Shown piece after piece: positions 1 to 64,000 of a DNA stretch of 64,000 nucleotides; positions within the stretch are counted from its first letter, which is position 1, and each line of letters starts with the position of its first letter. The DNA is from Pseudomonas sp. MM211 (GTDB lineage: Bacteria; Pseudomonadota; Gammaproteobacteria; Pseudomonadales; Pseudomonadaceae): positions 868,001 through 932,000 of the forward strand of contig NZ_CP081942.1 of the NCBI RefSeq assembly GCF_020386635.1, given 5' to 3'. Under the pieces are notes generated by a model. It searched no databases, had not been told where the DNA came from, and saw only the letters and a list, made by a program, of their open reading frames with translations. The translations under genes were made by a program, and so were the position numbers.

Positions 1-666
1 GGCGTGGTCGCCGGCATCTACGCCGCCTCCGGGCAGAGTTGCGTGGCCGGGTCGCGGCTGTTGGTGCAGGACAGCATCTACGACGAATTCGTTGAACGCC
101 TGGTCGAACGCGCCAAGCGCATCCGCATCGGCAACCCGCAGGACGACGCCAGCGAGATGGGCCCCATGGCCACCGCACAGCAACTGGCCGTGGTCGAGCG
201 TCTGGTCGCCACTGCCGTCGCCGAAGGCGCGACGTTGCGCCTGGGTGGCAAACGCCCACAGGTCGACGGCGAAGGCTGGTATTACGAGCCGACCCTGTTC
301 GAATGCGACGACCATTCGATGACCATCATGCAGGAAGAGGTCTTCGGCCCGGTGGCTTCGGTCATCCGCTTCAAGGATGAAGCCGAAGCGCTGGCCATGG
401 CCAACGACTCGCAGTTCGGCCTTGCCGCCGGCATCTGGACACGCGACTTGGGCCGCGCTCATCGTATGGCCAAGGGCGTGCGTTCCGGCATCATCTGGGT
501 CAACACCTACCGTGCCGTATCGGCCATGGCGCCGATCGGCGGCTTCAAGAACAGCGGCTATGGCCGTGAAAGCGGCATCGACTCGGTACTCGCCTACACC
601 GAACTGAAAACGGTGTGGATCAACCTGTCGCAAGCACCGATGCCCGACCCGTTCGTGATGCGCTGA
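1..666 (+). CDS. NAD(P)-dependent aldehyde dehydrogenase, C-terminal part
   Basis: The window opens inside this gene, so only the last 221 residues are visible. They carry the catalytic-cysteine segment SGQSCVAGSR at the very start (Cys is the 14th visible residue), the conserved EEVFGPV stretch, and the family C-terminus with PIGGFKNSGYGRE. This places it in the aldehyde dehydrogenase superfamily, which oxidises an aldehyde to its acid with NAD or NADP. The upstream half with the cofactor-binding fold and the general-base Glu is off the window. It ends 20 bases before a flavin reductase gene on the same strand, so the two are probably cotranscribed. A second aldehyde dehydrogenase follows at 1291. 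The substrate cannot be read from this fragment. Confidence 0.9.
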   Translation, partial: GVVAGIYAASGQSCVAGSRLLVQDSIYDEFVERLVERAKRIRIGNPQDDASEMGPMATAQQLAVVERLVATAVAEGATLRLGGKRPQVDGEGWYYEPTLFECDDHSMTIMQEEVFGPVASVIRFKDEAEALAMANDSQFGLAAGIWTRDLGRAHRMAKGVRSGIIWVNTYRAVSAMAPIGGFKNSGYGRESGIDSVLAYTELKTVWINLSQAPMPDPFVMR

Positions 667-686
667 GCGCATCGAGGAAAGCACAA

Positions 687-1172
687 ATGATCGAACCCGG
701 ACTCTACAAATCCGTCATGGCCGCCTTCCCCTCGGGCGTGACCATCGTCACCACCCTGGGCCCGGATGGCGGCATCGTCGGCATCACTGCCAGCGCCTTC
801 AGCGCGCTGTCGATCGACCCAGCGCTGGTGCTGTTTTGCCCCAACTACGGCTCCGACTCTTACCCGGTGCTGCGCGACAGCAAGCGCTTCGCCATTCACC
901 TGCTGTCCGCCGAACAACAGGCCGAAGCCTATGCCTTCGCCGGCAAGGGCAAGGACAAGGCCGCGGGCATCGAGTGGACATTGAGCGAACAGGGCAACCC
1001 GCTGCTGAAGAACGCTGCCGCAATCATCGAGTGCGAACTGTGGCGCGAGTACGACGGTGGTGATCACGCCATCATGGTCGGCGCCGTGAAAAACCTGATC
1101 CTGCCTGAAGTCGCCCCGGTGCCGATGATCTACCACCGCGGCAAGCTCGGCGCCCTTCCGGCGTTGGCCTGA
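687..1172 (+). CDS. Flavin reductase family protein (FMN-binding split barrel), copy 1
   Basis: A 161-residue protein of the DIM6/NTAB/HpaC-like flavin reductase family. Such proteins use NAD(P)H to make free reduced flavin for a partner monooxygenase. Family features seen are the N-terminal FPSGVTIVTT strand, the TASAFSALSIDPALVLFC segment that binds the flavin phosphate region, and KRFAIHLLSAEQ. The start at 687 is chosen because GAGGAA lies 7 bases upstream and the length then equals that of the paralogue at 10478; an in-frame start at 615 would run into the upstream dehydrogenase. The two paralogues are alike over their whole length. The likely electron acceptor partner is the LLM monooxygenase at 12354. 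Confidence 0.88.
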   Translation: MIEPGLYKSVMAAFPSGVTIVTTLGPDGGIVGITASAFSALSIDPALVLFCPNYGSDSYPVLRDSKRFAIHLLSAEQQAEAYAFAGKGKDKAAGIEWTLSEQGNPLLKNAAAIIECELWREYDGGDHAIMVGAVKNLILPEVAPVPMIYHRGKLGALPALA

Positions 1173-1290
1173 CAAATCCGCGATTTCGCGTGCCGGTCGT
1201 AGCAGTTGCAGACCGACACGCCGTAAATAGCCAGCTTTTTGGCCGCGTTCACTCACCCTCGAGCGCGGCCTGTTTTATTTCGGAGTCGCC

Positions 1291-2742
1291 ATGACACCTG
1301 AAGCGTCGCGTCTGTTTCGTCAGCACGCCTACCTCGATGGCCAGTGGTTGGCTGCCGATGACGGCAGCTCTCAGTCCATCTTCAATCCAGCCAATGGCGA
1401 AGAGATCGGCAAGGTGCCAGGCATGGGCAGCGGCGAAGCCCAGCGCGCCATCGCCGCCGCCAATGCTGCCTGGCCAGCCTGGCGTGCGCGCACCGCCAAG
1501 GAACGCAGTACGGTACTCAAGCGCTGGCATGCGCTGATGCTGGAAAACGCTGACGCGCTGGCCGAGATCCTGACCTTGGAACAGGGCAAGCCATTGGCCG
1601 AAGCCAGGGGCGAAATCCTCTATGCGGCCAGTTTCATCGAGTGGTTCGCCGAGGAAGCCAAGCGCATCTATGGCGACACCATTCCCAGCCACAAGCCCGA
1701 TGCACGCATCGTCGTGACCAAGGAGCCGATTGGCGTGGTTGCGGCGATCACGCCGTGGAATTTCCCGGCGGCGATGATCACCCGCAAGGTCGGCCCGGCG
1801 CTGGCCGCTGGCTGCCCGTGCATCGTCAAGCCGGCGCCGGAAACGCCGTTTTCCGCACTGGCGCTGGCGGTGCTCGCCGAGGAAGCGGGCATCCCGCCCG
1901 GTATCTTCAACGTGATCACCGGCGACGCCGTGGCCATCGGCAACGAGCTGTGCGCCAGCGCCACGGTGCGCAAGCTGTCGTTCACCGGCTCCACACCGAT
2001 CGGCAAGCTGTTGATGCAGCAGTGCGCCAGCACCCTGAAGAAGGTCTCCCTGGAACTGGGCGGCAATGCGCCGTTCATCGTCTTCGACGATGCCGATCTG
2101 GAGCGGGCGGTGGACGGCGCGCTGATCGCCAAATTTCGCAATGCCGGGCAGACCTGCGTGTGCGTGAACCGCTTCCTGGTGCAGGACGGCATCCATGACG
2201 CCTTCGTCGCCCGCCTGGCCGAGCGTGTGCGCGAACTGAGGGTCGCCGATGGTTTTACCGAAGGTGCGCAACAAGGCCCACTGATCAACGATCGGGCTGT
2301 GGATAAAGTCGCCGATCACGTCGCTGATGCCCTGGGCAAAGGCGCCAGGCTGATCTGCGGCGGCGAGCGTCACGCGCTGGGCCACGGTTTCTATCAGCCC
2401 ACGGTACTGGCCGAGGTCACCAACGGCATGAAGGTCGCCCGCGAGGAAACCTTCGGCCCGCTGGCCGCGGTGTTCCGTTTCAGCGACGAAGCCGAAGCGC
2501 TACATATGGCCAACGACACTGAATTCGGCCTGGCCGCCTATTGCTACACCCGCGACCTGGGGCGCGCCTGGCGCATGAGCGAGGGGTTGGAGTACGGCAT
2601 GGTCGGCATCAACGAAGGGCTGATTTCCACCGAAGTGGCGCCTTTCGGCGGCATCAAGGCATCGGGCCTGGGCCGCGAAGGCTCGCACTACGGCATCGAC
2701 GACTATCTGGAAATCAAATACACCTTGATGGGTGGGCTTTGA
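1291..2742 (+). CDS. gabD: NAD(P)-dependent succinate-semialdehyde dehydrogenase-like protein
   Basis: A full-length 483-residue aldehyde dehydrogenase. The general base lies in SLELGGNAP (Glu255) and the nucleophile in AGQTCVCVNR (Cys289). The doublet Cys-Val-Cys after the nucleophile and the segments ITPWNFPAAMITRK and KPAPETPFSALAL are typical of the GabD-type succinate semialdehyde dehydrogenase clade, which converts succinic semialdehyde to succinate. The assignment to GabD is by family pattern. In this setting it could oxidise another short semialdehyde released from the substrate of the LLM monooxygenase. It lies 118 bases after the flavin reductase gene and 190 bases before the next gene, the latter gap being filled by a REP element. 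Start codon ATG at 1291. Confidence 0.82.
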   Translation: MTPEASRLFRQHAYLDGQWLAADDGSSQSIFNPANGEEIGKVPGMGSGEAQRAIAAANAAWPAWRARTAKERSTVLKRWHALMLENADALAEILTLEQGKPLAEARGEILYAASFIEWFAEEAKRIYGDTIPSHKPDARIVVTKEPIGVVAAITPWNFPAAMITRKVGPALAAGCPCIVKPAPETPFSALALAVLAEEAGIPPGIFNVITGDAVAIGNELCASATVRKLSFTGSTPIGKLLMQQCASTLKKVSLELGGNAPFIVFDDADLERAVDGALIAKFRNAGQTCVCVNRFLVQDGIHDAFVARLAERVRELRVADGFTEGAQQGPLINDRAVDKVADHVADALGKGARLICGGERHALGHGFYQPTVLAEVTNGMKVAREETFGPLAAVFRFSDEAEALHMANDTEFGLAAYCYTRDLGRAWRMSEGLEYGMVGINEGLISTEVAPFGGIKASGLGREGSHYGIDDYLEIKYTLMGGL

Positions 2743-2762
2743 GGTTAAGGCGACTGGGTTGT

Positions 2763-2875
2763 GGCGGAAGCGGCCGGTGAGCAGAGCTTTTGTGGGAGAG
2801 GCTTTAGCCTCGATTTTGCCTAGCTAGGCGTAAAGAGCTCGCGGCTAAAGCCCCTCCTACACAAAGAAAGCTCTG
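2763..2875. repeat. REP-type palindromic repeat, copy A
   Basis: Imperfect inverted repeat with arms TGTGGGAGAGGCTTTAGCC and GGCTAAAGCCCCTCC around a centre containing TGCCTAGCTAGGCG. Outer arms CAGAGCTTT and AAAGCTCTG add to the hairpin. The same element occurs at 32415-32528 and 51452-51545. Copy A lacks about 15 bases that the other two carry before the right GGGAGG arm. It fills the gap between gabD and the next gene and probably acts as a transcript-stabilising or terminating structure. Confidence 0.8.
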
Positions 2876-2936
2876 CATCCACCGGCTGCTTCTGCCTTAC
2901 AGCGGCCTTACTGCGAATCAAACCGGGAAAGCGACC

Positions 2937-3335
2937 ATGAGCAACGACAAGTACGAGAAGGGCCTGCAGATCCGTACCCAGGTGCTGGGCGAGGATTACG
3001 TCAAGCGCTCGGTGGAGAATGCCGACGACTTCAACCGCCCGCTGCAGGAGCTGGTCACCGAATACTGCTGGGGGCATGTGTGGGGGCGTGAAGGCTTATC
3101 GATGCAGGAACGCAGCATGATAAACTTGGCCATGATTTCCGCGCTCAATCGCCCGCACGAGCTGAAGTTGCACATTCGCGGCGCCCTGCGCAACGGCCTC
3201 AGCCGCGAGCAGATTCGCGAGATTCTGCTTCAGGTCGGCATCTACTGCGGTGTGCCTGCCGCAGTCGACAGCTTCCGCATCGCCCGTGAGGCTTTCGCCG
3301 AAGCGGATGCCGAGGCCCAGCAGGGCGAGGCATAG
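2937..3335 (+). CDS. Carboxymuconolactone decarboxylase family protein
   Basis: A 132-residue protein of the CMD/AhpD-like fold. It carries the features of PcaC-type members: YCWGHVWGREGLSMQERSMINLAMISAL, followed by HIRGALRNGLSREQIREILLQ and GVPAAVDSFRIA. PcaC decarboxylates 4-carboxymuconolactone in the protocatechuate pathway. No other pca gene is here, so the protein more likely acts on a lactone, ring-opened or peroxide intermediate of the local pathway. The AhpD-type CxxC redox pair is absent; this supports the decarboxylase/isomerase branch over the peroxidase branch. It precedes the GntR regulator by 37 bases on the same strand. The exact reaction is unknown. Confidence 0.8.
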   Translation: MSNDKYEKGLQIRTQVLGEDYVKRSVENADDFNRPLQELVTEYCWGHVWGREGLSMQERSMINLAMISALNRPHELKLHIRGALRNGLSREQIREILLQVGIYCGVPAAVDSFRIAREAFAEADAEAQQGEA

Positions 3336-3372
3336 TTTGAGTGATCCCATACCTATAACTCGAGCCCTAACC

Positions 3373-4122
3373 ATGAAACGCCAGCCGATCGACGATAGCT
3401 TCAAGGTCAACCGCAATCCCGTGACCCTGCGGGAGATCGTTCTGGACAAGCTGCGCAGCGCCATCATGAATTTCCAGCTGTTGCCCGGCGACCGCCTGGT
3501 GGAGCGCGACCTGTGCGATCGGCTGGGGGTCAGCCGCACCTCGGTGCGCGAAGCGCTGCGCCATCTGGAGTCAGAAGGCCTGGTGGAGTTCGCCGATGCC
3601 AAGGGCCCGCGCGTGGCGATCATCACCCTGGAAGACGCCTGCGATCTCTACGAACTGCGCTGCGTGCTGGAAGGCATGATCGTCCAGCTGTTCACCCTGC
3701 GCGCCCGCGCCAAGGACATCCGTGCTCTGGAACGCGCCCTGGAAAACAACCGCCAAACTCTTGAAGAGGGCGAGCTGCCGGATGTACTGGAGTCGGTGCA
3801 GGAGTTCTACAACGTGCTGATGGAAGGCTCGGGCAACGACATCGCCGCCACCCAGCTGCGTCAGTTGCAGGCGCGCATCAGCTATCTGCGCGCCACCTCG
3901 GTGTCGCAGACCAATCGGCGCAGCACCAGCAATCAGGAAATGGAGCGCATGGTCGAGGCGATCAAGAGTGGCGATCCGCTGGCCGCTCACCAGGCGTCGG
4001 TCGATCACGTGCGTGCGGCGGCCAAGGTCGCTCTGGAGTACCTGGAAGCCAAGCAGGAAGGTGCCAAGGCGCGTGAAATCGTCGCCCCCATTGGTCTGAA
4101 AGACCCGCGTATCGGGCGCTAA
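3373..4122 (+). CDS. GntR family transcriptional regulator, FadR/FCD subfamily
   Basis: A 249-residue regulator. Residues about 18-85 form the winged helix with LREIVLDKLRSAIM, PGDRLVERDLCDRLGVSRTS and VREALRHLESEGLVEF, the GntR signature. The rest is an all-helical FCD ligand domain. The start at 3373 gives the usual FadR-subfamily length; an in-frame upstream start at 3250 would overlap the previous gene. It is the only regulator inside the 1-15065 island and so the best candidate for the GGTATACC palindromes at 5119, 6341, 11120 and 12251. FCD-type regulators are known to use GGTATA-like half sites (E. coli NanR). The ligand is probably the island's substrate or a product of it. Confidence 0.88.
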   Translation: MKRQPIDDSFKVNRNPVTLREIVLDKLRSAIMNFQLLPGDRLVERDLCDRLGVSRTSVREALRHLESEGLVEFADAKGPRVAIITLEDACDLYELRCVLEGMIVQLFTLRARAKDIRALERALENNRQTLEEGELPDVLESVQEFYNVLMEGSGNDIAATQLRQLQARISYLRATSVSQTNRRSTSNQEMERMVEAIKSGDPLAAHQASVDHVRAAAKVALEYLEAKQEGAKAREIVAPIGLKDPRIGR

Positions 4123-4127
4123 CCCAC

Positions 4128-4691
4128 ATGCCCAGCCCGCGCTTCTGTCAGCAATGCGGCGGCGCGACGCTGGAACGGCGCCGCCCGACCGGCGACGACC
4201 ATTCGCGGCTGATATGCGCTGGCTGTGGGCATATCCATTACGAAAACCCGAAGATCATCACCGGCTGCATCATCGAGCAGGATGGCCGCTATCTGCTCTG
4301 CCAACGCGCCATCGCACCGCGCATCGGCACCTGGACACTGCCCGCAGGGTTCATGGAAAACGGCGAAACCACCGAAGAGGCGGCGCTGCGTGAAGTGCGC
4401 GAGGAAGCCGGCGTGGTCGCTGAAATCCTCTGCCCGTATTCGGTATTCAGCGTGCCCTCAATCAGCGAGGTGTACCTGATCTTCCGCGCCCGGCTGCTGC
4501 ACGACACCGGCTACTTCGGCAGTGAAACCCTGGCCCGCCGCTTCTTCGCCCCCGAGGACATCCCTTGGGAGCAGATCTACTACCCAGCCATCCGGCAGAT
4601 TCTCGAACGCTACATCGCCGAACGCGAAGCGGGCATCTACGGGATCTACATGGGCAGCGACGACACCGGCAAGGTGCACTTCATCCGCTGA
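4128..4691 (+). CDS. NUDIX hydrolase with N-terminal zinc ribbon
   Basis: A 187-residue protein. Residues about 7-35 form a small zinc ribbon (CQQCGG and CAGCGHIHYENPK), followed by a NUDIX domain whose box GFMENGETTEEAALREVREEAGV matches the GX5EX7REUXEEXGU pattern. NUDIX enzymes cleave nucleoside diphosphates linked to another moiety. The zinc ribbon places it with NudC-like or ADP-ribose/NADH pyrophosphatase-like members. It starts only 5 bases after the GntR stop codon, so the two are cotranscribed. It may hydrolyse a nucleotide cofactor or be a housekeeping enzyme carried in the operon. It ends at a pair of strong hairpins before the convergent DUF1330 gene. Confidence 0.85.
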   Translation: MPSPRFCQQCGGATLERRRPTGDDHSRLICAGCGHIHYENPKIITGCIIEQDGRYLLCQRAIAPRIGTWTLPAGFMENGETTEEAALREVREEAGVVAEILCPYSVFSVPSISEVYLIFRARLLHDTGYFGSETLARRFFAPEDIPWEQIYYPAIRQILERYIAEREAGIYGIYMGSDDTGKVHFIR

Positions 4692-4705
4692 GACTCAGCA
4701 GATTT

Positions 4706-4781
4706 GGTGGGCTGAAGCCCACCCTACAGCCCCTACAGCCCCTACAGCCCGCGCACTTCATACGGTGGGCTTTAGCCCACC
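4706..4781. terminator. Paired bidirectional hairpins between convergent genes
   Basis: Two perfect hairpins with the same 8-bp arms, GGTGGGCT and AGCCCACC, at 4706-4723 (loop GA) and 4764-4781 (loop TT). Between them are short tandem copies of CCCCTACAG. They separate the NUDIX gene from the convergent DUF1330 gene and should stop transcription from both sides. This hairpin type is a common intergenic repeat in Pseudomonas. Confidence 0.7.
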
Positions 4782-4797
4782 AATGATCCAAGAACCC

Positions 4798-5091
4798 TCA
4801 GGGCTCCATGCCCTCGACGATGATCACTTCCGAGCGCGCTGCGCCGGCCCGGTAGCTGCTGGCTTCCTGGTAGGCCTCGGAGCGATAGCAGGCGACAGCC
4901 TGGTCGTACGACGGGAATTCGATCACCACACTACGCTGTGGTGTGGCACGGCCTTCCTGGGCTTCGGAGCGACCGCCACGGGCCAGGAACTTGCCACCGA
5001 AGGCGGCGAAGGCCGCCGGGGCGCGTTTGGTGTATTCCACGTAGCGCTCGGGGTCGGTGACGTCCACGTGCGCGATCCAGTAACCCTTCAT
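4798..5091 (-). CDS. DUF1330 family protein
   Basis: A 97-residue single-domain protein of the ferredoxin-like dimeric alpha+beta barrel type. It begins MKGYWIAHVDVTDPERY and carries the DUF1330 pattern GGKFLARGG, then VVIEFPSYDQAVACYRSEAYQ. The biochemical role of the family is not established; members often sit in catabolic operons and resemble small monooxygenase or isomerase barrels. The start at 5091 has an excellent ribosome binding site (GGAGG, 7 bases upstream). It is transcribed divergently from the RibB-like gene, and a GGTATACC palindrome lies in the 74-base gap, so both are probably controlled by the same regulator. Confidence 0.85.
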   Translation of the reverse strand: MKGYWIAHVDVTDPERYVEYTKRAPAAFAAFGGKFLARGGRSEAQEGRATPQRSVVIEFPSYDQAVACYRSEAYQEASSYRAGAARSEVIIVEGMEP

Positions 5092-5118
5092 GATTGACCT
5101 CCTTTAATTTGATTTCGT

Positions 5119-5136
5119 ATTACGGTATACCATAAT
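5119..5136. promoter_or_regulatory. Palindromic operator, GGTATACC type (site 1)
   Basis: ATTACGGTATACCATAAT is an 18-bp palindrome with one mismatched pair. It lies in the 74-bp divergent gap between the DUF1330 gene and the ribB-like gene, where it can control both. The same motif recurs at 11120 and 12251, and partly at 6341. Proposed binding site of the GntR protein encoded at 3373; this link is inference. Confidence 0.7.
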
Positions 5137-5165
5137 TTAAAATAACCCAGCCGACGAGATCCGCC

Positions 5166-6272
5166 ATGCCCTTCCATCCCATTCGTGAACTCATCGATGA
5201 CTTCCGCCAGGGCAAGATGGTGCTGTTGGTCGATGACGAAGACCGCGAGAACGAGGGCGACCTGCTGCTCGCTGCGCAGTTCTGCACGCCTCAGGCGATC
5301 AACTTCATGGCCCGTGAAGCACGTGGGCTTATCTGCCTGACCCTGACCGACGAGCACTGTCAGCGTCTAGGCCTGGAGCAGATGGTACCGAGTAACGGTA
5401 GCGTGTTTTCCACCGCCTTCACCGTTTCCATCGAAGCCGCCAGCGGCATCACCACCGGTATTTCCGCCGCCGACCGGGCGCACACGGTACTCACCGCCGT
5501 TGCGCCCGGCGCGACAGCGGCCGACCTGGTGCAGCCGGGCCATGTATTCCCGCTGCGAGCCAAGGAAGGCGGTGTACTGACCCGCGCCGGCCACACCGAG
5601 GCGGGCTGCGATCTGGCCAGGCTGGCCGGCCTGACCCCGGCGGCGGTGATCGTCGAAGTCATGAACGAGGACGGCAGCATGGCGCGCCGCCCGCAGCTGG
5701 AGGCCTTCGCCCAGTCCCACGGCATCAGGATCGGCACCATCGCCGACCTCATCCAGTACCGCCTGAGCACCGAGCACACGATTACCCGCATCGGCGAACG
5801 CGAGCTGCCCACCGTGCACGGCGAGTTCCGCCTGATCACCTATGAAGACCGTATCGCCGGGGGCGTGCACATGGCCATGGTGATGGGCGATATCCGCCAT
5901 GACGAGCCGACCCTGGCGCGCGTGCATGCCATCGATCCGCTGCGCGATCTGGTAGGCGCCGAATACACCGGCCCGCGCAGCTGGACGCTATGGGCTGCCC
6001 TGGAACGCATCGCCGCCGACGGCAAGGGCGTCGTCGTGGTGCTGGCCAACCACGAATCGTCCCAGGCGCTGCTCGAGCGCGTGCCACAGCTGACCCAGCC
6101 GCAGCGCCCGTTCAACCGCGGCCAGACGAGGGTCTATTCGGAGGTCGGCACCGGGGCACAGATTCTGCAGGATCTCGGCGTCGGCAAACTGCGCCACCTG
6201 GGCCCGCCGCTCAAGTACGCGGGTCTTGCCGGCTATGAACTTGAGGTCGTGGAGACCGTGCCCTTCGAGTGA
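5166..6272 (+). CDS. ribB: 3,4-dihydroxy-2-butanone 4-phosphate synthase with degenerate GTP cyclohydrolase II domain (RibBX type)
   Basis: A 368-residue two-domain protein. Residues 1-205 are a RibB domain that makes 3,4-dihydroxy-2-butanone 4-phosphate from ribulose 5-phosphate for riboflavin synthesis. It has the acidic loop [10 protein letters not shown] (23-32) and RAGHTEAG (140-147). Residues about 207-368 have the GTP cyclohydrolase II fold but not its zinc-binding cysteines; [12 protein letters not shown] stands where the Cys motif should be. That half is therefore predicted inactive as a cyclohydrolase and may be regulatory, as in other RibBX proteins. No FMN riboswitch is possible in the 74-bp leader, unlike housekeeping ribB genes. 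Its place among flavin-dependent enzymes suggests extra FMN supply for the LLM monooxygenase. Confidence 0.88.
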
Positions 6273-6340
6273 TCGAAAACCACGGATGACCGGTCACGCA
6301 AGCAAGACAAGAAGTGTGGCAAAGCGCTTGCGGAAAGTTT

Positions 6341-6353
6341 GGAATACCATAAT
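6341..6353. promoter_or_regulatory. Degenerate GGTATACC-type operator (site 2)
   Basis: GGAATACCATAAT keeps the right half of the motif seen at 5119 and 12251 (TACCATAAT) with one change in the core; the left half is poorly conserved. It lies about 160 bases before the first binding-protein gene, in the leader of the ABC transporter operon. Weaker than the other three sites. Confidence 0.45.
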
Positions 6354-6514
6354 ATGATATCCCTAAGGCCAGCCAGTTTATCGTGTGCCCCGCGAGGGAA
6401 AACCACAAAGACAGCACCGATATTGGCCGCCATTCAGATCCCCTGGATCCACTGCTCCGGTTAAGCGGGCACAACGCTCGCTTGCGAAAAAACACAACAA
6501 AGAGGGCAAGCAAG

Positions 6515-7540
6515 ATGGTGTTTATCAAAGGTGTGACCTCGGTGCTCGCCGCGAGCATTCTGAGTGCAGCAGTCGCCACCACGGCCGCTGCCGAAACCGT
6601 CAACTTCGTGAGCTGGGGCGGTAGCACCCAGGACGCGCAAAAGGCCGCCTGGGCAGATCCGTTCAGCAAGAGCAGCGGCGTCACCGTGGTGCAGGACGGC
6701 CCTACCGACTACGGCAAGCTCAAGGCCATGGTCGAAAGCGGCAACGTGCAGTGGGACGTGGTCGACGTGGAAGCCGACTTCGCACTGCGCGCCGCCGCCG
6801 AAGGTCTGCTGGAGCCGCTGGACTTCGGCGTCATCGAGCGTGAGAAGATCGACCCGCGCTTCGTCTCCGATCACGGCGTTGGCTCGTTCTATTTCTCCTT
6901 CGTGCTCGGCTACAACGAGGGCAGCCTCGGCAACAAGAAGCCGGAAGACTGGAGCGCACTGTTCGATACCGCGACCTACCCCGGCAAACGCGCGCTGTAC
7001 AAGTGGCCGAGCCCGGGCGTGATCGAGCTGGCCCTGCTGGCTGACGGCGTTGCCGCCGACAAGCTGTACCCGCTGGATCTGGATCGCGCCTTCAAGAAAC
7101 TCGACACCATCAAGAAAAACATCGTCTGGTGGGGCGGCGGCGCACAGTCGCAGCAACTCCTGGCTTCCGGCGAGGCGAGCATCGGTCAGTTCTGGAACGG
7201 CCGCATCTATGCCTTGCAGGAAGAAGGCGCACCCGTGGCGGCAAGCTGGAAGCAGAACCTGGTCATGGCCGACTTCCTGGTCATCCCCAAGGGCGCCAAG
7301 AACAAGGACGCGGCCATGAAGTTCCTGGCTCACGCCAGCGGCGCCAAGGGCCAGGCCGACTTCGCCAACCTCACCGCCTACGCGCCGGTCAACGTCGACA
7401 GCGTGCAGCGTCTGGACTCGGTGCTGGCACCGAATCTGCCCACCGCGCACGTGAGCGATCAGATCACCCTGGACTACGCCTACTGGGCGAAGAACGGGGC
7501 GGACATCGCCACCCGCTGGAACGAATGGCTGGTGAAGTGA
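6515..7540 (+). CDS. ABC transporter substrate-binding protein, PotD/spermidine-putrescine type, copy 1
   Basis: A 341-residue periplasmic binding protein. The start at 6515 gives a clean signal peptide (about residues 1-27, hydrophobic core VLAASILSAAVATTAAA, cleavage before ETVNFVSWGG). The earlier in-frame start at 6383 would bury it. The mature protein has PotD-family features: FVSWGGSTQDAQ at the N-terminus, VDVEADFALR, and GKRALYKWPSPGVIELALLADG. It binds the substrate of the importer encoded just downstream (permeases at 7542 and 8456, ATPase at 9283). Family substrates are polyamines and other small cationic or nitrogenous molecules; the actual ligand is unknown. A close paralogue is encoded at 11193. 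Confidence 0.9.
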   Translation: MVFIKGVTSVLAASILSAAVATTAAAETVNFVSWGGSTQDAQKAAWADPFSKSSGVTVVQDGPTDYGKLKAMVESGNVQWDVVDVEADFALRAAAEGLLEPLDFGVIEREKIDPRFVSDHGVGSFYFSFVLGYNEGSLGNKKPEDWSALFDTATYPGKRALYKWPSPGVIELALLADGVAADKLYPLDLDRAFKKLDTIKKNIVWWGGGAQSQQLLASGEASIGQFWNGRIYALQEEGAPVAASWKQNLVMADFLVIPKGAKNKDAAMKFLAHASGAKGQADFANLTAYAPVNVDSVQRLDSVLAPNLPTAHVSDQITLDYAYWAKNGADIATRWNEWLVK

Positions 7541-7541
7541 C

Positions 7542-8450
7542 ATGACCGCGCTCCGTACCCCTGAGGTCGGTGCAGCAAACCGTCGGCGCGACAGCGCCGA
7601 CGGTAACGCGGAACGGGCGGCGCGCTGGCGCGGCGCCCCGTACCTGCTGCCGGCCCTGCTGTTCCTCGGGTTGTTCTTCCTGACGCCGCTGATCGGCCTG
7701 CTGCTGCGCGGCGTGCTGGAACCGGAGCCGGGCCTGGGCAACTATGCACAACTGTTCGCCAATTCGGCCTACTCCAAGGTGCTGTTCAACACCTTCGCGG
7801 TAGCCGGGCTGGTGACCGTGATCAGCCTGCTGCTGGGGTTCCCCCTGGCCTGGGCGATCACCCTGATGCCGCGCGGCTGGGGCCGCTGGCTGTTGAATAT
7901 CGTCCTGCTGTCGATGTGGACCAGCCTGCTGGCACGCACCTACTCCTGGCTGGTGCTGCTGCAGTCCTCGGGCGTGGTGAACAAGACGCTGATGGCCATG
8001 GGCATCATCGATCAGCCGCTGGAGATGGTGCACAACCTGACCGGCGTGGTGATCGGCATGAGCTACATCATGATTCCGTTCATCGTGCTGCCACTGCAGG
8101 CGACCATGAGCGCCATCGATCCGATGGTCTTGCAGGCCGGCTCGATCTGCGGCGCCAGCCCGTGGCGCAACTTCTTCAAGGTGTTCCTGCCGTTGTGCAG
8201 GCCGGGCATTTTCAGCGGTGGCCTGATGGTCTTCGTGATGTCCCTGGGTTACTACGTGACCCCGGCACTGCTCGGCGGCGCACAGAACATGATGCTGCCC
8301 GAATTCATCATCCAGCAGGTGCAATCGTTCCTTAACTGGGGCATTGCCAGCGCGGCGGCAGCCTTGCTGATCCTCATCACGCTGGTGCTGTTCTACGTCT
8401 ACCTGAAGCTGCAACCGGAATCGCCGGTGGCTTCCAGCACTGCGAGGTAA
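7542..8450 (+). CDS. ABC transporter permease, PotB type
   Basis: A 302-residue inner-membrane protein. After a polar N-terminal tail of about 30 residues it has about six membrane segments, the first being PYLLPALLFLGLFFLTPLIGLLL. The cytoplasmic EAA-like loop is AGSICGASPWRNFFKVFLPLCRPGIFSGG, which couples to the ATPase. It is the first of two permeases of a Pot-type importer. It starts 1 base after the stop of the binding-protein gene and ends 5 bases before the second permease, so the genes form one operon. The substrate is that of the binding proteins at 6515 and 11193 and is not known. Confidence 0.9.
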   Translation: MTALRTPEVGAANRRRDSADGNAERAARWRGAPYLLPALLFLGLFFLTPLIGLLLRGVLEPEPGLGNYAQLFANSAYSKVLFNTFAVAGLVTVISLLLGFPLAWAITLMPRGWGRWLLNIVLLSMWTSLLARTYSWLVLLQSSGVVNKTLMAMGIIDQPLEMVHNLTGVVIGMSYIMIPFIVLPLQATMSAIDPMVLQAGSICGASPWRNFFKVFLPLCRPGIFSGGLMVFVMSLGYYVTPALLGGAQNMMLPEFIIQQVQSFLNWGIASAAAALLILITLVLFYVYLKLQPESPVASSTAR

Positions 8451-8455
8451 ACGCC

Positions 8456-9265
8456 ATGCTGCTGTCACCCAATGCCATGGGCCGCGGCCTACGCTACGGC
8501 CTCAATACCGTCACCGCACTGATCGCCGTGTTCCTGCTGCTACCGATTCTGTTCATCGTGCTGCTGTCGTTCGGCTCCTCGCAGTGGCTGGTGTTTCCGC
8601 CACCGGGCTGGACGTTCAAGTGGTACGGGCAGTTCTTCTCCAACGCGCAGTGGATGGACTCGGCGCTGGTCAGCCTCAAGGTGGCCATGCTGACGACCGT
8701 TTGCGCGGTCGCCATCGGCATGCCCAGCGCCTTCGCGCTGGTACGCGGCCGCTTCCCCGGCCGTGAGCTGCTGTACGCGCTGTTCACCCTGCCAATGATC
8801 GTGCCGCTGGTGATCATCGCCGTGGCGGTCTACGCGCTGTTCCTCAAGCTCGGCTACACCGGCACGCTGTTCGCCTTCGTGGTCAGCCACGTGATCGTCG
8901 CGCTGCCGTTCACCATCATCTCGATCATCAACTCGCTGAAGCTGTTCGATCAGTCCATCGAGGATGCCGCGGTGATCTGCGGCGCCACGCGCCTGCAGGC
9001 CATCGTCAAGGTGACCTTCCCGGCAATACGTCCGGGCCTGGTGGCCGGCGGCCTGTTCGCCTTCCTGGTTTCCTGGGACGAAGTGGTGCTCAGCGTGATG
9101 ATGGCCAGCCCCGGCCTGCAGACGCTGCCGGTGAAGATGTGGACGACGCTGCGCCAGGATCTCACCCCCGTGATCGCCGTCGCCTCGACGCTGCTGATCG
9201 GTCTTTCCCTGCTGGTCATGGTCATCGCCGCCATCGTGCGCCGGCGCACCGACGTCAAAGCCTGA
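8456..9265 (+). CDS. ABC transporter permease, PotC type
   Basis: A 269-residue inner-membrane protein with six predicted membrane helices, beginning with NTVTALIAVFLLLPILFIVLL. The coupling loop is DAAVICGATRLQAIVKVTFPAIRPGLVAGG, the EAA motif of the PotC branch. It forms the heterodimeric channel with the permease encoded immediately upstream and is followed after 17 bases by the ATPase gene. All four importer genes lie on one strand with short gaps, which indicates a single transcript starting near 6400. Confidence 0.9.
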   Translation: MLLSPNAMGRGLRYGLNTVTALIAVFLLLPILFIVLLSFGSSQWLVFPPPGWTFKWYGQFFSNAQWMDSALVSLKVAMLTTVCAVAIGMPSAFALVRGRFPGRELLYALFTLPMIVPLVIIAVAVYALFLKLGYTGTLFAFVVSHVIVALPFTIISIINSLKLFDQSIEDAAVICGATRLQAIVKVTFPAIRPGLVAGGLFAFLVSWDEVVLSVMMASPGLQTLPVKMWTTLRQDLTPVIAVASTLLIGLSLLVMVIAAIVRRRTDVKA

Positions 9266-9282
9266 GTGCCGAGGAGAATTTC

Positions 9283-10431
9283 ATGAGTGCTGTCATCCAA
9301 GAAAACCGGGCGCCACAGACGCTGGTCAGCCTGCGCAACCTGAACAAGCACTACGGCGACTTCACCGCTGTGGATAACATTTCCCTGGATATCCAGGAGG
9401 GTGAATTCCTAACCTTCCTCGGCTCCAGCGGCTCGGGCAAGAGCACCACGCTGTCGATGCTGGCCGGCTTCGAAAGCCCCAGCTCCGGGGAGATCCTGGT
9501 CGAGGGTAAATCCCTGGTCAACGTGCCGCCGCACAAGCGCGACATCGGCATGGTGTTCCAGCGCTATTCGCTGTTTCCGCACCTCGACGTACGCCAGAAC
9601 ATCGCCTTTCCCCTGGCGATCCGCAAACTGAGTGCCGCCGAACAGCAGCGTCAGGTCGAAGCCATGCTCAAGCTGGTGCAGCTCGGCGAGTTCGCGCACC
9701 GCCGTCCGGCGCAGCTTTCCGGCGGCCAGCAGCAACGCGTGGCAATTGCCCGCGCGCTGGTCTACGAACCGCGCATCCTGCTGATGGACGAACCCCTCGG
9801 CGCGCTGGACAAGAAGCTGCGTGAAGACCTACAGGACGAGTTGCGTCACCTGCACCGGCGCCTGGGCATCACCATCGTCTACGTGACCCACGATCAGGAA
9901 GAAGCGATGCGCCTGTCACAGCGTATCGCCATCTTCAGCCACGGCAAGATCGTCGGTCTGGGCAGCGGTTATGACCTTTACCAGAACCCGCCAAACGCCT
10001 TCGTCGCCTCCTTCCTCGGCAACTCCAACTTCCTGCGGACGAAGGTCAGTGGCCAGGCCGCCGTGCAGTTCGAGCAGCAGAGCCTGTCGATCACCCCGAC
10101 CGCCAATCTGAAGAACGATCAGGACGTGCTGCTGATGCTGCGCCCGGAAAAAGCCCAGGTGCTGCCACAGCAAGTCGCGGCGCAGACGCCACTGCCAGCC
10201 GGCTGGAACGAGATCCCCGTGCAGGTCGCCGAAGTGGTGTTCCTTGGCGAGAGCCTGACCTGCCACGTGGTCACGCCCGGTGGCTGCCACCTGACCCTCA
10301 AGACCATGGGCAGCGGCCTGCAACCCTTGCAACCCGGCGCCCAGGCGCGCGTACGCTGGGCCGCAAGCGATGCCTGCCTGTACGACAGCTGGAACGAGAG
10401 CGACCTGAACAAGGCCGCTGGCGCCCACTGA
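9283..10431 (+). CDS. ABC transporter ATP-binding protein, PotA type
   Basis: A 382-residue ATPase. It has Walker A GSSGSGKST (47-55), Q-loop FQRYSLFPHL, signature LSGGQQQRVAIARAL, Walker B ILLMDEP and the H-loop YVTHDQEEA. A C-terminal TOBE-like domain follows from about residue 285. It energises the Pot-type importer formed with the two upstream permeases. Start 9283 is chosen for the GAGGAG site 7 bases upstream and the family N-terminus; the in-frame start at 9139 lies deep in the permease gene. A small hairpin at 10447 separates it from the second flavin reductase gene. Confidence 0.92.
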   Translation: MSAVIQENRAPQTLVSLRNLNKHYGDFTAVDNISLDIQEGEFLTFLGSSGSGKSTTLSMLAGFESPSSGEILVEGKSLVNVPPHKRDIGMVFQRYSLFPHLDVRQNIAFPLAIRKLSAAEQQRQVEAMLKLVQLGEFAHRRPAQLSGGQQQRVAIARALVYEPRILLMDEPLGALDKKLREDLQDELRHLHRRLGITIVYVTHDQEEAMRLSQRIAIFSHGKIVGLGSGYDLYQNPPNAFVASFLGNSNFLRTKVSGQAAVQFEQQSLSITPTANLKNDQDVLLMLRPEKAQVLPQQVAAQTPLPAGWNEIPVQVAEVVFLGESLTCHVVTPGGCHLTLKTMGSGLQPLQPGAQARVRWAASDACLYDSWNESDLNKAAGAH

Positions 10432-10446
10432 GACATTCTGCAGAAA

Positions 10447-10463
10447 CGGGGGTGAAGCCCCCG
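10447..10463 (+). terminator. Small intercistronic hairpin
   Basis: CGGGGG and CCCCCG with a 5-base loop, in the 46-base gap between the ATPase and flavin reductase genes. No T-run follows and a ribosome binding site (GAGG) begins two bases after it. It is more likely an mRNA-processing or attenuating structure than a full terminator. Confidence 0.4.
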
Positions 10464-10477
10464 AAGAGGTAACTGTC

Positions 10478-10963
10478 ATGATCGATCCAACCCTTTACAA
10501 GAACGTCCTCGGCACCTACCCGTCCGGCGTCACGATCATCACCACGCTGGATGAAGACGGGCAGATCGCCGGCCTCACCGCCAGCGCGTTCAGTTCGCTG
10601 TCTCTGGACCCCGCGCTGGTGCTGTTCTGCCCCAACTACAGCTCCGACTCCTACCCGGCGCTGATCCGCAGCAAGCGCTTCGCCATCCACCTGCTCTCCG
10701 CCGAGCAGAGCGCAGAGGCCTACGCGTTCGCCCGCAAGGGCAAGGATAAGGCCGCCGGTATCGAGTGGACTCTGAGCGCACTGGGCAACCCGCTGCTCAA
10801 AGGCGCCACGGCGATCATCGAATGCGAGTTGTGGCGCGAATACGAGGGTGGTGACCACGCCATTCTGGTTGGTGCGGTGAAAAACCTGATCGTGCCTGAA
10901 GAAGCTGTCGCCCCGATGGTCTATTGCCGCGGCAAGATGGGCGCCCTGCCCGCCCTGGCGTGA
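10478..10963 (+). CDS. Flavin reductase family protein, copy 2
   Basis: A 161-residue flavin reductase of the same length and organisation as the protein at 687. Shared stretches are PSGVTI, TASAFS, LDPALVLFCPNY, SKRFAIHLLSAEQ and KGKDKAAGIEWTLS; the two clearly arose by duplication. It should supply FMNH2 to the LLM monooxygenase encoded 1.4 kb downstream. It is the last gene of the importer operon, because a strong stem-loop follows at 11050. Why two copies are kept is not evident from sequence; they may differ in expression, since one goes with the dehydrogenases and the other with the importer. Confidence 0.88.
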   Translation: MIDPTLYKNVLGTYPSGVTIITTLDEDGQIAGLTASAFSSLSLDPALVLFCPNYSSDSYPALIRSKRFAIHLLSAEQSAEAYAFARKGKDKAAGIEWTLSALGNPLLKGATAIIECELWREYEGGDHAILVGAVKNLIVPEEAVAPMVYCRGKMGALPALA

Positions 10964-11049
10964 GCCGTCCCCCAACAGCTACCCGGTAACGCCCGATACG
11001 ACGGTAACGTCTGCCGCCAGCGCCGGTGGTACTGCAGTTCCCAGCCCAA

Positions 11050-11110
11050 CGCTCTACCGACCAGACGCGCAGCCACGCCACGCGCGTCTGGTCGGTTGGA
11101 GCGCATTTTG
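11050..11110 (+). terminator. Strong rho-independent terminator-like stem-loop
   Basis: Left arm CGCTCTACCGACCAGACGCG (11050-11069) pairs with a right arm at 11083-11103 that begins CGCGTCTGGTCGGT. This gives 14 uninterrupted pairs, one bulge, then 5 more, and is followed by CATTTTG. It closes the importer/flavin reductase operon and makes the second binding-protein gene a separate transcription unit. Confidence 0.75.
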
Positions 11111-11119
11111 CTAAGCGCT

Positions 11120-11137
11120 ATTACGGTATACCGCGTC
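11120..11137. promoter_or_regulatory. Palindromic operator, GGTATACC type (site 3)
   Basis: ATTACGGTATACCGCGTC has the complete left half and core of the site at 5119; the right half is degenerate after GGTATACC. It stands between the terminator at 11050 and the second binding-protein gene (start 11193), as expected for an operator over that gene's promoter. Confidence 0.62.
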
Positions 11138-11192
11138 CGTCCAGATGCGCGGGTACATCACCAGGCGTTTTCATCGTTCGGGAGGGATTTCC

Positions 11193-12203
11193 ATGCGTAC
11201 TTTGCTGGCCATGCTGCTGGGGCTTCAGCTGTTGTCGACCGCTCACGCCGAGCAGAGCATCACCTTCGTCAGTTGGGGTGGCACCACCCAGGCAGCGCAG
11301 ACCCGTGCCTGGAGCGAACCCTTTACCCAACAGACCGGCATCCGTGTCGAGCAGGCAGGGCCCACCGACTACGCCGCCTTCAAGGCCATGGTGGAGAGTG
11401 GCCAGGTCACCTGGGACGTGGTCGATGTGGAGGCGGATTTCGCCCTGCGTGCCGGCCGTGAAGGGCTGCTCGAGCCATTGGACTTCAAGCAGATCGCCAA
11501 GCGCACCATCGACCCGCGTTTCGTCACCATCTACGGCGCCGGCTCGTTCTACTTTTCCTTCATCCTCGGCTACAACACCCAGGCGCTGCGCGAGGCGCCG
11601 CAGAATTGGGCGGCGCTGTTCGACACCCGCACTTTTCCGGGCAAACGCGCGCTCTACAAGTGGCCGAGCCCAGGTGTGCTGGAGATCGCCCTGCTCGCCG
11701 ATGGGGTGAGTCCCGCGCAGCTGTATCCGCTGGATCTGGATCGCGCCTTCAGGAAGCTCGACAGCATCAAGGGTGATATCGCCTGGTGGGGCAGCGGTGA
11801 CGAATCACAGCAGTTGCTCGCCTCCGGCACCGCCAGCCTGGGCATGTTCTGGAACGGCCGGGTCAATGCGCTGCACGATCAGGGGGCACCGGTGGGCATG
11901 AGCTGGCAGCAGAACCTGGTGGCCGGCGACTTTCTGGTGATACCCCGTGGCTCGCGCAATGTTGCGGCAGCGCGCACCTTCATCGCCCATGCCACCAGCC
12001 CGAAACCCCAGGCCGACTTTTCCTCGCTGACCGGTTATGCGCCGGTCAACCTCGGCGCCTCGACACTGGTGGATCCCAAGCTGGCGGAGAACCAGCCCGG
12101 CGCCCACAAAACCGGGCAGATCACGCTGGATTTCAAATACTGGAGCCTCAACGGCGAGCGCATCGCGCAACGCTGGAGCGCCTGGCAGGCAGCGGGTAAC
12201 TGA
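11193..12203 (+). CDS. ABC transporter substrate-binding protein, PotD type, copy 2 (orphan)
   Basis: A 336-residue periplasmic binding protein with a signal peptide (residues about 1-19, LLAMLLGLQLLSTAHA, cleaved before EQSITFVSWGG). It is similar to the copy at 6515 along its whole length, sharing FVSWGG, GPTDY, VVDVEADFALRA and GKRALYKWPSPGV. Start 11193 has GGAGGG 6 bases upstream. No permease or ATPase genes follow, so it presumably delivers to the importer encoded at 7542-10431 with a different affinity or ligand range. It is separated from that operon by a strong terminator and has its own GGTATACC operator. It could also act as a sensor partner. Confidence 0.88.
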   Translation: MRTLLAMLLGLQLLSTAHAEQSITFVSWGGTTQAAQTRAWSEPFTQQTGIRVEQAGPTDYAAFKAMVESGQVTWDVVDVEADFALRAGREGLLEPLDFKQIAKRTIDPRFVTIYGAGSFYFSFILGYNTQALREAPQNWAALFDTRTFPGKRALYKWPSPGVLEIALLADGVSPAQLYPLDLDRAFRKLDSIKGDIAWWGSGDESQQLLASGTASLGMFWNGRVNALHDQGAPVGMSWQQNLVAGDFLVIPRGSRNVAAARTFIAHATSPKPQADFSSLTGYAPVNLGASTLVDPKLAENQPGAHKTGQITLDFKYWSLNGERIAQRWSAWQAAGN

Positions 12204-12250
12204 CGCTTTTCGATAACACCGGTCGCCTGACCCTCGCCAAAGTATTTTAT

Positions 12251-12268
12251 ATTATGGTATACCATGAA
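12251..12268. promoter_or_regulatory. Palindromic operator, GGTATACC type (site 4)
   Basis: ATTATGGTATACCATGAA is palindromic through ATGGTATACCAT with partial matches beyond it. It lies about 85 bases upstream of the LLM monooxygenase gene. Together with sites 1 and 3 it gives the consensus ATTAYGGTATACCRTAAT. Confidence 0.7.
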
Positions 12269-12353
12269 CCATAAGCCTCGTGATCCTGCACGGCGGCCAG
12301 TCCCGACAGCGCCTCAAACGCACCGGGCTTTATAAAAAATCGAGGAAAGCGAC

Positions 12354-13397
12354 ATGAAATTTTCTTTGTTCGTCCACATGGAACGCTACGACCAGGAAGT
12401 CGGCCACCGTGAGCTCTTCGATCAGTTGACCGAGCTCACCCTGCTGGCCGAGGCCGGTGGTTTCAGCACCGTGTGGGTTGGCGAGCACCACGCCATGGAA
12501 TACACCATTTCACCAAGCCCGATGCCAATCCTGGCCTACCTGGCGGCCCGCACCAGCACTATCCGTCTGGGTGCAGGCACCATTATCGCGCCGTTCTGGA
12601 ACCCGATCCGCGTGGCAGGTGAATGCGCCCTGCTCGACGTGATCAGCAACGGTCGCATGGAAGTCGGTCTGGCCCGCGGTGCCTATCAGTACGAATTTGA
12701 TCGCATGGCCGGCGGCATGCCCGCCAGTGATGGCGGCAAGTACCTGCGCGAGATGGTGCCGGTGGTCAAGGCACTGTGGAAAGGTGACTACGCCCACGAC
12801 GGCGAAATCTGGAAATTCCCCACCAGCACCTCGTCGCCCAAGCCGCTGCAGCAACCGCTGCCGCCGATATGGATCGCCGCCCGCGACCCGGACTCGCACA
12901 ACTTCGCAGTGGCTAACGGCTGCAACGTGATGGTCACACCGCTAATGAAAGGCGACGAGGAAGTGGTCGACCTGAACAACAAGTTCAACACCGCCCTGGC
13001 CAACAACCCGGACGTGCCACGCCCGCAATTGATGGTGCTGCGCCACACCCATGTGCATCTGGCAGACGACCCCGAGGGCTGGAAGATAGGCGCCGCTGCG
13101 ATCTCGCGCTTCTACCGCACCTTCGATGCCTGGTTCGGCAACAAGATCACCCCGGTCGACGGCCTGCTGGAGCCGAGCCCCGAGGAGAAATTCAAAGAGC
13201 GCCCGGAGTTCGAGCTGGAGAACATCCGCAAGAACACCATGATCGGCACGCCCGAGGAAATCATCGCGCGCATTCGCCACTACCAGGAGCTGGGCGTCGA
13301 CGAATTCAGCTTCTGGGCTGACAACAGCCTGCCCCACGCCGAGAAGAAAAAGTCCCTGGAGCTGTTCATCCAGCACGTGGTGCCAGCCTTCCGCTGA
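12354..13397 (+). CDS. LLM class (luciferase-like) flavin-dependent monooxygenase
   Basis: A 347-residue TIM-barrel protein of the bacterial luciferase-like family. It begins KFSLFVHMERYDQ and has EAGGFSTVWVGEHHAMEY, RLGAGTIIAPFWNPIRVAGECALLDVISNGRMEVGLARGAY, and the C-terminal GTPEEIIARIRHYQELGVDEF segment. These match two-component, FMNH2-dependent monooxygenases of the SsuD/RutA/LuxA superfamily. Reduced flavin probably comes from the reductases at 687 and 10478. The importer, NCS1 permease and SSADH-like dehydrogenase around it suggest oxidative opening of an N-containing ring or chain leading to a C4 semialdehyde. That substrate class is inference. The gene has its own operator at 12251 and a GAGGA site before the ATG. 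Confidence 0.88.
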   Translation: MKFSLFVHMERYDQEVGHRELFDQLTELTLLAEAGGFSTVWVGEHHAMEYTISPSPMPILAYLAARTSTIRLGAGTIIAPFWNPIRVAGECALLDVISNGRMEVGLARGAYQYEFDRMAGGMPASDGGKYLREMVPVVKALWKGDYAHDGEIWKFPTSTSSPKPLQQPLPPIWIAARDPDSHNFAVANGCNVMVTPLMKGDEEVVDLNNKFNTALANNPDVPRPQLMVLRHTHVHLADDPEGWKIGAAAISRFYRTFDAWFGNKITPVDGLLEPSPEEKFKERPEFELENIRKNTMIGTPEEIIARIRHYQELGVDEFSFWADNSLPHAEKKKSLELFIQHVVPAFR

Positions 13398-13406
13398 GCC
13401 CCGTAA

Positions 13407-13434
13407 CCGCTGCCACGGCCATGCCGGGCAGCGG
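13407..13434 (+). terminator. Hairpin after the LLM monooxygenase gene
   Basis: CCGCTGCC and GGCAGCGG (8 perfect pairs, 12-base loop) begin 9 bases after the stop codon. No T-run is present, so it may be a weak terminator or an mRNA-end stabiliser. The remaining 236 bases up to the permease gene show no further recognisable element. Confidence 0.45.
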
Positions 13435-13670
13435 CCTCGCCCTTGCGGCGATACGTAAACCCTATCCAAATAAAGACAAGAAGTAGGTTTTCCCCATGGT
13501 GTTCCGCACAGCCCTGCTGCTCTACCCCTGCCCGTTCTCCCCTGTCTGCGGGCTCTCCCGCTACAGGCGCAGCTGACTCGCTCAGCCGCAACCACCCACG
13601 CATCCCCTCCGGTTCTGCCCCGTTCACGCGGAGCAGCGTGCCGTCGCCAATTTGCGCAGGAGAGCAGTCC

Positions 13671-15065
13671 ATGTCCCAGCAAGAGCTCATCGAAAGCAAC
13701 AGCGTTGGCCAGGTAGCCGATGCCGATCGTCACGGCCGCGTCCGTGATCTGTTCACCCTCTGGTTCAGCACCAATATCGCGCCGCTGCCCATCGTTACCG
13801 GCGCCATGGCCGTGCAGGTGTTCCATCTCAGCCTTGGTTGGGCGATCTGCGCCATTCTGGTCGGTCATCTACTCGGCGGAATCGTGCTCGGCCTGGCTTC
13901 GGCCCAAGGCCCGCAAATGGGCCTGCCGCAGATGCTGCAGAGCCGCGGCCAGTTCGGCCGTTACGGCGCCTTGCTGGTGGTGGTGATCGCCGCAGTCCTG
14001 TACATCGGTTTCTTCATCTCCAACTGCGTGCTGGCCGGCAAGTCGATCCACACCGTGGTACCGGATCTGCCGCTGCCTGCCGCCGTGCTGATCGGTGCCT
14101 GCGCCGCGACGCTGATCGGCATCCTGGGCTACAACTTCATCCACACACTCAACCGTATTGGTACCTGGGTGATGGGCATCGGCCTGCTCGCCGGTTTCAT
14201 CGCGCTGTTCGCCAACGGCCTGCCGGCGGACTTCGCCAGCCGTGGCGGCTTCAACCTCGCCGGCTGGCTGGCGATGGCCTCGCTGGGCGCCATCTGGCAG
14301 ATCTCCTTCGCGCCCTACACCTCGGACTACTCGCGCTACCTGCCGAAGAACGTGGGTATCTGGAAGCCCTTCATCGCCACCTATACCGGTGCCGTTTTCG
14401 GTACCTCGCTGTGCTTCGTGTTCGGCACCCTGGTGGCGCTGTCGGTGAGCGCGGACACCGACACCATGGACGCGGTCAAGCAGAGCACCGGTGCGTTCGG
14501 GCCGGTACTCATGGTGCTGTTCATCCTCAGCATCATCAGCCACAACGCCCTTAACCTGTACGGTGCGGTGTTGGCGCTGATCACCTCTGTACAGACCTTC
14601 GCCGCCGACTGGGCGCCCAGCCGTCAGGCCCGGGTGGCGCTCTCGGCGATTTTGCTGGTGGCCTGCTGCGTGGTTGCGGTCAGTGCGCCTGCGGACTTCA
14701 TCTCACGCTTCATGCAGCTGATCCTGGCGATGATGATCGTGCTGGTGCCCTGGGCAGTGATCAATCTCGCCGACTTCTACCTGGTGCAGAAACAGCGCTA
14801 CCACATCCCTTCACTGTTCGACGCCAACGGCGGCATCTACGGGCGCTTCAATCCCAATGCGGTGAGCGCCTATGCAGTGGGCATCCTGGTGCAACTGCCA
14901 TTCGCGGTCACGCCGATCTACACCGGGCCGATGGCCAGCAAGCTGGATGGCGCCGACCTGTCCTGGCTGGTAGCGATCATCGTCACCCTGCCGCTGTACC
15001 TGCTGCTGTCGCGCCGTGACACGGTGTACCGGCGCAAGCAGATATCCACCCTGTCGCGGGCCTGA
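13671..15065 (+). CDS. NCS1 family permease (cytosine permease CodB-like)
   Basis: A 464-residue integral membrane protein with about 12 helices. NCS1 features are LWFSTNIAPLPIVTGAMAVQVFHLSL, the segment MGLPQMLQSRGQFGRYGALL, and WQISFAPYTSDYSRYLP. The family imports cytosine, other nucleobases, hydantoins, allantoin or thiamine precursors with Na+ or H+. Start 13671 has AGGAGA 7 bases upstream; the in-frame start at 13443 would add a non-family extension of about 76 residues. It follows the LLM gene and may import the substrate of that pathway, which would point to a small N-heterocycle. The gene ends at a good bidirectional terminator. Confidence 0.85.
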   Translation: MSQQELIESNSVGQVADADRHGRVRDLFTLWFSTNIAPLPIVTGAMAVQVFHLSLGWAICAILVGHLLGGIVLGLASAQGPQMGLPQMLQSRGQFGRYGALLVVVIAAVLYIGFFISNCVLAGKSIHTVVPDLPLPAAVLIGACAATLIGILGYNFIHTLNRIGTWVMGIGLLAGFIALFANGLPADFASRGGFNLAGWLAMASLGAIWQISFAPYTSDYSRYLPKNVGIWKPFIATYTGAVFGTSLCFVFGTLVALSVSADTDTMDAVKQSTGAFGPVLMVLFILSIISHNALNLYGAVLALITSVQTFAADWAPSRQARVALSAILLVACCVVAVSAPADFISRFMQLILAMMIVLVPWAVINLADFYLVQKQRYHIPSLFDANGGIYGRFNPNAVSAYAVGILVQLPFAVTPIYTGPMASKLDGADLSWLVAIIVTLPLYLLLSRRDTVYRRKQISTLSRA

Positions 15066-15124
15066 CGCTTGCGGCTAAGCCAGGCTACTGGGCTGATCCG
15101 GGAAAAGAGATAGCTGATGAGAAA

Positions 15125-15150
15125 GCCCCCGCCCTTGTGCGGGGGCCTTT
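15125..15150. terminator. Bidirectional rho-independent terminator
   Basis: GCCCCCGC and GCGGGGGC form an 8-bp GC-only stem with a 6-base loop, followed by CTTT on the plus strand and preceded by GAAA, which gives a T-run on the minus strand. It separates the NCS1 permease gene from the convergent LuxR-type gene. Confidence 0.85.
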
Positions 15151-15170
15151 CGTTGAGGGTCAACGGTAAT

Positions 15171-15794
15171 TCAGCCCGCCACCTCGAAGATCGCACCCTC
15201 TACGCCGAGCACCTCGCCACTGGCGGTATACACGCCAACGCCCGTCTCGCAGACCTCCTTGATTCGCCCATCGGCGCAGCAGATGCGGTAACGCAGCTGA
15301 AACGGCTCGTGCTTGAGCAACGCGCATTGCACGCAGTACCAGACGTAATCGGCGTACTCGGCGAGGATCAGTGAGCCGAAGCTGTGAGCGGGATCGCGGG
15401 TCAGGTATTCGGCCGAGTAGCCGGTCAGTTGCAGGCAGCCTTCGCTGACGTAATCCATGTACCAGGTGCGGGCATTGTCGCCGCGATAGATCAGCACCGG
15501 CAGATCGTTTATCAGCCCTGCGACACCCCCTGGCCCAACAGCGGCCTGGGTACCGGCCAAGGCTTTGCCGGTATGCCGGTGCACCCAGCTGGCCAGTTCC
15601 AGACGCGAATGCAGGTGAAATTTGCGCAGCAGGCTGCGCACGTAGATTTTCACCGTGCCGTCGCTGATGCCCAGCTCGCGGGCGATCTGCTTGTTGCTGT
15701 TGCCTGCAGCGATCAACTGCAGGGTCTGCTCCTCACGTTCGGTCAGCGCATTCGACGCTGCCACGGGAGCCGGGGCGAAACCGGCTGCACGCAT
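15171..15794 (-). CDS. LuxR-type regulator with N-terminal HTH and C-terminal PAS domain
   Basis: A 207-residue protein. Residues about 17-75 are a LuxR/FixJ DNA-binding domain (LTEREEQTLQLIAAGNSNKQIARELGISDGTVKIYVRSLL). Residues about 93-205 are a PAS fold (LPVLIYRGDN, YMDYVSEGCLQLTGYSAEYL, and a final GVGVYTASGEVLGVEGAIFEV). The order is the reverse of the usual sensor-then-HTH layout, and no receiver domain precedes the HTH. The start at 15794 has a strong GGAGGAG site 3-4 bases from ATG. It is divergent from the dimethylamine demethylase operon at 15999, so it is the likely activator of the trimethylamine genes. What the PAS domain senses (flavin, heme, redox or an amine) is unknown. Confidence 0.82.
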   Translation of the reverse strand: MRAAGFAPAPVAASNALTEREEQTLQLIAAGNSNKQIARELGISDGTVKIYVRSLLRKFHLHSRLELASWVHRHTGKALAGTQAAVGPGGVAGLINDLPVLIYRGDNARTWYMDYVSEGCLQLTGYSAEYLTRDPAHSFGSLILAEYADYVWYCVQCALLKHEPFQLRYRICCADGRIKEVCETGVGVYTASGEVLGVEGAIFEVAG

Positions 15795-15912
15795 GTTCTC
15801 CTCCCCGTCTTCTGCGGTGTTGGGCCACTACCGACAGCAACTTCCATGCCTCGACCAGGGTGACTACCCCTTTAGGCATACCTCCTCAGGTGGATTGAGC
15901 GTGCAAGCGTGT

Positions 15913-15930
15913 CAGGAAATTATCTTGCCT
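15913..15930 (+). promoter_or_regulatory. Candidate sigma-54 promoter of the demethylase/tmm/tdm operon
   Basis: CAGGAAATTATCTTGCC keeps the GG-N10-GC spacing with TTGC at -12, but the -24 element is AGGAAA, not TGGCAC. It lies about 70 bases before the first gene of the operon. Weaker than the sites at 24597, 31450, 49450 and 55252; a LuxR-activated sigma-70 promoter in the same 204-base gap is an equal possibility. Confidence 0.35.
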
Positions 15931-15998
15931 ACAGAGAAACACCAGCCGTGCACCAACATATGACCTGATCGCTTCAATCCAGAGCAACAAGGATCGCC

Positions 15999-16526
15999 AT
16001 GACCCGCACAGCCGAGCTGCATCCCTTCAGCGTGCCGCGATACCCCAGCGGCGACCCTGCCCAGCAGGTGACCTTTCAGCTACTGGTCACCCAGGACGCC
16101 GGTCAGCAACAACAGGCGCAATTGCTGGCCCGCGTCTACGCCAGCGAACTTCGCCACCTGGCGCTGCCGCAATACGCCGACGAAGCCGCGCTGGGCGAGG
16201 CACTGGGCACGCTGTTGAGCGAAGCCCGCATCGGGGTGCACCTCGAGCTGCACGGCGACGAAGCCTTCATCTGGTCGCTGCGCGGTGTGGCACGAGCAGC
16301 CGGCCTGCTGGCCGACGAGATCACCCTGCACTGCAGCGAAAGCGGCCGACGCATGCTGTTCTGCGTGCATTGCGCCAGCCTGCAGGTGGGCACATCCGCC
16401 GATCTGCAAGCCTGCAGCCACTGCGCAGTGCTGCTGGAAGTGCGCCGGCATTTCTCCGAGCGCCTGGGTGCCTACCTCGGCGTCTGCGCGGATGCCGACC
16501 AGCCCTATGCGCAGGCCCGACCATGA
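15999..16526 (+). CDS. Dimethylamine N-demethylase small subunit (DmmA-family, gamma-type)
   Basis: A 175-residue protein with a C-terminal zinc-ribbon or rubredoxin-like knuckle: Cys122-x2-Cys125 and Cys139-x2-Cys142. I assign it from its position as first gene of a four-gene heme-dependent oxidative N-demethylase (HODM/Dmm) operon and its resemblance to the small subunit family annotated DmmA. The complex oxidises dimethylamine to methylamine and formaldehyde. The N-terminal 110 residues have no motif I recognise. It overlaps the reductase gene by 4 bases (ATGA), which means translational coupling. The subunit's exact role is uncertain; assembly or interdomain electron transfer is possible. 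Confidence 0.75.
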   Translation: MTRTAELHPFSVPRYPSGDPAQQVTFQLLVTQDAGQQQQAQLLARVYASELRHLALPQYADEAALGEALGTLLSEARIGVHLELHGDEAFIWSLRGVARAAGLLADEITLHCSESGRRMLFCVHCASLQVGTSADLQACSHCAVLLEVRRHFSERLGAYLGVCADADQPYAQARP

Positions 16527-17449
16527 CCGCCTTCGAGGTGCGGGTCGGTGAGACCCGGATGATCACCCCGGTGATCCGCGAGCTGTCGCTCCAGCCCTTG
16601 AGTGGCACGCTGCCGGCGTTCTCCGCTGGCAGCCACGTGCAGGTGCACCTGCCGAACGGCAAGCGCAACGCCTACTCGCTGCTCAGCGACCCGAGCGACA
16701 CCAGCCACTACCGGATCGCCGTGCGCCAGCAGGCGCAATCACGCGGCGGCTCGCGCTACGTGCACGAACAGTTGCAGACAGGCGATCGGTTGCGGATCTC
16801 GCCGCCGGCCAACCTCTTTGCGTTACACAGCACGGCGCGCCTGCACGTGCTGATCGCCGCCGGTATCGGCATCACTCCGTTCCTTGCCTACAGCACCGAA
16901 CTGCTGTGCCGAGGCGACGCTTTCGAGCTGCATTACGCCTACCGCGCAGGGGTCAACGATGCCTACGTCGAGACCCTGCGCGAGCGGCTGGGCGAGCGCC
17001 TGCATGTCTACGAAAGCAGCAACCGACGTCTCGACCTGGCGCAGTTGCTAAGCCATCGCCCACTCGGCACTCACGTCTATGCCTGTGGCCCGCAATCACT
17101 GCTCGATGCCCTGCGCGAACAAAGCCTGGCCCTCGGCTGGCCAGCGACGCGGGTGCACTGGGAGGCCTTCGCCACCCCGGAGCCGGGCGTGCCCTTCCTC
17201 GTGGAACTGGCGCGCAGTGGCCGTCAGGTGGCGGTCGGCGCCGAGCAAAGCCTGCTCGAAGCCCTGGAGTGCGCGGGTGTGGAGCTGCCCAACCTGTGTC
17301 GCGGCGGCGTCTGCGGCCAGTGCCAGACGCCCTATCTGAAAGGCGACGTGGAACACCGCGACCTGTTTCTCGCCGCCGCCGAGCGCGCAACCAGCCTGAT
17401 GCCCTGCGTCTCGCGTGGCTGCGGCAGCCCGATCCTGCTGGATATCTGA
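16523..17449 (+). CDS. Dimethylamine N-demethylase reductase subunit (PDR/VanB-type ferredoxin reductase, beta-type)
   Basis: A 308-residue oxidoreductase with three parts. An N-terminal FMN-binding barrel has RNAYSL near residues 48-53. A nicotinamide-binding domain has IAAGIGITPFLAY (about 111-123) and YACGPQSLLDAL. A C-terminal plant-type 2Fe-2S domain has Cys259, Cys264, Cys267 and Cys295. This is the phthalate dioxygenase reductase layout: NAD(P)H to FMN to 2Fe-2S to a partner oxygenase. The partner should be the heme subunit encoded 15 bases downstream. The start at 16523 overlaps the previous gene by ATGA; the earlier in-frame start at 16370 lies inside that gene and is rejected. Confidence 0.88.
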   Translation: MTAFEVRVGETRMITPVIRELSLQPLSGTLPAFSAGSHVQVHLPNGKRNAYSLLSDPSDTSHYRIAVRQQAQSRGGSRYVHEQLQTGDRLRISPPANLFALHSTARLHVLIAAGIGITPFLAYSTELLCRGDAFELHYAYRAGVNDAYVETLRERLGERLHVYESSNRRLDLAQLLSHRPLGTHVYACGPQSLLDALREQSLALGWPATRVHWEAFATPEPGVPFLVELARSGRQVAVGAEQSLLEALECAGVELPNLCRGGVCGQCQTPYLKGDVEHRDLFLAAAERATSLMPCVSRGCGSPILLDI

Positions 17450-17464
17450 TACCGGAGACGTGCC

Positions 17465-18481
17465 ATGCCCCTGATCTTCAAACCGGCAGAAACCTACCGG
17501 GACGACTTCAGCTTCCGAAACAGCCCGGCCGCTATCGCCCGGTTCCCGTTTCCGTTCCCGGAAGACGCCTACATGTACTCGGTGAACATCGAGCCAGCGG
17601 TATCGCGCGATCCGGGCTCGGTGTTCGAGCACTGCTTCGATGTGGACGAACATTACCTGTCGGAGATGGCCGAGCGCGCCCGCGTTCTGGAGCGTGACCC
17701 CGAGCGCTGCCTGGTGATGCCGCACATGGCCCAGGCCGCCTGGGATCTGCTGGAAATGCTGATGCAGCAGCTGGCCGTTGACTACCCGCAGCACTTCCAG
17801 CTTGAGCGCAACGGCACCGCCTGGCGCTGGCAGAACTTGGCCATGGGCATCGATCAGCCCTTCACCTTCGGCGACCCCGACAGCCTGCCGTGCGAGCCGC
17901 TGGAGTACATCACCCGGCAGATGCAGGGCGATTTCGCCGTGCTCGACCAGCGTGACGGTGACCTGTTCATGGACGCCGGCATGGTCACCTGCCCGGCCGA
18001 CTGGTCGCTACGCTTCGACGCCGGCATGAGCTTCAAACAGTGGCACTCGCCCGTACCGATGGCCAACCAGATGGGCATCTTCGAACGCGCCCTGAAGTTT
18101 CTGCTGAACATTCAGGTCGGCCACCCGGTGCGCCGACTGAACTGGACGCTGACCATCAACCCGCGCCTGGACACCTCGCCGGAGACCTTTCACGAATGGG
18201 GCAGCGACCGCGGCTCGGTCACCCCGGACAACGTCGGCCGCCTGGTGCACCTGCGCGTGGAGCTGCAGCTGATGGCCCGCCTGCCGCGCTCCAACGCCGT
18301 GCTGTTCAGCATTCGCACCTACCTGATCAGCATGGAAGAACTGGTCAGCAACCCGGCCTGGGCGCGCCGCCTGCACCGCGTGCTGCGCGACCTGCCGGAT
18401 GCCATCGCCGACTACAAGGGCATGACCCGCTACCGCCAGACCCTGGTGGACTGGCTGCGCCAGTTCGACTCCGAAGCCTGA
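17465..18481 (+). CDS. Heme-dependent oxidative N-demethylase, alpha subunit (DUF3445)
   Basis: A 338-residue protein of the DUF3445/HODM alpha family. Family features include FSFRNSPAAIARFPFPFPEDAYMY near the N-terminus, the central QMQGDFAVLDQRDGDLFMDAGMVTCPADWS, and MSFKQWHSPVP. Characterised work on the Pseudomonas mendocina enzyme showed a heme bound in a PAS-like fold that oxidatively demethylates dimethylamine. This gene has the same operon context: small subunit, PDR reductase and GcvT-like folate subunit on either side. The product formaldehyde is probably handed to tetrahydrofolate by the next subunit. Expected to be cytoplasmic; no signal peptide or membrane segment is seen. Confidence 0.88.
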   Translation: MPLIFKPAETYRDDFSFRNSPAAIARFPFPFPEDAYMYSVNIEPAVSRDPGSVFEHCFDVDEHYLSEMAERARVLERDPERCLVMPHMAQAAWDLLEMLMQQLAVDYPQHFQLERNGTAWRWQNLAMGIDQPFTFGDPDSLPCEPLEYITRQMQGDFAVLDQRDGDLFMDAGMVTCPADWSLRFDAGMSFKQWHSPVPMANQMGIFERALKFLLNIQVGHPVRRLNWTLTINPRLDTSPETFHEWGSDRGSVTPDNVGRLVHLRVELQLMARLPRSNAVLFSIRTYLISMEELVSNPAWARRLHRVLRDLPDAIADYKGMTRYRQTLVDWLRQFDSEA

Positions 18482-18507
18482 CCCGATCACTACACGAGGA
18501 TTTTCCC

Positions 18508-19638
18508 ATGGCCAACTCATGGCGCATCAGCGCCCTGCGCGAACGCCACCTGGCGCTTGGTTCGAACCTGGAAGACTGGAACGGCATGGGCACCGCCTGG
18601 ACCTATGCCAGCGATCTGGCCGACCATCATGAAGCGATCCGTACCCGCGCCGGGCTGATGGACGTCTCGGGCCTGAAGAAGGTGCACTACGTCGGCCCCC
18701 ACGCCGAAAGCCTGCTCGACTACGCCACCACCCGCGACATGGCCAAGCTCTATCCCGGCAAGTCGGTGTACGCCTGCCTGCTCGACGAGGACGGCACCTT
18801 CATCGACGACTGCATCGTCTATCGCACCGGCCCCAACGCCTTCATGGTGGTGCACGGCGCTGGCACCGGCTACGAGATGCTGATCCGTTCGGCACAGGGT
18901 CGTCAGGTCGCGGTACTGTTCGACGACGACCTCCACGACCTTTCCCTGCAAGGCCCGGCAGCCGTGGACTTTCTCGCCGAGCACGTACCCGGCATCCGCG
19001 AGCTGCCCTACTTCCATCACCTGCAGACCCGGCTGTTCGACCGCCCGGTGATGATCTCGCGCACCGGCTACACCGGCGAGCGCGGTTACGAGATCTTCTG
19101 CAAGGCCGCCGATGCGCCGCTGATCTGGGACGGCATCCTGGAAAAAGGCCAGGGCCACGGCATCATCCCCTGCGCCTTCACCGCCCTGGACTGGCTGCGC
19201 GTGGAGAGCTACCTGCTGTTCTTCCCCTATGACAACTCGCAGATGTACCCCTTCGCCGACCAGAAGGCTGGCGACACGCTGTGGGAACTGGGCCTGGACT
19301 TCACCGTGTCGCCCGGCAAGCGCGACTTCCGGGGTGCCGCCGAGCACTACCGGCGCCAGGGCCAGGAACGCTTCAGGATCTTCGGTGTGCTGCTCGACGG
19401 CGAGCAAGCCGCCGAGGGTGGCGACAGCCTCTGGCACGAAGGGCGTCAGGTCGGGCTGATCACCTGCGCCATGTACTCGCGCCTGAGCGGACGCTCCATG
19501 GCCATCGCCCGGGTCGAACCCGATATCGCCGAGCAGGGCGTACCGCTGCAGGTGCGCGGCAGCCTGCAGGTAAGCGCGATCGCCCACACCCTGCCCTTCG
19601 ACGATCCCGAAAAGAAGAAACGTACCGCCAAGGGCTAA
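18508..19638 (+). CDS. GcvT-like folate-binding subunit of the dimethylamine demethylase (delta-type, DmmD-like)
   Basis: A 376-residue aminomethyltransferase-fold protein. GcvT-type features are [54 protein letters not shown], and [17 protein letters not shown]. In the glycine-cleavage T protein this fold binds tetrahydrofolate and captures a C1 unit. In HODM/Dmm operons the homologue is thought to turn the formaldehyde released from dimethylamine into methylene-tetrahydrofolate. The start at 18508 follows ACGAGGA by 7 bases and is 26 bases after the alpha gene; the long in-frame extension back to 18040 overlaps that gene and is rejected. Not a glycine-cleavage gene here, since gcvH and gcvP are absent. 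Confidence 0.82.
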
Positions 19639-19717
19639 TAAACCCGCGCCGGCTCGCTCCCAGGCGTTGCAGGGGAGCGCCGAGCATCGCGACGCCTCGC
19701 CAACCGGAGAACCGAAC

Positions 19718-21091
19718 ATGAACCAACGAGTCGCCATCATCGGCGCCGGCCCATGCGGCCTGGCCCAGTTGCGAGCCTTCCAATCGGCCCAGGCCGATGG
19801 TGCGGACATTCCCGAACTGGTCTGCTTCGAGAAGCAGACCGACTGGGGCGGCATGTGGAACTACACCTGGCGCACCGGCCTGGACGAACACGGTGAGCCG
19901 GTGCACGGCAGCATGTACCGCTATCTCTGGTCGAACGGGCCGAAGGAATGCCTGGAGTTCGCCGACTACAGCTTCGACGAGCATTTCGGCCGGCCCATGG
20001 GCTCCTACCCACCGCGTGAGGTGCTCTGGGACTACATCAAGGGCCGCGTCGAGAAAGCCGGCGTGCGGCCTTACATCCGTTTCGATACCGCGGTGCGCGA
20101 CGTCACCTTCGACGCCGCCAGCGAGCTGTTCACGGTCACCGCCCACGATCACCTGCATGACCGCACCTACAGCGAAACCTTCAACTACGTGGTGGTCGCC
20201 AGCGGCCACTTTTCCACGCCCAACGTGCCCGACTTCCCCGGTTTCGAGCGCTTCGCCGGGCGCGTGTTGCACGCCCACGACTTTCGCGACGCCCTGGAAT
20301 TCAAGGGCAAGGACGTGCTCATCGTCGGCGCCAGCTATTCGGCCGAAGACATCGGCTCGCAGTGCTACAAGTACGGTGCCCGCTCCATCACCAGCAGCTA
20401 CCGCAGCGCACCGATGGGCTACAAATGGCCGGCCAACTGGGAGGAGCGCCCATTGCTCAGCCACGTGCAGGGCAGCACCGCGTTCTTCGTCGACGGCAGT
20501 TGCAAGCACATCGACGCGATCATCCTGTGCACCGGCTACAAGCACCACTTCCCCTTCCTGCCGGAAGCGCTGCGCCTGAAAACAGGCAATCGCCTGTGGC
20601 CGCTGAACCTCTACAAGGGTGTGTGCTGGGAGCAGAACCCGCGGCTGATCTACCTCGGCATGCAGGATCAGTGGTACAGCTTCAACATGTTCGACGCCCA
20701 GGCCTGGTATGCCCGCGACGTGATTCTCGGGCGCATCGCGCTGCCCGAACTCGAGCGCATGCACGCTGAAAACCTGGCCTGGCGCCAGGAGGAGGAGGCG
20801 CTGGAAACCGCCCAGCAGATGTTCGAATTCCAGGGCGAATACATCCGCCAGCTGATCGCCGCAACCGACTACCCGAGCTTCGACATCGCCGAGGTCAACG
20901 CCACCTTCCTGCAGTGGAAGAAAGACAAGTACGACAACATCATGGGCTACCGCGACAAGTGCTATCGCTCGCTGATCACCGGCACCCTGGCCACCCCGCA
21001 TCACACCCCCTGGCTGGAGGCACTGGACGACTCGCTGGGTACCTATCTGAGCGACACGCCGCCGGCCGACCGCCTGAAGTCCGCCAGCTGA
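19718..21091 (+). CDS. tmm: Trimethylamine monooxygenase
   Basis: A 457-residue class B flavin monooxygenase. It has the FAD motif GAGPCG (9-14), the FMO identifying motif [11 protein letters not shown] (179-189), the NADPH-binding GASYSAED (204-211) and [11 protein letters not shown]. The C-terminal part [13 protein letters not shown] then [19 protein letters not shown] is typical of bacterial Tmm as opposed to other FMOs. Tmm oxidises trimethylamine to trimethylamine N-oxide using NADPH and O2. Start 19718 is the first Met matching the family N-terminus. The gene lies 79 bases after the demethylase operon and 9 bases before tdm, so product and next enzyme are encoded side by side. Confidence 0.93.
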
Positions 21092-21100
21092 GGCGCCGCC

Positions 21101-23446
21101 ATGAACCTGCCTGTGACAAGCCGCCCACTGGAGCCGGCGCTGTTCGCCCGCGCCGCCGATCTGGAACGCCACCGCGTAGCCCCTGGCGGGCTGACCGTGT
21201 TCGCGCTGGAGGCGGGTGATCGCCTGGAGGTCATCGACCTCGAGGGCGATCAGCCTGCCGAGCTGCTGGCCTTCGCCGAGGATGGCCGCGAAGCGCTGGC
21301 GGCACTGGGCCTGCAAGCCAGCGCTGGTGCCGATGCCATTGCCCGTCTGCTGCACGACGGCAGCCGCGAGTCGATTCACGTCACCAACGGGCTTACTCGT
21401 CGTGGTGTGGACTGTCGCCGCCTGCCGGCCGCCGCCCGGCTGTGGCCCGCCGCCACACCCGCAGGCTTCAGCCGCCAACTGCTGGCCAACGCTGCGCTAT
21501 GCGTGATCGTAGCCGCCCCTGGTGGGCGTAGCGGAGTGGACAGCCAGCAGCGCGCCAGTGAACTGCGTGTGCTGCTGCACCGCGCCAATCCGCGCAGGCT
21601 TTGGGTGCCGCCACTTCCCGCGCCGCTGGGCGAAGTGATCGACGAATTCACCATCCACCCCGGCAGCGCGCGCGACTACCTCGTCGCAGCCGGGCAGTTC
21701 GTCCAGGTGATCGACGTGGCCGGGCGCCAGTGTTCGGATTTCGTCGCCTTCGACCGCGCCGGCCTGGATACCGGACGCGAGATCGACCTCGACCCCACCG
21801 TCACCCGTACCCTGAACGGCAACGCCTACCCGGGGCCGGGCCTGTTCAGCCGCTTCTACGATCGCAACATGCAACCCATGCTGGAGGTGGTGCGCGATAC
21901 CGTCGGCCGCCACGATACCTTCGCCCTGGCCTGTGCGGCGCGCTACTACGAGGCGCACGGCTACTTCGGGCACGCCAACTGCAGCGACAACATCAGCCGC
22001 GCCATGGCCGCTCACGGCGTACACCCGCGCGCCGGCTGGCCGGCGATCAATTTCTTCTACAACACCGCCATCGACGCGCACCAGCACCTGACGCTGGACG
22101 AACCCTGGTCGCGCCCTGGCGATTACGTCCTGCTCAAGGCGCTGACCGATCTGGTCTGCGCCAGCAGTTCCTGCCCGGACGACATCGACCCCGCCAATGG
22201 CTGGCAGCCCACCGATATCCACATCCGCGTGTATTCCGAGAAGGAGCGTTTCAGTCTTGCCATGGCCACTCGAAAAACAGCAGATGCCGATCCGGTGCTG
22301 ACCCGCGAAAGCGGCTTTCACGCCGGCACCTCGGCCCTCACCCGGCAGTTCGTCGACTACCGGGGCTTCTGGACACCGACCCGCTTCGACGGCTACGGCG
22401 CCACCGATGAATACCACGGCTGCCGCGAACGCGTGGCGGTGATGGATCTTTCCGCGCTGCGCAAATTCGAGGTGCTCGGCCCCGACGCCGAAGCATTGCT
22501 CGACCACTGCCTGACCCGCGACGTGCGCAAGCTGGCGGTCGGCCAGGTGGTGTATTCGGCGATGTGCTTCGAGCACGGCGGCATGCTCGACGACGGCACC
22601 CTGCTGCGCCTCGGCGCCGATGCGTTTCGCTGGATCGGTGGCGAGGACTACGCCGGCGTCTGGCTGCGCGAGCAGGCCGAAAAGCTGGGCATGAAGGTGT
22701 GGATAAAGAGCGCCTCCGAGCAGATCCACAACGTCGCCGTGCAGGGCCCGCTGAGCCGCCAACTGCTCGCGCAGATGATCTGGACGCCCGGCACCCAGCC
22801 AGCGCTGGAAGAGCTGGGCTGGTTCCGCTTTCTGGTCGGCCGTCTGGATGACTACAACGGCCCACCCGTGATGGTGTCGCGCACCGGCTATACCGGCGAG
22901 CTGGGCTACGAAATCTGGTGCCATCCGCACGATGCGCTACAGGTGTGGCAACGCCTGTGGCAGCTTGGCGAACCCCTGGGCCTGGTACCGCTCGGCCTCG
23001 AAGCGCTGGACATGCTGCGTATCGAAGCGGGGCTGATTTTCGCCGGCCACGAATTCGACGATCAGACCGATCCGTTCGAGGCCGGCATTGGCTTCTGTGT
23101 GCCACTCAAGAGCAAAGCGGCGGACTTTATCGGCCGCGATGCCCTATCAAGGCGCAGCGCAGCCCCCCGCCACAAGCTGGTCGGCCTGCAGCTGGAAGGC
23201 AATGAAACCGCGGCCCACGGCGACTGCGTTTACAACGGCCGGGCCAGTGTCGGCGTGATCACCAGTGCCACGCGCTCACCGGTGCTGGGCCGCAACATCG
23301 CCTTGTGTCGCCTGGATGTTGGCTATTGCGAGCCGGGTACCGCCGTCGAGATAGGCAAGCTCGATGGCCAGCAGAAGCGCATTCGCGCCCAGGTCGGCGC
23401 CAGCACCGTCGCCTACGACCCGGACAAGAGCAGGGTACGGGCATAA
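21101..23446 (+). CDS. tdm: Trimethylamine N-oxide demethylase (DUF1989-GcvT fusion)
   Basis: A 781-residue two-domain protein. Residues about 1-385 contain the DUF1989 catalytic region and residues about 405-775 a GcvT-like tetrahydrofolate-binding domain ([40 protein letters not shown]). TMAO demethylase cleaves TMAO non-oxidatively to dimethylamine and formaldehyde, the latter passing to folate. Cys278, His291, Cys294 and Cys358 have the same spacing as the Zn ligands I recall for the Methylocella silvestris enzyme (263, 276, 279, 343; constant offset of 15), so the metal site looks intact. The gene directly follows tmm and completes the TMA to dimethylamine step. Cytoplasmic; no signal peptide. 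Confidence 0.92.
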   Translation: MNLPVTSRPLEPALFARAADLERHRVAPGGLTVFALEAGDRLEVIDLEGDQPAELLAFAEDGREALAALGLQASAGADAIARLLHDGSRESIHVTNGLTRRGVDCRRLPAAARLWPAATPAGFSRQLLANAALCVIVAAPGGRSGVDSQQRASELRVLLHRANPRRLWVPPLPAPLGEVIDEFTIHPGSARDYLVAAGQFVQVIDVAGRQCSDFVAFDRAGLDTGREIDLDPTVTRTLNGNAYPGPGLFSRFYDRNMQPMLEVVRDTVGRHDTFALACAARYYEAHGYFGHANCSDNISRAMAAHGVHPRAGWPAINFFYNTAIDAHQHLTLDEPWSRPGDYVLLKALTDLVCASSSCPDDIDPANGWQPTDIHIRVYSEKERFSLAMATRKTADADPVLTRESGFHAGTSALTRQFVDYRGFWTPTRFDGYGATDEYHGCRERVAVMDLSALRKFEVLGPDAEALLDHCLTRDVRKLAVGQVVYSAMCFEHGGMLDDGTLLRLGADAFRWIGGEDYAGVWLREQAEKLGMKVWIKSASEQIHNVAVQGPLSRQLLAQMIWTPGTQPALEELGWFRFLVGRLDDYNGPPVMVSRTGYTGELGYEIWCHPHDALQVWQRLWQLGEPLGLVPLGLEALDMLRIEAGLIFAGHEFDDQTDPFEAGIGFCVPLKSKAADFIGRDALSRRSAAPRHKLVGLQLEGNETAAHGDCVYNGRASVGVITSATRSPVLGRNIALCRLDVGYCEPGTAVEIGKLDGQQKRIRAQVGASTVAYDPDKSRVRA

Positions 23447-23508
23447 CCGAACCGGTTGTGGAAAGAGAATTGCTTGGTGATGGCCATTCGATCTCACGGA
23501 GGTGGCCC

Positions 23509-24528
23509 ATGTGGTTCAGCAATGCGTCCCGAAACCTGGCCGATGAACTCAGCCAGTGGCTTAACCGCCTGTTCGACGGCCAGCCCAGCACGGCCGCCGC
23601 ACAGCCTCATCTGCAGCGCGATGCCCGGCTGCTCAGCAGCCTGCAACGGCTTCAAAGCGACTGGGACGAGTTGCAGCGCATCCGCCAGCAGGCCGAATGC
23701 CAGGCGCCGCCGCCCTGCAGTGCAGACGAGTACGCTGCACTCAAGGAGGGACCTCGCCGAGGCCCGGGCGCAGATCGGCGAACTCCTCCACGCCCGTGAC
23801 GACAGCCAGCGGCGCCTGCACGAGCTGGAAGCCGAGCGCGCCCATTGGGACGAAGAACGCCAGGTCTGGGAGCTGACCAAACGTACCCTCACCGAAGGCA
23901 GCTGGGCGATGAACGTGGTGGCTGGCGACCCCGACCATCCGCAGAACCTGATTCGTTGGTCGAGCAGTTCCGCGAGCTGATCGGCTACAGCGCCCAGGAA
24001 TTTCCCGATGGCTGGGACAGCTATTTCAAGGTGGTCAACGCCGATGACCTGAAACAGGTCATGCAGGCCTTCAATGCCTCGATGGTCGACACCGGCGGTG
24101 ATGGCTTCTATGCCGTCGAATACCGCATGCGCCACAAGAGCCGTGGCGAGGTGTGGTACCGAGAACGCGGCCGCTGCCTGCGCGATGCCCAGGGCCACCT
24201 GCTGTATGTCACCGGCGCCGTGCGCGAGATCAGCGACGAGAAGACCGCCGCCACACTGCACCAGCGCGAACAGGCCAACATCCAGGCCACCTACACGCAG
24301 ATTGCTCAGGTCGCCGGGGGGATTCGCAGCATTGCCGAGCAGACCAATCTGCTAGCACTGAATGCCGCCATCGAAGCGGCGCGGGCTGGCGATCAGGGCC
24401 GCGGCTTCGCCGTGGTCGCCGATGAAGTGCGCAATCTGGCGCGACGCACACAGGAATCGGTGCAACAGATTCAAGGCATGTTGCAAAAGGAGCGCTCTGG
24501 CGAACCAACTTCAGGCAACAAACCATGA
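23509..24528 (+). pseudogene. PAS-domain methyl-accepting chemotaxis protein, disrupted by two frameshifts
   Basis: The ATG at 23509 has an ACGGAGGTG site. The frame reads a coiled-coil N-terminus (ASRNLADELSQWLNRLFDG onward) to about 23745, then shifts +1 at an AAGGAGGGA run and continues as [28 protein letters not shown]. Near 23960 it shifts back and continues with a PAS domain ([27 protein letters not shown]) and the MCP signalling tip [34 protein letters not shown]. Joined, the three pieces give a soluble receptor of about 340 residues with no membrane segment and a short signalling domain. One extra G and one missing G explain both shifts. It may be a true pseudogene or a sequencing artefact. 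Its place after tdm suggests chemotaxis linked to methylated amines. Confidence 0.75.
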
Positions 24529-24596
24529 AAACGAACTGAAAAAGTGCAGAAAAAGGCGCTAACGCCACCGATCACCCCAGTTATAGCCATTACTGA

Positions 24597-24612
24597 TGGC
24601 ACACTCATTGCT
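24597..24612 (+). promoter_or_regulatory. Sigma-54 promoter of the amt operon
   Basis: TGGCACACTCATTGCT is an exact match to TGGCAC-N5-TTGC. It lies 98 bases before the amt start codon, giving a leader of about 85 bases. The amt gene is thus predicted to need RpoN and an enhancer-binding protein such as NtrC. Confidence 0.85.
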
Positions 24613-24708
24613 TTCCCAAAAAGAAACTTTGTTTATCAAAAATAAAACTTTCGACTCGACCTGCCTGCGCACCACTTATTCCAATAAACCGCTTTCGAGG
24701 ATTCAGTG

Positions 24709-26079
24709 ATGGAAGAACAGAAGACCCCGCCTACGCTCGAAGAGCTGCAAGCTCTGATCGAAATGACCAACACCCTGAACATGGAGATGTTCTATTGGTG
24801 GTGTACCGCGTTGATGATCTGCATCCACGCAGGTTTTCTGTCTTATGAGATCGGCGCCTCGCGCCTGAAGAACGCCCTGGCGGCGGGTGTGAAGAACATC
24901 CTCGCGTTCGGCTTCATCGTACCCAGCGTGTTCCTGCTCGGCTGGGCGGTCTATAACGCCTTCCCCGATGGCCTGGTACCGCGCATGGACGCCCTGATGG
25001 CCGGCATGCCGTGGAGCCAATCCATGGGCCCGAACATCCAGGACAACGCCACCGGCATTTTCTGGGGTGCATTCGCACTGTTCGCCGCCACCACGGGTTC
25101 GATTCTCTCCGGGGCGATCATCGAGCGTGCGCGGATGAGCGCATTCATCATCATGACCATCGTGCTCGGCGGCTTTCTCTGGCTGCTGGCAGCGGCCTGG
25201 GGCTGGCACCCGGAAGGCTGGCTGACCGTCAAATGGGGCTACCATGACGTCGGCGCAGCGGGTGTGGTGCACATGATCGCCGGCTTCTTCGCCCTCGGCG
25301 TGCTGATCAACCTCGGTGCACGCATCGGCCGCTTCAACCCGGATGGCAGCGCCAATGCCATCGTCGGCCATAGCATGCCGATGAGTGTGGTCGGCCTGAT
25401 GCTGATCATCGTCGGCTTCTTCGGTTTCCTCGGCGGCTGCATCATCTACAACTCGGGCGCTCAGTGGATCAATATCTACGGCCAGCCGACCAACCTCTCC
25501 GCCTTCTCCTTCAACACCCTGATGGGCTTCGCTGGCGGCCTGATCGGCGCCTACCTGACCACCCGCGAACCCTACTGGATGATGTCCGGTGGCCTGGTCG
25601 GCATCATCTCGGTAGCACCCGGCCTGGATCTCTACCACCCCGGGCTGGCCTACCTGATCGGCATGGGCGTTTCGGCCCTGGCACCGCTGGTCAACAACCT
25701 GCTGCTCAAGTTCAAGCTGGACGATGCCGTCGGCGCGTTCGCCGTGCATGGCTTCGGCGGTTTCGCCGGCCTGCTGATCAGCGGCATCTTCCTGGCCGGT
25801 TACCCGAACGTTAACGGCATGCCGGAGATCAGCTTCTTCGGCCAGCTCGGCGGCGCACTGGTGATGGCAGCGCTGGGCTTCTTCCCCGGCTACGGCATCT
25901 CCTACGCCCTCAAGAAGGCCGGCATCCTGCGCGTTCCGGCGCATGCCGAAGAGCGTGGCCTCGACCTGACCGAAGTGCCGGCCCAAGCCTATCCGGAGTG
26001 GAGCAGCATGTACGGGCAGAGCACCACGGTGGGTGGCAACTCCGCACAGCCGCCTCTGACTGCCGCCCCGGCCAAATGA
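24709..26079 (+). CDS. amt: Ammonium transporter family protein (Amt), possibly a methylated-amine channel
   Basis: A 456-residue membrane protein of the Amt/MEP/Rh family with about 11 helices. The two pore histidines are present in the expected contexts: VVHMIAGFFALG (first) and DDAVGAFAVHGFGGFAGLL (second). The acidic residue before the first histidine is in WGYHDVGAAG. The N-terminus is an unusual hydrophilic stretch (EEQKTPPTLEELQALIEMTNTLNME) with no signal peptide. It has a sigma-54 promoter and is followed by a 59-residue membrane protein gene. No glnK is next to it. The setting between tdm and gmaS suggests uptake of ammonium, methylamine or another small amine. The ATG at 24709 is preferred to a GTG one codon earlier. 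Confidence 0.88.
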   Translation: MEEQKTPPTLEELQALIEMTNTLNMEMFYWWCTALMICIHAGFLSYEIGASRLKNALAAGVKNILAFGFIVPSVFLLGWAVYNAFPDGLVPRMDALMAGMPWSQSMGPNIQDNATGIFWGAFALFAATTGSILSGAIIERARMSAFIIMTIVLGGFLWLLAAAWGWHPEGWLTVKWGYHDVGAAGVVHMIAGFFALGVLINLGARIGRFNPDGSANAIVGHSMPMSVVGLMLIIVGFFGFLGGCIIYNSGAQWINIYGQPTNLSAFSFNTLMGFAGGLIGAYLTTREPYWMMSGGLVGIISVAPGLDLYHPGLAYLIGMGVSALAPLVNNLLLKFKLDDAVGAFAVHGFGGFAGLLISGIFLAGYPNVNGMPEISFFGQLGGALVMAALGFFPGYGISYALKKAGILRVPAHAEERGLDLTEVPAQAYPEWSSMYGQSTTVGGNSAQPPLTAAPAK

Positions 26080-26085
26080 CCCCTG

Positions 26086-26107
26086 GCCGGCCGCGAGGGC
26101 GGCCGGC
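26086..26107 (+). terminator. Intercistronic hairpin between amt and the small membrane protein gene
   Basis: GCCGGCCGC and GCGGCCGGC form a perfect 9-bp stem with loop GAGG. It starts 6 bases after the amt stop and ends 20 bases before the next start codon, with AAGGAG between. It has no T-run, so it probably sets the amt to small-gene mRNA ratio and does not end the transcript. Confidence 0.55.
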
Positions 26108-26127
26108 TCATCTCAAGGAGTATCGCC

Positions 26128-26307
26128 ATGAGTATCACCACCTACGAAGGTGCCAGCGCTGTATTCACCTTCGCCGACAAGCCCGCCATCCTGATCTTCA
26201 TCAGTTTTCTGGTGGCTGCCGTCAGCCTCTACGCCCTGATCGCGACGATCATTCACGAGAAGCACAGCTACGCGCTGCCTGATGAAGAACTCGACAAGCT
26301 GAAATAA
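26128..26307 (+). CDS. Small single-pass membrane protein (59 aa) downstream of amt
   Basis: ATG at 26128 is preceded by AAGGAG (8 bases) and the frame closes with TAA at 26305. The 59-residue product has a polar N-terminus (MSITTYEGASAVFTFADKPA), one hydrophobic helix (residues about 20-43, ILIFISFLVAAVSLYALIATII) and a charged tail HEKHSYALPDEELDKLK. Codon use matches the neighbouring genes. I do not recognise a family. Its position as second gene of the sigma-54 amt operon suggests an accessory subunit of the Amt channel. A perfect 10-bp hairpin follows 6 bases after the stop, which supports a real gene end. Confidence 0.75.
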   Translation: MSITTYEGASAVFTFADKPAILIFISFLVAAVSLYALIATIIHEKHSYALPDEELDKLK

Positions 26308-26313
26308 CCCTTC

Positions 26314-26337
26314 GACCGGCGGCAACCGCCGCCGGTC
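26314..26337. terminator. Terminator-like hairpin ending the amt operon
   Basis: GACCGGCGGC and GCCGCCGGTC form a perfect 10-bp stem with a 4-base loop (AACC). The tail is ATCCCCC without a T-run. Likely 3' end of the amt transcript. Confidence 0.65.
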
Positions 26338-26646
26338 ATCCCCCAGCCCCTCCACTCTTTCGAAGCCACCGCTCGCGAGTTATCCGCAGCGAGCAGCTTG
26401 GCGGCGCATCGCCTTCACACAACGAACCTCCTCTCGATGACGGCATCTGCCTGACCAGCCGCAGGGCTATGGCGGCCGCCCAAGCGCCTCAGCGTCAACC
26501 AGGCATTCGGTGGCCGACAGGGTGAAACAGTGCATCAGAAGAATGTGTGAGGTCTGATCATTGGTCGCAGACAAAGGCTGACGCATGCCAGGAACGGCAT
26601 GCCTTACAGCAGAAACTGCAGCCGTTGCGATTAGCCAGGCCTGCCT
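26338..26646. other. Intergenic region with no recognised element
   Basis: About 310 bases between the amt-operon hairpin and the convergent SMR gene. I see no convincing open reading frame, REP element or T-run terminator. It is presumably 3' sequence of both convergent transcripts. Confidence 0.5.
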
Positions 26647-26982
26647 TCAGCTCACCGGGCTGAACAGCTTCAGGCCAGCCACCCCACAGATGATCAGCAC
26701 CAGGCAAACGAGTCGCGCCAGCGTGGCGGGTTCGTTGAGGTAGACGATGCCGTAGATCGCCGTGCCGACCGCACCGATGCCGACCCATACGGCATAGGCG
26801 GTGCCCATCGGCAAGTAGCGGGCCGCAAGCGCCAGCAGGTACATGCTCAGGGCGATGAAGAAGATGCAGTAAAGGCTCGGCCAAAGCCGCGTGAAGCCCT
26901 GCGTACGAGGAATGGCGGAGGCGTACATCACTTCGCAGATGCCGGCGGCGAGCAGTGTCATCCAAGCCCAGGATGCAGTCAT
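26647..26982 (-). CDS. Small multidrug resistance (SMR) family transporter, SugE/Gdx-like
   Basis: A 111-residue four-helix membrane protein. SMR features are LLAAGICEVMYASAIPRTQGFTRLWPSLY, with the essential membrane-embedded Glu in the first helix (ICEV), and LPMGTAYAVWVGIGAVGTAIYG, which is the SugE/Gdx-type loop. These proteins work as dimers exchanging protons for a cationic drug, quaternary ammonium or guanidinium ion. It lies downstream of the mgs operon on the same strand but behind a terminator at 27003. Its start at 26982 has a GGAG-containing leader. Within a methylated-amine locus it might export an excess cation, but a separate guanidinium or detergent role is equally possible. 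Confidence 0.85.
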   Translation of the reverse strand: MTASWAWMTLLAAGICEVMYASAIPRTQGFTRLWPSLYCIFFIALSMYLLALAARYLPMGTAYAVWVGIGAVGTAIYGIVYLNEPATLARLVCLVLIICGVAGLKLFSPVS

Positions 26983-27002
26983 TTGAACTCCTTCAGGTGC
27001 AC

Positions 27003-27037
27003 AAAAGCCGGCTTCTCTGCTTGAGAAAAGCCGGCTG
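27003..27037 (-). terminator. Terminator of the gmaS-mgsABC operon
   Basis: On the minus strand, AGCCGGCTTTTCTC pairs with GAGAAGCCGGCT (two unpaired bases) around a 5-base loop, followed by TTTTG. It starts 11 bases after the mgsC stop codon. Good rho-independent terminator. Confidence 0.8.
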
Positions 27038-27047
27038 ATGGGTGTGA

Positions 27048-28370
27048 TCAGTAACCCTGCCCAGGCACCCAGTTGGTGCCGGCCAGCGGTACCCGTGCCA
27101 TGGCTGCAGATTCCACGGTCAGCGCCACCAGATCCTCAGGATCGAGATTATGCAGGTGCGACTTGCCGCAGGCACGGGCCATGGTCTGCGCTTCCAGCAC
27201 CAGTACACGCAAGTAGTTTGCCAAGCGGCGACCACCTTCGACCGGGTCGAGGCGTTTGGACAGCTCCGGGTCTTGGGTGGTGATACCGGCCGGATCGCGA
27301 CCATTCTGCCAATCGTCGTAGAAACCGGCGGCTGAACCGATCTTCTTCAGCTCCTCGTCCAGACGCGGGTGGTTGTCACCCAGGGCGATCAGTGCGGCCG
27401 TCCCGATGGCCACGGCATCGGCGCCCAGCGCCATGGCCTTGGCCACGTCGGCACCGTTGCGGATGCCGCCGGAGACGATCAGCTGAACCTTGCGGTGCAT
27501 GCCCATCTCCTGCAGTGCCTGCACGGCTTGCGGAATGGCCGGCAGAATCGGGATACCAACGTGCTCGATGAACACTTCCTGAGTCGCTGCGGTGCCCCCC
27601 TGCATGCCGTCGAGGACAATCACGTCAGCACCAGCCTTCACCGCCAGCTTGACGTCGTAATACGGGCGGCTGGCGCCAATCTTCACGTAGATGGGTTTTT
27701 CCCAGTCGGTGATTTCGCGCAGTTCAGCGATCTTGATCGCCAGGTCGTCCGGCCCTGTCCAGTCCGGGTGGCGACAGGCGCTGCGCTGATCCACGCCAAT
27801 CGGCAGGGTACGCATGCCGGCGACTCGCTCGGTGACTTTCATGCCCAGCAGCATGCCACCGCCGCCAGGCTTGGCCCCCTGGCCGAGGACGATCTCGATG
27901 GCGTCGGCCTTGCGCAGGTCGTCGGGGTTCATGCCGTAGCGTGACGGCAGGTACTGATAGACCAGATGCTGGGACTGACCGCGCTCTTCAGGCGTCATGC
28001 CACCGTCGCCGGTGGTGGTGCTGGTACCGGCGATACTGGCGCCACGGCCCAGGGCTTCCTTGGCATTGGCCGACAGCGCGCCGAAGCTCATGCCGGCGAT
28101 GGTTACCGGGATCTTCAGGTGCAAGGGCTTCTTGGCGAAACGGTTGCCGAGAATGACGTCGGTACCGCATTTCTCGCGGTAGCCTTCAAGGGGATAACGC
28201 GACACGCTGGCGCCGAGCAGCAGCAGGTCGTCGAAGTGCGGCAGCTTGCGCTTGGTGCCACCACCGCGGATGTCATAGATACCGGTCTCGGCGGCGCGCT
28301 GGATTTCCTGGATGGTCAGGCGATCGAAGGTGGCCGACTCGCGCAGAACGGGAGGTTGTTTGTCACTCAT
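27048..28370 (-). CDS. mgsC: N-methylglutamate synthase, FMN-binding glutamate synthase-like subunit
   Basis: A 440-residue protein homologous to the central FMN-binding synthase domain of glutamate synthase. Features seen are IPVTIAGMSFGALSANAKEALGRGASIAGTSTTTGDGGM, the FMN-barrel stretch VKIGASRPYYDVKLAVKAGADVIVLDGMQGGTAA, and ALGADAVAIGTAALIALG. With the amidotransferase-like (MgsA) and GXGXG-like (MgsB) subunits encoded just upstream, it forms N-methylglutamate synthase. This enzyme moves the methylamine group from gamma-glutamylmethylamide to form N-methylglutamate. It is the last gene of the four-gene operon starting with gmaS and is followed by a terminator. The gene name is based on the operon, since this fold alone would read as GltB-like. 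Confidence 0.88.
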   Translation of the reverse strand: MSDKQPPVLRESATFDRLTIQEIQRAAETGIYDIRGGGTKRKLPHFDDLLLLGASVSRYPLEGYREKCGTDVILGNRFAKKPLHLKIPVTIAGMSFGALSANAKEALGRGASIAGTSTTTGDGGMTPEERGQSQHLVYQYLPSRYGMNPDDLRKADAIEIVLGQGAKPGGGGMLLGMKVTERVAGMRTLPIGVDQRSACRHPDWTGPDDLAIKIAELREITDWEKPIYVKIGASRPYYDVKLAVKAGADVIVLDGMQGGTAATQEVFIEHVGIPILPAIPQAVQALQEMGMHRKVQLIVSGGIRNGADVAKAMALGADAVAIGTAALIALGDNHPRLDEELKKIGSAAGFYDDWQNGRDPAGITTQDPELSKRLDPVEGGRRLANYLRVLVLEAQTMARACGKSHLHNLDPEDLVALTVESAAMARVPLAGTNWVPGQGY

Positions 28371-28385
28371 GATGATGCTCCTGAA

Positions 28386-29069
28386 TCAGTACGCGCTGGC
28401 GTTATCGACTTTGAAGTTGTACAGCTGGCGAGCCGAGCCGTAGCGTTTGAAATCGGCGGCGTTCTCCTTGAAACCGGCGCGATTGAGCAGCACCTGCAGC
28501 TCTTCCAGATGCTCCGGGCGCATCTCTTTCTCGATGCAGTCGGAGCCCAGCGATTCCACGCTGCCTTTGACGAAAATCCTGGTCTCGTACAACGAATCGC
28601 CCAGCGCATCGCCAGCATCACCACATACGACCAAGCGCCCGGCCTGGCCCATGAAGCAGCTCATGTGGCCAATGCTGCCGCCGACCACGATGTCGATGCC
28701 CTTCATGGAAATGCCGCACCGTGCGCCGGCATCGCCCTCTATCACCAGCAGGCCGCCATGAGCGGTGGCACCAGCAGCCTGGGAGGCGCTGCCCTTGACC
28801 CGCACGTAGCCGCTCATCATGTTCTCGGCGCAGCCCACGCCGACGTTGCCGTGCACGGTGACCGAGGCCTTCTGGTTCATGCCCGCGCAGTAGTAGCCGG
28901 CATGCCCCTGAATATCGATGGAGATGGCTTCGTTGACGCCAACCGCGAGGTTGTGGGCGCCGTTGGGGTGGGTTACCAGCCACTCGCGATCGCTGACCGC
29001 CTTGACCTGGTCATGCAGCGCCTGATTGAGGTCACGCACGCTGGCGCTGGAAAGGTCGATAGTTTTCAT
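28386..29069 (-). CDS. mgsB: N-methylglutamate synthase, GXGXG (GltB C-terminal-like) subunit
   Basis: A 227-residue right-handed beta-helix protein like the C-terminal domain of glutamate synthase. Repeats with the GXGXG pattern are visible in VHGNVGVGCAENMMSGYVRVKG, GGLLVIEGDAGARCG, IDIVVGGSIGHMSCFMG and LVVCGDAGDALGDS. The domain is thought to be structural, linking the two catalytic subunits. It overlaps the stop of mgsA by 4 bases and lies 15 bases before mgsC, so the three subunits are translated together. In normal glutamate synthase these parts are fused into one chain; three separate genes next to gmaS mark the methylamine version. Confidence 0.87.
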   Translation of the reverse strand: MKTIDLSSASVRDLNQALHDQVKAVSDREWLVTHPNGAHNLAVGVNEAISIDIQGHAGYYCAGMNQKASVTVHGNVGVGCAENMMSGYVRVKGSASQAAGATAHGGLLVIEGDAGARCGISMKGIDIVVGGSIGHMSCFMGQAGRLVVCGDAGDALGDSLYETRIFVKGSVESLGSDCIEKEMRPEHLEELQVLLNRAGFKENAADFKRYGSARQLYNFKVDNASAY

Positions 29070-29980
29070 GCTGCGTGCTCCTTCTTGCGTTCCCAGATGT
29101 ACAGGGTGGCGGGAACGGGCTCCCAGACCTTGGCCTTGTCGATACCCGGCAGGCTGGACAGCGCCTGGTATTCGGAGGCCATGGCGACGTAGTCATCGGT
29201 CTCGGCGAGGATCGCCGGCTTGCAGGCGATCGGGTCGCGGATCACCGCAAAGCCGTTGCGGGTGCCGATGGCGAAGGTGAAGAAGCCGTCGAGGGCCTCC
29301 AGTGAGTTGTCCAGCGCCTGTTTCAGGGAGTCGCCCTGCTGCAGACGCCAGGCCAGGTAACCGGCAGCGACCTCGGTGTCGTTCTCGGTCTCGAAGTGGA
29401 TACCTTCGCGGCGCAGTTCCTGACGCAGACGGAAGTGGTTGGACAGCGAGCCGTTGTGCACCAGACACAGGTCGGCACCGGTCGAGAACGGGTGGCTGCC
29501 CTCCATGGTCACGGCACTTTCGGTAGCCATGCGGGTGTGGCCGATGATGTGGCTGCCCTTCATCGAGGCCAGGCCGAAGCGCGCGGAAATCTCTCTGGGC
29601 AAGCCCATGCCCTTGAGAATTTCGATGCTCTGCCCGGCACTCATGATGCGCACGCCCGGCGCCAGTTCGACCAGTGCGGCACGTACCACGGGCTCTTCGG
29701 CCTTGATTTTCAGAACCATGGCGCTGGCGTTCTGGAACCAGTCCAGCTCGGCACCGAGCTTGTCCTGCAGCGCGGCAACCAGTGCCTTGAAGTCATACCC
29801 TTCGCTGGTCGCCTGCAGGGTCAGCTTGACCCAGCCATCGGCCACTTCATCGCCATAAATAGCGAAGCCGGCGCTGTCCGGGCCGCGGTCGGTCATGGCC
29901 TCGAGCATCGGTTCGAACAGCTTGCCGAGCTGCGATTCCAGCTGCGGATTTTTCAGGTAAAGCCCCACGATTCCACACAT
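29066..29980 (-). CDS. mgsA: N-methylglutamate synthase, class II glutamine amidotransferase-like subunit
   Basis: A 304-residue class II amidotransferase domain. The start at 29980 puts Cys at position 2 (MCGIVGLYLKNP), the N-terminal nucleophile after Met removal; the longer frame back to 30016 would hide it. Other features are TDRGPDSAGFAIYG, IIGHTRMATES and LVHNGSLSNHFRLRQELRREGIHFETENDTEVAAGYL. It is expected to hydrolyse the gamma-glutamyl amide (gamma-glutamylmethylamide) and channel methylamine to MgsC. It lies 72 bases after gmaS and overlaps mgsB by 4 bases. It is cytoplasmic. Confidence 0.88.
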   Translation of the reverse strand: MCGIVGLYLKNPQLESQLGKLFEPMLEAMTDRGPDSAGFAIYGDEVADGWVKLTLQATSEGYDFKALVAALQDKLGAELDWFQNASAMVLKIKAEEPVVRAALVELAPGVRIMSAGQSIEILKGMGLPREISARFGLASMKGSHIIGHTRMATESAVTMEGSHPFSTGADLCLVHNGSLSNHFRLRQELRREGIHFETENDTEVAAGYLAWRLQQGDSLKQALDNSLEALDGFFTFAIGTRNGFAVIRDPIACKPAILAETDDYVAMASEYQALSSLPGIDKAKVWEPVPATLYIWERKKEHAA

Positions 29981-30052
29981 AGCTAAAAACTCCTGGGCAG
30001 AAGGCGCCCTACCCACGGGCGGGCGCCGGAAACGGTTGAAGAGAAGGTCGGA

Positions 30053-31387
30053 TCAGAAGAATTCGGTGTAGCGCTTGATCTCCCAGTCGGAGACGTGGCG
30101 ACTGTATTCCACCCACTCCATGCGCTTGAGCTTGATGAACTCACCGACGATCTCCTTGCCCATGACTTCGGCAAACAGCGGGTCGGCTTCCAGCGCGTCG
30201 CAGGCTTCCTTGAGCGACTGCGGCAGGGTCTTGATGCCTTTCGCGGCAATCGCTTCGAGGCCCAGTGCGTAGAGGTTTTCGTTGCAGATCTGATCGGGCA
30301 TCAGTTGCCGGTCGATACCGTCCAGCCCAGCGGCGATGATCGCGGCGCTGACCAGGTACGGATTGCAGCCGGCGTCCGGCAGGCGGAACTCCAGGCGGCC
30401 GTAGGGCACACGCACCATCGCCGAGCGATTGTTGGCACCAAAGGCGATGAAGGCCGGAGCCCAGGTGGCCCCGGACAGCGAGTTGCCGACCACCAGGCGT
30501 TTGTAGGAATTCACCGTCGGCGCGGCGAAGGCGCAAAGCGCCGGCCCGTGAGCCAGCAAGCCAGCGGCGAAGTGATACGCGAGTTTCGACAGACCCATGC
30601 CGTTCTTGTCGCTGGCATCGAAGAACAGGTTCTTGCTCTCGGCACTGGCGATGGACAGGTGGAAGTGCATGCCGTTGCCAGCACGCTTCGGATCCGGCTT
30701 GGGCATGAACGAGCAGATCATGCCCAGATCGTTGGCGATTTCGCCGGCCGCCATGCGGAAGAAGGTGAAGCGGTCAGCCGACTCCATGGCGTCGCTGTAG
30801 GTGTAATTGATCTCGAACTGGCCGTTGGCGTCTTCGTGATCGATCTGATAGATGTCGAAGCCGACCGGCTGCAGCGCTTCCGTCAGCTTTTCCAGAAACT
30901 CGCGAGAGCGCGACAAGCCTTTGTAGTCGTAGCACGGCTTGTCGAGGTTATCGCTGGCGTCGACCAGCTGCAGGGTGCCGTTGGCGTCACGGCGCATCAG
31001 GTTGAACTCGGGTTCCAGGCCGGTATTGAGCGTCCAGCCGCGCGCCTTGAGACGCTCCACCTGCTGCTGCAAGACATAACGGCTGTCGTACGGCCAAGGC
31101 TCGCCATCGACGTGCCCGATGCACACCACCCGGCCGTAACCCGGCTGCCACGGCACGGGAATCAAGGTCGACAGATCGCCTTTGGCCATGAAGTCCGGCC
31201 CATGGGGCTCCATACCCATGCCGCAGATGGCGAAGCCAGCGAACCCTGCCCCAGCTTCCGCCACCGCTTCGAGGCCCGACACCGGCACCGACTTGGTCTT
31301 GGCCGAGCCATGGATATCCACGAACTGGGCAAGCACATACTTGATCGCGTGTTTCTCGATGACCCGCTGGGTTTCGCTTGGCAACAT
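30053..31387 (-). CDS. gmaS: Gamma-glutamylmethylamide synthetase (glutamine synthetase type III-like)
   Basis: A 444-residue glutamine-synthetase-fold protein. It has GLEPEFNLM (metal-binding Glu), [20 protein letters not shown], the ATP/glutamate region [12 protein letters not shown], and the adenylate-binding [26 protein letters not shown]. GmaS ligates glutamate and methylamine with ATP. The assignment over ordinary glutamine synthetase rests on the linked mgsABC and mgdABCD genes. The regulatory adenylylation-loop Tyr of GlnA was not identified. Two ATG codons are adjacent; the second (31387) is 6 bases from AGGAGG and is preferred. A sigma-54 promoter lies at 31450-31464 and an inverted repeat at the predicted transcription start. 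Confidence 0.9.
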
Positions 31388-31421
31388 CATGTGCCTCCTG
31401 TCGACTCGATGATTATTCCGA

Positions 31422-31442
31422 TTAGGAAATTAACTTTCCCAA
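31422..31442. promoter_or_regulatory. Inverted repeat at the gmaS transcription start, probable regulator operator
   Basis: TTAGGAAA-N5-TTTCCCAA, a near-perfect inverted repeat located where the sigma-54 promoter at 31450-31464 would start transcription. A partial direct copy, ATTAGAAAAT, lies at 31615-31624 just before the divergent XRE-cupin gene. Proposed operator for that regulator; inference. Confidence 0.5.
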
Positions 31443-31449
31443 TAAGAAT

Positions 31450-31464
31450 GCAATCAACTTGCCA
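31450..31464 (-). promoter_or_regulatory. Sigma-54 promoter of the gmaS-mgsABC operon
   Basis: Minus-strand TGGCAAGTTGATTGC fits TGGCAC-N5-TTGC with one difference in the -24 element. The invariant GG and GC pairs are correctly spaced. It lies about 60 bases before the gmaS start codon. Confidence 0.72.
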
Positions 31465-31632
31465 ATTTTCAGCACAACGCATGCGAGCCAGCTGCCGCGC
31501 GGGTTTTCTTCTATCCGCAGAGGAAAAATGCTTTCATAGCAGGAATCTCACACCGCCCGGCGTGCACCGTTGCGAAGCAGCCTGATCATTCCTGGTGCGA
31601 ATTTATTATTCATAATTAGAAAATGGCCTCGC

Positions 31633-32232
31633 ATGAGCAAACCGACAGATATCCCACCCCGCCTGAAACTAGAGCAATACCTGGGCATGCAGATTCGCCG
31701 TCAGCGCCAGGCTCAGGAACTGAAGATCGCCGAAGTCGCGCGCATCGCCGGCATCAGCCAGGGCATGCTCAGCAAGATCGAGAACGCCCAGGTATCCACC
31801 AGCCTCGATACCCTGAGCCGACTGTGCGATGTGCTGGGCATGCCGATGTCCAAGCTGTTCAGCCAATACGATCAGCAAGGTAGCGGTGCACTGCTGGTGA
31901 AGTCCGAAGAAGGCCTGGAAGTGGTGCGCCGCGGTACCGAGAAGGGTCACACCTACCATCTGCTGAACCATACCCGCGGGCCGAAGAAGAGCTTCGAGGC
32001 CTATATGGTCAGCATGGACGATGCCAGCGAGGAGTTTCCGACCTTCTCTCACCCAGGTACCGAGTTCCTGCACCTGCTCGAAGGTGAACTGGTCTATCGC
32101 CACGGCAACCAACTCTACGCCATGCAGGCCGGCGACAGCCTGACCTTCGACGCTGAAGTCCCCCACGGCCCGGAACAGCTGGTGCAGGTTCCGATCCGCC
32201 TGCTGTCGATCATGAACTACGGCAAGGAGTGA
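31633..32232 (+). CDS. XRE family transcriptional regulator with C-terminal cupin domain
   Basis: A 199-residue regulator. Residues about 12-70 are an XRE helix-turn-helix (LGMQIRRQRQAQELKIAEVARIAGISQGMLSKIENAQVSTSLDTLSRLCDVLG). Residues about 110-195 are a cupin (HPGTEFLHLLEGELVYRHGNQLYAMQAGDSLTFDAEVPHGPEQL). This architecture is that of PuuR-like regulators, which respond to small amine or gamma-glutamyl metabolites. It is divergent from gmaS over a 245-base gap containing a sigma-54 promoter and an inverted repeat. It probably represses or tunes the methylamine operon, with a glutamylamide or amine as ligand. The ATG at 31633 is preferred to an in-frame upstream start at 31570. Confidence 0.87.
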   Translation: MSKPTDIPPRLKLEQYLGMQIRRQRQAQELKIAEVARIAGISQGMLSKIENAQVSTSLDTLSRLCDVLGMPMSKLFSQYDQQGSGALLVKSEEGLEVVRRGTEKGHTYHLLNHTRGPKKSFEAYMVSMDDASEEFPTFSHPGTEFLHLLEGELVYRHGNQLYAMQAGDSLTFDAEVPHGPEQLVQVPIRLLSIMNYGKE

Positions 32233-32292
32233 AGGCCGAGTTCATTCGGCGGCTATAAGGCGCAAGCGGCCATCTGCTGCGGGGTTCGATCT

Positions 32293-32410
32293 GATCGTTC
32301 CTCACGCTCCGCGTGGGAATGCCTGCAGGGACGCTTTGCGTCCGATGTCGAGGCCTTGCGGGCGCAGAGCGCCCTGGATTGGGCTCCCACGCTGGAGCGT
32401 GGGAGCCATC
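32293..32410. repeat. Dispersed intergenic repeat, GATCGTTCCCACGC type, copy 1
   Basis: A chain of short hairpins: CACGCTCCGCGTG, GGACGCTTTGCGTCC, GGGCGCAGAGCGCCC and GGGCTCCCACGCTGGAGCGTGGGAGCC. Related copies occur at 39775-39880 and, in reverse orientation, at 55537-55667. A common BIME-like element of Pseudomonas intergenic regions. Confidence 0.75.
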
Positions 32411-32414
32411 ATCA

Positions 32415-32528
32415 GGCGGAAGCGGACGGTGAGCAGGGCTTTTGTGGGAGAGGCTTTAGCCTCGATTTTGCCTAGCTAGGCGTAAAGAGCTCGCGGCTAA
32501 AGCGGATCGCCGCCCGGCCCCTCCCACG
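32415..32528. repeat. REP-type palindromic repeat, copy B
   Basis: Same element as at 2763-2875, including the leading GGCGGAAGCGG and the centre TGCCTAGCTAGGCG. It carries an extra GGATCGCCGCCCGGC inside the right arm, as does copy C at 51452. Confidence 0.8.
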
Positions 32529-32900
32529 AGATCGCGACCGGCCGCTTTCGCACGTCGCACTCAACGCCCTTCTTCCAGCGCGCCCTCCAGGTCGAACAGA
32601 GCTGGTTGGCTGATGGCGCCATACCCCTTCCGTTTTCTCGCCTCAGAGACGAACCCGCGACCTGGCTGCGGACTGGCGCCGGGAACAGCGATGACGTCCT
32701 CGCCATTATCCTCGTGACCACATCCTATAAATTCCTGTGGGGATAAATAAATTCTCCACAGGCATGGACACGAACAAAACATTCGCTTATAAAAATCACC
32801 ATCAAGAAAATTAGATTCGTCACAAGAAAATATTTTTATAGACGAACCACGCATTTACCCATGAAGAATTCCCTGCCGCCGACCCTTCAGAGGATCCGAC
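32529..32900. other. AT-richer leader region of the purU-folD-mgd operon
   Basis: About 370 bases with no convincing gene; short frames at 32561-32854 on the minus strand have no ribosome site and no family resemblance. The part from 32740 is clearly richer in A and T than its neighbours and should hold the promoter of the purU operon. I could not pick out a -24/-12 element or a clear operator in it. Confidence 0.5.
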
Positions 32901-33767
32901 ATGCAGCACGCCCAGAATCAGTACGTGATCAAGATCAGTTGCCCGGCCACGTCGGGCATCGTCGCCGCGGTGGCGTCCTTTCTTGCCGAGCATCAGTGCT
33001 ACATCAGCGAGATGTCGCAATTCGACGACGAGGTCAGCAGCACCTTCTTCATGCGCGCGGTATTCCGTTTCAACACCGGCGTGACCGATGACCTGGCGAA
33101 GATCGAGGAAGGCTTTGCCGCGGTGGCCAGCGCCTTCGAGATGACCTGGGGCCTGTACAGCACCAGCAAGCCCACGCGCGTACTGTTGATGGTCAGCAAG
33201 TTCGACCATTGCCTGGCGGACCTGCTCTATCGCCATCAGAAGGGCGAGTTGAACATGGAGATCACCGCCATCGTCTCCAACCACCTCGACCTGCGCCCCA
33301 TGGCCGAGCGCGAGGGCATCCGCTTCATCTACCTGCCGGTGACCAAGGACACCAAGACCGGGCAGGAAGCCGAGCTGATGAAGATCGTCGATGAAACCGG
33401 CACCGACCTGGTGGTGCTGGCGCGCTACATGCAGATTCTTTCCAACAACCTGTGCAAGCAGCTGGCTGGCCGGGCGATCAACATCCATCACTCCTTCCTG
33501 CCCGGCTTCAAGGGTGCCAAGCCTTACCACCAGGCGTTCGAGCGCGGCGTGAAGCTGATCGGCGCCACCGCCCACTACGTCACCTCGGATCTCGACGAGG
33601 GCCCGATCATCGAGCAGGAAGTGCAGCGCGTGGATCACGCCCTGAGGCCTGACGATCTGGTCGCCATTGGCCGCGATACGGAAACGGTGGCGCTGTCGCG
33701 AGCGGTGAAATATCACATCGAGCACCGCGTGTTCCTCAATGGCGACCGCACGGTGATCTTCCGATGA
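32901..33767 (+). CDS. purU: Formyltetrahydrofolate deformylase
   Basis: A 288-residue protein with an N-terminal ACT domain (residues about 8-85, [24 protein letters not shown]) and a C-terminal formyltransferase-like hydrolase domain. The catalytic region is [24 protein letters not shown], then [19 protein letters not shown], with the expected His and Asp. PurU hydrolyses 10-formyl-tetrahydrofolate to formate and tetrahydrofolate. In this operon it recycles the folate that accepts formaldehyde from Tdm, the dimethylamine demethylase and MgdABCD. The stop overlaps the folD start by 4 bases. AGAGGA lies 5 bases before the ATG at 32901. Confidence 0.93.
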
Positions 33768-34642
33768 GCCCGTTGATCGACGGCAAGGCCGCGGCCGCCC
33801 GCGTACTCGCCGACGTACGGGCAGAGGTCGAGCAGTTGCACGCTCAGGGCGTCGAGCCGGCGCTGGCCGTGGTGCTGGTCGGTGACGATCCTGCCAGCCA
33901 CGTCTACGTGCGCAACAAGGTGCTGCGCGCCGGTGAAGTCGGCATTCGCTCGCTCGAATATCGCCTGCCGGCCGAAGCCAGTGCCGCCGAGGTCCTGGAC
34001 GTGGTCGGCGCGCTGAATGCCGACCCGGCCGTGCACGGCATCCTGGTGCAGTTGCCACTGCCCACACACATCGACGAAGTACGCGTGCTGCAAGCCATTG
34101 ACCCCAGTAAGGATGTCGATGGCTTCCATAGCGAGAACGTTGGCGGCCTCAACCAGGGCCGACCGGTGCTGACACCCTGCACGCCAGCCGGCTGCATGCG
34201 CCTGCTGCGTGACACCCTGGGCGATCTTTCCGGCAAACACGCCGTGGTGGTCGGCCGCTCGAACATCGTCGGCAAGCCAATGGCCGCGCTGCTGCTGGCG
34301 GCCAACTGCAGCGTCAGCGTGGTGCACTCGCGCAGCATCGAGCCGCAGAAGCTGTGCAGCCAGGCGGACATCGTGATCGCCGCCGTCGGCCGCCCGAGAA
34401 TGATCGGCGCCAGCTGGATAAAGCCCGGTGCCGTGGTGATCGACGTCGGCATCAACCGCATCGAGGAAGACGGCAGAAGCCGCCTGGTCGGGGATGTGGA
34501 TTTCGCTGCCGTGCAGCCCGTGGCCGCGGCCATCACCCCGGTACCCGGTGGAGTCGGCCCCATGACCATCGCCATGTTGATGCACAACACCGTCCTCGCC
34601 GCCCGTCAGCAGACCGGCCAGGCCATTCAGGAGGCTCGCTGA
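33764..34642 (+). CDS. folD: Bifunctional methylenetetrahydrofolate dehydrogenase/methenyltetrahydrofolate cyclohydrolase
   Basis: A 292-residue FolD. Signatures are [13 protein letters not shown], with the catalytic Lys in VYVRNK, and [21 protein letters not shown], the NADP-binding [13 protein letters not shown] and [14 protein letters not shown]. It converts methylene-tetrahydrofolate to formyl-tetrahydrofolate, the substrate of PurU. A FolD so tightly joined to purU (ATGA overlap) and to mgdA (TGATG overlap) is most likely an extra copy dedicated to methylated-amine catabolism and not the housekeeping gene; the presence of another folD elsewhere cannot be seen here. Confidence 0.93.
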
Positions 34643-35883
34643 TGCCTTTCTCGCTGCTCAAATACGGCCTGTCGTCGGAGTATCCCGTCGAGGTCGACCT
34701 GCCCGCACCGAAGGAGCTCAAGTCCTCCTACGACGTGGTCATCATCGGCGCCGGCGGGCATGGCCTGGCCACCGCCTATTACCTGTCGCGGTACCACGGC
34801 ATCAGCAACATCGCGGTGCTGGAGAAAGGCTACCTGGGGGGTGGCAACACCGCACGCAACACCGCGGTGATCCGCTCCAACTACCTGACCAGCGAGGGCG
34901 TGAAGTTCTATATCGAATCGGTACGGATGTTCGAGAACCTCTCCAACGAGTTCGACTTCAACATCATGTACTCCGGCCGTGGCCAGCTCACGCTGGCCCA
35001 CACCGACGCCAGCGTGCGGGCGTTCCGCCAGCGCGCCGAAGTGAACAAGCACTTCGGCGGGCGTACCGAGATGATCGATCGCCAGCAGATCCGCAAGCTG
35101 GTGCCGAGCCTGAATCTGGATCCCGGCCATATTCCGGTGCTCGCCGGCCTCTGGCACATCGACGGCGGCACCGCGCGCCACGACGCCGTGGCCTGGGGCT
35201 ACGCCAAGGGCGCAGCCAAGCGTGGGGTGGAAATTCACCAGCTCACCGAGGTACAGGACTTCGTCGTCGAGGGCGGGCGCATTCGCGCGGTGAAGACCAA
35301 CCGCGGCACCATTCAGTGCGGCTGCGTGGTGCAGGCGGTGGCCGGTACCAGCTCGCTGCTGATGAACAAGCTGAATATCAAGGCGCCTATCCACACCTAT
35401 CCGCTGCAGGCGATGGTCACGCAGCCGTTCAAGCCATTCCTCGATCCGCTGGTGAGCTCCTCGGCCCTGCATTGCTACGTGCAGCAAACCAGCCGTGGCG
35501 AGATTGTCTTTGGCGGAGGTTCCGACCCCTACCCGCTGTACAACAGCCGTTCGACCCTGGATCTCAAGGAAAGCCTGCTGGCCTCGGCAGTCGAGATGTT
35601 CCCCTTTATGGCCAACGCCAAGCTGATGCGCCAGTGGGGCGGCATCACCGACATGACCCCGGACTACAGCCCGATCATGGGTCTGTCGCCCATCGACGGC
35701 TACTACCTCGATGCTGGCTGGGGAACCTGGGGCTTCAAGGCCACGCCGATCTGCGGCAAGACCATGGCCGAGCTGGTCGCCAGCGGCGGCAAGGTTCCGG
35801 AGCTGATCGCGCCGTTCGGCCTGGATCGCTTCAGCCGCTTCCAGCAGGTCAACGAAATGGGCGCCACGGCGGCCAGCCACTGA
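34642..35883 (+). CDS. mgdA: N-methylglutamate dehydrogenase, SoxB-like flavoprotein subunit
   Basis: A 413-residue FAD oxidoreductase of the DAO family, like sarcosine oxidase beta. The Rossmann motif is VVIIGAGGHGLATAYYLSRYHG near residues 34-55. Other features are GNTARNTAVIRSNYLTSEGVKFY (region of the covalent flavin site in heterotetrameric sarcosine oxidase) and GWGTWGFKATPICGK at the C-terminus. With MgdB, MgdC and MgdD it oxidises N-methylglutamate to glutamate and a C1 unit. A sarcosine substrate cannot be excluded by sequence alone, but glyA and other glycine betaine genes are absent while gmaS and mgsABC are close by. Start 34642 overlaps the folD stop. Confidence 0.85.
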   Translation: MPFSLLKYGLSSEYPVEVDLPAPKELKSSYDVVIIGAGGHGLATAYYLSRYHGISNIAVLEKGYLGGGNTARNTAVIRSNYLTSEGVKFYIESVRMFENLSNEFDFNIMYSGRGQLTLAHTDASVRAFRQRAEVNKHFGGRTEMIDRQQIRKLVPSLNLDPGHIPVLAGLWHIDGGTARHDAVAWGYAKGAAKRGVEIHQLTEVQDFVVEGGRIRAVKTNRGTIQCGCVVQAVAGTSSLLMNKLNIKAPIHTYPLQAMVTQPFKPFLDPLVSSSALHCYVQQTSRGEIVFGGGSDPYPLYNSRSTLDLKESLLASAVEMFPFMANAKLMRQWGGITDMTPDYSPIMGLSPIDGYYLDAGWGTWGFKATPICGKTMAELVASGGKVPELIAPFGLDRFSRFQQVNEMGATAASH

Positions 35884-35896
35884 CGGGTTACAGCCA

Positions 35897-36193
35897 ATGA
35901 AGATCATGACTTGCCCGCTCAACGGGCCGCGCAACATCAGCGAATTCACCTACGGCGGCGAACTCAAGCACATGCCCAACCCGACGACCTGCAGCGTCGC
36001 GCAATGGGCCGACTACGTGTTCAACAGCGAGAACCTGCTCGGTGTGGTCACCGAATGGTGGATGCACACGCCGTCGAGCTACTGGTTCCTGGCCGAGCGC
36101 CACACCGGCAGCGACGAGATCCTGCGTACCTTCGACCCTCGTGAACTGTTCGACCAGCGTGTCGATTTCGCCGCACCGGAGGCCGCCCAATGA
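35897..36193 (+). CDS. mgdB: N-methylglutamate dehydrogenase, SoxD-like small subunit
   Basis: A 98-residue protein like sarcosine oxidase delta. It begins MKIMTCPLNGPRNISEFTYGGELK with the first of the family's zinc-binding positions (Cys6), followed by HMPNPTTCSVAQWADYVF, the stretch WWMHTPSSYWFLAERHTG, and EILRTFDPRELF. In sarcosine oxidase this subunit binds a zinc ion and has a structural role. It lies 13 bases after mgdA and overlaps mgdC by 4 bases. The gene order beta-delta-alpha-gamma is that of sox/mgd operons. Confidence 0.87.
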   Translation: MKIMTCPLNGPRNISEFTYGGELKHMPNPTTCSVAQWADYVFNSENLLGVVTEWWMHTPSSYWFLAERHTGSDEILRTFDPRELFDQRVDFAAPEAAQ

Positions 36194-39087
36194 ACCGCCT
36201 GCCCGCCCCCATGGGGTTGTTGATCGACCGCAACAGACCACTGACCTTCAGCTTCGACGGCCGCTCGTGCCAGGGCTTTGCCGGCGACACCGTGGCCAGC
36301 GCTCTGGCTGGCGATGGTCGTTGGCTGCTGTCACGCTCGTTCAAGTACCACCGCCCACGGGGCCCGCTGACCATGGCCGGCCAGGACGCCAATACCCTGG
36401 TGCAACTACCGGACGAGCCCAACGTGCTGGCGGACGACCACCCGATCGCTGCCGGTATCAGCGTCACCCCACAGAACGTCAATGGCAGCCTGGAGAAGGA
36501 CCGCGACGCGATTCTCGGCAAGTTCTCCAAGTTCATGCCGGTCGGTTTCTACTACCGCGCCTTCTACAAGCCCAAGGGCATGTGGAAGCGCTGGGAACCG
36601 CTGATCCGCAAGAAGGCTGGCCTCGGCGTGCTCGACCTCAAGTTCGAGCCGACCTATCACGACAAGGCCTACCTGTTCTGCGACCTGGCAGTGATCGGCT
36701 CCGGGCCCGCGGGCCTGTCCGCCGCCCTGCACGCGGCCAACGGTGGCGCCAAGGTACTGCTGATCGAACAGAACCCGGTACTCGGCGGCTCGCTGACCTA
36801 CGCCCGCTTCGGCCTCGACGCCAACGCCGCCATGGGCCTGCGTGAAGAACTGGTCAGTGCGGTGAAGGGCCATGCCAATATCCGCGTGCTCGACCAAGCC
36901 CTGTGCAACGCCTGGTTCGCCGATAACTACCTGCCGGTGATCCAGGGCAACCGCCTGTACAAGGTGCGCGCCAGGCAGTGCATCATCGCCAGCGGCTCCT
37001 TCGACCAGCCGGTGATTTTCCGCAACAACGACCTGCCGGGCGTGATGCTGACCAGCGCCGCCCAGCGCCTGATGCGCCTGTACGCGGTGAAACCGGGCAA
37101 ACGCGCGGTGGTACTGACCGGCAACGATGACGGCTACCTGGCCGCCCTCGACCTGTTTGATGCGGGTGTGGAGGTCGCCGCGGTGGTCGACATGCGCGAG
37201 CGTATCGACACCCCCGGCCTGGTCACTGCGGTGCAGGCCAAGGGCATTCCCTGTCACGCCGGCCACACCGTGTATGAAGCGCTCGCCGACAAGCACGCGC
37301 GCCACATCAGCGCTGTCGACGTCAGGCGTATCAGCGCTCAAGGCAAGGTGGCCGAGGCCAGCACGCGGATCGATTGCGACCTGCTGTGCATGTCCGCCGG
37401 TTACATGCCGGTCTACCAGTTGCTCTGCCAGGCGGGCGGCAGCCTGCGTTACGCCGACGAACATGCGGCGTTCTCGATCCATAATCTGCCGAAGATTCTC
37501 CGCGTAGCCGGCTCGGTGAACGGCCGCCACGACCTGCAACGGGTAATCGCCGACGGTCAGCGCGCCGCCAGCGAAGCCCTCGTCGACCTCGATCTGGGCG
37601 GCGCTCCGGTAGACGGCGCGGACAAGGACGACAGCCGGGTCAACTTCCCCTGGCCGATCTTCGCCCACCCCCAGGGCAAGGAGTTCGTCGACTTCGACGA
37701 AGACCTGCAGATCCGCGATATCGTCAACGCCACCCGTCACGGCTACCGCGACGTGCAACTGGTCAAGCGCTTCTCCACCGTCGGCATGGGACCGTCCCAG
37801 GGGCGCCACTCGGCGCTGCCCACGGCGCGCCTGGTCGCCGATGCCACCGGTCGTAGCGTCAGCGAAACCGGCGTGACCACGGCCCGCCCGCCCTTCTCGG
37901 CAGAGAAGCTCGCGCACATCGCCGGCCGCGGCTTCGACCCCTATCGCCAGACCGCCATGCACCGCCGCCATGTCGAGCTCGGCGCAAGGTTGATGCCCGC
38001 GGGCGTCTGGCAGCGCCCGGCGTTCTACGGCAAGGCTGAAGATCGTGAAGCCTGCATGCAGGCCGAGGCCCGCCATGTGCGTGAGAAGGTCGGCCTGATC
38101 GACGTGTCCACCCTGGGCGGCCTCGACATCCGCGGGCCGGATGCCGCCGAGCTGCTGGAACGCATGTATACCTTCGGCTTCAAGAAGCTCGCCGTCGGCC
38201 GTACCCGCTACGCGCTGATGACCGCCGAGGATGGCGTGGTGATCGATGACGGGGTGGCCTGCCGCCTGGCCGAGCAGCACTTCTACGTATCGGCAACCAC
38301 CAGCGGCGTGGATCGCGTCTACCGCAGCATGCTCAAGTGGAATGCGCAGTGGCGCCTGAACGTCGACATCGCCAACGTCAGTGCCGCCTTCGCCGCGGTC
38401 AACCTGGCCGGGCCGCTGTCGCGCCAGGTACTGGAAAAGGTCTGCAGCGATGTCGACCTTGGCGCTGAGGGCTTCCCCTATCTCGGCGTGCGTGAAGGCA
38501 GCGTTGCCGGGGTACCGGCGCGGCTGCTGCGGGTCGGTTTCGTCGGCGAGCTGGGTTACGAGATCCACGTGCCGGCGCGCTTCGGCGAGCACCTCTGGGA
38601 TGCGCTGATGGAGGCCGGCAAGGCCGAGGGTATCCGCCCGTTCGGCGTGGAAACCCAGCGCCTGCTACGCCTGGAAAAAGGCCACGTGATCATCAGCCAG
38701 GACACCGATGGCATGACCCACCCTGCGGAGATCGACATGGGCTGGGCCATCGGCCGCAAGAAGCCGTTCTTCGTCGGCAAACGCACCATCGAGATCCTCG
38801 AAGCGCAGCCCCTCAAGCGCAAACTGGTGGGCTTCACCCTGCCCAGGGGCAGTGCCAAACCGCTGGAAGGCCATCTGGTGCTCAAGGGCCCGGATATCAG
38901 CGGCAACGTGACGTCCTGCGAGTACTCGGAAACCGTCGGCGCAATCATCGGCATGGCCTACGCGGGCGCCGATCAGGCCGAGCCGGGCATGCAGATTCCA
39001 ATTCGCGTGGAAGGCGGCGAGGTGGTGCAGGCCAGCGTGGTGAAACTGCCGTTCTTCGATCCACAAACCAAGCGTCAGGAGCTGTGA
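36190..39087 (+). CDS. mgdC: N-methylglutamate dehydrogenase, SoxA-like large subunit
   Basis: A 965-residue protein like sarcosine oxidase alpha. An N-terminal ferredoxin-like region (residues about 10-100) lacks iron-sulfur cysteines. A nicotinamide-binding domain follows with VIGSGPAGLSAALHAANGGAKVLLIEQNPVLGGSL (about 161-195). The C-terminal third (from about 600) is a GcvT-like folate-binding domain with KVGLIDVSTLGGLDIRGPDAAELLERMYT and RVGFVGELGYEIHVPARFGEHLW. The folate domain captures the methyl group as methylene-tetrahydrofolate for FolD. It starts with an ATGA overlap with mgdB and ends 2 bases before mgdD. Confidence 0.9.
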   Translation: MNRLPAPMGLLIDRNRPLTFSFDGRSCQGFAGDTVASALAGDGRWLLSRSFKYHRPRGPLTMAGQDANTLVQLPDEPNVLADDHPIAAGISVTPQNVNGSLEKDRDAILGKFSKFMPVGFYYRAFYKPKGMWKRWEPLIRKKAGLGVLDLKFEPTYHDKAYLFCDLAVIGSGPAGLSAALHAANGGAKVLLIEQNPVLGGSLTYARFGLDANAAMGLREELVSAVKGHANIRVLDQALCNAWFADNYLPVIQGNRLYKVRARQCIIASGSFDQPVIFRNNDLPGVMLTSAAQRLMRLYAVKPGKRAVVLTGNDDGYLAALDLFDAGVEVAAVVDMRERIDTPGLVTAVQAKGIPCHAGHTVYEALADKHARHISAVDVRRISAQGKVAEASTRIDCDLLCMSAGYMPVYQLLCQAGGSLRYADEHAAFSIHNLPKILRVAGSVNGRHDLQRVIADGQRAASEALVDLDLGGAPVDGADKDDSRVNFPWPIFAHPQGKEFVDFDEDLQIRDIVNATRHGYRDVQLVKRFSTVGMGPSQGRHSALPTARLVADATGRSVSETGVTTARPPFSAEKLAHIAGRGFDPYRQTAMHRRHVELGARLMPAGVWQRPAFYGKAEDREACMQAEARHVREKVGLIDVSTLGGLDIRGPDAAELLERMYTFGFKKLAVGRTRYALMTAEDGVVIDDGVACRLAEQHFYVSATTSGVDRVYRSMLKWNAQWRLNVDIANVSAAFAAVNLAGPLSRQVLEKVCSDVDLGAEGFPYLGVREGSVAGVPARLLRVGFVGELGYEIHVPARFGEHLWDALMEAGKAEGIRPFGVETQRLLRLEKGHVIISQDTDGMTHPAEIDMGWAIGRKKPFFVGKRTIEILEAQPLKRKLVGFTLPRGSAKPLEGHLVLKGPDISGNVTSCEYSETVGAIIGMAYAGADQAEPGMQIPIRVEGGEVVQASVVKLPFFDPQTKRQEL

Positions 39088-39089
39088 CC

Positions 39090-39767
39090 ATGAGCCTGAA
39101 TATCCAGGGCTGTGCCGAACGCAGCCCTATCTACAGCCTGTACGGCCAAGCCGAGCTGACCCAGATCGGTGAACGGCTCTTCGTTGCCCGCCACGGCAGC
39201 GGTGACGAAACCGAACAACTGCAACGCTGCGCGCTGATCGACCTGAGCAACCTGCCACGGGTCGGTTTCCGTGGCGCCGACAGCGCCAGCTACCTGCAAG
39301 GCAGGGGCTATCAGTTACCGGACATGCCCAACCGGGCGCGTGTGCAGGACGGTGACGAGGCGGTGCTGCGGCTGTCGCAGACCGAGTACTTCCTGCTTGG
39401 TAGCCTGACCGATGGCGGCGCCCGTATCGCCGCCGAAGAGCAGGCGTGGACGCACAGCGAACAGGCCTGCTATCTGCTGCCCCGTCAGGATAGCCACGCC
39501 TGGCTGGCACTGACCGGTGCGCACCTGCCGGAACTGCTGGCCAAGGTCTGCGGCGTAGACCTGCGCGCCGACGCCTTTCCGATCGGCGCGGTGGCACAGA
39601 CCTCGATCGCGCGCCTCAATGCCATCGTGGTCAATGCCGGCACGGAAGCCCTGCCGATCTTCCACATTCTCTGCGACCGCGCCTCCGCCCACTACCTGTG
39701 GGGCGCCTTGCTGGACGCCATGGACGAGTTCGGTGGCAAGCCGGCGGGGATCGAAGCGCTGCAATAA
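39090..39767 (+). CDS. mgdD: N-methylglutamate dehydrogenase, SoxG-like subunit
   Basis: A 225-residue protein like sarcosine oxidase gamma, weakly conserved as usual for this subunit. It begins with SLNIQGCAERSPIYSLYGQ and has the GcvT-like pieces RCALIDLSNLPRVGFRGADSASYLQ and AFPIGAVAQTSIARLNAIVV. It completes the heterotetramer. The ATG at 39090 follows AGGAG by 8 bases and is preferred to the GTG at 39084. It is the last gene of purU-folD-mgdABCD; a dispersed repeat follows at once. Confidence 0.85.
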   Translation: MSLNIQGCAERSPIYSLYGQAELTQIGERLFVARHGSGDETEQLQRCALIDLSNLPRVGFRGADSASYLQGRGYQLPDMPNRARVQDGDEAVLRLSQTEYFLLGSLTDGGARIAAEEQAWTHSEQACYLLPRQDSHAWLALTGAHLPELLAKVCGVDLRADAFPIGAVAQTSIARLNAIVVNAGTEALPIFHILCDRASAHYLWGALLDAMDEFGGKPAGIEALQ

Positions 39768-39774
39768 GGCCGAT

Positions 39775-39880
39775 GATCGTTCCCACGCTCCCGCGTGGGA
39801 ACGCCTGCCAAGGACGCTCCGCGTCCGCTGCTGACCCTGTGACGCACCTGATACTCCCACGCCGGAACGCGGGAGCCATC
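39775..39880. repeat. Dispersed intergenic repeat, GATCGTTCCCACGC type, copy 2
   Basis: Related to the element at 32293-32410. It has hairpins CCCACGCTCCCGCGTGGG and GGACGCTCCGCGTCC and ends in GCGGGAGCC. It sits between mgdD and the IclR gene and may end the mgd transcript. Confidence 0.75.
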
Positions 39881-39898
39881 CATGAAAGAGATTCGCCC

Positions 39899-40678
39899 AT
39901 GGCCGCCGATAAAGAAGAGCTGACCGACTACCGCGTCCCCGCGCTGCAACGCGGGCTTGGCATCCTGCAGATGTTCAATGCCAGCGAGCGCAGCCTGAGC
40001 AGCAACCTCATCGCCGAACGCCTGGGCGTCAGCGTCTCGGCCATCTACCGCATTCTGGTCACCCTCACCGACATGGGTTACCTGAACAAGCTAGGCACCA
40101 ACAACTACGAACTTGGCCCCCAGGTGCTGTGCGACGGCTTCGCCTACCTGGCCAGTCGCGACCTGGTGGATATCGCCATGCCGCACCTCAACACCCTTCG
40201 CGACCGTACCTCGATGTCCTGCCATCTGGGCATCCGCGAACACACCGAGGTGGTCTATCTGTACCGTGCCTTCGCCGCCCAGCGACTGTCGGTCAACGTG
40301 CCGATCGGCACACGCCTGCCGTGCCACGTCACCGCCCTGGGCCGCGTACTGCTCAGCGAGCTGGATGAAAACGCTCTGGCGGGGCTCTACGCACACGTAC
40401 GCCTGGACGGCTACCCGGCCCCCGCACCGAAGACGTTGCCAGAGCTGCTGCGCATGAGCGACGAGGATCGCGCCCGTGGCTTCGTCCTGCATCGCTCGGA
40501 CTACTCCACCGCCATCGCCGCTCCGGTACGTGATCACAGCGGGCATATCGTCGCCGCCATCAACCTGTCCGGGCCGGATGCCGTGATGGACGACGAAGCC
40601 AATCGCCAGACCCTGCGTGAAACCCTTTTGACCAGCGCGGCCCAGATATCCCGAAGCGCCGGCTACCGGGCGGCATGA
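39899..40678 (+). CDS. IclR family transcriptional regulator
   Basis: A 259-residue regulator. Residues about 12-75 are the IclR winged helix (PALQRGLGILQMFNASERSLSSNLIAERLGVSVSAIYRILVTLTDMGYL), and the rest is the GAF-like IclR ligand domain (ASRDLVDIAMPHLNTLRDRTSMSCHLGIRE). IclR proteins control catabolic genes for aromatic, glyoxylate or amine compounds. It follows the mgd operon in the same direction behind a repeat, so it may regulate purU-folD-mgdABCD, but a separate target is possible. The start at 39899 is chosen because the family N-terminus begins there; the in-frame extension back to 39698 crosses the repeat. Confidence 0.87.
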   Translation: MAADKEELTDYRVPALQRGLGILQMFNASERSLSSNLIAERLGVSVSAIYRILVTLTDMGYLNKLGTNNYELGPQVLCDGFAYLASRDLVDIAMPHLNTLRDRTSMSCHLGIREHTEVVYLYRAFAAQRLSVNVPIGTRLPCHVTALGRVLLSELDENALAGLYAHVRLDGYPAPAPKTLPELLRMSDEDRARGFVLHRSDYSTAIAAPVRDHSGHIVAAINLSGPDAVMDDEANRQTLRETLLTSAAQISRSAGYRAA

Positions 40679-40773
40679 ATCACCCGGGCTTCACGTGAAA
40701 CGCTGATTTCTATCGGTGACGTCGTGTCGATAGCGTGGTCTATGCTGGCACAGCAGCCAATAAGCGAACGGCA

Positions 40774-42213
40774 ATGGAATTCGGCATACAGCATTTCTTC
40801 GGTTATCTGATCGCGGCGATTCATGGCCTCGGGGCGATAGCTGCCGTGCACGCGATCCTTACCGTACGTACCGCTCAGGGCGCCATCGCCTGGGCGTTGT
40901 CGCTGTTCTTCATGCCCTACCTGACGCTACTGCCCTACGTGGTCTTCGGGCGTAGCCGTTTTTACGCCTACATCGAAGCCCGCCGCCAGGTGGACAAACA
41001 GATGCACCAGGCCATGGCCGCCCTTGACTGGCGACCGTGGGTTGCAGAAGCCATCGCCGCTGGTGAGTCGGAAGCCTACGGGAAGCTACGCGCCTTGCCG
41101 CGGCTGGGTCGCATGCCCTGCCTGGCAAACAATCAGGTGAGCCTGCTGATCGATGGCAAGGCGACCTTCGAGGCGATCTTCCAGGCGCTGGCCGAGGCGC
41201 GCCAGGTGATCCTTATCCAGTTCTTCATCGTCCACGACGACAAGCTTGGGCGCCGCCTGCAGGAAGTATTGCTCGAACGCGCAGCTGCCGGCGTGCAGGT
41301 GCACTTTCTCTTTGATGCAGTCGGCAGCCATGCCCTGCCGCGGCGCTATATCAAACGGCTGCGCGAAGGCGGTGTATACATGCACGCCTTTCCCACCGGC
41401 GGCAGCCTGTTCAATCGCTTCCAGCTGAACTTCCGTAACCACCGCAAGATCGTGGTGGTAGATGGCGAGCGGGGATTCCTGGGCGGCCATAACGTTGGCG
41501 ACGAGTATCTCGGCGAGAAGCAGAGCCTCTCGCCATGGCGTGACACCCACGTCGAAGTGCACGGCCCGGCCGTGGTTTGCCTGCAGGAATCCTTCGCCGA
41601 GGACTGGTTCTGGGCCACACGTAAACTGCCGCCGCTGCTGCTGCCCGAGCGCTATCCGGACGAAGGCATGCTCTGCCAGGTGATCACCAGCGGCCCGGCG
41701 GACGCCCAGGAAACCTGCTCACTGCTGTTCGTGGAAATGCTCAACGCAGCCCGCGAACGCATCTGGCTGACCAGCCCCTACTTCATTCCCGACGAAGCGC
41801 TGTTCGCCGCGCTGCGCCTGGCCGTGCTGCGCGGCGTGGACGTGCGTATTCTGCTGCCGTCGCGGCCGGATCACCGCATCGTCTATGCAGCGTCCAGCCT
41901 GTTCGCGTTGGAAGCGCTGCGCGCCGGGGTGAGGATCTTTCGCTACCTGCCGGGTTTCCTTCATCAGAAGGTCGTGCTGATCGATCAGGATATCGGCGTA
42001 GTGGGCAGCGCCAACCTGGATAACCGCTCCTTTCGCCTTAACTTCGAGATCACTCTGGTGACGGTCGACGCAGAGTTCGCCCGACAGGTCGAAAGCATGC
42101 TCGAGAACGATTTCAGCCAGTCCCGCGAACTGGTCGGCGCCGACCGCCGCGAGGTGCATCGCCTTCAACAACTGGGCATGCGCGTAGCGCGGCTGATCTC
42201 GCCAATACTTTAA
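40774..42213 (+). CDS. cls: Cardiolipin synthase (phospholipase D superfamily)
   Basis: A 479-residue membrane-bound enzyme. It has two N-terminal membrane segments (residues about 7-55, [17 protein letters not shown] and [21 protein letters not shown]) and two HKD motifs: [19 protein letters not shown] (about 222-240) and [23 protein letters not shown] (about 397-419). It condenses two phosphatidylglycerols to cardiolipin and glycerol at the inner membrane. The length and two-helix N-terminus match the ClsA type. It stands alone between the IclR gene and a convergent DUF3617 gene, with whose stop codon its own overlaps. Start 40774 begins with [12 protein letters not shown]; an upstream in-frame start at 40735 is less likely. 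Confidence 0.92.
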
Positions 42214-42740
42214 GGCTGACGCGGCTTTAGCGCGCCGCAATCGGCCGACACCCAGCGGGCGTCCGACTCCATGCTGCCCTGCTGACGACCGGCACCGCTG
42301 TCGAATTCGCCGCTGACCTTGGAGGTGAAGGATTTGTCGTCGAGGAAATGCGCCTCACCCTGCCCCTGACCCTGCGGACAGGTGAAATTGAACACCCAGC
42401 GATCGTTGTCGCGCGAGGTGATCTGCTGGCGGCAGTTGGGATCCTGCAAGGGGATGTTCTGGGCATCGATCTGCGCCTGGCTGATGCAGTACTGCACGCC
42501 CTTTTCGCCCAACTGGATACCCTGCTGGGCCATCGCCCGCTCCATCATCTCGCGCTGCGCCTGGGGCAGGTTCTTGAACTGCTGCAGCATCACGTCGCTG
42601 CTCGGCAGGGCCTTGCCGCCCAGCTGCATGTTCTTCGAGGTGATCTCCCAGAGACCGGGCTGGATCTGCTGCTGAGCTGTCGCCATGAACGGCAGCGCCA
42701 GCAGGCAGAGTGGCAGGAACTTCAAACTAGGCATCGGCAT
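42210..42740 (-). CDS. DUF3617 domain-containing exported protein
   Basis: A 176-residue protein with a signal peptide (residues about 1-24, [18 protein letters not shown]). The mature part has the DUF3617 opening [19 protein letters not shown], paired cysteines around [10 protein letters not shown] and DPNCRQQ, and a closing [12 protein letters not shown]. The function of the family is unknown; members are periplasmic. The ATG at 42740 has GGAG 6 bases upstream; the frame could be extended to 42797 without a ribosome site. The gene converges on cls, and the two stop codons overlap. Confidence 0.82.
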
Positions 42741-42824
42741 GTAAGACTCCGTTCGGTGACCGCGACGTGGCTCGCCTAATCTCCGACAGCAGCGCACTCA
42801 GGATGTCACTACAGAAATGCCTGA

Positions 42825-43328
42825 TCAGCCTTCGACTTCCTGGTGATACAGCTGTAGCCCGCGTGCCTGATAGTTGGCCAGAGCACTGGGGTGATCGAAG
42901 GTGCAGGTGTGTACCCAGACCCGCCGAGTACCCGACCAGGCCCAAGCGGACTGCAGCGCGTGGGTCAGCAGCGGGCCACCGAAGCCCTGGCCGAAGAACG
43001 CTTCGGCCAGACCGAAATAGAGAATTTCCACCGAGCCCTCGGCGTCACGCTGCAGCTCGTAGTAACCGGCGATGGCGCCTTGGTGGTAGGCCACCCAAGT
43101 ACGATGAGTGTCAGTCTCGACCAGCTCGCGCCACTGCGCGTCCGACCAGGACAGCTTGTCCGTCCACTCCCAAGGCCCGCCCACCAACTGGTAGAGAAAG
43201 CGGTTGAGCTGGAACTGCTTGATCCGGCATTCGACGATCTGCAAATCATCCGGCAACGCCTTGCCACGCACCTGCTCGGGGCTGTGCATTTCCAGGTAAT
43301 ACGTGATGTTGTCGCCCTGCTCGCTCAT
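42825..43328 (-). CDS. GNAT family N-acetyltransferase
   Basis: A 167-residue acetyltransferase-fold protein. The acetyl-CoA-binding region is ILYFGLAEAFFGQGFGGPLLTHALQSAW (Q/R-x-x-G-x-G/A type: GQGFGG), followed by GTRRVWVHTCTFDHPSALANYQARGLQLY. The acceptor is unknown. The ATG at 43328 is chosen; a GTG at 43358 would add 10 residues. Neither has a strong ribosome site. It is isolated between the DUF3617 gene and the allantoinase gene, on the same strand as both. Confidence 0.82.
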   Translation of the reverse strand: MSEQGDNITYYLEMHSPEQVRGKALPDDLQIVECRIKQFQLNRFLYQLVGGPWEWTDKLSWSDAQWRELVETDTHRTWVAYHQGAIAGYYELQRDAEGSVEILYFGLAEAFFGQGFGGPLLTHALQSAWAWSGTRRVWVHTCTFDHPSALANYQARGLQLYHQEVEG

Positions 43329-43504
43329 GCCGTCATCCGTCGTGTTGGTCAGGGCCACCCGGCCCAGGCAAAAAGCGCAGGCTAATGATCTTCGATGGAT
43401 TCAGCAATCCGCTCAGGCTCGGCAGCTCTCGATACCCTGATTCCTATCTGCTGCAGGCGTCTTTCGAAATACCCAGCCAACCGCCCTGGCGAAGCAGTGC
43501 GTTT

Positions 43505-44428
43505 CTACGCTTGGTAAGGATGATGCTCGACCCAGTGCCGGGCGATGTCGACTCGACGCGCCACCCAGACACGATCATGGGCTTCGATATGATCGAGGAA
43601 GCGTTGCAATGCTCGGAAACGCCCAGGGCGACCGATCAGCCGTGCGTGCAGACCGATCGACATCATTTTCGGCGCCGTTTCGCCCTCGGCGTAGAGCACG
43701 TCGAAAGTATCTCTCAGGTAGGCGAAGAACTGGTCACCACTGTTGAATCCGCCCGGGCTCGAGAAGCGCATGTCATTGGCGTCGAGCGTATAAGGCACGA
43801 TCAAGTGAGGCTGACGGGTACCGTCGCGAGTTTCTACGGTGCTCCATAGCGGCAGGTCGTCGCCGTAATAATCGCTGTCGTAGAGAAAGCCGCCATGCTC
43901 GACCACCAGGCGCCGCGTGTTGGGGCTGTCTCTACCGGTATACCAGCCGAGCGGTGCGGCGCCGGTAAGGCGGGTAATCAGCTCGACCGCGCGCTCGAGG
44001 TGTTCGCGCTCCAGATCGGCCGGAGTGTTCTGGTAATGCAACCAACGCCAGCCGTGACTGGCGATTTCGTGGTTGCGTGCGACCAACGCCTGGGTGATGT
44101 CCGGGCAACGCTCCAGGGCCATGGCGACGGCAAAGGCGGTAAGCGGCAGTTGGCGGCGTTGGAATTCATCGAGGATGCGCCACACACCGGCACGGGAGCC
44201 GTATTCGTACATCGACTCCATGCTCATATGCCGATCGGCAAAGCTCTGCGCACCGACGATCTCGGAAAGAAACGTTTCGCTCTGCGGATCCCCATGCAGC
44301 ACACAACTTTCACTGCCCTCCTCGATATTGAGCACGAACTGGACGGCGATTCGCGCATTCCCCGGCCATTTTGCCTGAGGCGGGTTGCCTGCGTATCCGC
44401 GCAGGTCGCGGGGATAATGTGGAGTCAT
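43505..44428 (-). CDS. puuE: Allantoinase, PuuE/polysaccharide deacetylase type
   Basis: A 307-residue protein of the polysaccharide deacetylase fold. Features include YPRDLRGYAGNPPQAKWPGNARIAVQFVLNIEEGSE, YEYGSRAGVWRILDEFQRR, ASHGWRWLHYQN and GWYTGRDSPNTRRLV, a pattern specific to PuuE allantoinases described in Pseudomonas fluorescens. Such enzymes hydrolyse allantoin to allantoate without metal. The start at 44428 has AAGGAAG upstream. It is the last gene of an operon with a hydantoin/allantoin-type racemase and a Pot-type importer, so uptake and ring opening of allantoin or a related ureide is likely. Allantoate-processing genes are not in the window. Confidence 0.85.
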   Translation of the reverse strand: MTPHYPRDLRGYAGNPPQAKWPGNARIAVQFVLNIEEGSESCVLHGDPQSETFLSEIVGAQSFADRHMSMESMYEYGSRAGVWRILDEFQRRQLPLTAFAVAMALERCPDITQALVARNHEIASHGWRWLHYQNTPADLEREHLERAVELITRLTGAAPLGWYTGRDSPNTRRLVVEHGGFLYDSDYYGDDLPLWSTVETRDGTRQPHLIVPYTLDANDMRFSSPGGFNSGDQFFAYLRDTFDVLYAEGETAPKMMSIGLHARLIGRPGRFRALQRFLDHIEAHDRVWVARRVDIARHWVEHHPYQA

Positions 44429-44482
44429 GTTCTTCCTTAGGCTGCTTTAGAGGTGATAGAAAATGTGCCAGCGGCACAGCCG

Positions 44483-45184
44483 CTACACCACCTTCTCGCG
44501 CGGCCAGGCATAGCTCAGGCTCTTGCTGCTGCCCAGGCGCAACTGCACCAGCGCCTCGACCCACTTCAGCGCCACCTGCACCCCATCGACCACCGGCACG
44601 CCAAGATCCTCCTGGAGGCGCTGCGCCCACTGGCTCATGCCAGCGCAGCCCATCACTAGGCATTCGCTGCGGTCATCGCGCAGAATCTGCCGGCCCAGAT
44701 CGCGCAGGCGCAGGTAATGGGCAGGGTCACGCTCCAGCTCCAGCACCGGAATATCCGCCGCATGGATATTCGCGCAGCGCCGCTGCAGGCCATAGCTGTG
44801 CATGTTGCGCTCGATGATATGGATCGAGCGCGGCAGGCTGGTGAGGATCGAGTAGCGCACGCTCAGCATGCTCGCCGCGTGCATGGCCGCTTCGCCGATA
44901 CCCAGCACCGGGCCACTGGCCAACTCTCGGGCGGCGTCCAGGCCGGTGTCGTCGAAACAGGCGATCACAACGCCTTGCACGCCTTCTTCCTGAGCTTGGC
45001 GCATCGCCCCCAGCAGGTGATAGGCCGCGTACACGCCATCGGCCGCGCCCTCGATACTCGCCACCGAGCCGGGCAGATGGATCACGCTCAACTGCGTATC
45101 CGCGGCCTTGATGCCCTGACAGGTTGCCTCCAGTAAATGGGCCATACCCGCCGAGCCATTGGGGTTGATCACGCGAATTTTCAT
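44483..45184 (-). CDS. Asp/Glu/hydantoin racemase family protein, probable allantoin racemase
   Basis: A 233-residue racemase with the two catalytic cysteine regions of the family: VVIACFDDTGLDAARELASGPVLGIGEAAMHAAS (Cys in IACFDD) and ECLVMGCAGMSQWAQRLQ (Cys in MGCAGM). It begins MKIRVINPNGSAGM, typical of hydantoin and allantoin racemases. It would interconvert S- and R-allantoin (or a hydantoin) so that a stereospecific hydrolase such as the neighbouring PuuE can use both. Its start overlaps the permease stop by 4 bases (ATGA), and it lies 54 bases before puuE. Confidence 0.85.
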   Translation of the reverse strand: MKIRVINPNGSAGMAHLLEATCQGIKAADTQLSVIHLPGSVASIEGAADGVYAAYHLLGAMRQAQEEGVQGVVIACFDDTGLDAARELASGPVLGIGEAAMHAASMLSVRYSILTSLPRSIHIIERNMHSYGLQRRCANIHAADIPVLELERDPAHYLRLRDLGRQILRDDRSECLVMGCAGMSQWAQRLQEDLGVPVVDGVQVALKWVEALVQLRLGSSKSLSYAWPREKVV

Positions 45185-45999
45185 ACGGGTTTTCTCATAC
45201 GCTGGCTAAAACTCATCAACAGCAGCACCAGACCAATCAGCGCCAGGGAAAACAGTGTGGTCAGTGTGCCCAGCGCATAGAGCACCGGCGTGGTGACGTT
45301 GGTGGTCATGCCGAAGATTTCCAGAGGCAGGCTATTGAAGCTGCCGGAGACCATCAGGGTGCGGGCGAACTCGTCGTAGGACAGGGTGAAGCCGAACAGC
45401 GCCACCCCGAACAGGCTCGGGGCAATCAGCGGTAGAACGATCAGGCGTACCGTTTGCCAGGCGCTCGCGCCGAGGTCGCGGGCAGCCATTTCGTAGGCGC
45501 GGTTGAAGCGGTTGAACACGGCGAACATGATCAGCAGGCCGAACGGCAGGGTCCAGGTCAGGTGCGCGCCAAAGGCCGAGCTGTACCAGATCGGCTCCCA
45601 GCCGAGGCGATCGAACATCAGGCCAATGCCCAGGCTGACCAGAATCGACGGAATGATCAGGCTCGCCAACGTCAGGTAGAACAGTGCCTGACTGCCAGCG
45701 AACGGGCGCCGGTAAGCGAACCCGGCGAGCACCGAGAACACCAGGGTGCAGGCCATCACCGCGATGCCGAGGAGAATCGAGCGGCTGAAGGCGCCAGCGA
45801 AATCGCCCACCTGCTGGGCCTGGAACAGGTTGTGAAACCAATGCAGGGACACGCCGTTCATGGGAAAGGTCAGCCCGCCGTCAGGCCCCTGGAACGAGAG
45901 AATGCCGATGGTCAGGGTCGGCCCGTAGAGAAACAGTACGAACAGGCCAAAGAACAGACTCAGGCAATAAAAGCTCAACGGCCGTGCCGTGGATTTCAT
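45181..45999 (-). CDS. ABC transporter permease, PotC type (ureide importer)
   Basis: A 272-residue inner-membrane protein with six helices starting with YCLSLFFGLFVLFLYGPTLTIGIL. The coupling loop is EMAARDLGASAWQTVRLIVLPLIAPSLFGVAL. It pairs with the PotB-type permease encoded just upstream. Two starts are close: ATG at 46005 would be only 2 bases from AAGGAG, while ATG at 45999 is 8 bases away and is preferred. The importer's substrate is inferred from the racemase and allantoinase genes in the same operon. Confidence 0.88.
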   Translation of the reverse strand: MKSTARPLSFYCLSLFFGLFVLFLYGPTLTIGILSFQGPDGGLTFPMNGVSLHWFHNLFQAQQVGDFAGAFSRSILLGIAVMACTLVFSVLAGFAYRRPFAGSQALFYLTLASLIIPSILVSLGIGLMFDRLGWEPIWYSSAFGAHLTWTLPFGLLIMFAVFNRFNRAYEMAARDLGASAWQTVRLIVLPLIAPSLFGVALFGFTLSYDEFARTLMVSGSFNSLPLEIFGMTTNVTTPVLYALGTLTTLFSLALIGLVLLLMSFSQRMRKPV

Positions 46000-46001
46000 G
46001 G

Positions 46002-46856
46002 TCATAGCTCCTTGCGGATATCCACCAGGCGGAACATCACCACCAGCATCAGCAGCACCGTGGCCAGCAGCACCACGGCACTGGCCGCAGCCGCCGGGTA
46101 CTGCAGCAAGCTGATCTCGTTGTGGATCAGCACGCCGACCGAGGCATGCAGGCCGCCGCCCATGATGCGCACGGTGACGAAGTCGCCCATCACCAGGGTC
46201 AGTACGAAAATGCTGCCGATGAGGATGCCCGACTTGCACAGCGGCACGATCACCAGCAGGAGGATCTGCCAGGTCTGCGCGCCGGCGTCCCGCGCAGCCT
46301 CGATCAGGCGGCGGTCGATACGCATCATGGTGTTGAAGATCGGCACCACCATGAACAGGGTGTACAGGTGCACATAGGCCAGAACGATGGAGAAATCGCT
46401 GTACAGCAGAAACTCCAGCGGCTGGTCGATCAGCCCGGCACCGATCAGGCTGCTGTTGACCAGACCATTGCGCCCTAACAGCGGTATCCAGGAAATCATG
46501 CGGATGATGTTGGAGGTGAAGAACGGGATGGTGCACAGCAGAAACAGCAAGGTTTGCACCTTGTTGCTGCGAATGTGGAAGGCCAGGTAGTAGGCCACGG
46601 TAAAGCCCAGCGTCAGGGTGATCAGCCAGGTCACCAGGGCGTACTTGAAGGTATTCAGGTAGGCCTGCAAGGTCGTCGGCGATGACAGCAGGTACTGGTA
46701 GTTGCCGAAGATGAAATCCGGGATCAACTGGTAGGAGTCGTAGTCCCAGAAGCTCACCACCACGATCACCGTGATGGGAAAGACCAGGAACAGCAGCAGG
46801 GTCAGCGCCAGCGGCAGGGCTTGCAGGTGGCTGATGTTGGCGAGTCCGGTGCGCAT
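46002..46856 (-). CDS. ABC transporter permease, PotB type (ureide importer)
   Basis: A 284-residue inner-membrane protein with six helices, the first ALPLALTLLLFLVFPITVIVVVSF. The coupling loop is EAARDAGAQTWQILLLVIVPLCKSGILIG. The start at 46856 is preferred because the in-frame ATG at 46919 lies inside the stem of a 15-bp hairpin (46894-46930). The gene follows the binding-protein gene, as in malE-malF type operons where a hairpin sits between an abundant binding protein and scarce permeases. Confidence 0.86.
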   Translation of the reverse strand: MRTGLANISHLQALPLALTLLLFLVFPITVIVVVSFWDYDSYQLIPDFIFGNYQYLLSSPTTLQAYLNTFKYALVTWLITLTLGFTVAYYLAFHIRSNKVQTLLFLLCTIPFFTSNIIRMISWIPLLGRNGLVNSSLIGAGLIDQPLEFLLYSDFSIVLAYVHLYTLFMVVPIFNTMMRIDRRLIEAARDAGAQTWQILLLVIVPLCKSGILIGSIFVLTLVMGDFVTVRIMGGGLHASVGVLIHNEISLLQYPAAAASAVVLLATVLLMLVVMFRLVDIRKEL

Positions 46857-46893
46857 ATCGAATCCAGGCTGCGGAAAAGTAGGGTGTCGCAGG

Positions 46894-46930
46894 CGTAGCG
46901 GTGGATGAAACAACGTCATCCACCGCTACG
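46894..46930 (-). terminator. Intercistronic hairpin between binding-protein and permease genes
   Basis: CGTAGCGGTGGATGA and TCATCCACCGCTACG pair perfectly over 15 bases with a 7-base loop. It begins 7 bases after the binding-protein stop codon. There is no T-run. It probably protects the upstream mRNA and lowers permease expression. Confidence 0.7.
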
Positions 46931-46936
46931 GCCGGC

Positions 46937-48271
46937 TCAGGAAACGATGAATTCGTTCCACTTGCGGATCATGTGGCGGTTCTCGTCCATCACCGAGTTC
47001 CAGCAAGCCACGCTGCCCATGCGCTGCTCATAGGAGCCACCATCACGCACAGCGCCGGCCTTTTCCATGACCTTGCCGTCCGGGCTGAGAATGTCGCTCT
47101 GGGCGGCCTTGCCCTCCATCCAGAAGCCCCACTCATCGGCGCTCATGTACTGCTTGGAGGTCTCGGGCGCAGCGCTGTAGTAGCCCTGGCGGTTGAGGTA
47201 GGCACCGACCCAGCCCGACAGGTACCAGTCGATGTACTCATAGGCCGCATCCAGCTCCAGACCGCTGAGGTGCTTGGCCAGACCAATGCCGCCGCCCCAG
47301 GCCCGATAGCCCTCTTCCAGCGGCTGGTAGGTGCAAGCCACACCGCGGCTGCGCACGGCGGCCACGGCCGGTGACCACATGGACTGGATCACCACCTCAC
47401 CGGAGGCCATCAGGTTCACCGACTCATCGAAGCTCTTCCAGAAGGCGCGGAACTGGCCGTCTTTCTTCGCCTGCATGAGGATGGCGATGGTCTTGTCGAT
47501 CTCGGCCTGGGTCATGTTGCCCTTGTCGCCGTAGGTGATCTCACCCATGGATTCGCAGATCATCGCCGCGTCCATGATGCCGATGGACGGGATGTTGAGG
47601 ATCGAGGTCTTGCCCTTGAAGGCCGGATCCATGATGTCGCGCCAGTTCTTGATCGGGCGCCCGACCAGATCCGGGCGAATGCCCAGGGTGTCGGCGTTGT
47701 AGATGGTCGGCACCAGCGTCATCCAGCGGGTCGGCTCACTGGCGAACTTCAGCGAATCGGCGCTTTCGACGAAGCCAACGGTGTGCGGCGCCGTGCCTTG
47801 GGCGATCACCGAATCGGCGTTCAGTTTGCCGTTGATGAACAGCGGCGAGATCTTGTCGAAATTCTTCAGGCGCCGGGTGTCCATGGCCTGCATGGTGCCG
47901 GATGGGTACACCTTCTTGCCGATCCAGTACTCGATATCGGCAATGTCGAAGGAGCGTGGCTGAGTCACCGCCCGCTGCGCCACCGCATCGGAGTCCAGCG
48001 CGGTGAGTTGCAGGGTGATACCCAAATCTTCCTTGGCCTTCATGGCGATGTCGTTGAGGTTGGACACCCCGGTGCCGAACTGACGCAAGGTGATGTTCTT
48101 GATGTTCTGCGCCCAGATCATCGGAAATCCAGTGATCGCGCCGGAGCCCACGGCCACTGCCGAGGCCACTCCCAGCCCCTTGATCAGGCTGCGCCTGGAC
48201 AATCCCTTGGCGGATTCCACCTGCGGGGTTTCGGCGGGGAGTTGCGGGGTGCTGTCGTCGTGCTCGCTCAT
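46937..48271 (-). CDS. ABC transporter substrate-binding protein, PotD type, with Tat-like signal (ureide importer)
   Basis: A 444-residue extracytoplasmic solute-binding protein. The N-terminus has a twin-arginine signal: LSRRSLIKGLGVASAVAVGSGAITGFPMIWAQ (about residues 24-55). The mature part is of the PotD type, with a Trp-rich C-terminal half (FWKSFDESVNLMASGEVVIQSMWSPAV and YIDWYLSGWVGAYLNRQGYYSA). The Tat signal suggests folding before export. The gene starts directly at the stop of the ATPase gene (one-base overlap, TGATG style) and is followed by a strong hairpin. The long in-frame extension to 48427 overlaps the ATPase and is rejected. Confidence 0.87.
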   Translation of the reverse strand: MSEHDDSTPQLPAETPQVESAKGLSRRSLIKGLGVASAVAVGSGAITGFPMIWAQNIKNITLRQFGTGVSNLNDIAMKAKEDLGITLQLTALDSDAVAQRAVTQPRSFDIADIEYWIGKKVYPSGTMQAMDTRRLKNFDKISPLFINGKLNADSVIAQGTAPHTVGFVESADSLKFASEPTRWMTLVPTIYNADTLGIRPDLVGRPIKNWRDIMDPAFKGKTSILNIPSIGIMDAAMICESMGEITYGDKGNMTQAEIDKTIAILMQAKKDGQFRAFWKSFDESVNLMASGEVVIQSMWSPAVAAVRSRGVACTYQPLEEGYRAWGGGIGLAKHLSGLELDAAYEYIDWYLSGWVGAYLNRQGYYSAAPETSKQYMSADEWGFWMEGKAAQSDILSPDGKVMEKAGAVRDGGSYEQRMGSVACWNSVMDENRHMIRKWNEFIVS

Positions 48272-49407
48272 CAGTGAACCTCCTTGGTCGGGTTGGCGTG
48301 TTGTGGGGAGAACAGGTTGAGGTGCGTGGCATCCCAGGCCAGGGTGACCTCGGCGCCCACCTCGGGTACCTGGCACTGGCGGTCGGCCAGGTAAACCATC
48401 AGCGGCGTAGCGCTGGCGGTCTGGCATTCGACATAGATGAAGGCGCCCTGGAACTCGACATCGCAGACCCTTGCCGGCAGGCCAAACTGCCCAGCCGGCG
48501 GAACGCTGCCAGGCGGCAGGATGTCCAGGTGATCGCAGCGCACCGAGAACGCCAGCGGCGTACCTACGGTGGCCTCGGCATAGGCGTCGCCCAGTTGCGC
48601 CAGGCTCAGGCTGCCCTGCCCTACACCTTCGACGCTGAGCACCACGCGATCAGCCTCGCGCTTAGTCAGCTCGCCGCGCATCAGGCTGTGGCCGCCGATG
48701 AATTGCGCGACAAAAGGAGTGGCCGGCCGCTCGAACAATTCCCGTGGCGGCGCGACCTGCTGGATCTTGCCACCGTCCATTACCACCGCCAGATCGGCCA
48801 GGGCGAAGGCTTCCTCCTGGGAGTGGGTGACGTGAATGAAGGTCAGCCCCAATTGCTTCTGGATCGCCTTGAGCTCCTTGCGCATGCGAATCCGCAAGAA
48901 CGGGTCGAGAGCGGACAGCGGCTCGTCGAGCAGCACCACATCCGGCTGGGTAATCAGTGCACGGGCCAGTGCCACGCGCTGCTGCTGACCACCGGAAAGC
49001 TGCTCGGGATAACTCTCGGCGTAGTCCTGCATGTTCACCAGCGCCAGCAGCTCGCGGGCCTTGGCGTGGCGCTCGGCCTTGGCCATGCCGGCGATGCGCA
49101 GGCCGAAGCCGACGTTGTCCAGGCAGCTCATGTGCGGGAACAGCGCGTAGTTCTGAAACATCATCGCCGTGCCGCGCTGGGTCGGCGAAAACTCGGTGAC
49201 GTTGCGGTTATCCATAAGGATATCGCCCTCGCTCACCTCTTCGTGCCCGGCCAGCATGCGCAAGGTGGTGCTCTTGCCGCAGCCGCTGGGGCCGAGCAGG
49301 CAGCAGTAGCTGCCGCTGGGTATCTTCAGATGGATATCACTGACCGCCACCCGCGCACCGTAGGACTTGTGCACCGCCACGAGCTCGACCTGACCTTTCC
49401 CAGACAT
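48271..49407 (-). CDS. ABC transporter ATP-binding protein, PotA type (ureide importer)
   Basis: A 378-residue ATPase. It has Walker A GPSGCGKST, Q-loop FQNYALFPHMS, signature LSGGQQQRVALARAL, Walker B VVLLDEPLSALD and H-loop HVTHSQEEA. A TOBE-like C-terminal domain follows from about residue 280. It is the first gene of the operon ATPase, binding protein, PotB, PotC, racemase, allantoinase. A sigma-54 promoter (49450-49464) lies 43 bases upstream of the start codon, with palindromic operator sequences at the start point. Confidence 0.91.
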   Translation of the reverse strand: MSGKGQVELVAVHKSYGARVAVSDIHLKIPSGSYCCLLGPSGCGKSTTLRMLAGHEEVSEGDILMDNRNVTEFSPTQRGTAMMFQNYALFPHMSCLDNVGFGLRIAGMAKAERHAKARELLALVNMQDYAESYPEQLSGGQQQRVALARALITQPDVVLLDEPLSALDPFLRIRMRKELKAIQKQLGLTFIHVTHSQEEAFALADLAVVMDGGKIQQVAPPRELFERPATPFVAQFIGGHSLMRGELTKREADRVVLSVEGVGQGSLSLAQLGDAYAEATVGTPLAFSVRCDHLDILPPGSVPPAGQFGLPARVCDVEFQGAFIYVECQTASATPLMVYLADRQCQVPEVGAEVTLAWDATHLNLFSPQHANPTKEVH

Positions 49408-49420
49408 GCTTGCCGCCTAA

Positions 49421-49452
49421 AATTGCTAACAATTACAAATCAAGTGTTAGCA
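49421..49452. promoter_or_regulatory. GntR-type operator over the ureide operon promoter
   Basis: AATTGCTAACAATT (49421-49434, near-palindrome) followed by GTTAGCAA (49445-49452). TTGCTAAC and GTTAGCAA form an inverted repeat with a 14-base spacer. It covers the expected transcription start and the -12 element of the sigma-54 promoter at 49450-49464, a repressor position. The same core recurs as a perfect palindrome at 49667-49680. Confidence 0.7.
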
Positions 49453-49464
49453 ACCGCTGTGCCA
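49450..49464 (-). promoter_or_regulatory. Sigma-54 promoter of the ureide importer/allantoinase operon
   Basis: Minus-strand TGGCACAGCGGTTGC is an exact TGGCAC-N5-TTGC element. It lies 43 bases before the ATPase start codon and points into the operon. Confidence 0.85.
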
Positions 49465-49666
49465 TGCGTTCATTCCAGCGCATATAAAACGTGCCGTAAT
49501 TTTGCTGCCCGGTGTATCCGGCTGAAAACCGGATAGTTTTTCTATCAGCCTAAAGACGTCTGCGCGCATCGACGCTACTGGGATAATTCCCGCCTAATCG
49601 CACAACAATAGGGCAACCCGATAAAGCTGTGCACCAGTTGGTACAACGCTCCCCCCTTTGCCACCG

Positions 49667-49680
49667 AATTGTTAACAATT
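49667..49680. promoter_or_regulatory. Perfect palindromic operator before the GntR gene
   Basis: AATTGTTAACAATT is a perfect 14-bp palindrome 54 bases before the GntR start codon. It differs by one base from AATTGCTAACAATT at 49421. Probable autoregulatory site of the GntR protein at 49735. Confidence 0.7.
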
Positions 49681-49734
49681 ACACTGCACCCTAGCGCCAG
49701 CCGCCCTGGCTTCCCCTGTAAAAGAGCATCGCCC

Positions 49735-50427
49735 ATGGCCAGTCACGTCATTCTTGAAGTGCAACGCATCTATAACGCGATCTACGACGCCATCGTCGAG
49801 CAGCGTCTGCCGCCCGGCACACGCCTGACCGAACTCAATCTGGTCGAGGTGTTCCAGGCCAATCGCAATCACATCCGCAGTGCCCTGCGCGATCTGGCTC
49901 ACCTCAAGCTGGTGCGTTTGGAAATGAACCGTGGCGCCTTTGTCGAAGAGCCCACGCCGCAACAGGCCCGCGAAGTGTTCGCCGCCCGCCGGGTGATCGA
50001 AAAGGCGTTGATCGAAGAAGCCTGCAAGCGCATGCAAGCCCCCGACCGCCGCGCCATCGAAGTACACCTGAAGGCCGAGTTGGCACTCGGGCACGAACCG
50101 GCCAAACCTGAGTTCATACGTCTGTCAGGTGACTTTCATCGCCTGCTGGCACGTATTGCCGGCAACAGCACCCTGGGCGAAATGCTCGAAGGCCTGATCG
50201 CCCGCAGCTCGCTGATCATCGCTCTGTATGAAAACCATAGCGGCATCCAGTGCTCGCACAACGAGCATGAAGCCCTGGCCACGGCCCTGCTCGACGGTAA
50301 TATTCAGCAGGCGACGCTGTGCATGGAGGAACACCTGCTGAATATCGAACAGCGTTTGCGCCTGGCCCCACCGGAGAGCGAAGAAGTTGATCTGTTCAAG
50401 GTGTTTGCCCAGCGGTCATCCGGGTAA
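49735..50427 (+). CDS. GntR family transcriptional regulator, FCD type, of the ureide operon
   Basis: A 230-residue regulator. Residues about 5-70 are the GntR winged helix (IYNAIYDAIVEQRLPPGTRLTELNLVEVFQANRNHIRSALRDLAHLKLVRLEMNRG). Residues about 80-215 are an FCD helical domain with metal-ligand-type histidines (FHRLLARIAGN and NEHEALATALLDGN). It is divergent from the importer/racemase/allantoinase operon, and the palindromes at 49421 and 49667 flank the shared region. It probably represses both until the ureide or a derivative binds. The ATG at 49735 gives the usual family length; the in-frame start at 49669 lies within the palindrome. Confidence 0.87.
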   Translation: MASHVILEVQRIYNAIYDAIVEQRLPPGTRLTELNLVEVFQANRNHIRSALRDLAHLKLVRLEMNRGAFVEEPTPQQAREVFAARRVIEKALIEEACKRMQAPDRRAIEVHLKAELALGHEPAKPEFIRLSGDFHRLLARIAGNSTLGEMLEGLIARSSLIIALYENHSGIQCSHNEHEALATALLDGNIQQATLCMEEHLLNIEQRLRLAPPESEEVDLFKVFAQRSSG

Positions 50428-50580
50428 TCGGAGAGCTGCCGGGGTCGTGAGATCGGGCCGCCGTAACAATGCGTAACCCGAAATCCCTGCTGAAATGCCG
50501 CTTGCACCTGATTACTGCCAGCCTGAAACCTTAGAATCATCAGCCTCCTGCCCGAACCGGACATCGACTGACGCTTGCCC

Positions 50581-51393
50581 ATGAATAGCCCCCAACCCTC
50601 CCCGAACGCCGCCTGGCGCCTGAAACTGGCCGAGGTGATGGACGGCACCCCGGTGCAGCGTCTGATCACCGTGCTGATCCTGATCAACGCCGCGATCCTC
50701 GGCATGCTGACCTCGGCGGAGATCGTCAGCGAGTGGGGCTGGCTGCTGTTGCCTGTGGATATGTTCATTCTCGCGGTGTTCGTGATCGAGCTGGCGCTGC
50801 GCTTCGCGGCCCGTGGCATCGGCCTGTTGCGTGATCCGTGGGCGGTGTTCGATTGCATCGTGGTGGGCATCGCCCTGGTTCCGGCCAGCGGGCCGTTCAG
50901 CGTATTGCGGGCCTTGCGCGTTTTGCGGGTGCTGCGTCTGGTGTCGATCAACCCGAGCATGCGCAAGGTCGTGCAAGCGCTGCTCGCATCGCTGCCTGGC
51001 ATGGGCAGCATCATCATGCTGATGAGTCTGATCTTTTATGTGTCGGCGGTGATGGCCACGCAGCTGTTCGGCGAGCGCTTCCCCGAGTGGTTCGGCTCGC
51101 TGACCGCTAGCCTGTATTCGCTGTTCCAGATGATGACCCTGGACAGCTGGTCGAGCGGCACGGTGCGACCGATCATGGAGGTCTATCCGCTGGCCTGGGT
51201 GTTCTTCATCCCTTACGTACTGATCGCCACCTTCATGATGCTCAACCTGTTCATCGCGGTGATCGTCAACGCCATGCAGGACGCCCAGGGGCCAGACGCC
51301 GAAGCGGAGGCACGGGTGCAGCGCGAACAGATGATCCTTGAGGAACTCCGAGCCTTGAGGACTGAATTGACAGAGATGCGCCGCAGCCGTTGA
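50581..51393 (+). CDS. Voltage-gated ion channel of the bacterial sodium channel (NaChBac/BacNav) type
   Basis: A 270-residue six-helix membrane protein. S1-S3 lie at about residues 25-95; the voltage sensor S4 has regularly spaced arginines in LRALRVLRVLRLVSINPSMRKVV (about 107-129). The pore follows with selectivity-filter region FQMMTLDSWSSGTVRPIMEVYP; the TxDSWSS pattern corresponds to TLESWAS of NaChBac, with Asp in place of Glu. The S6 helix LIATFMMLNLFIAVIVNAM is followed by a C-terminal coiled coil (EREQMILEELRALRTEL region) as in tetrameric BacNav channels. It is a single gene with no linked partners. The ATG at 50581 is preferred to a TTG two codons earlier. Confidence 0.88.
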   Translation: MNSPQPSPNAAWRLKLAEVMDGTPVQRLITVLILINAAILGMLTSAEIVSEWGWLLLPVDMFILAVFVIELALRFAARGIGLLRDPWAVFDCIVVGIALVPASGPFSVLRALRVLRVLRLVSINPSMRKVVQALLASLPGMGSIIMLMSLIFYVSAVMATQLFGERFPEWFGSLTASLYSLFQMMTLDSWSSGTVRPIMEVYPLAWVFFIPYVLIATFMMLNLFIAVIVNAMQDAQGPDAEAEARVQREQMILEELRALRTELTEMRRSR

Positions 51394-51451
51394 TCATCTA
51401 AGCCGTGGGTAGAGGGACAGTTTCGTAGCGGGAGCGGACATCGGGCGCTGC

Positions 51452-51545
51452 TGCTTTTGTGGGAGGGGCTTTAGCCGCGATTGTGCCTAGCTAGGCGTAA
51501 AGAGCTCGCGGCTAAAGCGGATCGCCGCCCGGCCCCTCCCACAAG
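51452..51545. repeat. REP-type palindromic repeat, copy C
   Basis: Arms TTTTGTGGGAGGGGCTTTAG and CCCGGCCCCTCCCACAAG around TGCCTAGCTAGGCG. Same element as at 2763 and 32415; includes the GGATCGCCGCCCGGC segment missing from copy A. It fills the gap between the convergent channel and DUF1850 genes. Confidence 0.8.
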
Positions 51546-51560
51546 TTACGCGAATGTCCG

Positions 51561-51959
51561 CTAGCGCCTTCCCCCTGCCCCCTCACAGCTCCAAAGCTCC
51601 ACCGCTGGCTGGCTTGCCGTCGGTGGGCCGAGCCACTCGCTGAAAGGCTGGCAGCCTTGGGCATCGCAAAGTTGATAGTCGCCCGCCTCGGGCGTACGCC
51701 CGAGGCGTAACGGTTGCAGAGGCGGCAACTGACGCTGGTAGTGCCAGGCACCACCACGCAATACCGCGCCGTCAGGAATCTCCATGCCGGCGCCCGAACC
51801 CTTGACCCGCGCCTCACCGAGCAACAACCCCTCGGCACTGACGCGGTAATCCTCCTCCCAGCGAATCTTCTCGATGCTGTGATCCCAGGCCAGGGTAAAG
51901 GCCGGGACGGGCATTTGCGCCCAGACCACCCCGGCCAACCCCATGCACAGTCCGATCAA
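51561..51959 (-). CDS. DUF1850 family protein linked to TRAP transporter
   Basis: A 132-residue protein with an N-terminal hydrophobic segment (MIGLCMGLAGVVWA). The DUF1850 pattern FTLAWDHSIEKIRWEEDYRV follows; the HS-E-xx-WEE element is the family mark. DUF1850 proteins are encoded next to fused 4TM/12TM TRAP permeases of the TAXI class and are presumed accessory. Here the start overlaps the permease stop by 4 bases (ATGA). The molecular role is unknown. The protein should lie in the periplasm, held by or exported with its N-terminal segment. Confidence 0.85.
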   Translation of the reverse strand: MIGLCMGLAGVVWAQMPVPAFTLAWDHSIEKIRWEEDYRVSAEGLLLGEARVKGSGAGMEIPDGAVLRGGAWHYQRQLPPLQPLRLGRTPEAGDYQLCDAQGCQPFSEWLGPPTASQPAVELWSCEGAGGRR

Positions 51960-54019
51960 GCGGCCGCCAGCGCCGGCTGACGACGCACGCGCAGCACATG
52001 CAGGGCAATGACCGCAGCCGCGACCAGGAAGCCGATTTCATCGGTGGTCACGTTATACAGACCCAGCAGGTCGTAGCTGAACACCGAGGCCGGAATCACC
52101 AGCGATGCACCGGCAGCAAACACCAGCAGACGCTCCCAGGCCCGCAGCGGCGCATAGAGGTAACCGACCACCGCCATGCCCCACAGCCCGACGGCAAATA
52201 CCGACTTGATGAACATGTAGAGGATCGCGCCCCAGTCATCACCCTGCATCAGCAGCGCCGGGTCATACACTGCCATGAACGGTACGACGAAGCCGCAGGC
52301 GGCGATGCGCACCGACCACAGGCTGATCTTCAGGCCGTTCTCCTTGGCGATCGAACCGGCTGCGAAGCAGGCCAGTGCCACCGGTGGCGTCAAGTCGGCC
52401 ATCAAACCGAAGTAGAAGACGAACATGTGCGACACGATCAGCGGCACACCCAGCTCCAGCAACGCCGGCGCGGCGATGGCGCTGGTGATGATGTAGTTGG
52501 GAATGGTCGGGATGCCCATGCCGAGGATCAGGCAGGTGAGCATGGTCAGTACCAACGACAGGAACAGGTTGTCCTCACCGATGGCCATGATGTAACCCGC
52601 GAAGGTGGTAGCAATGCCAGTCAGCGAGACCACACCAATGATCACGCCCACCAGGATGCACGCAACCGCTACCGGTATCGCATGGCGCGCGCCCTCAGCC
52701 AGAGCCCAGACGCAAGCGCGCAGGGTTTCACGCCCGCCCTTGACGTAGAAGCAGCCAGCGACCAGCACCGCGATCACACCGAACACCACGCCAATGCCGA
52801 ACTTGAGGAAGCCGGAACTGACCAGACCCAGAGCAATCCAGAAGGCGATCTTCAGCCACAGGTTGCTGGCGCGCATGACGATCGCCGTGCCGAGGATGAC
52901 GATAGCGGTCAGGGCCAGGCCCACGGTGCCGGAGAACATCGGGGTGAAGCCGGCAAACAACAGATACACCAACACACCCAGCGGGATCAGCAGGTACCAG
53001 CGCTCCTTGATCGCCGCGAACGGATCCGGGCACTCGTCTTTCGGCAGGCCGACCAGCTTGAGGCGCTGGGCTTCGAGGTGCACGGTCCAGAAGATCGAGC
53101 CGAACCACAGCAGGGCTGGAATCAGCGCCGCCTTGGCAATCTCGACGTACGGCACGTTGATGGTCTCGGCCATGATGAACGCCACGGCGCCCATAATCGG
53201 CGGCATGATCTGGCTACCCATGCTGGCCGAGGCCTCCACCGCTGCGGCGAAGGTGCCCTTGTAGCCGAAGCGCTTCATCAGCGGGATGGTGAACTGGCCG
53301 GTGGTAACCACGTTGGCCACACCCGAACCAGTGATGGTGCCCATCAGGGCCGAGGTAACCACCGACACCTTGGCCGGGCCGCCGGTCTTGTGACCGAACA
53401 TGCCCATGGCGAAATCGGTGAACAGCCTGATCATCCCCGCCTGTTCGAGGAAGGCGCCGAACAGGATGAACAGGAAAATATAGGTACCCGACACATAGGT
53501 CGGCGTGCCGTAGAAACCTTCAGTGCCGAAGGACAGCTGATTGATGATCTGATCGAAGTCATAGCCGCGGTGCGCCAGGTCACCGGGCAGGTGCTCGCCA
53601 AACAGGCCGTACGCCAGGAAGCACCCGCAGATGATCGGCAACGCCAGGCCCATGACCCGTCGCGCCGCCTCGAATACCAGCACCAGCAAGGTCACCCCAA
53701 CCACCATGTCGAAGGTGGTGAGGTCGCCCGAACGCTGGATCAGATCCGCCTCGAAGTACCACTGATAAATCGCCGTGCCCAATCCCGCCAGGCCCAGCAC
53801 CCAGGCCAGCGGCGTCCACGGGCGTCCTTGGCCGCGCAGGGGGAAGCACAGATACACCATCAGCAGAACAAAGCCGACATGCCCGGCGCGCAGCACCTGG
53901 CTGGAGAACGGATGGAAGGCGGCCCCGATGATCTGATAGACCGAAAACAGGATCGCGACGTAGAACACGGCCTTGGGCCACTGACTGGGGTTGCCGGTCA
54001 GACCTGGATGATCGCTCAT
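51956..54019 (-). CDS. TRAP transporter permease, fused 4TM/12TM subunits
   Basis: A 687-residue membrane protein joining the small (DctQ-like) and large (DctM-like) TRAP subunits, with well over 15 hydrophobic helices. DctM-type features are FLFILFGAFLEQAGMIRLFTDFAMGMFGHKTGGPAKVSVVTSALMGTITGSGVANVVTTGQFTIPLMKRFGY and ILGMGIPTIPNYIITSAIAAPALLELGVP. The fused form is specific to TAXI-TRAP systems, which import dicarboxylates or amino acids such as 2-oxoglutarate or glutamate using an ion gradient. The start at 54019 begins MSDHPGLTG; an in-frame start at 54058 is less likely. Substrate unknown. Confidence 0.92.
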   Translation of the reverse strand: MSDHPGLTGNPSQWPKAVFYVAILFSVYQIIGAAFHPFSSQVLRAGHVGFVLLMVYLCFPLRGQGRPWTPLAWVLGLAGLGTAIYQWYFEADLIQRSGDLTTFDMVVGVTLLVLVFEAARRVMGLALPIICGCFLAYGLFGEHLPGDLAHRGYDFDQIINQLSFGTEGFYGTPTYVSGTYIFLFILFGAFLEQAGMIRLFTDFAMGMFGHKTGGPAKVSVVTSALMGTITGSGVANVVTTGQFTIPLMKRFGYKGTFAAAVEASASMGSQIMPPIMGAVAFIMAETINVPYVEIAKAALIPALLWFGSIFWTVHLEAQRLKLVGLPKDECPDPFAAIKERWYLLIPLGVLVYLLFAGFTPMFSGTVGLALTAIVILGTAIVMRASNLWLKIAFWIALGLVSSGFLKFGIGVVFGVIAVLVAGCFYVKGGRETLRACVWALAEGARHAIPVAVACILVGVIIGVVSLTGIATTFAGYIMAIGEDNLFLSLVLTMLTCLILGMGIPTIPNYIITSAIAAPALLELGVPLIVSHMFVFYFGLMADLTPPVALACFAAGSIAKENGLKISLWSVRIAACGFVVPFMAVYDPALLMQGDDWGAILYMFIKSVFAVGLWGMAVVGYLYAPLRAWERLLVFAAGASLVIPASVFSYDLLGLYNVTTDEIGFLVAAAVIALHVLRVRRQPALAAA

Positions 54020-54137
54020 GGATAGACTCTCGATGCAGCTGGAGTAACAGCGGGCCATTGCCTTTCAGGAAATGGCCGAGCGCCGATTCGATGACAGAGG
54101 GAACCGGACACCCGGCCCGGCCCCTCGTGCATCCGTG

Positions 54138-55094
54138 TTACTTGAGTACGCCGGCTTCCTTGTAGAAGCGCTCGGCACCCGGGTGCAGCGGGATCGGCAG
54201 CGCCTCGGTAGCGGTTTCCAGAGCGATGTCATTGGCTGCGGAATGCGCGGTGCGCAGACGGGCAAGGTTGTCGAACAGCAGCTTGGTCATCTGGTAAGCC
54301 ACCTCGTCGGAGACCTTCTCGTGGCTGACCAGCAGGTTAACGATGGCGGCGGTCGGCACGTCCTGATCCTGGCCGTCGTAGGTGCCGGCCGGAATGACCT
54401 TGGCTTGATAGGCCTGGCTGTCGATCTTGGCCACGACGTCTTCCGGGATCGCCACAAAGGTGATCGGCACCATCGACGCAAGGTCACGGATCGCCGCCAT
54501 GCCCAGACCGGACGATTGCAGGGTGGCATCCAGCTGGCGGTTCTTGATCAGCTCGACCGACTCGGCGTACGGCATGAACTCGACCCGGCCCATGTCCTTG
54601 TAGCTCAGGCCGGCGGCCTTGAAGATGGCCCGGGCGTTAAGCTCGGTGCCAGACTTCGGCGCGCCGACGGAGATGCGCTTACCTTTCAGGTCTTCCAGGG
54701 TCTTGATCCCGGATTCCTTGCTGGCAACGATCTGGATGTAGTTCGGGTAGGTGGCGGCGATTGCGCGGATCCGGGTCAGCGGCGCCTTGAAGCCAGCGTC
54801 TTCCACACCGTTCCAGGCGTCCTCGACCGAGTCACCCAGGGCAAAGGCAATTTCGCCACGACCGGATTGCAGCAGGTTGAGGTTTTCCACCGAGGCCTTG
54901 GTCGCCTGTACCGAGGTTTTCGCGCCCTCGATGCCGTTGCCATACAGCTGCGACATGGCCACACCAATCGGGTAATAAACACCGCTGGTACCACCGGTCA
55001 GCACGTTGATGAAAGTCGGTGCGGCGAGTACCGCGGTGCTGGCAGTGAAGGCCGCAGCGGCGGCGAAGAGGCTGAAGCGCTTGGTCAGTCGCAT
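54138..55094 (-). CDS. TAXI family TRAP transporter solute-binding protein
   Basis: A 318-residue periplasmic protein with a signal peptide (residues about 1-24, LFAAAAAFTASTAVLAA). The TAXI family opening FINVLTGGTSGVYYPIGVAMSQLYG follows, then the segment LNLLQSGRGEIAFALGDSVEDAW. It captures the substrate for the fused TRAP permease encoded 118 bases downstream. A sigma-54 promoter lies about 160 bases upstream of the start codon. It is the first gene of the operon with the permease and DUF1850 genes. Confidence 0.92.
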   Translation of the reverse strand: MRLTKRFSLFAAAAAFTASTAVLAAPTFINVLTGGTSGVYYPIGVAMSQLYGNGIEGAKTSVQATKASVENLNLLQSGRGEIAFALGDSVEDAWNGVEDAGFKAPLTRIRAIAATYPNYIQIVASKESGIKTLEDLKGKRISVGAPKSGTELNARAIFKAAGLSYKDMGRVEFMPYAESVELIKNRQLDATLQSSGLGMAAIRDLASMVPITFVAIPEDVVAKIDSQAYQAKVIPAGTYDGQDQDVPTAAIVNLLVSHEKVSDEVAYQMTKLLFDNLARLRTAHSAANDIALETATEALPIPLHPGAERFYKEAGVLK

Positions 55095-55251
55095 GGTGTT
55101 TCTCCGTGATTATTCTTGTCAGAGAGCCGGTTCGGGATCGATGACCAGAGAGAACGGAGAGCGGCGAACAGAGAGGGAAATTACTCTGCCGCAGACGACC
55201 TGTTGTCTTTTTTATGGTCACCGAGCTGGAGGCCGGTTGCCCATGAGACAT

Positions 55252-55267
55252 TGCAGGTGCCGTGCCA
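55252..55267 (-). promoter_or_regulatory. Sigma-54 promoter of the TAXI-TRAP operon
   Basis: Minus-strand TGGCACGGCACCTGCA matches TGGCACG-N4-TTGCA with one base difference (CTGC). The predicted start point leaves a leader of about 145 bases before the binding-protein gene. This suits activation by the DctD-like regulator at 55698. Confidence 0.78.
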
Positions 55268-55427
55268 GCGGTGAAGATGCGCAGGCCAGAGCGGTAGCGG
55301 GTTTCGGGGGAGAATGAAACCAGCGGAACCCCGCTTATTCGCGGTAGACGACCGGCAAGATTCCGCTCAGATAGAGCGACGGTTCTCAGAAGCGGACGCA
55401 GAGCGTGGGAGCGATCCGACAGATTCG

Positions 55428-55521
55428 GTAGGGCGTATTAGCCGAAGGCGTAATCCGCCGCATGAAGCCGGCAACGTTGTTCGCGGTGAACGACGGATTA
55501 CGCTTCGCTAATCCATCCTAC
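55428..55521. repeat. Dispersed inverted repeat, GTAGG-GCGTATTAGC type
   Basis: Left arm GTAGGGCGTATTAGCCGAAG with GCGTAATCCG; right arm CGGATTACGCTTCGCTAATC ending in CATCCTAC. Imperfect long inverted repeat of a common Pseudomonas intergenic family. A diverged relative (GTAGCCTGGGTTAGC) lies at 58961-59050. Confidence 0.7.
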
Positions 55522-55536
55522 AAAGCTGGGTTCATC

Positions 55537-55667
55537 GATGGCTCCCACGCTCCAGCGTGGTAGCCCAGGCCTGGGCGCTCTGCGCCCGCTTTCAGCCAAC
55601 CGGCAGCATTGAGAATCGGACGCAGAGCGTCCAAGCGGCATTCCCACGCAGAGCGTGGGAACGATCT
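55537..55667. repeat. Dispersed intergenic repeat, GATCGTTCCCACGC type, copy 3 (reverse orientation)
   Basis: Hairpins GGCTCCCACGCTCCAGCGTGG, GGGCGCTCTGCGCCC, GGACGCAGAGCGTCC and TTCCCACGCAGAGCGTGGGAA. Same family as 32293-32410 and 39775-39880, inverted. It lies just after the DctD-like gene's stop codon. Confidence 0.75.
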
Positions 55668-55697
55668 GACTAGAGAGAACGGCCCATCAGACGCTAC

Positions 55698-57041
55698 TCA
55701 GTCCTCGTCGCCGCTTCCGGCAGGACGATAGGTGCTGCGTTGCAGGCCGTGGCGCTGCATCTTTTCGTTGAGGGTTCGGCGGGGTACCTGCAGCAGTTCC
55801 ATGGTCTGCAGGATGCTGCCGCGACAGCGCAGCAACGCGTTGTGCAGGCACTGCGCCTCGAAGGCTTCCAGCTGCCCGGCGAGGGACTGGCTGCCTTCCT
55901 CCTGAGCTGAGCCGCTCAGGCCCAGAGCATGCCGCTCAGCGGCGTTGATCAGCTCGCGCACGTTGCCCGGCCATTCATGGCCGAGCAGGGCGGCAAGCTC
56001 GGCGGGTGTCAGTGGTTCGAGGGTGCGCCCGTGACGCTGTGCGGCCTCTTCGGCGAAGTGTTCGAAGAGCAGCGAGATATCTTCCCGACGCTCGCGCAGC
56101 GCCGGAATCTGCAAGGTGGCGACATTCAGCCGATAGAGCAGATCCTCGCGGAAACGCCCGGCCTTCACTTCATCGAGCAAGTCCGGCTTAACGGCACTGA
56201 TCACCCGCAGATCGACGTGGATACTGCGGTTGGAGCCCAGCCGTTCCAGGGTCTTTTCCTGCAGCACGCGCAGCAGCTTGACCTGTTGCGCCAGCGGCAG
56301 GCTTTCCACTTCATCGAGGAACAGCGTGCCGCCGTCGGCATGTTCGATACGGCCGATGCGCTTGCTCTGGGCGCCGGTGAAGGCGCCGCTCTCATGGCCG
56401 AACAGCTCGCTCTCGAACAGGTGCTCGGGAATCGCTGCGCAATTAAGGGCCACGAACGGCTTGTCGGCACGCTCGCTGAAATCGTGCAGGCAGCGCGCCA
56501 CGCGCTCCTTGCCGGAACCGGTCTCACCGCGGATCAGCACGTTCACGGAGGTGCCGGCCAGGTCGAGAATCTGCCGGCGTAAACGCTCCATGGATCGCGA
56601 CACGCCGAGCAGCTGCGCGGCGATGCCGTCCTTGAGGGCGAACTGCTGGCGCAGGGCGCGGTTCTCGCAGACCAGGCGCCGCTTTTCCAGGGCACGGCGC
56701 ACGGTGTCGAGCAGGCGATCGGGGGTGAAGGGTTTTTCGATGAAGTCATAGGCACCCTGCTTGAGCGCCTGCACGGCCATGGGCACGTCACCGTGCCCGG
56801 TGATCATGATGACCGGCAGATCGCGGTCGCAAGCGACCACCTTGTCCAGCAGCTGCAGACCATCGGTGCCGGGCATGCGCACGTCGCTGATCAGCACGCC
56901 GGGAAAGTCGACGTCGATCAGGGCCAGCGCCTGGGCAGCAGTGGCGCAGGTGCGCACGCTGAACCCGGACAGTTCCAGCCATTGCTGCGCCGCTTCGCGG
57001 ATCGCTGCCTCATCGTCGACGACGATTACCTGACCACCCAT
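55698..57041 (-). CDS. DctD-type sigma-54-dependent response regulator
   Basis: A 447-residue three-domain regulator. The receiver (residues 4-118) has phosphoacceptor Asp53 in LISDVRMPGTDG. The AAA+ domain (about 140-370) has Walker A GETGSGKE, the sigma-54 contact GAFTGA in GHESGAFTGAQSKRIG, and Walker B GGTLFLDEVESLP. The Fis-type HTH (about 398-438) has LLRCRGSILQTMELLQVPRRTLNEKMQRHGL. It is phosphorylated by the histidine kinase encoded 93 bases upstream and should activate the sigma-54 promoter of the neighbouring TAXI-TRAP operon. The start has a full GGAGGTGAT ribosome site. The homologous DctD controls C4-dicarboxylate uptake; the ligand here may differ. Confidence 0.92.
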   Translation of the reverse strand: MGGQVIVVDDEAAIREAAQQWLELSGFSVRTCATAAQALALIDVDFPGVLISDVRMPGTDGLQLLDKVVACDRDLPVIMITGHGDVPMAVQALKQGAYDFIEKPFTPDRLLDTVRRALEKRRLVCENRALRQQFALKDGIAAQLLGVSRSMERLRRQILDLAGTSVNVLIRGETGSGKERVARCLHDFSERADKPFVALNCAAIPEHLFESELFGHESGAFTGAQSKRIGRIEHADGGTLFLDEVESLPLAQQVKLLRVLQEKTLERLGSNRSIHVDLRVISAVKPDLLDEVKAGRFREDLLYRLNVATLQIPALRERREDISLLFEHFAEEAAQRHGRTLEPLTPAELAALLGHEWPGNVRELINAAERHALGLSGSAQEEGSQSLAGQLEAFEAQCLHNALLRCRGSILQTMELLQVPRRTLNEKMQRHGLQRSTYRPAGSGDED

Positions 57042-57134
57042 ATCACCTCCTTATTCTTGGATCGCGCAGTGTAGCGCCCGGTCATCGGCCCGCCAGCCAC
57101 GGCGTCGTTACACGAAATGCCAAACCCGCTCAGT

Positions 57135-58883
57135 TCACCCCACGCGCTGCAAGCGCAGGATAAAGATGGCGCCATCGGCGCCGTTGCGCGCCTCCAGGCT
57201 GCCGCCCAGATCGCGCACGATGCCATAGGAAATCGCCAGCCCCAGCCCCAACCCCTCGCCCACCGGCTTGGTGGTGAAAAACGGCTCGAAGACGTTACCC
57301 AGATGCTCCTCGGGAATGCCGCCGCCAACATCGCTGACCTCCAGCACACAGCTGTCCCCATGCAGTTCGATGGTTACCCCGAGAATGCGTCGCGGGCAGT
57401 CGACCATGGCGTCCAGGGCATTGTTGAGCAGGTTGAGGATCACCTGCTCCAGGCGGATCGCATCACCACAGACCCGCGCCTCGCTGCGGATCTCGCGGCG
57501 CAATTCCACCTCTTCGCTACGCAGGCGCGGCGCCAGCAGCAACAGCGCCTGCTCCAGCACGTCGCTGAGCAACAGGCGCTCGTTGAGCCCTGCGGGGCTC
57601 TTGCGGGCGAAGGTCTTTAGGTGGCTGGTCAGGCTGGCCATGCGTTGCAGCAGACCATCGATGCGGATCAGGCCCTCGCGCGCCTCGCGCTCGCGGCCGT
57701 TGTCGAGCAGCAGGCCGAGGCTGCCCAGGTGCATCTGAATGGCCGTCAGCGGCTGGTTGATCTCATGGGCCATGGCCGCCGACATCTGCCCAAGTGCCGC
57801 CATCTTGGCGGCATGTACCAGGCCCTCCTGGGCTTCTCGCAGCTCGGCGGTACGCAGGGTCACCTCACGCTCGAGGTTCTCGCGGATGCTCGCCTGCAGC
57901 CGCTGGTTCTTGTGCCGCTGAATCAGAAACAGCACCAGAAATACCAGGGTCAGCCACACGCCAGCCGCGGCCAGACGATAGCTGCGGGCGGTATCGCCCA
58001 GGCTGCTTTCCTCGATCAGCAGGTGCAGCGTCCAGGCTTCGCTGGTCAACTCCTGGCGCTGCCACAGGTAACTCTGCCGGCCATCCGGGCCGTCGATGTT
58101 CATCCAGTCTGCATTGCCTTCGAAATACGGGCCAGGCTCCGTGGACAGCACTTCCAGGGGACGCTCAGCGTACTTGCGCACCTCCACCAGCTCGGCGTGA
58201 TCGAGTTCGTCGAGCTCATCCAGGGCGCGGAAACGCCAGGCCGGCCGGCTGCTGAGAATCACCACGCCGTAACTGTCGGCCACCAGCAGCACGCCAGGTT
58301 GGCCGACCCATTCGCGCTGCAACTCTTCCAGTTCCAGCTTGACTACGAGTACGCCGATCACCGCGCCGTTATCGTCGTACACCGCATGGGAGAGGAAGTA
58401 GCCGGGCACACCGGTGGTCACCCCGACCGCGAAATAGCGGCCTGCGGTGCGATGCAGGGCGTCCTGGAAATAGGGGCGGAAACCGTAGTTGCTGCCGACG
58501 AAACTGCTCCACTCATTCCAGTTGCTGGCTGCCAGGGTATGGCCCTGGCGGTCGATCAGGTAGAGCACGCTGGCGCCGGCCGCGGCGTTGAGCATTTCGA
58601 AGCGGCGGTTGAGCTTGTCACGCAGCTGCGGGTCGTCCGGCGCCTGCAGCAGTGCCTGAATATCGCCGTCCATGGACAACAGTTGCGGCACCGAGCGGAA
58701 GCGGTCGACCAGGGTCTGGATCGATTGCGCATACAGCTGCAACTGGCCGTGGGCCTCGCTGCTGCGATCCTCCCAGGCCCGCTGCTCGGCATAGCGGCTG
58801 GCCAGCCACAGGCTGACGGCCAGGCCGAAGATGACCAACAGCACGATGGCGACGATGCGATAACGCAGAAACAGGGCGGTCAT
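57135..58883 (-). CDS. DctB-type sensor histidine kinase
   Basis: A 582-residue membrane kinase. Membrane helices lie at about residues 8-28 and 303-321 and enclose a periplasmic double-Cache sensor domain of about 270 residues, which includes DRQGHTLAASNWNEWSSFVGSNYGFRPYFQDAL and GVTTGVPGYFLSHAVYDDNGAVIGVLVVKLEL as in DctB. A cytoplasmic helix leads to the H-box MAALGQMSAAMAHEINQPLTA (His373) and the ATP-binding domain with NLLNNALDAM, DVGGGIPEEH and GEGLGLGLAISYGIV. It probably senses a dicarboxylate or related acid and phosphorylates the DctD-like protein. It is the first gene of the two-gene operon. Confidence 0.92.
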   Translation of the reverse strand: MTALFLRYRIVAIVLLVIFGLAVSLWLASRYAEQRAWEDRSSEAHGQLQLYAQSIQTLVDRFRSVPQLLSMDGDIQALLQAPDDPQLRDKLNRRFEMLNAAAGASVLYLIDRQGHTLAASNWNEWSSFVGSNYGFRPYFQDALHRTAGRYFAVGVTTGVPGYFLSHAVYDDNGAVIGVLVVKLELEELQREWVGQPGVLLVADSYGVVILSSRPAWRFRALDELDELDHAELVEVRKYAERPLEVLSTEPGPYFEGNADWMNIDGPDGRQSYLWQRQELTSEAWTLHLLIEESSLGDTARSYRLAAAGVWLTLVFLVLFLIQRHKNQRLQASIRENLEREVTLRTAELREAQEGLVHAAKMAALGQMSAAMAHEINQPLTAIQMHLGSLGLLLDNGREREAREGLIRIDGLLQRMASLTSHLKTFARKSPAGLNERLLLSDVLEQALLLLAPRLRSEEVELRREIRSEARVCGDAIRLEQVILNLLNNALDAMVDCPRRILGVTIELHGDSCVLEVSDVGGGIPEEHLGNVFEPFFTTKPVGEGLGLGLAISYGIVRDLGGSLEARNGADGAIFILRLQRVG

Positions 58884-58960
58884 GCACGACTCGAATTTTT
58901 ATGATGCCGGCATGTTAGCCCGAAATGCGCGCGGGTCGCGTAGAGGATGCTGCGGCTTTT

Positions 58961-59050
58961 GTAGCCTGGGTTAGCCGTAGGCGTAACCCGGGACGATAGG
59001 CTCGGCGTAATCGGCCGACCCTGGGTATCGCTGTGCTCAACCCAGGCTAC
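58961..59050. repeat. Dispersed inverted repeat, GTAGCCTGGGTTAGC type
   Basis: GTAGCCTGGGTTAGCCG at one end and CAACCCAGGCTAC at the other, with an internal CGTAACCCGGG. It spans the gap between the kinase gene and the ferredoxin-like gene and may serve as a terminator for the latter on the minus strand. Confidence 0.7.
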
Positions 59051-59053
59051 GGA

Positions 59054-59764
59054 CTACGGCCGCGCCATCATCAGCTCGGGCACCGCGCGGCCGGCGACCA
59101 GTTGCTCGTCGACCAGGCGTACCACGTCTCTCTCGCTGCGCACCTGATACCAGTGGCCCGGCGGATAAACCGTCAGCGTCGGGCCCTGATCGCAGGGGAA
59201 CTGGCACTGGGTACGGGTGATATGCACACCACCCTCGCACTCCAGGCGGCCAGCAGCCTTGACCTTCTCGCGCAGCATTTTCCACAGCGGCAGAGCGCCA
59301 CGGCGGGTGCAGCGCGGGCCGTTGCACAGCAGCACGCGGTACTGGTGAGCGGGAATCTTCGACCAGGCGTGGCTGCCGGGCAGCGCCGGCACATCGACGC
59401 AGCCCAGATGCAGCTCCAGGCGCTCGAGCAGTGCACAGGCGGCCCCGGCGGCATCGGCATCGAGCTGGCCGAACAGGCTGGTGACAAAGACCCGTGCAGG
59501 ATCGGTCAGGCTCGCCAGCTCGCTACGCAGCCAGTCGACATGCTGGCTGCTGCTCTGCGCCTCCAGGTCAATCACCAGCAGCCTGCCGCTGCCCTCCTTC
59601 ACGCGCTGCCAGAGGCCGTCATAACCGGCACCGGTATCGACGACTTCGGCCAGCGCAGGCTCGCCACGCAGCTCCACCAGGCGGGCACGAAACAGCTCGG
59701 CAAAGGAGCCGTCGAGCAGATCCGTGCCGGCGAACAGCACCTGAGCGTAGGGCGTGGTAGTCAT
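59054..59764 (-). CDS. (2Fe-2S) ferredoxin domain protein linked to cobalamin genes
   Basis: A 236-residue protein. The C-terminal 100 residues form a thioredoxin-like 2Fe-2S domain with Cys pairs in LLCNGPRCTRRG and RTQCQFPCDQGPTLTVYPPGHWY. The N-terminal part begins VLFAGTDLLDGSFAELFRARLVEL and is less characteristic; I do not recognise it with confidence, though it may resemble CbiX-like or DUF1636 modules. It is the last gene of a minus-strand cluster cobL-cobK-this gene, 39 bases after cobK. The context suggests electron supply or cobalt/corrinoid reduction in vitamin B12 synthesis, which is inference. Confidence 0.75.
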   Translation of the reverse strand: MTTTPYAQVLFAGTDLLDGSFAELFRARLVELRGEPALAEVVDTGAGYDGLWQRVKEGSGRLLVIDLEAQSSSQHVDWLRSELASLTDPARVFVTSLFGQLDADAAGAACALLERLELHLGCVDVPALPGSHAWSKIPAHQYRVLLCNGPRCTRRGALPLWKMLREKVKAAGRLECEGGVHITRTQCQFPCDQGPTLTVYPPGHWYQVRSERDVVRLVDEQLVAGRAVPELMMARP

Positions 59765-59803
59765 GGGTAGGCTCCGAGAAAAAGGCGGCAGTCTAGCAGT
59801 GAG

Positions 59804-60529
59804 CTAGACACCATTGGTCAGCAACGCCTGCCAGAGCGCTTCGGGTTCGGTGAACTCGCGATCCACCGCGGACAACGAGGGTCGCTGCAACACCAGCACC
59901 GGCAAGCCACGCTCACGGGCGACCTGCAGCTTGTGCTCGGTGGCGGCGCTGCCACTGTTCTTGCTCACCAGCACATCGCAATCGAGGCGTTCGAACAGCG
60001 CGCGCTCATCGTCCAGGCTGAACGGCCCTCGGGCGCCGATCACTTCGGCACGGGGCGTGGCAGGCTGGCTCTGCAGGCAGCGCACCGTCCAGTGCTGGTG
60101 GGCGGGAATCTCGTGCAGATGCTCCAGTGGCTCGCGGCCGAGGGTGAACAGCGGGCGCTGAAAGTCGTCGAGTGCGGCGATCAGGCTCGGCCAGTCGAAC
60201 ACCTCGCGCCAGTCATCCTCGGGCGAGGCCTGCCAGCCCGGACGACGCAGCGCCCAGCAGGCGATCCCGGCCTGTCGCGCGGCGCGGGCGGCGTTGTAGC
60301 TGATCTGCGCGGCATAGGGATGGGTGGCGTCGACCAGCAGATCGATGCCCTGCTTGTGGATAAACTCAGCCAGCCCCTCGGCACCACCAAAGCCACCGAC
60401 GCGCACCTGACAAGCCAGGTCTTCCGGCACCTTGCCCAACCCGGCCAGGCTGTAGACATGCGCGGGGCCGAGGCGTCGGGCGAGGTTCAGCGCTTCGCCG
60501 ATCCCGCCCAGTAGCAGGATGCGGCTCAT
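59804..60529 (-). CDS. cobK: Precorrin-6A reductase
   Basis: A 241-residue CobK/CbiJ family protein. It begins [21 protein letters not shown] (nucleotide-binding strand) and has the family markers [37 protein letters not shown] and [34 protein letters not shown]. It reduces the macrocycle of precorrin-6A with NADPH in aerobic cobalamin synthesis. The start at 60529 overlaps the cobL stop by 4 bases (ATGA); the longer in-frame start at 60730 lies wholly within cobL and is rejected. Confidence 0.92.
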
Positions 60530-61731
60530 AACGGCTTGCTGACCTGCAGCAGGGTGATCGGCAACGCGGCGCGCCAGGTGTCGAAACTGCCAAGCGGGCG
60601 CGCCTGGGCCACTTCGATACGGGTCAGCTCGCCGCCCTGGTCGCCACGAAAGGCGATCAACGCCGCCTCGCTCTGCAGGGTCACGGCGTTGGCCACCAGC
60701 CGACCACCGGGCTTGAGCGCGCGCCAGCAACTTTCCAGCACGCCGGGCGCGGTCACCCCGCCACCGATGAAGATGGCGTCTGGCGCCGCCAGCCCGGCCA
60801 GCGCCTCGGGTGCCCGCCCGGCCACCAGTTGCAGGCCCGGCACGCCAAGGGCATCGCGGTTGTGGGCGATGTGCTCCTGACGGCCTTCGTCAGCCTCGAT
60901 GGCGATGGCCCGGCAAGCGGGATGTGCGCGCAGCCATTCGATGCCGATGGAGCCGCAACCAGCTCCCACGTCCCACAGCAGTTCGCCGGGCAGCGGCGCC
61001 AGACGCGCCAGGGTGATGGCGCGCACATCGCGCTTGGTCAGTTGTCCGTCATGGCGATAGGCATCGTCCGGCAGGCCCGGCGTGAGCGGCAGGCGCCTGG
61101 CGTCATCACCGGCCACGCAGTCGATCGCCACCAGGTTCAGATCAGCAGATCGAGCCAGCGACCAGCCATCAGCCAGGCCATCGATACGCCGCTCGCGCTC
61201 ACCGCCTAGGTGTTCGAATACGCTCAACCGACTGGGGCCGAAACCACGCTCGCGCAGCAATGCGGCAATGGCCGCCGGGCTCTCGCCATCGTTGCTCAGC
61301 ACCAGCAGGCGTACGCCGGGATGAACCTGCGCATTGAGCGCTGCCAACGGGCGGCCGACCAGCGAGACCAGGGCTGTGCTCTGCAGTGGCCAGCCAAGGC
61401 GAGCCGCCGCCAGCGAGCAGGAGGAAGGCGCCGGCAGAATATGCAGCTCATCGCTCGGCAGCTCGCGGGCCAGGCTGGCGCCAACGCCGAAGAACATCGG
61501 GTCACCGCTGGCCAGCACGCAAACCGGCGTGCCGCGGCGCTCCAGCACCGGCGCCAGGGAAAACGGCTTCGGCCAGTGCAGGCGCGTGGCGCGGATGCAG
61601 TGCGGCAACAGTGCCAGTTGGCGCTCGCTACCGAACACCTGCTCGGCGGCCAGCAACGCATGCCGCGCCGCCTTGCCGAGGCCTGCATAGCCGTCTTCAC
61701 CAATGCCCACGACGGTCAGCCAGGGTGTCAT
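60526..61731 (-). CDS. cobL: Precorrin-6Y C5,15-methyltransferase (decarboxylating), CbiE-CbiT fusion
   Basis: A 401-residue fusion. Residues about 4-200 are a CbiE-type tetrapyrrole methylase ([38 protein letters not shown]). Residues about 210-395 are a CbiT-type methyltransferase with the SAM motif [21 protein letters not shown] and [33 protein letters not shown]. The enzyme methylates C5 and C15 of the corrin ring and removes the C12 acetate carboxyl. It starts the minus-strand cob cluster, with GAGGAAA 6 bases before the ATG, and is divergent from cobG. Confidence 0.94.
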
Positions 61732-62025
61732 GCGTCTTTCCTCAATTGTCAGAACTACCCGTACTCATTAGCCATGAAGGCACCAGCGTGCTTTCTGTAG
61801 GGTGGATCGGGACGCGCAGTCAACGCTCTTGTCCACCTTTGCAACGCTGGGGCGGTGGACGGATCGGGCCGCGTAGGCAAGCGTCGTTCACCCTACGTCT
61901 ACGGGGCAAAAATAGCCTTTGCATTCTCATGCCAAAACGAAAGTGATCTTCGCTCTGCTTCGTATCCGACGACGCGGCTTTTCATCCGGGCGGGCAAAGC
62001 GGGCATAATAGCGCCTCTGTCGGTG
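61732..62025. other. Divergent intergenic region before the cobG riboswitch
   Basis: About 290 bases between cobL and the riboswitch. It holds the promoter of cobL, the inverted repeat at 61797-61897, and upstream of the riboswitch GCATAATAGC, a possible -10 region for the cobG transcript. No gene is evident. Confidence 0.5.
61797..61897. repeat. Dispersed inverted repeat, GTAGGGTGGATCGGG type
   Basis: GTAGGGTGGATCGGGACGCG at the left end; CGTAGGCAAGCGTCGTTCACCCTACG at the right, with internal GTCCACC and GGTGGAC. A long imperfect palindrome of a known kind in Pseudomonas intergenic DNA. Confidence 0.7.
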
Positions 62026-62330
62026 TCCGTCGGCTACGTGGTACGTAGGCGCGGGCCTAAGAGGGAACACGATATAAAACGTGTTCAATATCTAGCGAGC
62101 TAGAGCCATGCAAGGCAGAAAGGGGCGAGAAAGCGGAGTTTACGACTGTAAATGAGCATTTCGAGTCGCTTTCTAACGCAGCAGGGCCGACGCGCAGCAG
62201 ATATTGAGCAGGTTTTCAGCCGTGGCTGCCCCCGCAACTGTAGCAGCGAGCGCATGTGCCAATCGCCACTGGGAAACCGGGAAGGCCGGTCACGCGCCAT
62301 GACCTGCGAGCCAGGAGACCTGCCGACGGA
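62026..62330 (+). ncRNA. Cobalamin riboswitch upstream of cobG, aptamer interrupted by an insertion
   Basis: The 3' part has class markers of the cobalamin aptamer: GCTGCCCCCGCAACTGTAGC (62225-62244), CCACTGGGAAACCGGGAAGG and the B12 box GCCAGGAGACCTGCC (62310-62324). The 5' part has GAGGGAACACG ending at 62071. P1 is closed by TCCGTCGGC (62026-62034) and GCCGACGGA (62322-62330), 9 perfect pairs, which ties both halves into one RNA. CACG and CGTG, the P4 arms, flank a 141-bp insertion (62076-62216). Downstream, CACACCGGGCGGGGTGTTCCGGTG (about 62349-62372) may be the expression platform, whose G-rich loop could pair with the CCCCCGC loop. It should repress cobG when cobalamin is abundant, if still functional. 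Confidence 0.85.
62076..62216. mobile_element. 141-bp MITE-like element inserted in the cobalamin riboswitch
   Basis: Terminal inverted repeats AAAACGTGTTCAATATCT (62076-62093) and AGATATTGAGCAGGTTTT (62199-62216) match at 16 of 18 positions. Internally GAAAGCG and CGCTTTC pair around TTTACGACTGTAAA, so the whole element can fold. It has no coding capacity. I see no clear target-site duplication. Similar short repeats are, from memory, common in Pseudomonas intergenic DNA; no second copy is in this window. Confidence 0.7.
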
Positions 62331-62437
62331 TTCAGTCGCATGTGCCCACACCGGGCGGGGTGTTCCGGTGATAGAAGCTCGTCCTTCTCTGGCCTATCCT
62401 CGAACGGATGCCCATGTGACCCGACCCCGGTGATCCG

Positions 62438-63793
62438 TTGAAACAGGCTTTTTGCATTCCATCCCCTGCTGTTCGCCCCTCGGCCTGTCCGGGGTTGCTG
62501 CGTATCGTGCAGGCGAAGGATGGCGGCATCTGCCGGATCAAGCTGGCCTGCGGGCGCCTCGATGCCACCGGAGCCGAGCGCATAGCCCAGGCCGCACAAC
62601 GCCATGCAGGCGGCGTGATCGAAGCCACCAACCGCGCCAACCTGCAGATTCGCGGCATCCACGCCGGCAGTGAAGACGCATTGATCGGCGAGCTGCTGGC
62701 CGCCGGCCTCGGCCCGCGCTCACCCGCTGCCGACGATGTGCGCAACCTGATGGTCAGCCCTGCGGCTGGCCTCGACCCGGCGGCGCTGGTCGACGTGTCG
62801 CCACTGGCCGCACGCCTGCTGACGACCCTGGAGAACACTCCGCGCCTGCACGCGCTGTCGGCCAAGTTCGCCCTGCTGCTCGATGGCGGCGAACGCCTGG
62901 CCATGCTCGAACACCCTCACGATATCTGGCTCAGCGCCCTGCCGCTGGAGGGCCACATCGGCTATGCGTTCGGTCTCGCCGGTTGCCCGCCACAAGCGCC
63001 TGGCGATGTGCCCGCGCTGGCCGTGGTGCCCGAGGCCCATGCCGATGAGCTGCTGCTGGCGCTGCTCGACCTGTTTCTTGAACTGGCCACGCCCGAGCAG
63101 ACACGCATGCGCCACCTGCTGGTCAGCCACCCGGCCGCCGAGCTGCTGCAGCGCCTGAAGGAGCGCCTGGGTGACGTGCTGCTGGGCGCGGATGACTGGC
63201 GACGCAGCCCGGCGGAGTCCCAGGCCCATATCGGTATCGGCGGCCAGCGCCAGCCTGGCCGCGTGTATGTCGGCGGCGTCCCTCCATTGGGCCGCCTCGA
63301 CGCCGAACAGCTGCTTGGGCTCGCCGCTCTGGCTAGGCGTCTGGGCGATGGCAGCCTGCGCATGACGCCCTGGCAGAGCGTGTTGCTGCCCAATGTTACC
63401 GAGGCCGATGCACAGGCAGCCCTCCAGGCGCTGGAGGGGCTCGGCCTGTTGGTCGACGCCGATGCGCCGCTGACACGGGTGATCGCCTGTACCGGCTCGA
63501 GCGGTTGTGCCAAAGGCCTGGCCGATACCAAGGCCGATGCCCGCCGCCTGGCCGAGATGCTGAAGACCCGCAGCCGGCTGGCGGGTATTCATCTCAGCGG
63601 CTGCAGCCGCTCCTGCGCCGCCGCTCACCCTGCGCCGGTGACCCTGCTGGCGGTAGCCGAGGGCCGCTACGACCTGTTCGCCCGCCAGGCGGACAGCACG
63701 AATTTCGGCGAGCCACTGGCCCGCCACCTGACACTCGACGAAGCCAGCGAGCTGCTGGCCTCGCTTCCCGATACCTGGAGTTTCACCCGATGA
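62438..63793 (+). CDS. cobG: Precorrin-3B synthase
   Basis: A 451-residue protein of the nitrite/sulfite-reductase fold. It has RPSACPGLLRIVQAKDGGICRIKL near the N-terminus, NRANLQIRGI, and the C-terminal [4Fe-4S]/siroheme-like cysteine set in ACTGSSGCAKGLADT and LSGCSRSCAAAHPAPVTLL. CobG uses O2 to convert precorrin-3A to precorrin-3B in the aerobic cobalamin route. The only in-frame start upstream of the conserved region is TTG at 62438, 107 bases after the riboswitch aptamer; a weak start under riboswitch control is plausible. The stop overlaps the cobH start by 4 bases. Confidence 0.92.
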   Translation: MKQAFCIPSPAVRPSACPGLLRIVQAKDGGICRIKLACGRLDATGAERIAQAAQRHAGGVIEATNRANLQIRGIHAGSEDALIGELLAAGLGPRSPAADDVRNLMVSPAAGLDPAALVDVSPLAARLLTTLENTPRLHALSAKFALLLDGGERLAMLEHPHDIWLSALPLEGHIGYAFGLAGCPPQAPGDVPALAVVPEAHADELLLALLDLFLELATPEQTRMRHLLVSHPAAELLQRLKERLGDVLLGADDWRRSPAESQAHIGIGGQRQPGRVYVGGVPPLGRLDAEQLLGLAALARRLGDGSLRMTPWQSVLLPNVTEADAQAALQALEGLGLLVDADAPLTRVIACTGSSGCAKGLADTKADARRLAEMLKTRSRLAGIHLSGCSRSCAAAHPAPVTLLAVAEGRYDLFARQADSTNFGEPLARHLTLDEASELLASLPDTWSFTR

Positions 63794-64000
63794 CCGATTA
63801 CATCCGCGATGGTCAGGAGATCTATCGCCATTCCTTCTCCATCATCCGCGCCGAGGCCGACCTGAGCGCTATTCCGGCGGATCTCGAGAAGCTCGCGGTG
63901 CGGGTCATCCACGCTTGCGGCATGGTCGATGTGGTGCAGGATCTGCGCTTTTCCGCGGGTGCCGGTGCAGCCGGTCGCCAGGCCCTGGCCAATGGCGCGG
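63790..64000 (+). CDS. cobH: Precorrin-8X methylmutase, N-terminal part
   Basis: The window ends after the first 70 codons. They read MTDYIRDGQEIYRHSFSIIRAEADLSAIP, then LEKLAVRVIHACGMVDVVQDLRFSAGAG, the CobH/CbiC N-terminus with the catalytic-histidine segment RVIHACGM. The enzyme moves the C11 methyl group to C12 to give hydrogenobyrinate. It overlaps cobG by ATGA, so the two are cotranscribed and share the riboswitch. Confidence 0.92.
   Translation, partial: MTDYIRDGQEIYRHSFSIIRAEADLSAIPADLEKLAVRVIHACGMVDVVQDLRFSAGAGAAGRQALANGA

Follow-up and report, generated by a model that had tools for sequence, protein, structure and literature searches.

Riboswitch aptamers are known to carry and tolerate variable stem-loop insertions, and in AdoCbl riboswitches a T-loop occurs in the P4 loop, where it is at times interrupted by a helix, as set out in sections of the survey by Barrick and Breaker (2007; PMC2258182). 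No word beginning with "transpos" appears in the main text of that paper. A repeat neighbouring riboswitches is described, in the relevant part of Croucher et al (2011; PMC3049150), for the pneumococcal trp locus, where a BOX element lies between two T-box riboswitches. One section of a review further puts forward the speculation that MITEs within mRNAs could serve as riboswitches or terminators (PMC10969869), and the pertinent description of the Pseudomonas fluorescens intergenic repeat R178 gives it a size of 101 bp and internal 11-bp inverted repeats (PMC2718517). Searches of an open-access library, which covers few subscription papers, brought up no description of an aptamer with a MITE in it.

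Here we analyzed a window of 64,000 nucleotides from Pseudomonas sp. MM211 (NZ_CP081942.1, positions 868,001 to 932,000 of the forward strand), in which a cobalamin aptamer upstream of cobG contains such an element in its P4 loop. In our assessment, the switch likely still works, with the MITE-derived element as an extension of its P4.

The cobG leader and its aptamer

The RF00174 model matches positions 62004-62341 of the plus strand end to end (model positions 1-189) with 101.0 bits against a gathering threshold of 31.5, and 142 unmodelled bases fall within the P4 loop of this match. The original prediction of a cobalamin aptamer interrupted in its P4 loop by a 141-bp element is thereby borne out: the element (62076-62216) lies between the P4 arms CACG and CGTG, also named in that prediction, which we located at 62068-62071 and 62221-62224 by the Rfam alignment. 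The arms are separated by 149 nt, 141 of which belong to the MITE-like element.

Upstream of P4, the Rfam alignment places the P1 5' strand at 62017-62024, the P2 arm with its variable loop at 62025-62058, and the core AAGAGGGAA, which comprises the P3 5' strand and junction and is conserved in relatives, at 62059-62067. Downstream of P4 follow P5/L5, P6, the P7-P11 arm, and the B12 box (62225-62321), all strongly conserved across relatives, and the P1 3' strand (62322-62330, the pairing extent judged by eye). Just 5' of the aptamer, a -10-like box, CATAAT (62004-62009, plus strand), is identical in the window and, as judged by eye, in 13/13 aligned close relatives and may mark a promoter; a consensus scan of 61900-62500 returned neither a sigma-70 promoter nor an intrinsic terminator-like site. 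On the 3' side, a probable P13/L13 hairpin (62349-62370, plus strand) was recognized by eye from its stem CACCGG/CCGGUG, and relatives keep this hairpin barring single changes. Also by eye, the L5 sequence CCCCGC (62230-62235) is complementary to GCGGGG (62355-62360) in the L13-like loop, with conservation across relatives, and we take the 62349-62370 loop to pair with L5 in a kissing-loop role (L5-L13).

The assignment of P1 itself needs revision. The original prediction had formed this helix from 62026-62034 and 62322-62330, which are indeed complementary, but Rfam pairs 62017-62024 with 62322 onward and assigns the 62026-62034 segment to P2; the segment is not conserved in relatives. In the straminea/argentinensis group it reads CCCAGCGGC, and its helix with 62322-62330 is lost, while the Rfam P1 is retained with one mismatch (alignments by eye).

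The end of the RF00174 match lies 97 bases 5' of the start of cobG, which places the riboswitch in the leader of a B12 gene. cobG (62438-63793, plus strand) encodes precorrin-3B synthase in an intact ORF with a putative TTG start (TIGR02435 equivalog, 392.5 bits versus a cut-off of 234.8). It is followed on the same strand by cobH, encoding precorrin-8X methylmutase (63790-63999), which is cut by the window end and reaches 102.7 bits with NF006136 over 70 residues, below the whole-protein cut-off of 276. Divergently oriented on the minus strand is a cobL-like gene for a CbiE/CbiT fused methyltransferase (60526-61731; TIGR02467 and TIGR02469 above cut-off).

The inserted element and its history

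By anatomy, the insert at 62076-62216 (plus strand) is a MITE: it is short, non-coding, and multicopy, has terminal inverted repeats, and belongs to a family with TNA duplications. Its identification draws on the copies in the same genome, the family termini, the TNA duplications, and a tree of MITE copies. An inverted-repeat search recovered the 18-base terminal repeats that had been predicted, at 62076-62093 and 62199-62216, with 89% complementarity; in the fold they form the outer stem of the P4 extension. A BLAST query with the window element yields 42 matches, some of them partial, within the 5.28-Mb genome that carries it; of 199 Pseudomonas genomes sampled, 145 have matches, and a second family member used as query finds matches in 278 of 398 genomes. 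Many of the BLAST matches cover element positions 18-125. As judged by eye, the family core is conserved, and the outer arms vary between copies yet remain largely complementary within each copy.

GARCCTG...CAGGYTC are the usual ends of full family copies, several of which are flanked by TNA target duplications, such as TCA (L004), TTA (L152), TAA (L003), and TGA (L016), all read by eye. The duplication of the window copy is no longer intact; judging from the other copies, TCA at its right end (62216-62218, plus strand) may be a remnant, the matching left copy being gone. We take the TNA duplications to be reminiscent of IS5-family elements. A terminal-pattern search of the same genome gave 44 matches (6 in the control), with facing pairs approximately 130-245 bp apart and none at insertion-sequence distance, and revealed no autonomous parent of the family. 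No Rfam family matched the element itself at the gathering threshold or, within 61900-62500, at E-values up to 1, and the sole weak additional match, TLS-PK6 (17.6 bits; gathering threshold 44), lies on the other strand and outside the element.

To follow the element across species, we surveyed 80 cobG loci of named genomes, in 48 of which P4 was readable. Five of these readable leaders have a MITE-derived P4 (P. punonensis, Pseudomonas sp. URMO17WK12:I2, P. argentinensis, sp. PA27(2017), and sp. G34), and three further carriers were found in genomes G393 (L172), G381 (L174), and G397 (L175). Including the window, all nine carriers have the element at the same P4 site, either in full or shortened, with P4 lengths of 171, 170, 170, 157, 155, 155, 92, 91, and 42 nt, the 157-nt P4 being that of the window. 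A short P4 is present in P. daroniae, P. flavescens, P. seleniipraecipitans, and P. straminea (25 nt) and in P. dryadis (24 nt). These five element-free relatives have intact aptamers with scores of 102.4-117.8 bits, the opposite of the absence that had been proposed as evidence against an interrupted riboswitch.

The riboswitch copies share a common ancestry. In a tree of 64 MITE copies, eight of them form one clade with a support of 99/98; a few bases of host sequence remain at either end of the tree rows and may aid this grouping, and L175 was omitted as too short. The riboswitch copies also have AAAA.../...TTT ends, unlike most other family copies, which have AGARC/GYTCT. Since the riboswitch copies form one clade, the simplest history is a single old insertion, in which one copy of this genus-wide MITE entered the P4 loop in the ancestry of the P. 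flavescens/P. straminea group, with later shortening along at least two lineages. In the cobG tree, the window is sister to P. flavescens (96/96), and its closest relatives P. flavescens, P. daroniae, and P. seleniipraecipitans are without the element. This distribution could instead reflect at least two independent insertions of the same MITE family at the same P4 site, one in the window lineage and one in the straminea group, but the single clade, even with any help from host bases, and the common ends make such a coincidence very improbable. Under a single insertion, the short P4 of the sister P. flavescens implies that the element was lost or exchanged in sister lines.

Later shortening can be traced in several alleles. 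The 42-nt P4 of L175 is a clear MITE remnant, and in the cobG tree this locus is sister to the full carrier L068 (100/100). L070 and L174 have one deletion junction in common and group together in the MITE tree (100/96) but not in the cobG tree, so that an exchange of leaders or a tree error is likely. The 25-nt alleles have CACGAG and CCG-like flanks in common with the MITE alleles and may be strongly shortened MITE remnants; possibly, they are instead pre-insertion alleles that were retained or swapped between species.

Folding and constraint of the extended switch

The insert together with the P4 arms folds with -63.4 kcal/mol, compared with -40.0 +/- 3.4 kcal/mol in 200 shuffles (z -6.9; 0 shuffles as low), and in 9/9 carriers P4 and insert fold as a single hairpin closed by the P4 arms. 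When whole leaders are folded, the minimum free energy structure contains all four P4 pairs in six of the nine carriers, including the window, and in two of five short-P4 relatives. The corresponding P4 pair probabilities are 0.89-0.94 in the window and range from 0.08 (L070) to 0.95 among carriers, which makes thermodynamic folding of the whole leader weak evidence on P4 formation in either direction.

A specific concern of the original prediction was that the insertion could abolish a T-loop contact of P4. A T-loop in L4 is a feature of many RF00174 members that the model does not demand. The motif GGTG(C/A)...A(N)TCC occurs in 0/48 readable cobG leaders (of 80 loci), other T-loop spellings having been judged by eye only, and by eye the P4 of the window has no T-loop; the concern is therefore probably inapplicable. 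Elsewhere in the same genome, two of the four other readable P4 regions appear T-loop-like by eye (a fifth switch, L275, was left out of this count). The cobG subtype thus seems not to need the T-loop contact, and this would account for the acceptance of a large element in its P4 loop.

The two T-loop-like cases in the same genome have peculiarities of their own. In L274, a cobalamin riboswitch, the T-loop-like P4 loop is split by a helix. The locus L273 comprises two cobalamin riboswitch matches arranged head to head approximately 70 bases apart (G000:C1:1070955-1071156 on the minus strand and 1071228-1071407 on the plus strand), one with a T-loop-like P4 and the other with a short cobG-type P4; the T-loop-like P4 loop on the minus strand reads GGTTCGAGTCC.

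The aptamer sequence has been kept in the presence of the element. Among six full carriers, mean pairwise differences are 0.076 in the 5' half, 0.030 in the 3' half, 0.105 in the MITE, and 0.265 at third positions of cobG. The values for all nine carriers are 0.056 (5' half), 0.026 (3' half), and 0.249 (cobG third positions), and those for four short-P4 relatives are 0.164, 0.037, and 0.333. Relative to third positions, the 3' half thus shows ratios of 0.11, 0.10, and 0.11 in the three groups, and the 5' half, which contains the variable P2, ratios of 0.29, 0.22, and 0.49. The B12 box, L5 loop, and L13-like hairpin are all retained in the alignment of relatives, and the only change private to the window in the 3' half among 13 rows is a C to T in a variable arm (by eye). 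Had switching been lost in the lineage of the window alone, the loss would have occurred too recently to be visible. With the leaders of element-free relatives as a score comparison for the effect of the insert, RF00174 scores are 90.8-104.1 bits in the nine carriers, 102.4-105.3 bits in the four short-P4 relatives, and 117.8 bits in P. dryadis, the mean of the carriers lying somewhat below that of the short-P4 relatives.

These observations bear on whether the insertion disables the switch, through misfolding or a lost P4 contact, and leaves cobG-cobH constitutive. Such a loss would fit the 149 nt that now lie between the P4 arms, the ambiguous full-leader folds of some carriers, and their slightly lower Rfam scores. 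It is nonetheless unlikely, as the relative constraint on the 3' half is equal with and without the element over a span of 0.265 mean cobG third-position difference, the B12 box, L5, and L13 persist, and the searched T-loop motif is absent from all 48 readable cobG leaders. The kept constraint, the Rfam scores, and the retained L5 loop and L13-like hairpin, though from a small and related sample, form our chief indication that the aptamer has stayed functional despite its interruption. The original prediction had left the choice between a disabled switch and one in which the insert is folded out as a large P4 extension; given the constraint, the hairpins in all carriers, the covariation described below, and the single clade, the folded-out form fits better and the disabled form less so.

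We examined covariation in an alignment of eight carriers, using 57 pairs from the fold of L172, one of the aligned sequences. Across these pairs and carriers, 93.9% of cells are paired. Seven pairs are changed on both sides, compared with a shuffle mean of 3.7 (2/500 as high) and 0-3 in slid controls; further pair types number 11 versus 9.1 in shuffles, 39/500 of which reach 11. Because the two arms of an inverted repeat can be corrected against one another when the DNA is copied, the rows are related, and the structure was derived from one of them, the covariation favours selection on the helix without proving it. A still less probable reading than a disabled switch is that the element was recruited, its hairpin tuning the switch through folding order, RNase or Rho entry, or ligand affinity and being itself under selection. 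The maintained pairing with its seven doubly changed pairs, the presence of the element in nine species, and the lower divergence of the MITE than of cobG third positions (0.105 versus 0.265) might suit a recruited hairpin, but deletions within the element have left P4s of 92, 91, and 42 nt, and sister species have 25-nt P4s, which suggests that the body is dispensable. Since shortened alleles exist, the body of the element indeed looks dispensable.

We therefore favour a working switch with a MITE-derived P4 extension, for which the following course of events can be proposed. The locus would be an ordinary cobalamin riboswitch of cobG-cobH, in whose subtype the P4 apical loop is a tolerant position. 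As an inverted repeat, the element would fold back on itself once transcribed, into a long hairpin stacked on P4. Neither the binding core and P1 nor the B12 box and the L5-L13 contact would be disturbed, so that the switch would most likely still sense the cofactor and repress cobG. This repression by cobalamin would probably be translational, via L5-L13. Insertions into the core would be purged by selection, while one into a peripheral loop would cost the fold little because the MITE brings its own helix. Subsequently, the extension would have drifted, gained compensatory changes, and been shortened repeatedly, always leaving a hairpin.

Related insertions and comparison with known systems

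Insertions of the same family are present in other cobalamin riboswitches. We searched 30 and 28 genomes, picked as MITE-rich, with RF00174; the 30-genome search covered best matches only, and the 28-genome search gave 113 matches, of which 56, all scoring at most 100.5 bits, were fetched and 57 higher-scoring ones left out. MITE-family matches (BLAST) occur in 20 of 73 fetched loci, which comprise 13 chosen for length, overlap, or interest, the 56 from the 28-genome search, and four extras; two of the 20 (L210 and L211) are window-clade alleles already counted. Within the 56, a MITE-family match lies within or beside the aptamer in 12. As the surveyed genomes were chosen for being MITE-rich, these counts give no frequency, and switches whose MITE interrupts an essential strand would score below the Rfam threshold and escape the survey.

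Placed by eye, the insertions fall into ten types, the window's included, and loci of one type may or may not share an event. In P4, they comprise the window clade and an inverted copy in another switch, with TTA adjoining both ends and complementary flanks (L200). On the P2 side, the element occupies the P2 loop (L071, L247), the P2 loop in inverted orientation (L258), the stretch between P2 and the core (L205, L207, L232, L238), or the same stretch in a switch of different sequence (L252, L261). The remaining types are located in the P6 loop (L201), the P6 loop of another subtype (L202, L256, L259, L260), the P7-P11 arm, inverted (L255), and 5' of P6 (L267, L268). L206 was kept outside the ten types, its placement not being confident. 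For the insertions on the P2 side, the MITE follows the 5' strand of P1; a script counted 8-9 contiguous P1 pairs in L205, L207, L232, L238, L247, and L258 and 3-4 in L071, L252, and L261, in which P1 is present by eye with one mismatch. Loci found with Rfam exceed the threshold by construction, and L267 and L268 do so barely (33.5 and 33.4 bits).

Several loci show additional features. The leaders L202, L256, L259, and L260 contain, besides the MITE in the P6 loop, a different palindromic GCGGGAATCCAGAATCTCAGTA-like insert on the P2 side; L202 and L259 are cobG leaders, and L256 and L260 were assigned to cobG by likeness. In L232 (reverse strand), a further stretch of unrelated sequence splits the MITE that lies between P2 and the core. 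Small palindromic inserts with GAGCC-like ends, possibly heavily deleted MITEs, are present in the P7-P11 arm and P6 loop of L203 and L204 (minus strands), and in the cobG leader of P. otitidis an inverted MITE-family match lies just upstream of the aptamer region (L103:1581-1698). Scanning 20 MITE loci for other RNA families revealed one case, in the window's own genome, of a MITE within an rne-II leader (L016:1393-1802; RF01756, 189.7 bits), with the element at 1501-1635 and TGA on both sides.

The original prediction considered a mobile element inside a riboswitch core unusual; the element inside the aptamer is real, but its rarity should be qualified, since comparable insertions occur in several further cobalamin switches across Pseudomonas. 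We propose tolerance rather than targeting, since by a back-of-envelope estimate random intergenic insertion could give several such cases. Insertions of the same kind at several arms suggest that such elements are a source of optional riboswitch arms. Taken further, and held tentatively as somewhat short of an even case, MITEs may be a general and recurrent source of variable riboswitch arms, with the peripheral loops of Pseudomonas cobalamin riboswitches (P2, P2-P3 junction, P4, P6, and P7-P11) acting as safe landing sites: being self-complementary, a MITE would arrive as a ready-made helix, the switch would survive, and internal deletions would leave a lineage-specific extension of hidden origin. 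The origin of variable insertions in riboswitches is seldom seen, and here both the donor family and sister copies are available. Related species provide a natural allele series from 171 to 42 nt with MITE sequence and 25 nt without it. Together with the similar events at other arms, it forms a natural map of where an RNA tolerates insertions and supplies an allele set for probing the modularity of the switch.

Like RF00174 members in general, the window leader has the core, the B12 box, helices P1-P7, and, farther 3', an L13-like hairpin; it differs in the 149 nt between its P4 arms, 141 of them MITE, and in a P4 without a T-loop motif. Compared with the variable insertions described in sections of Barrick and Breaker (2007; PMC2258182), its insertion has a mobile element as its source, with sister copies, target duplications, and a history. 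The window element may correspond to R178, which, as far as the description in part of PMC2718517 allows a comparison, resembles its conserved core in size. The BOX element of the pneumococcal trp locus, in the part of Croucher et al (2011; PMC3049150) that describes it, likewise resembles a MITE and is transcribed together with riboswitches that presumably still function, but it lies between two riboswitches, whereas the MITE of the window lies inside a single aptamer.
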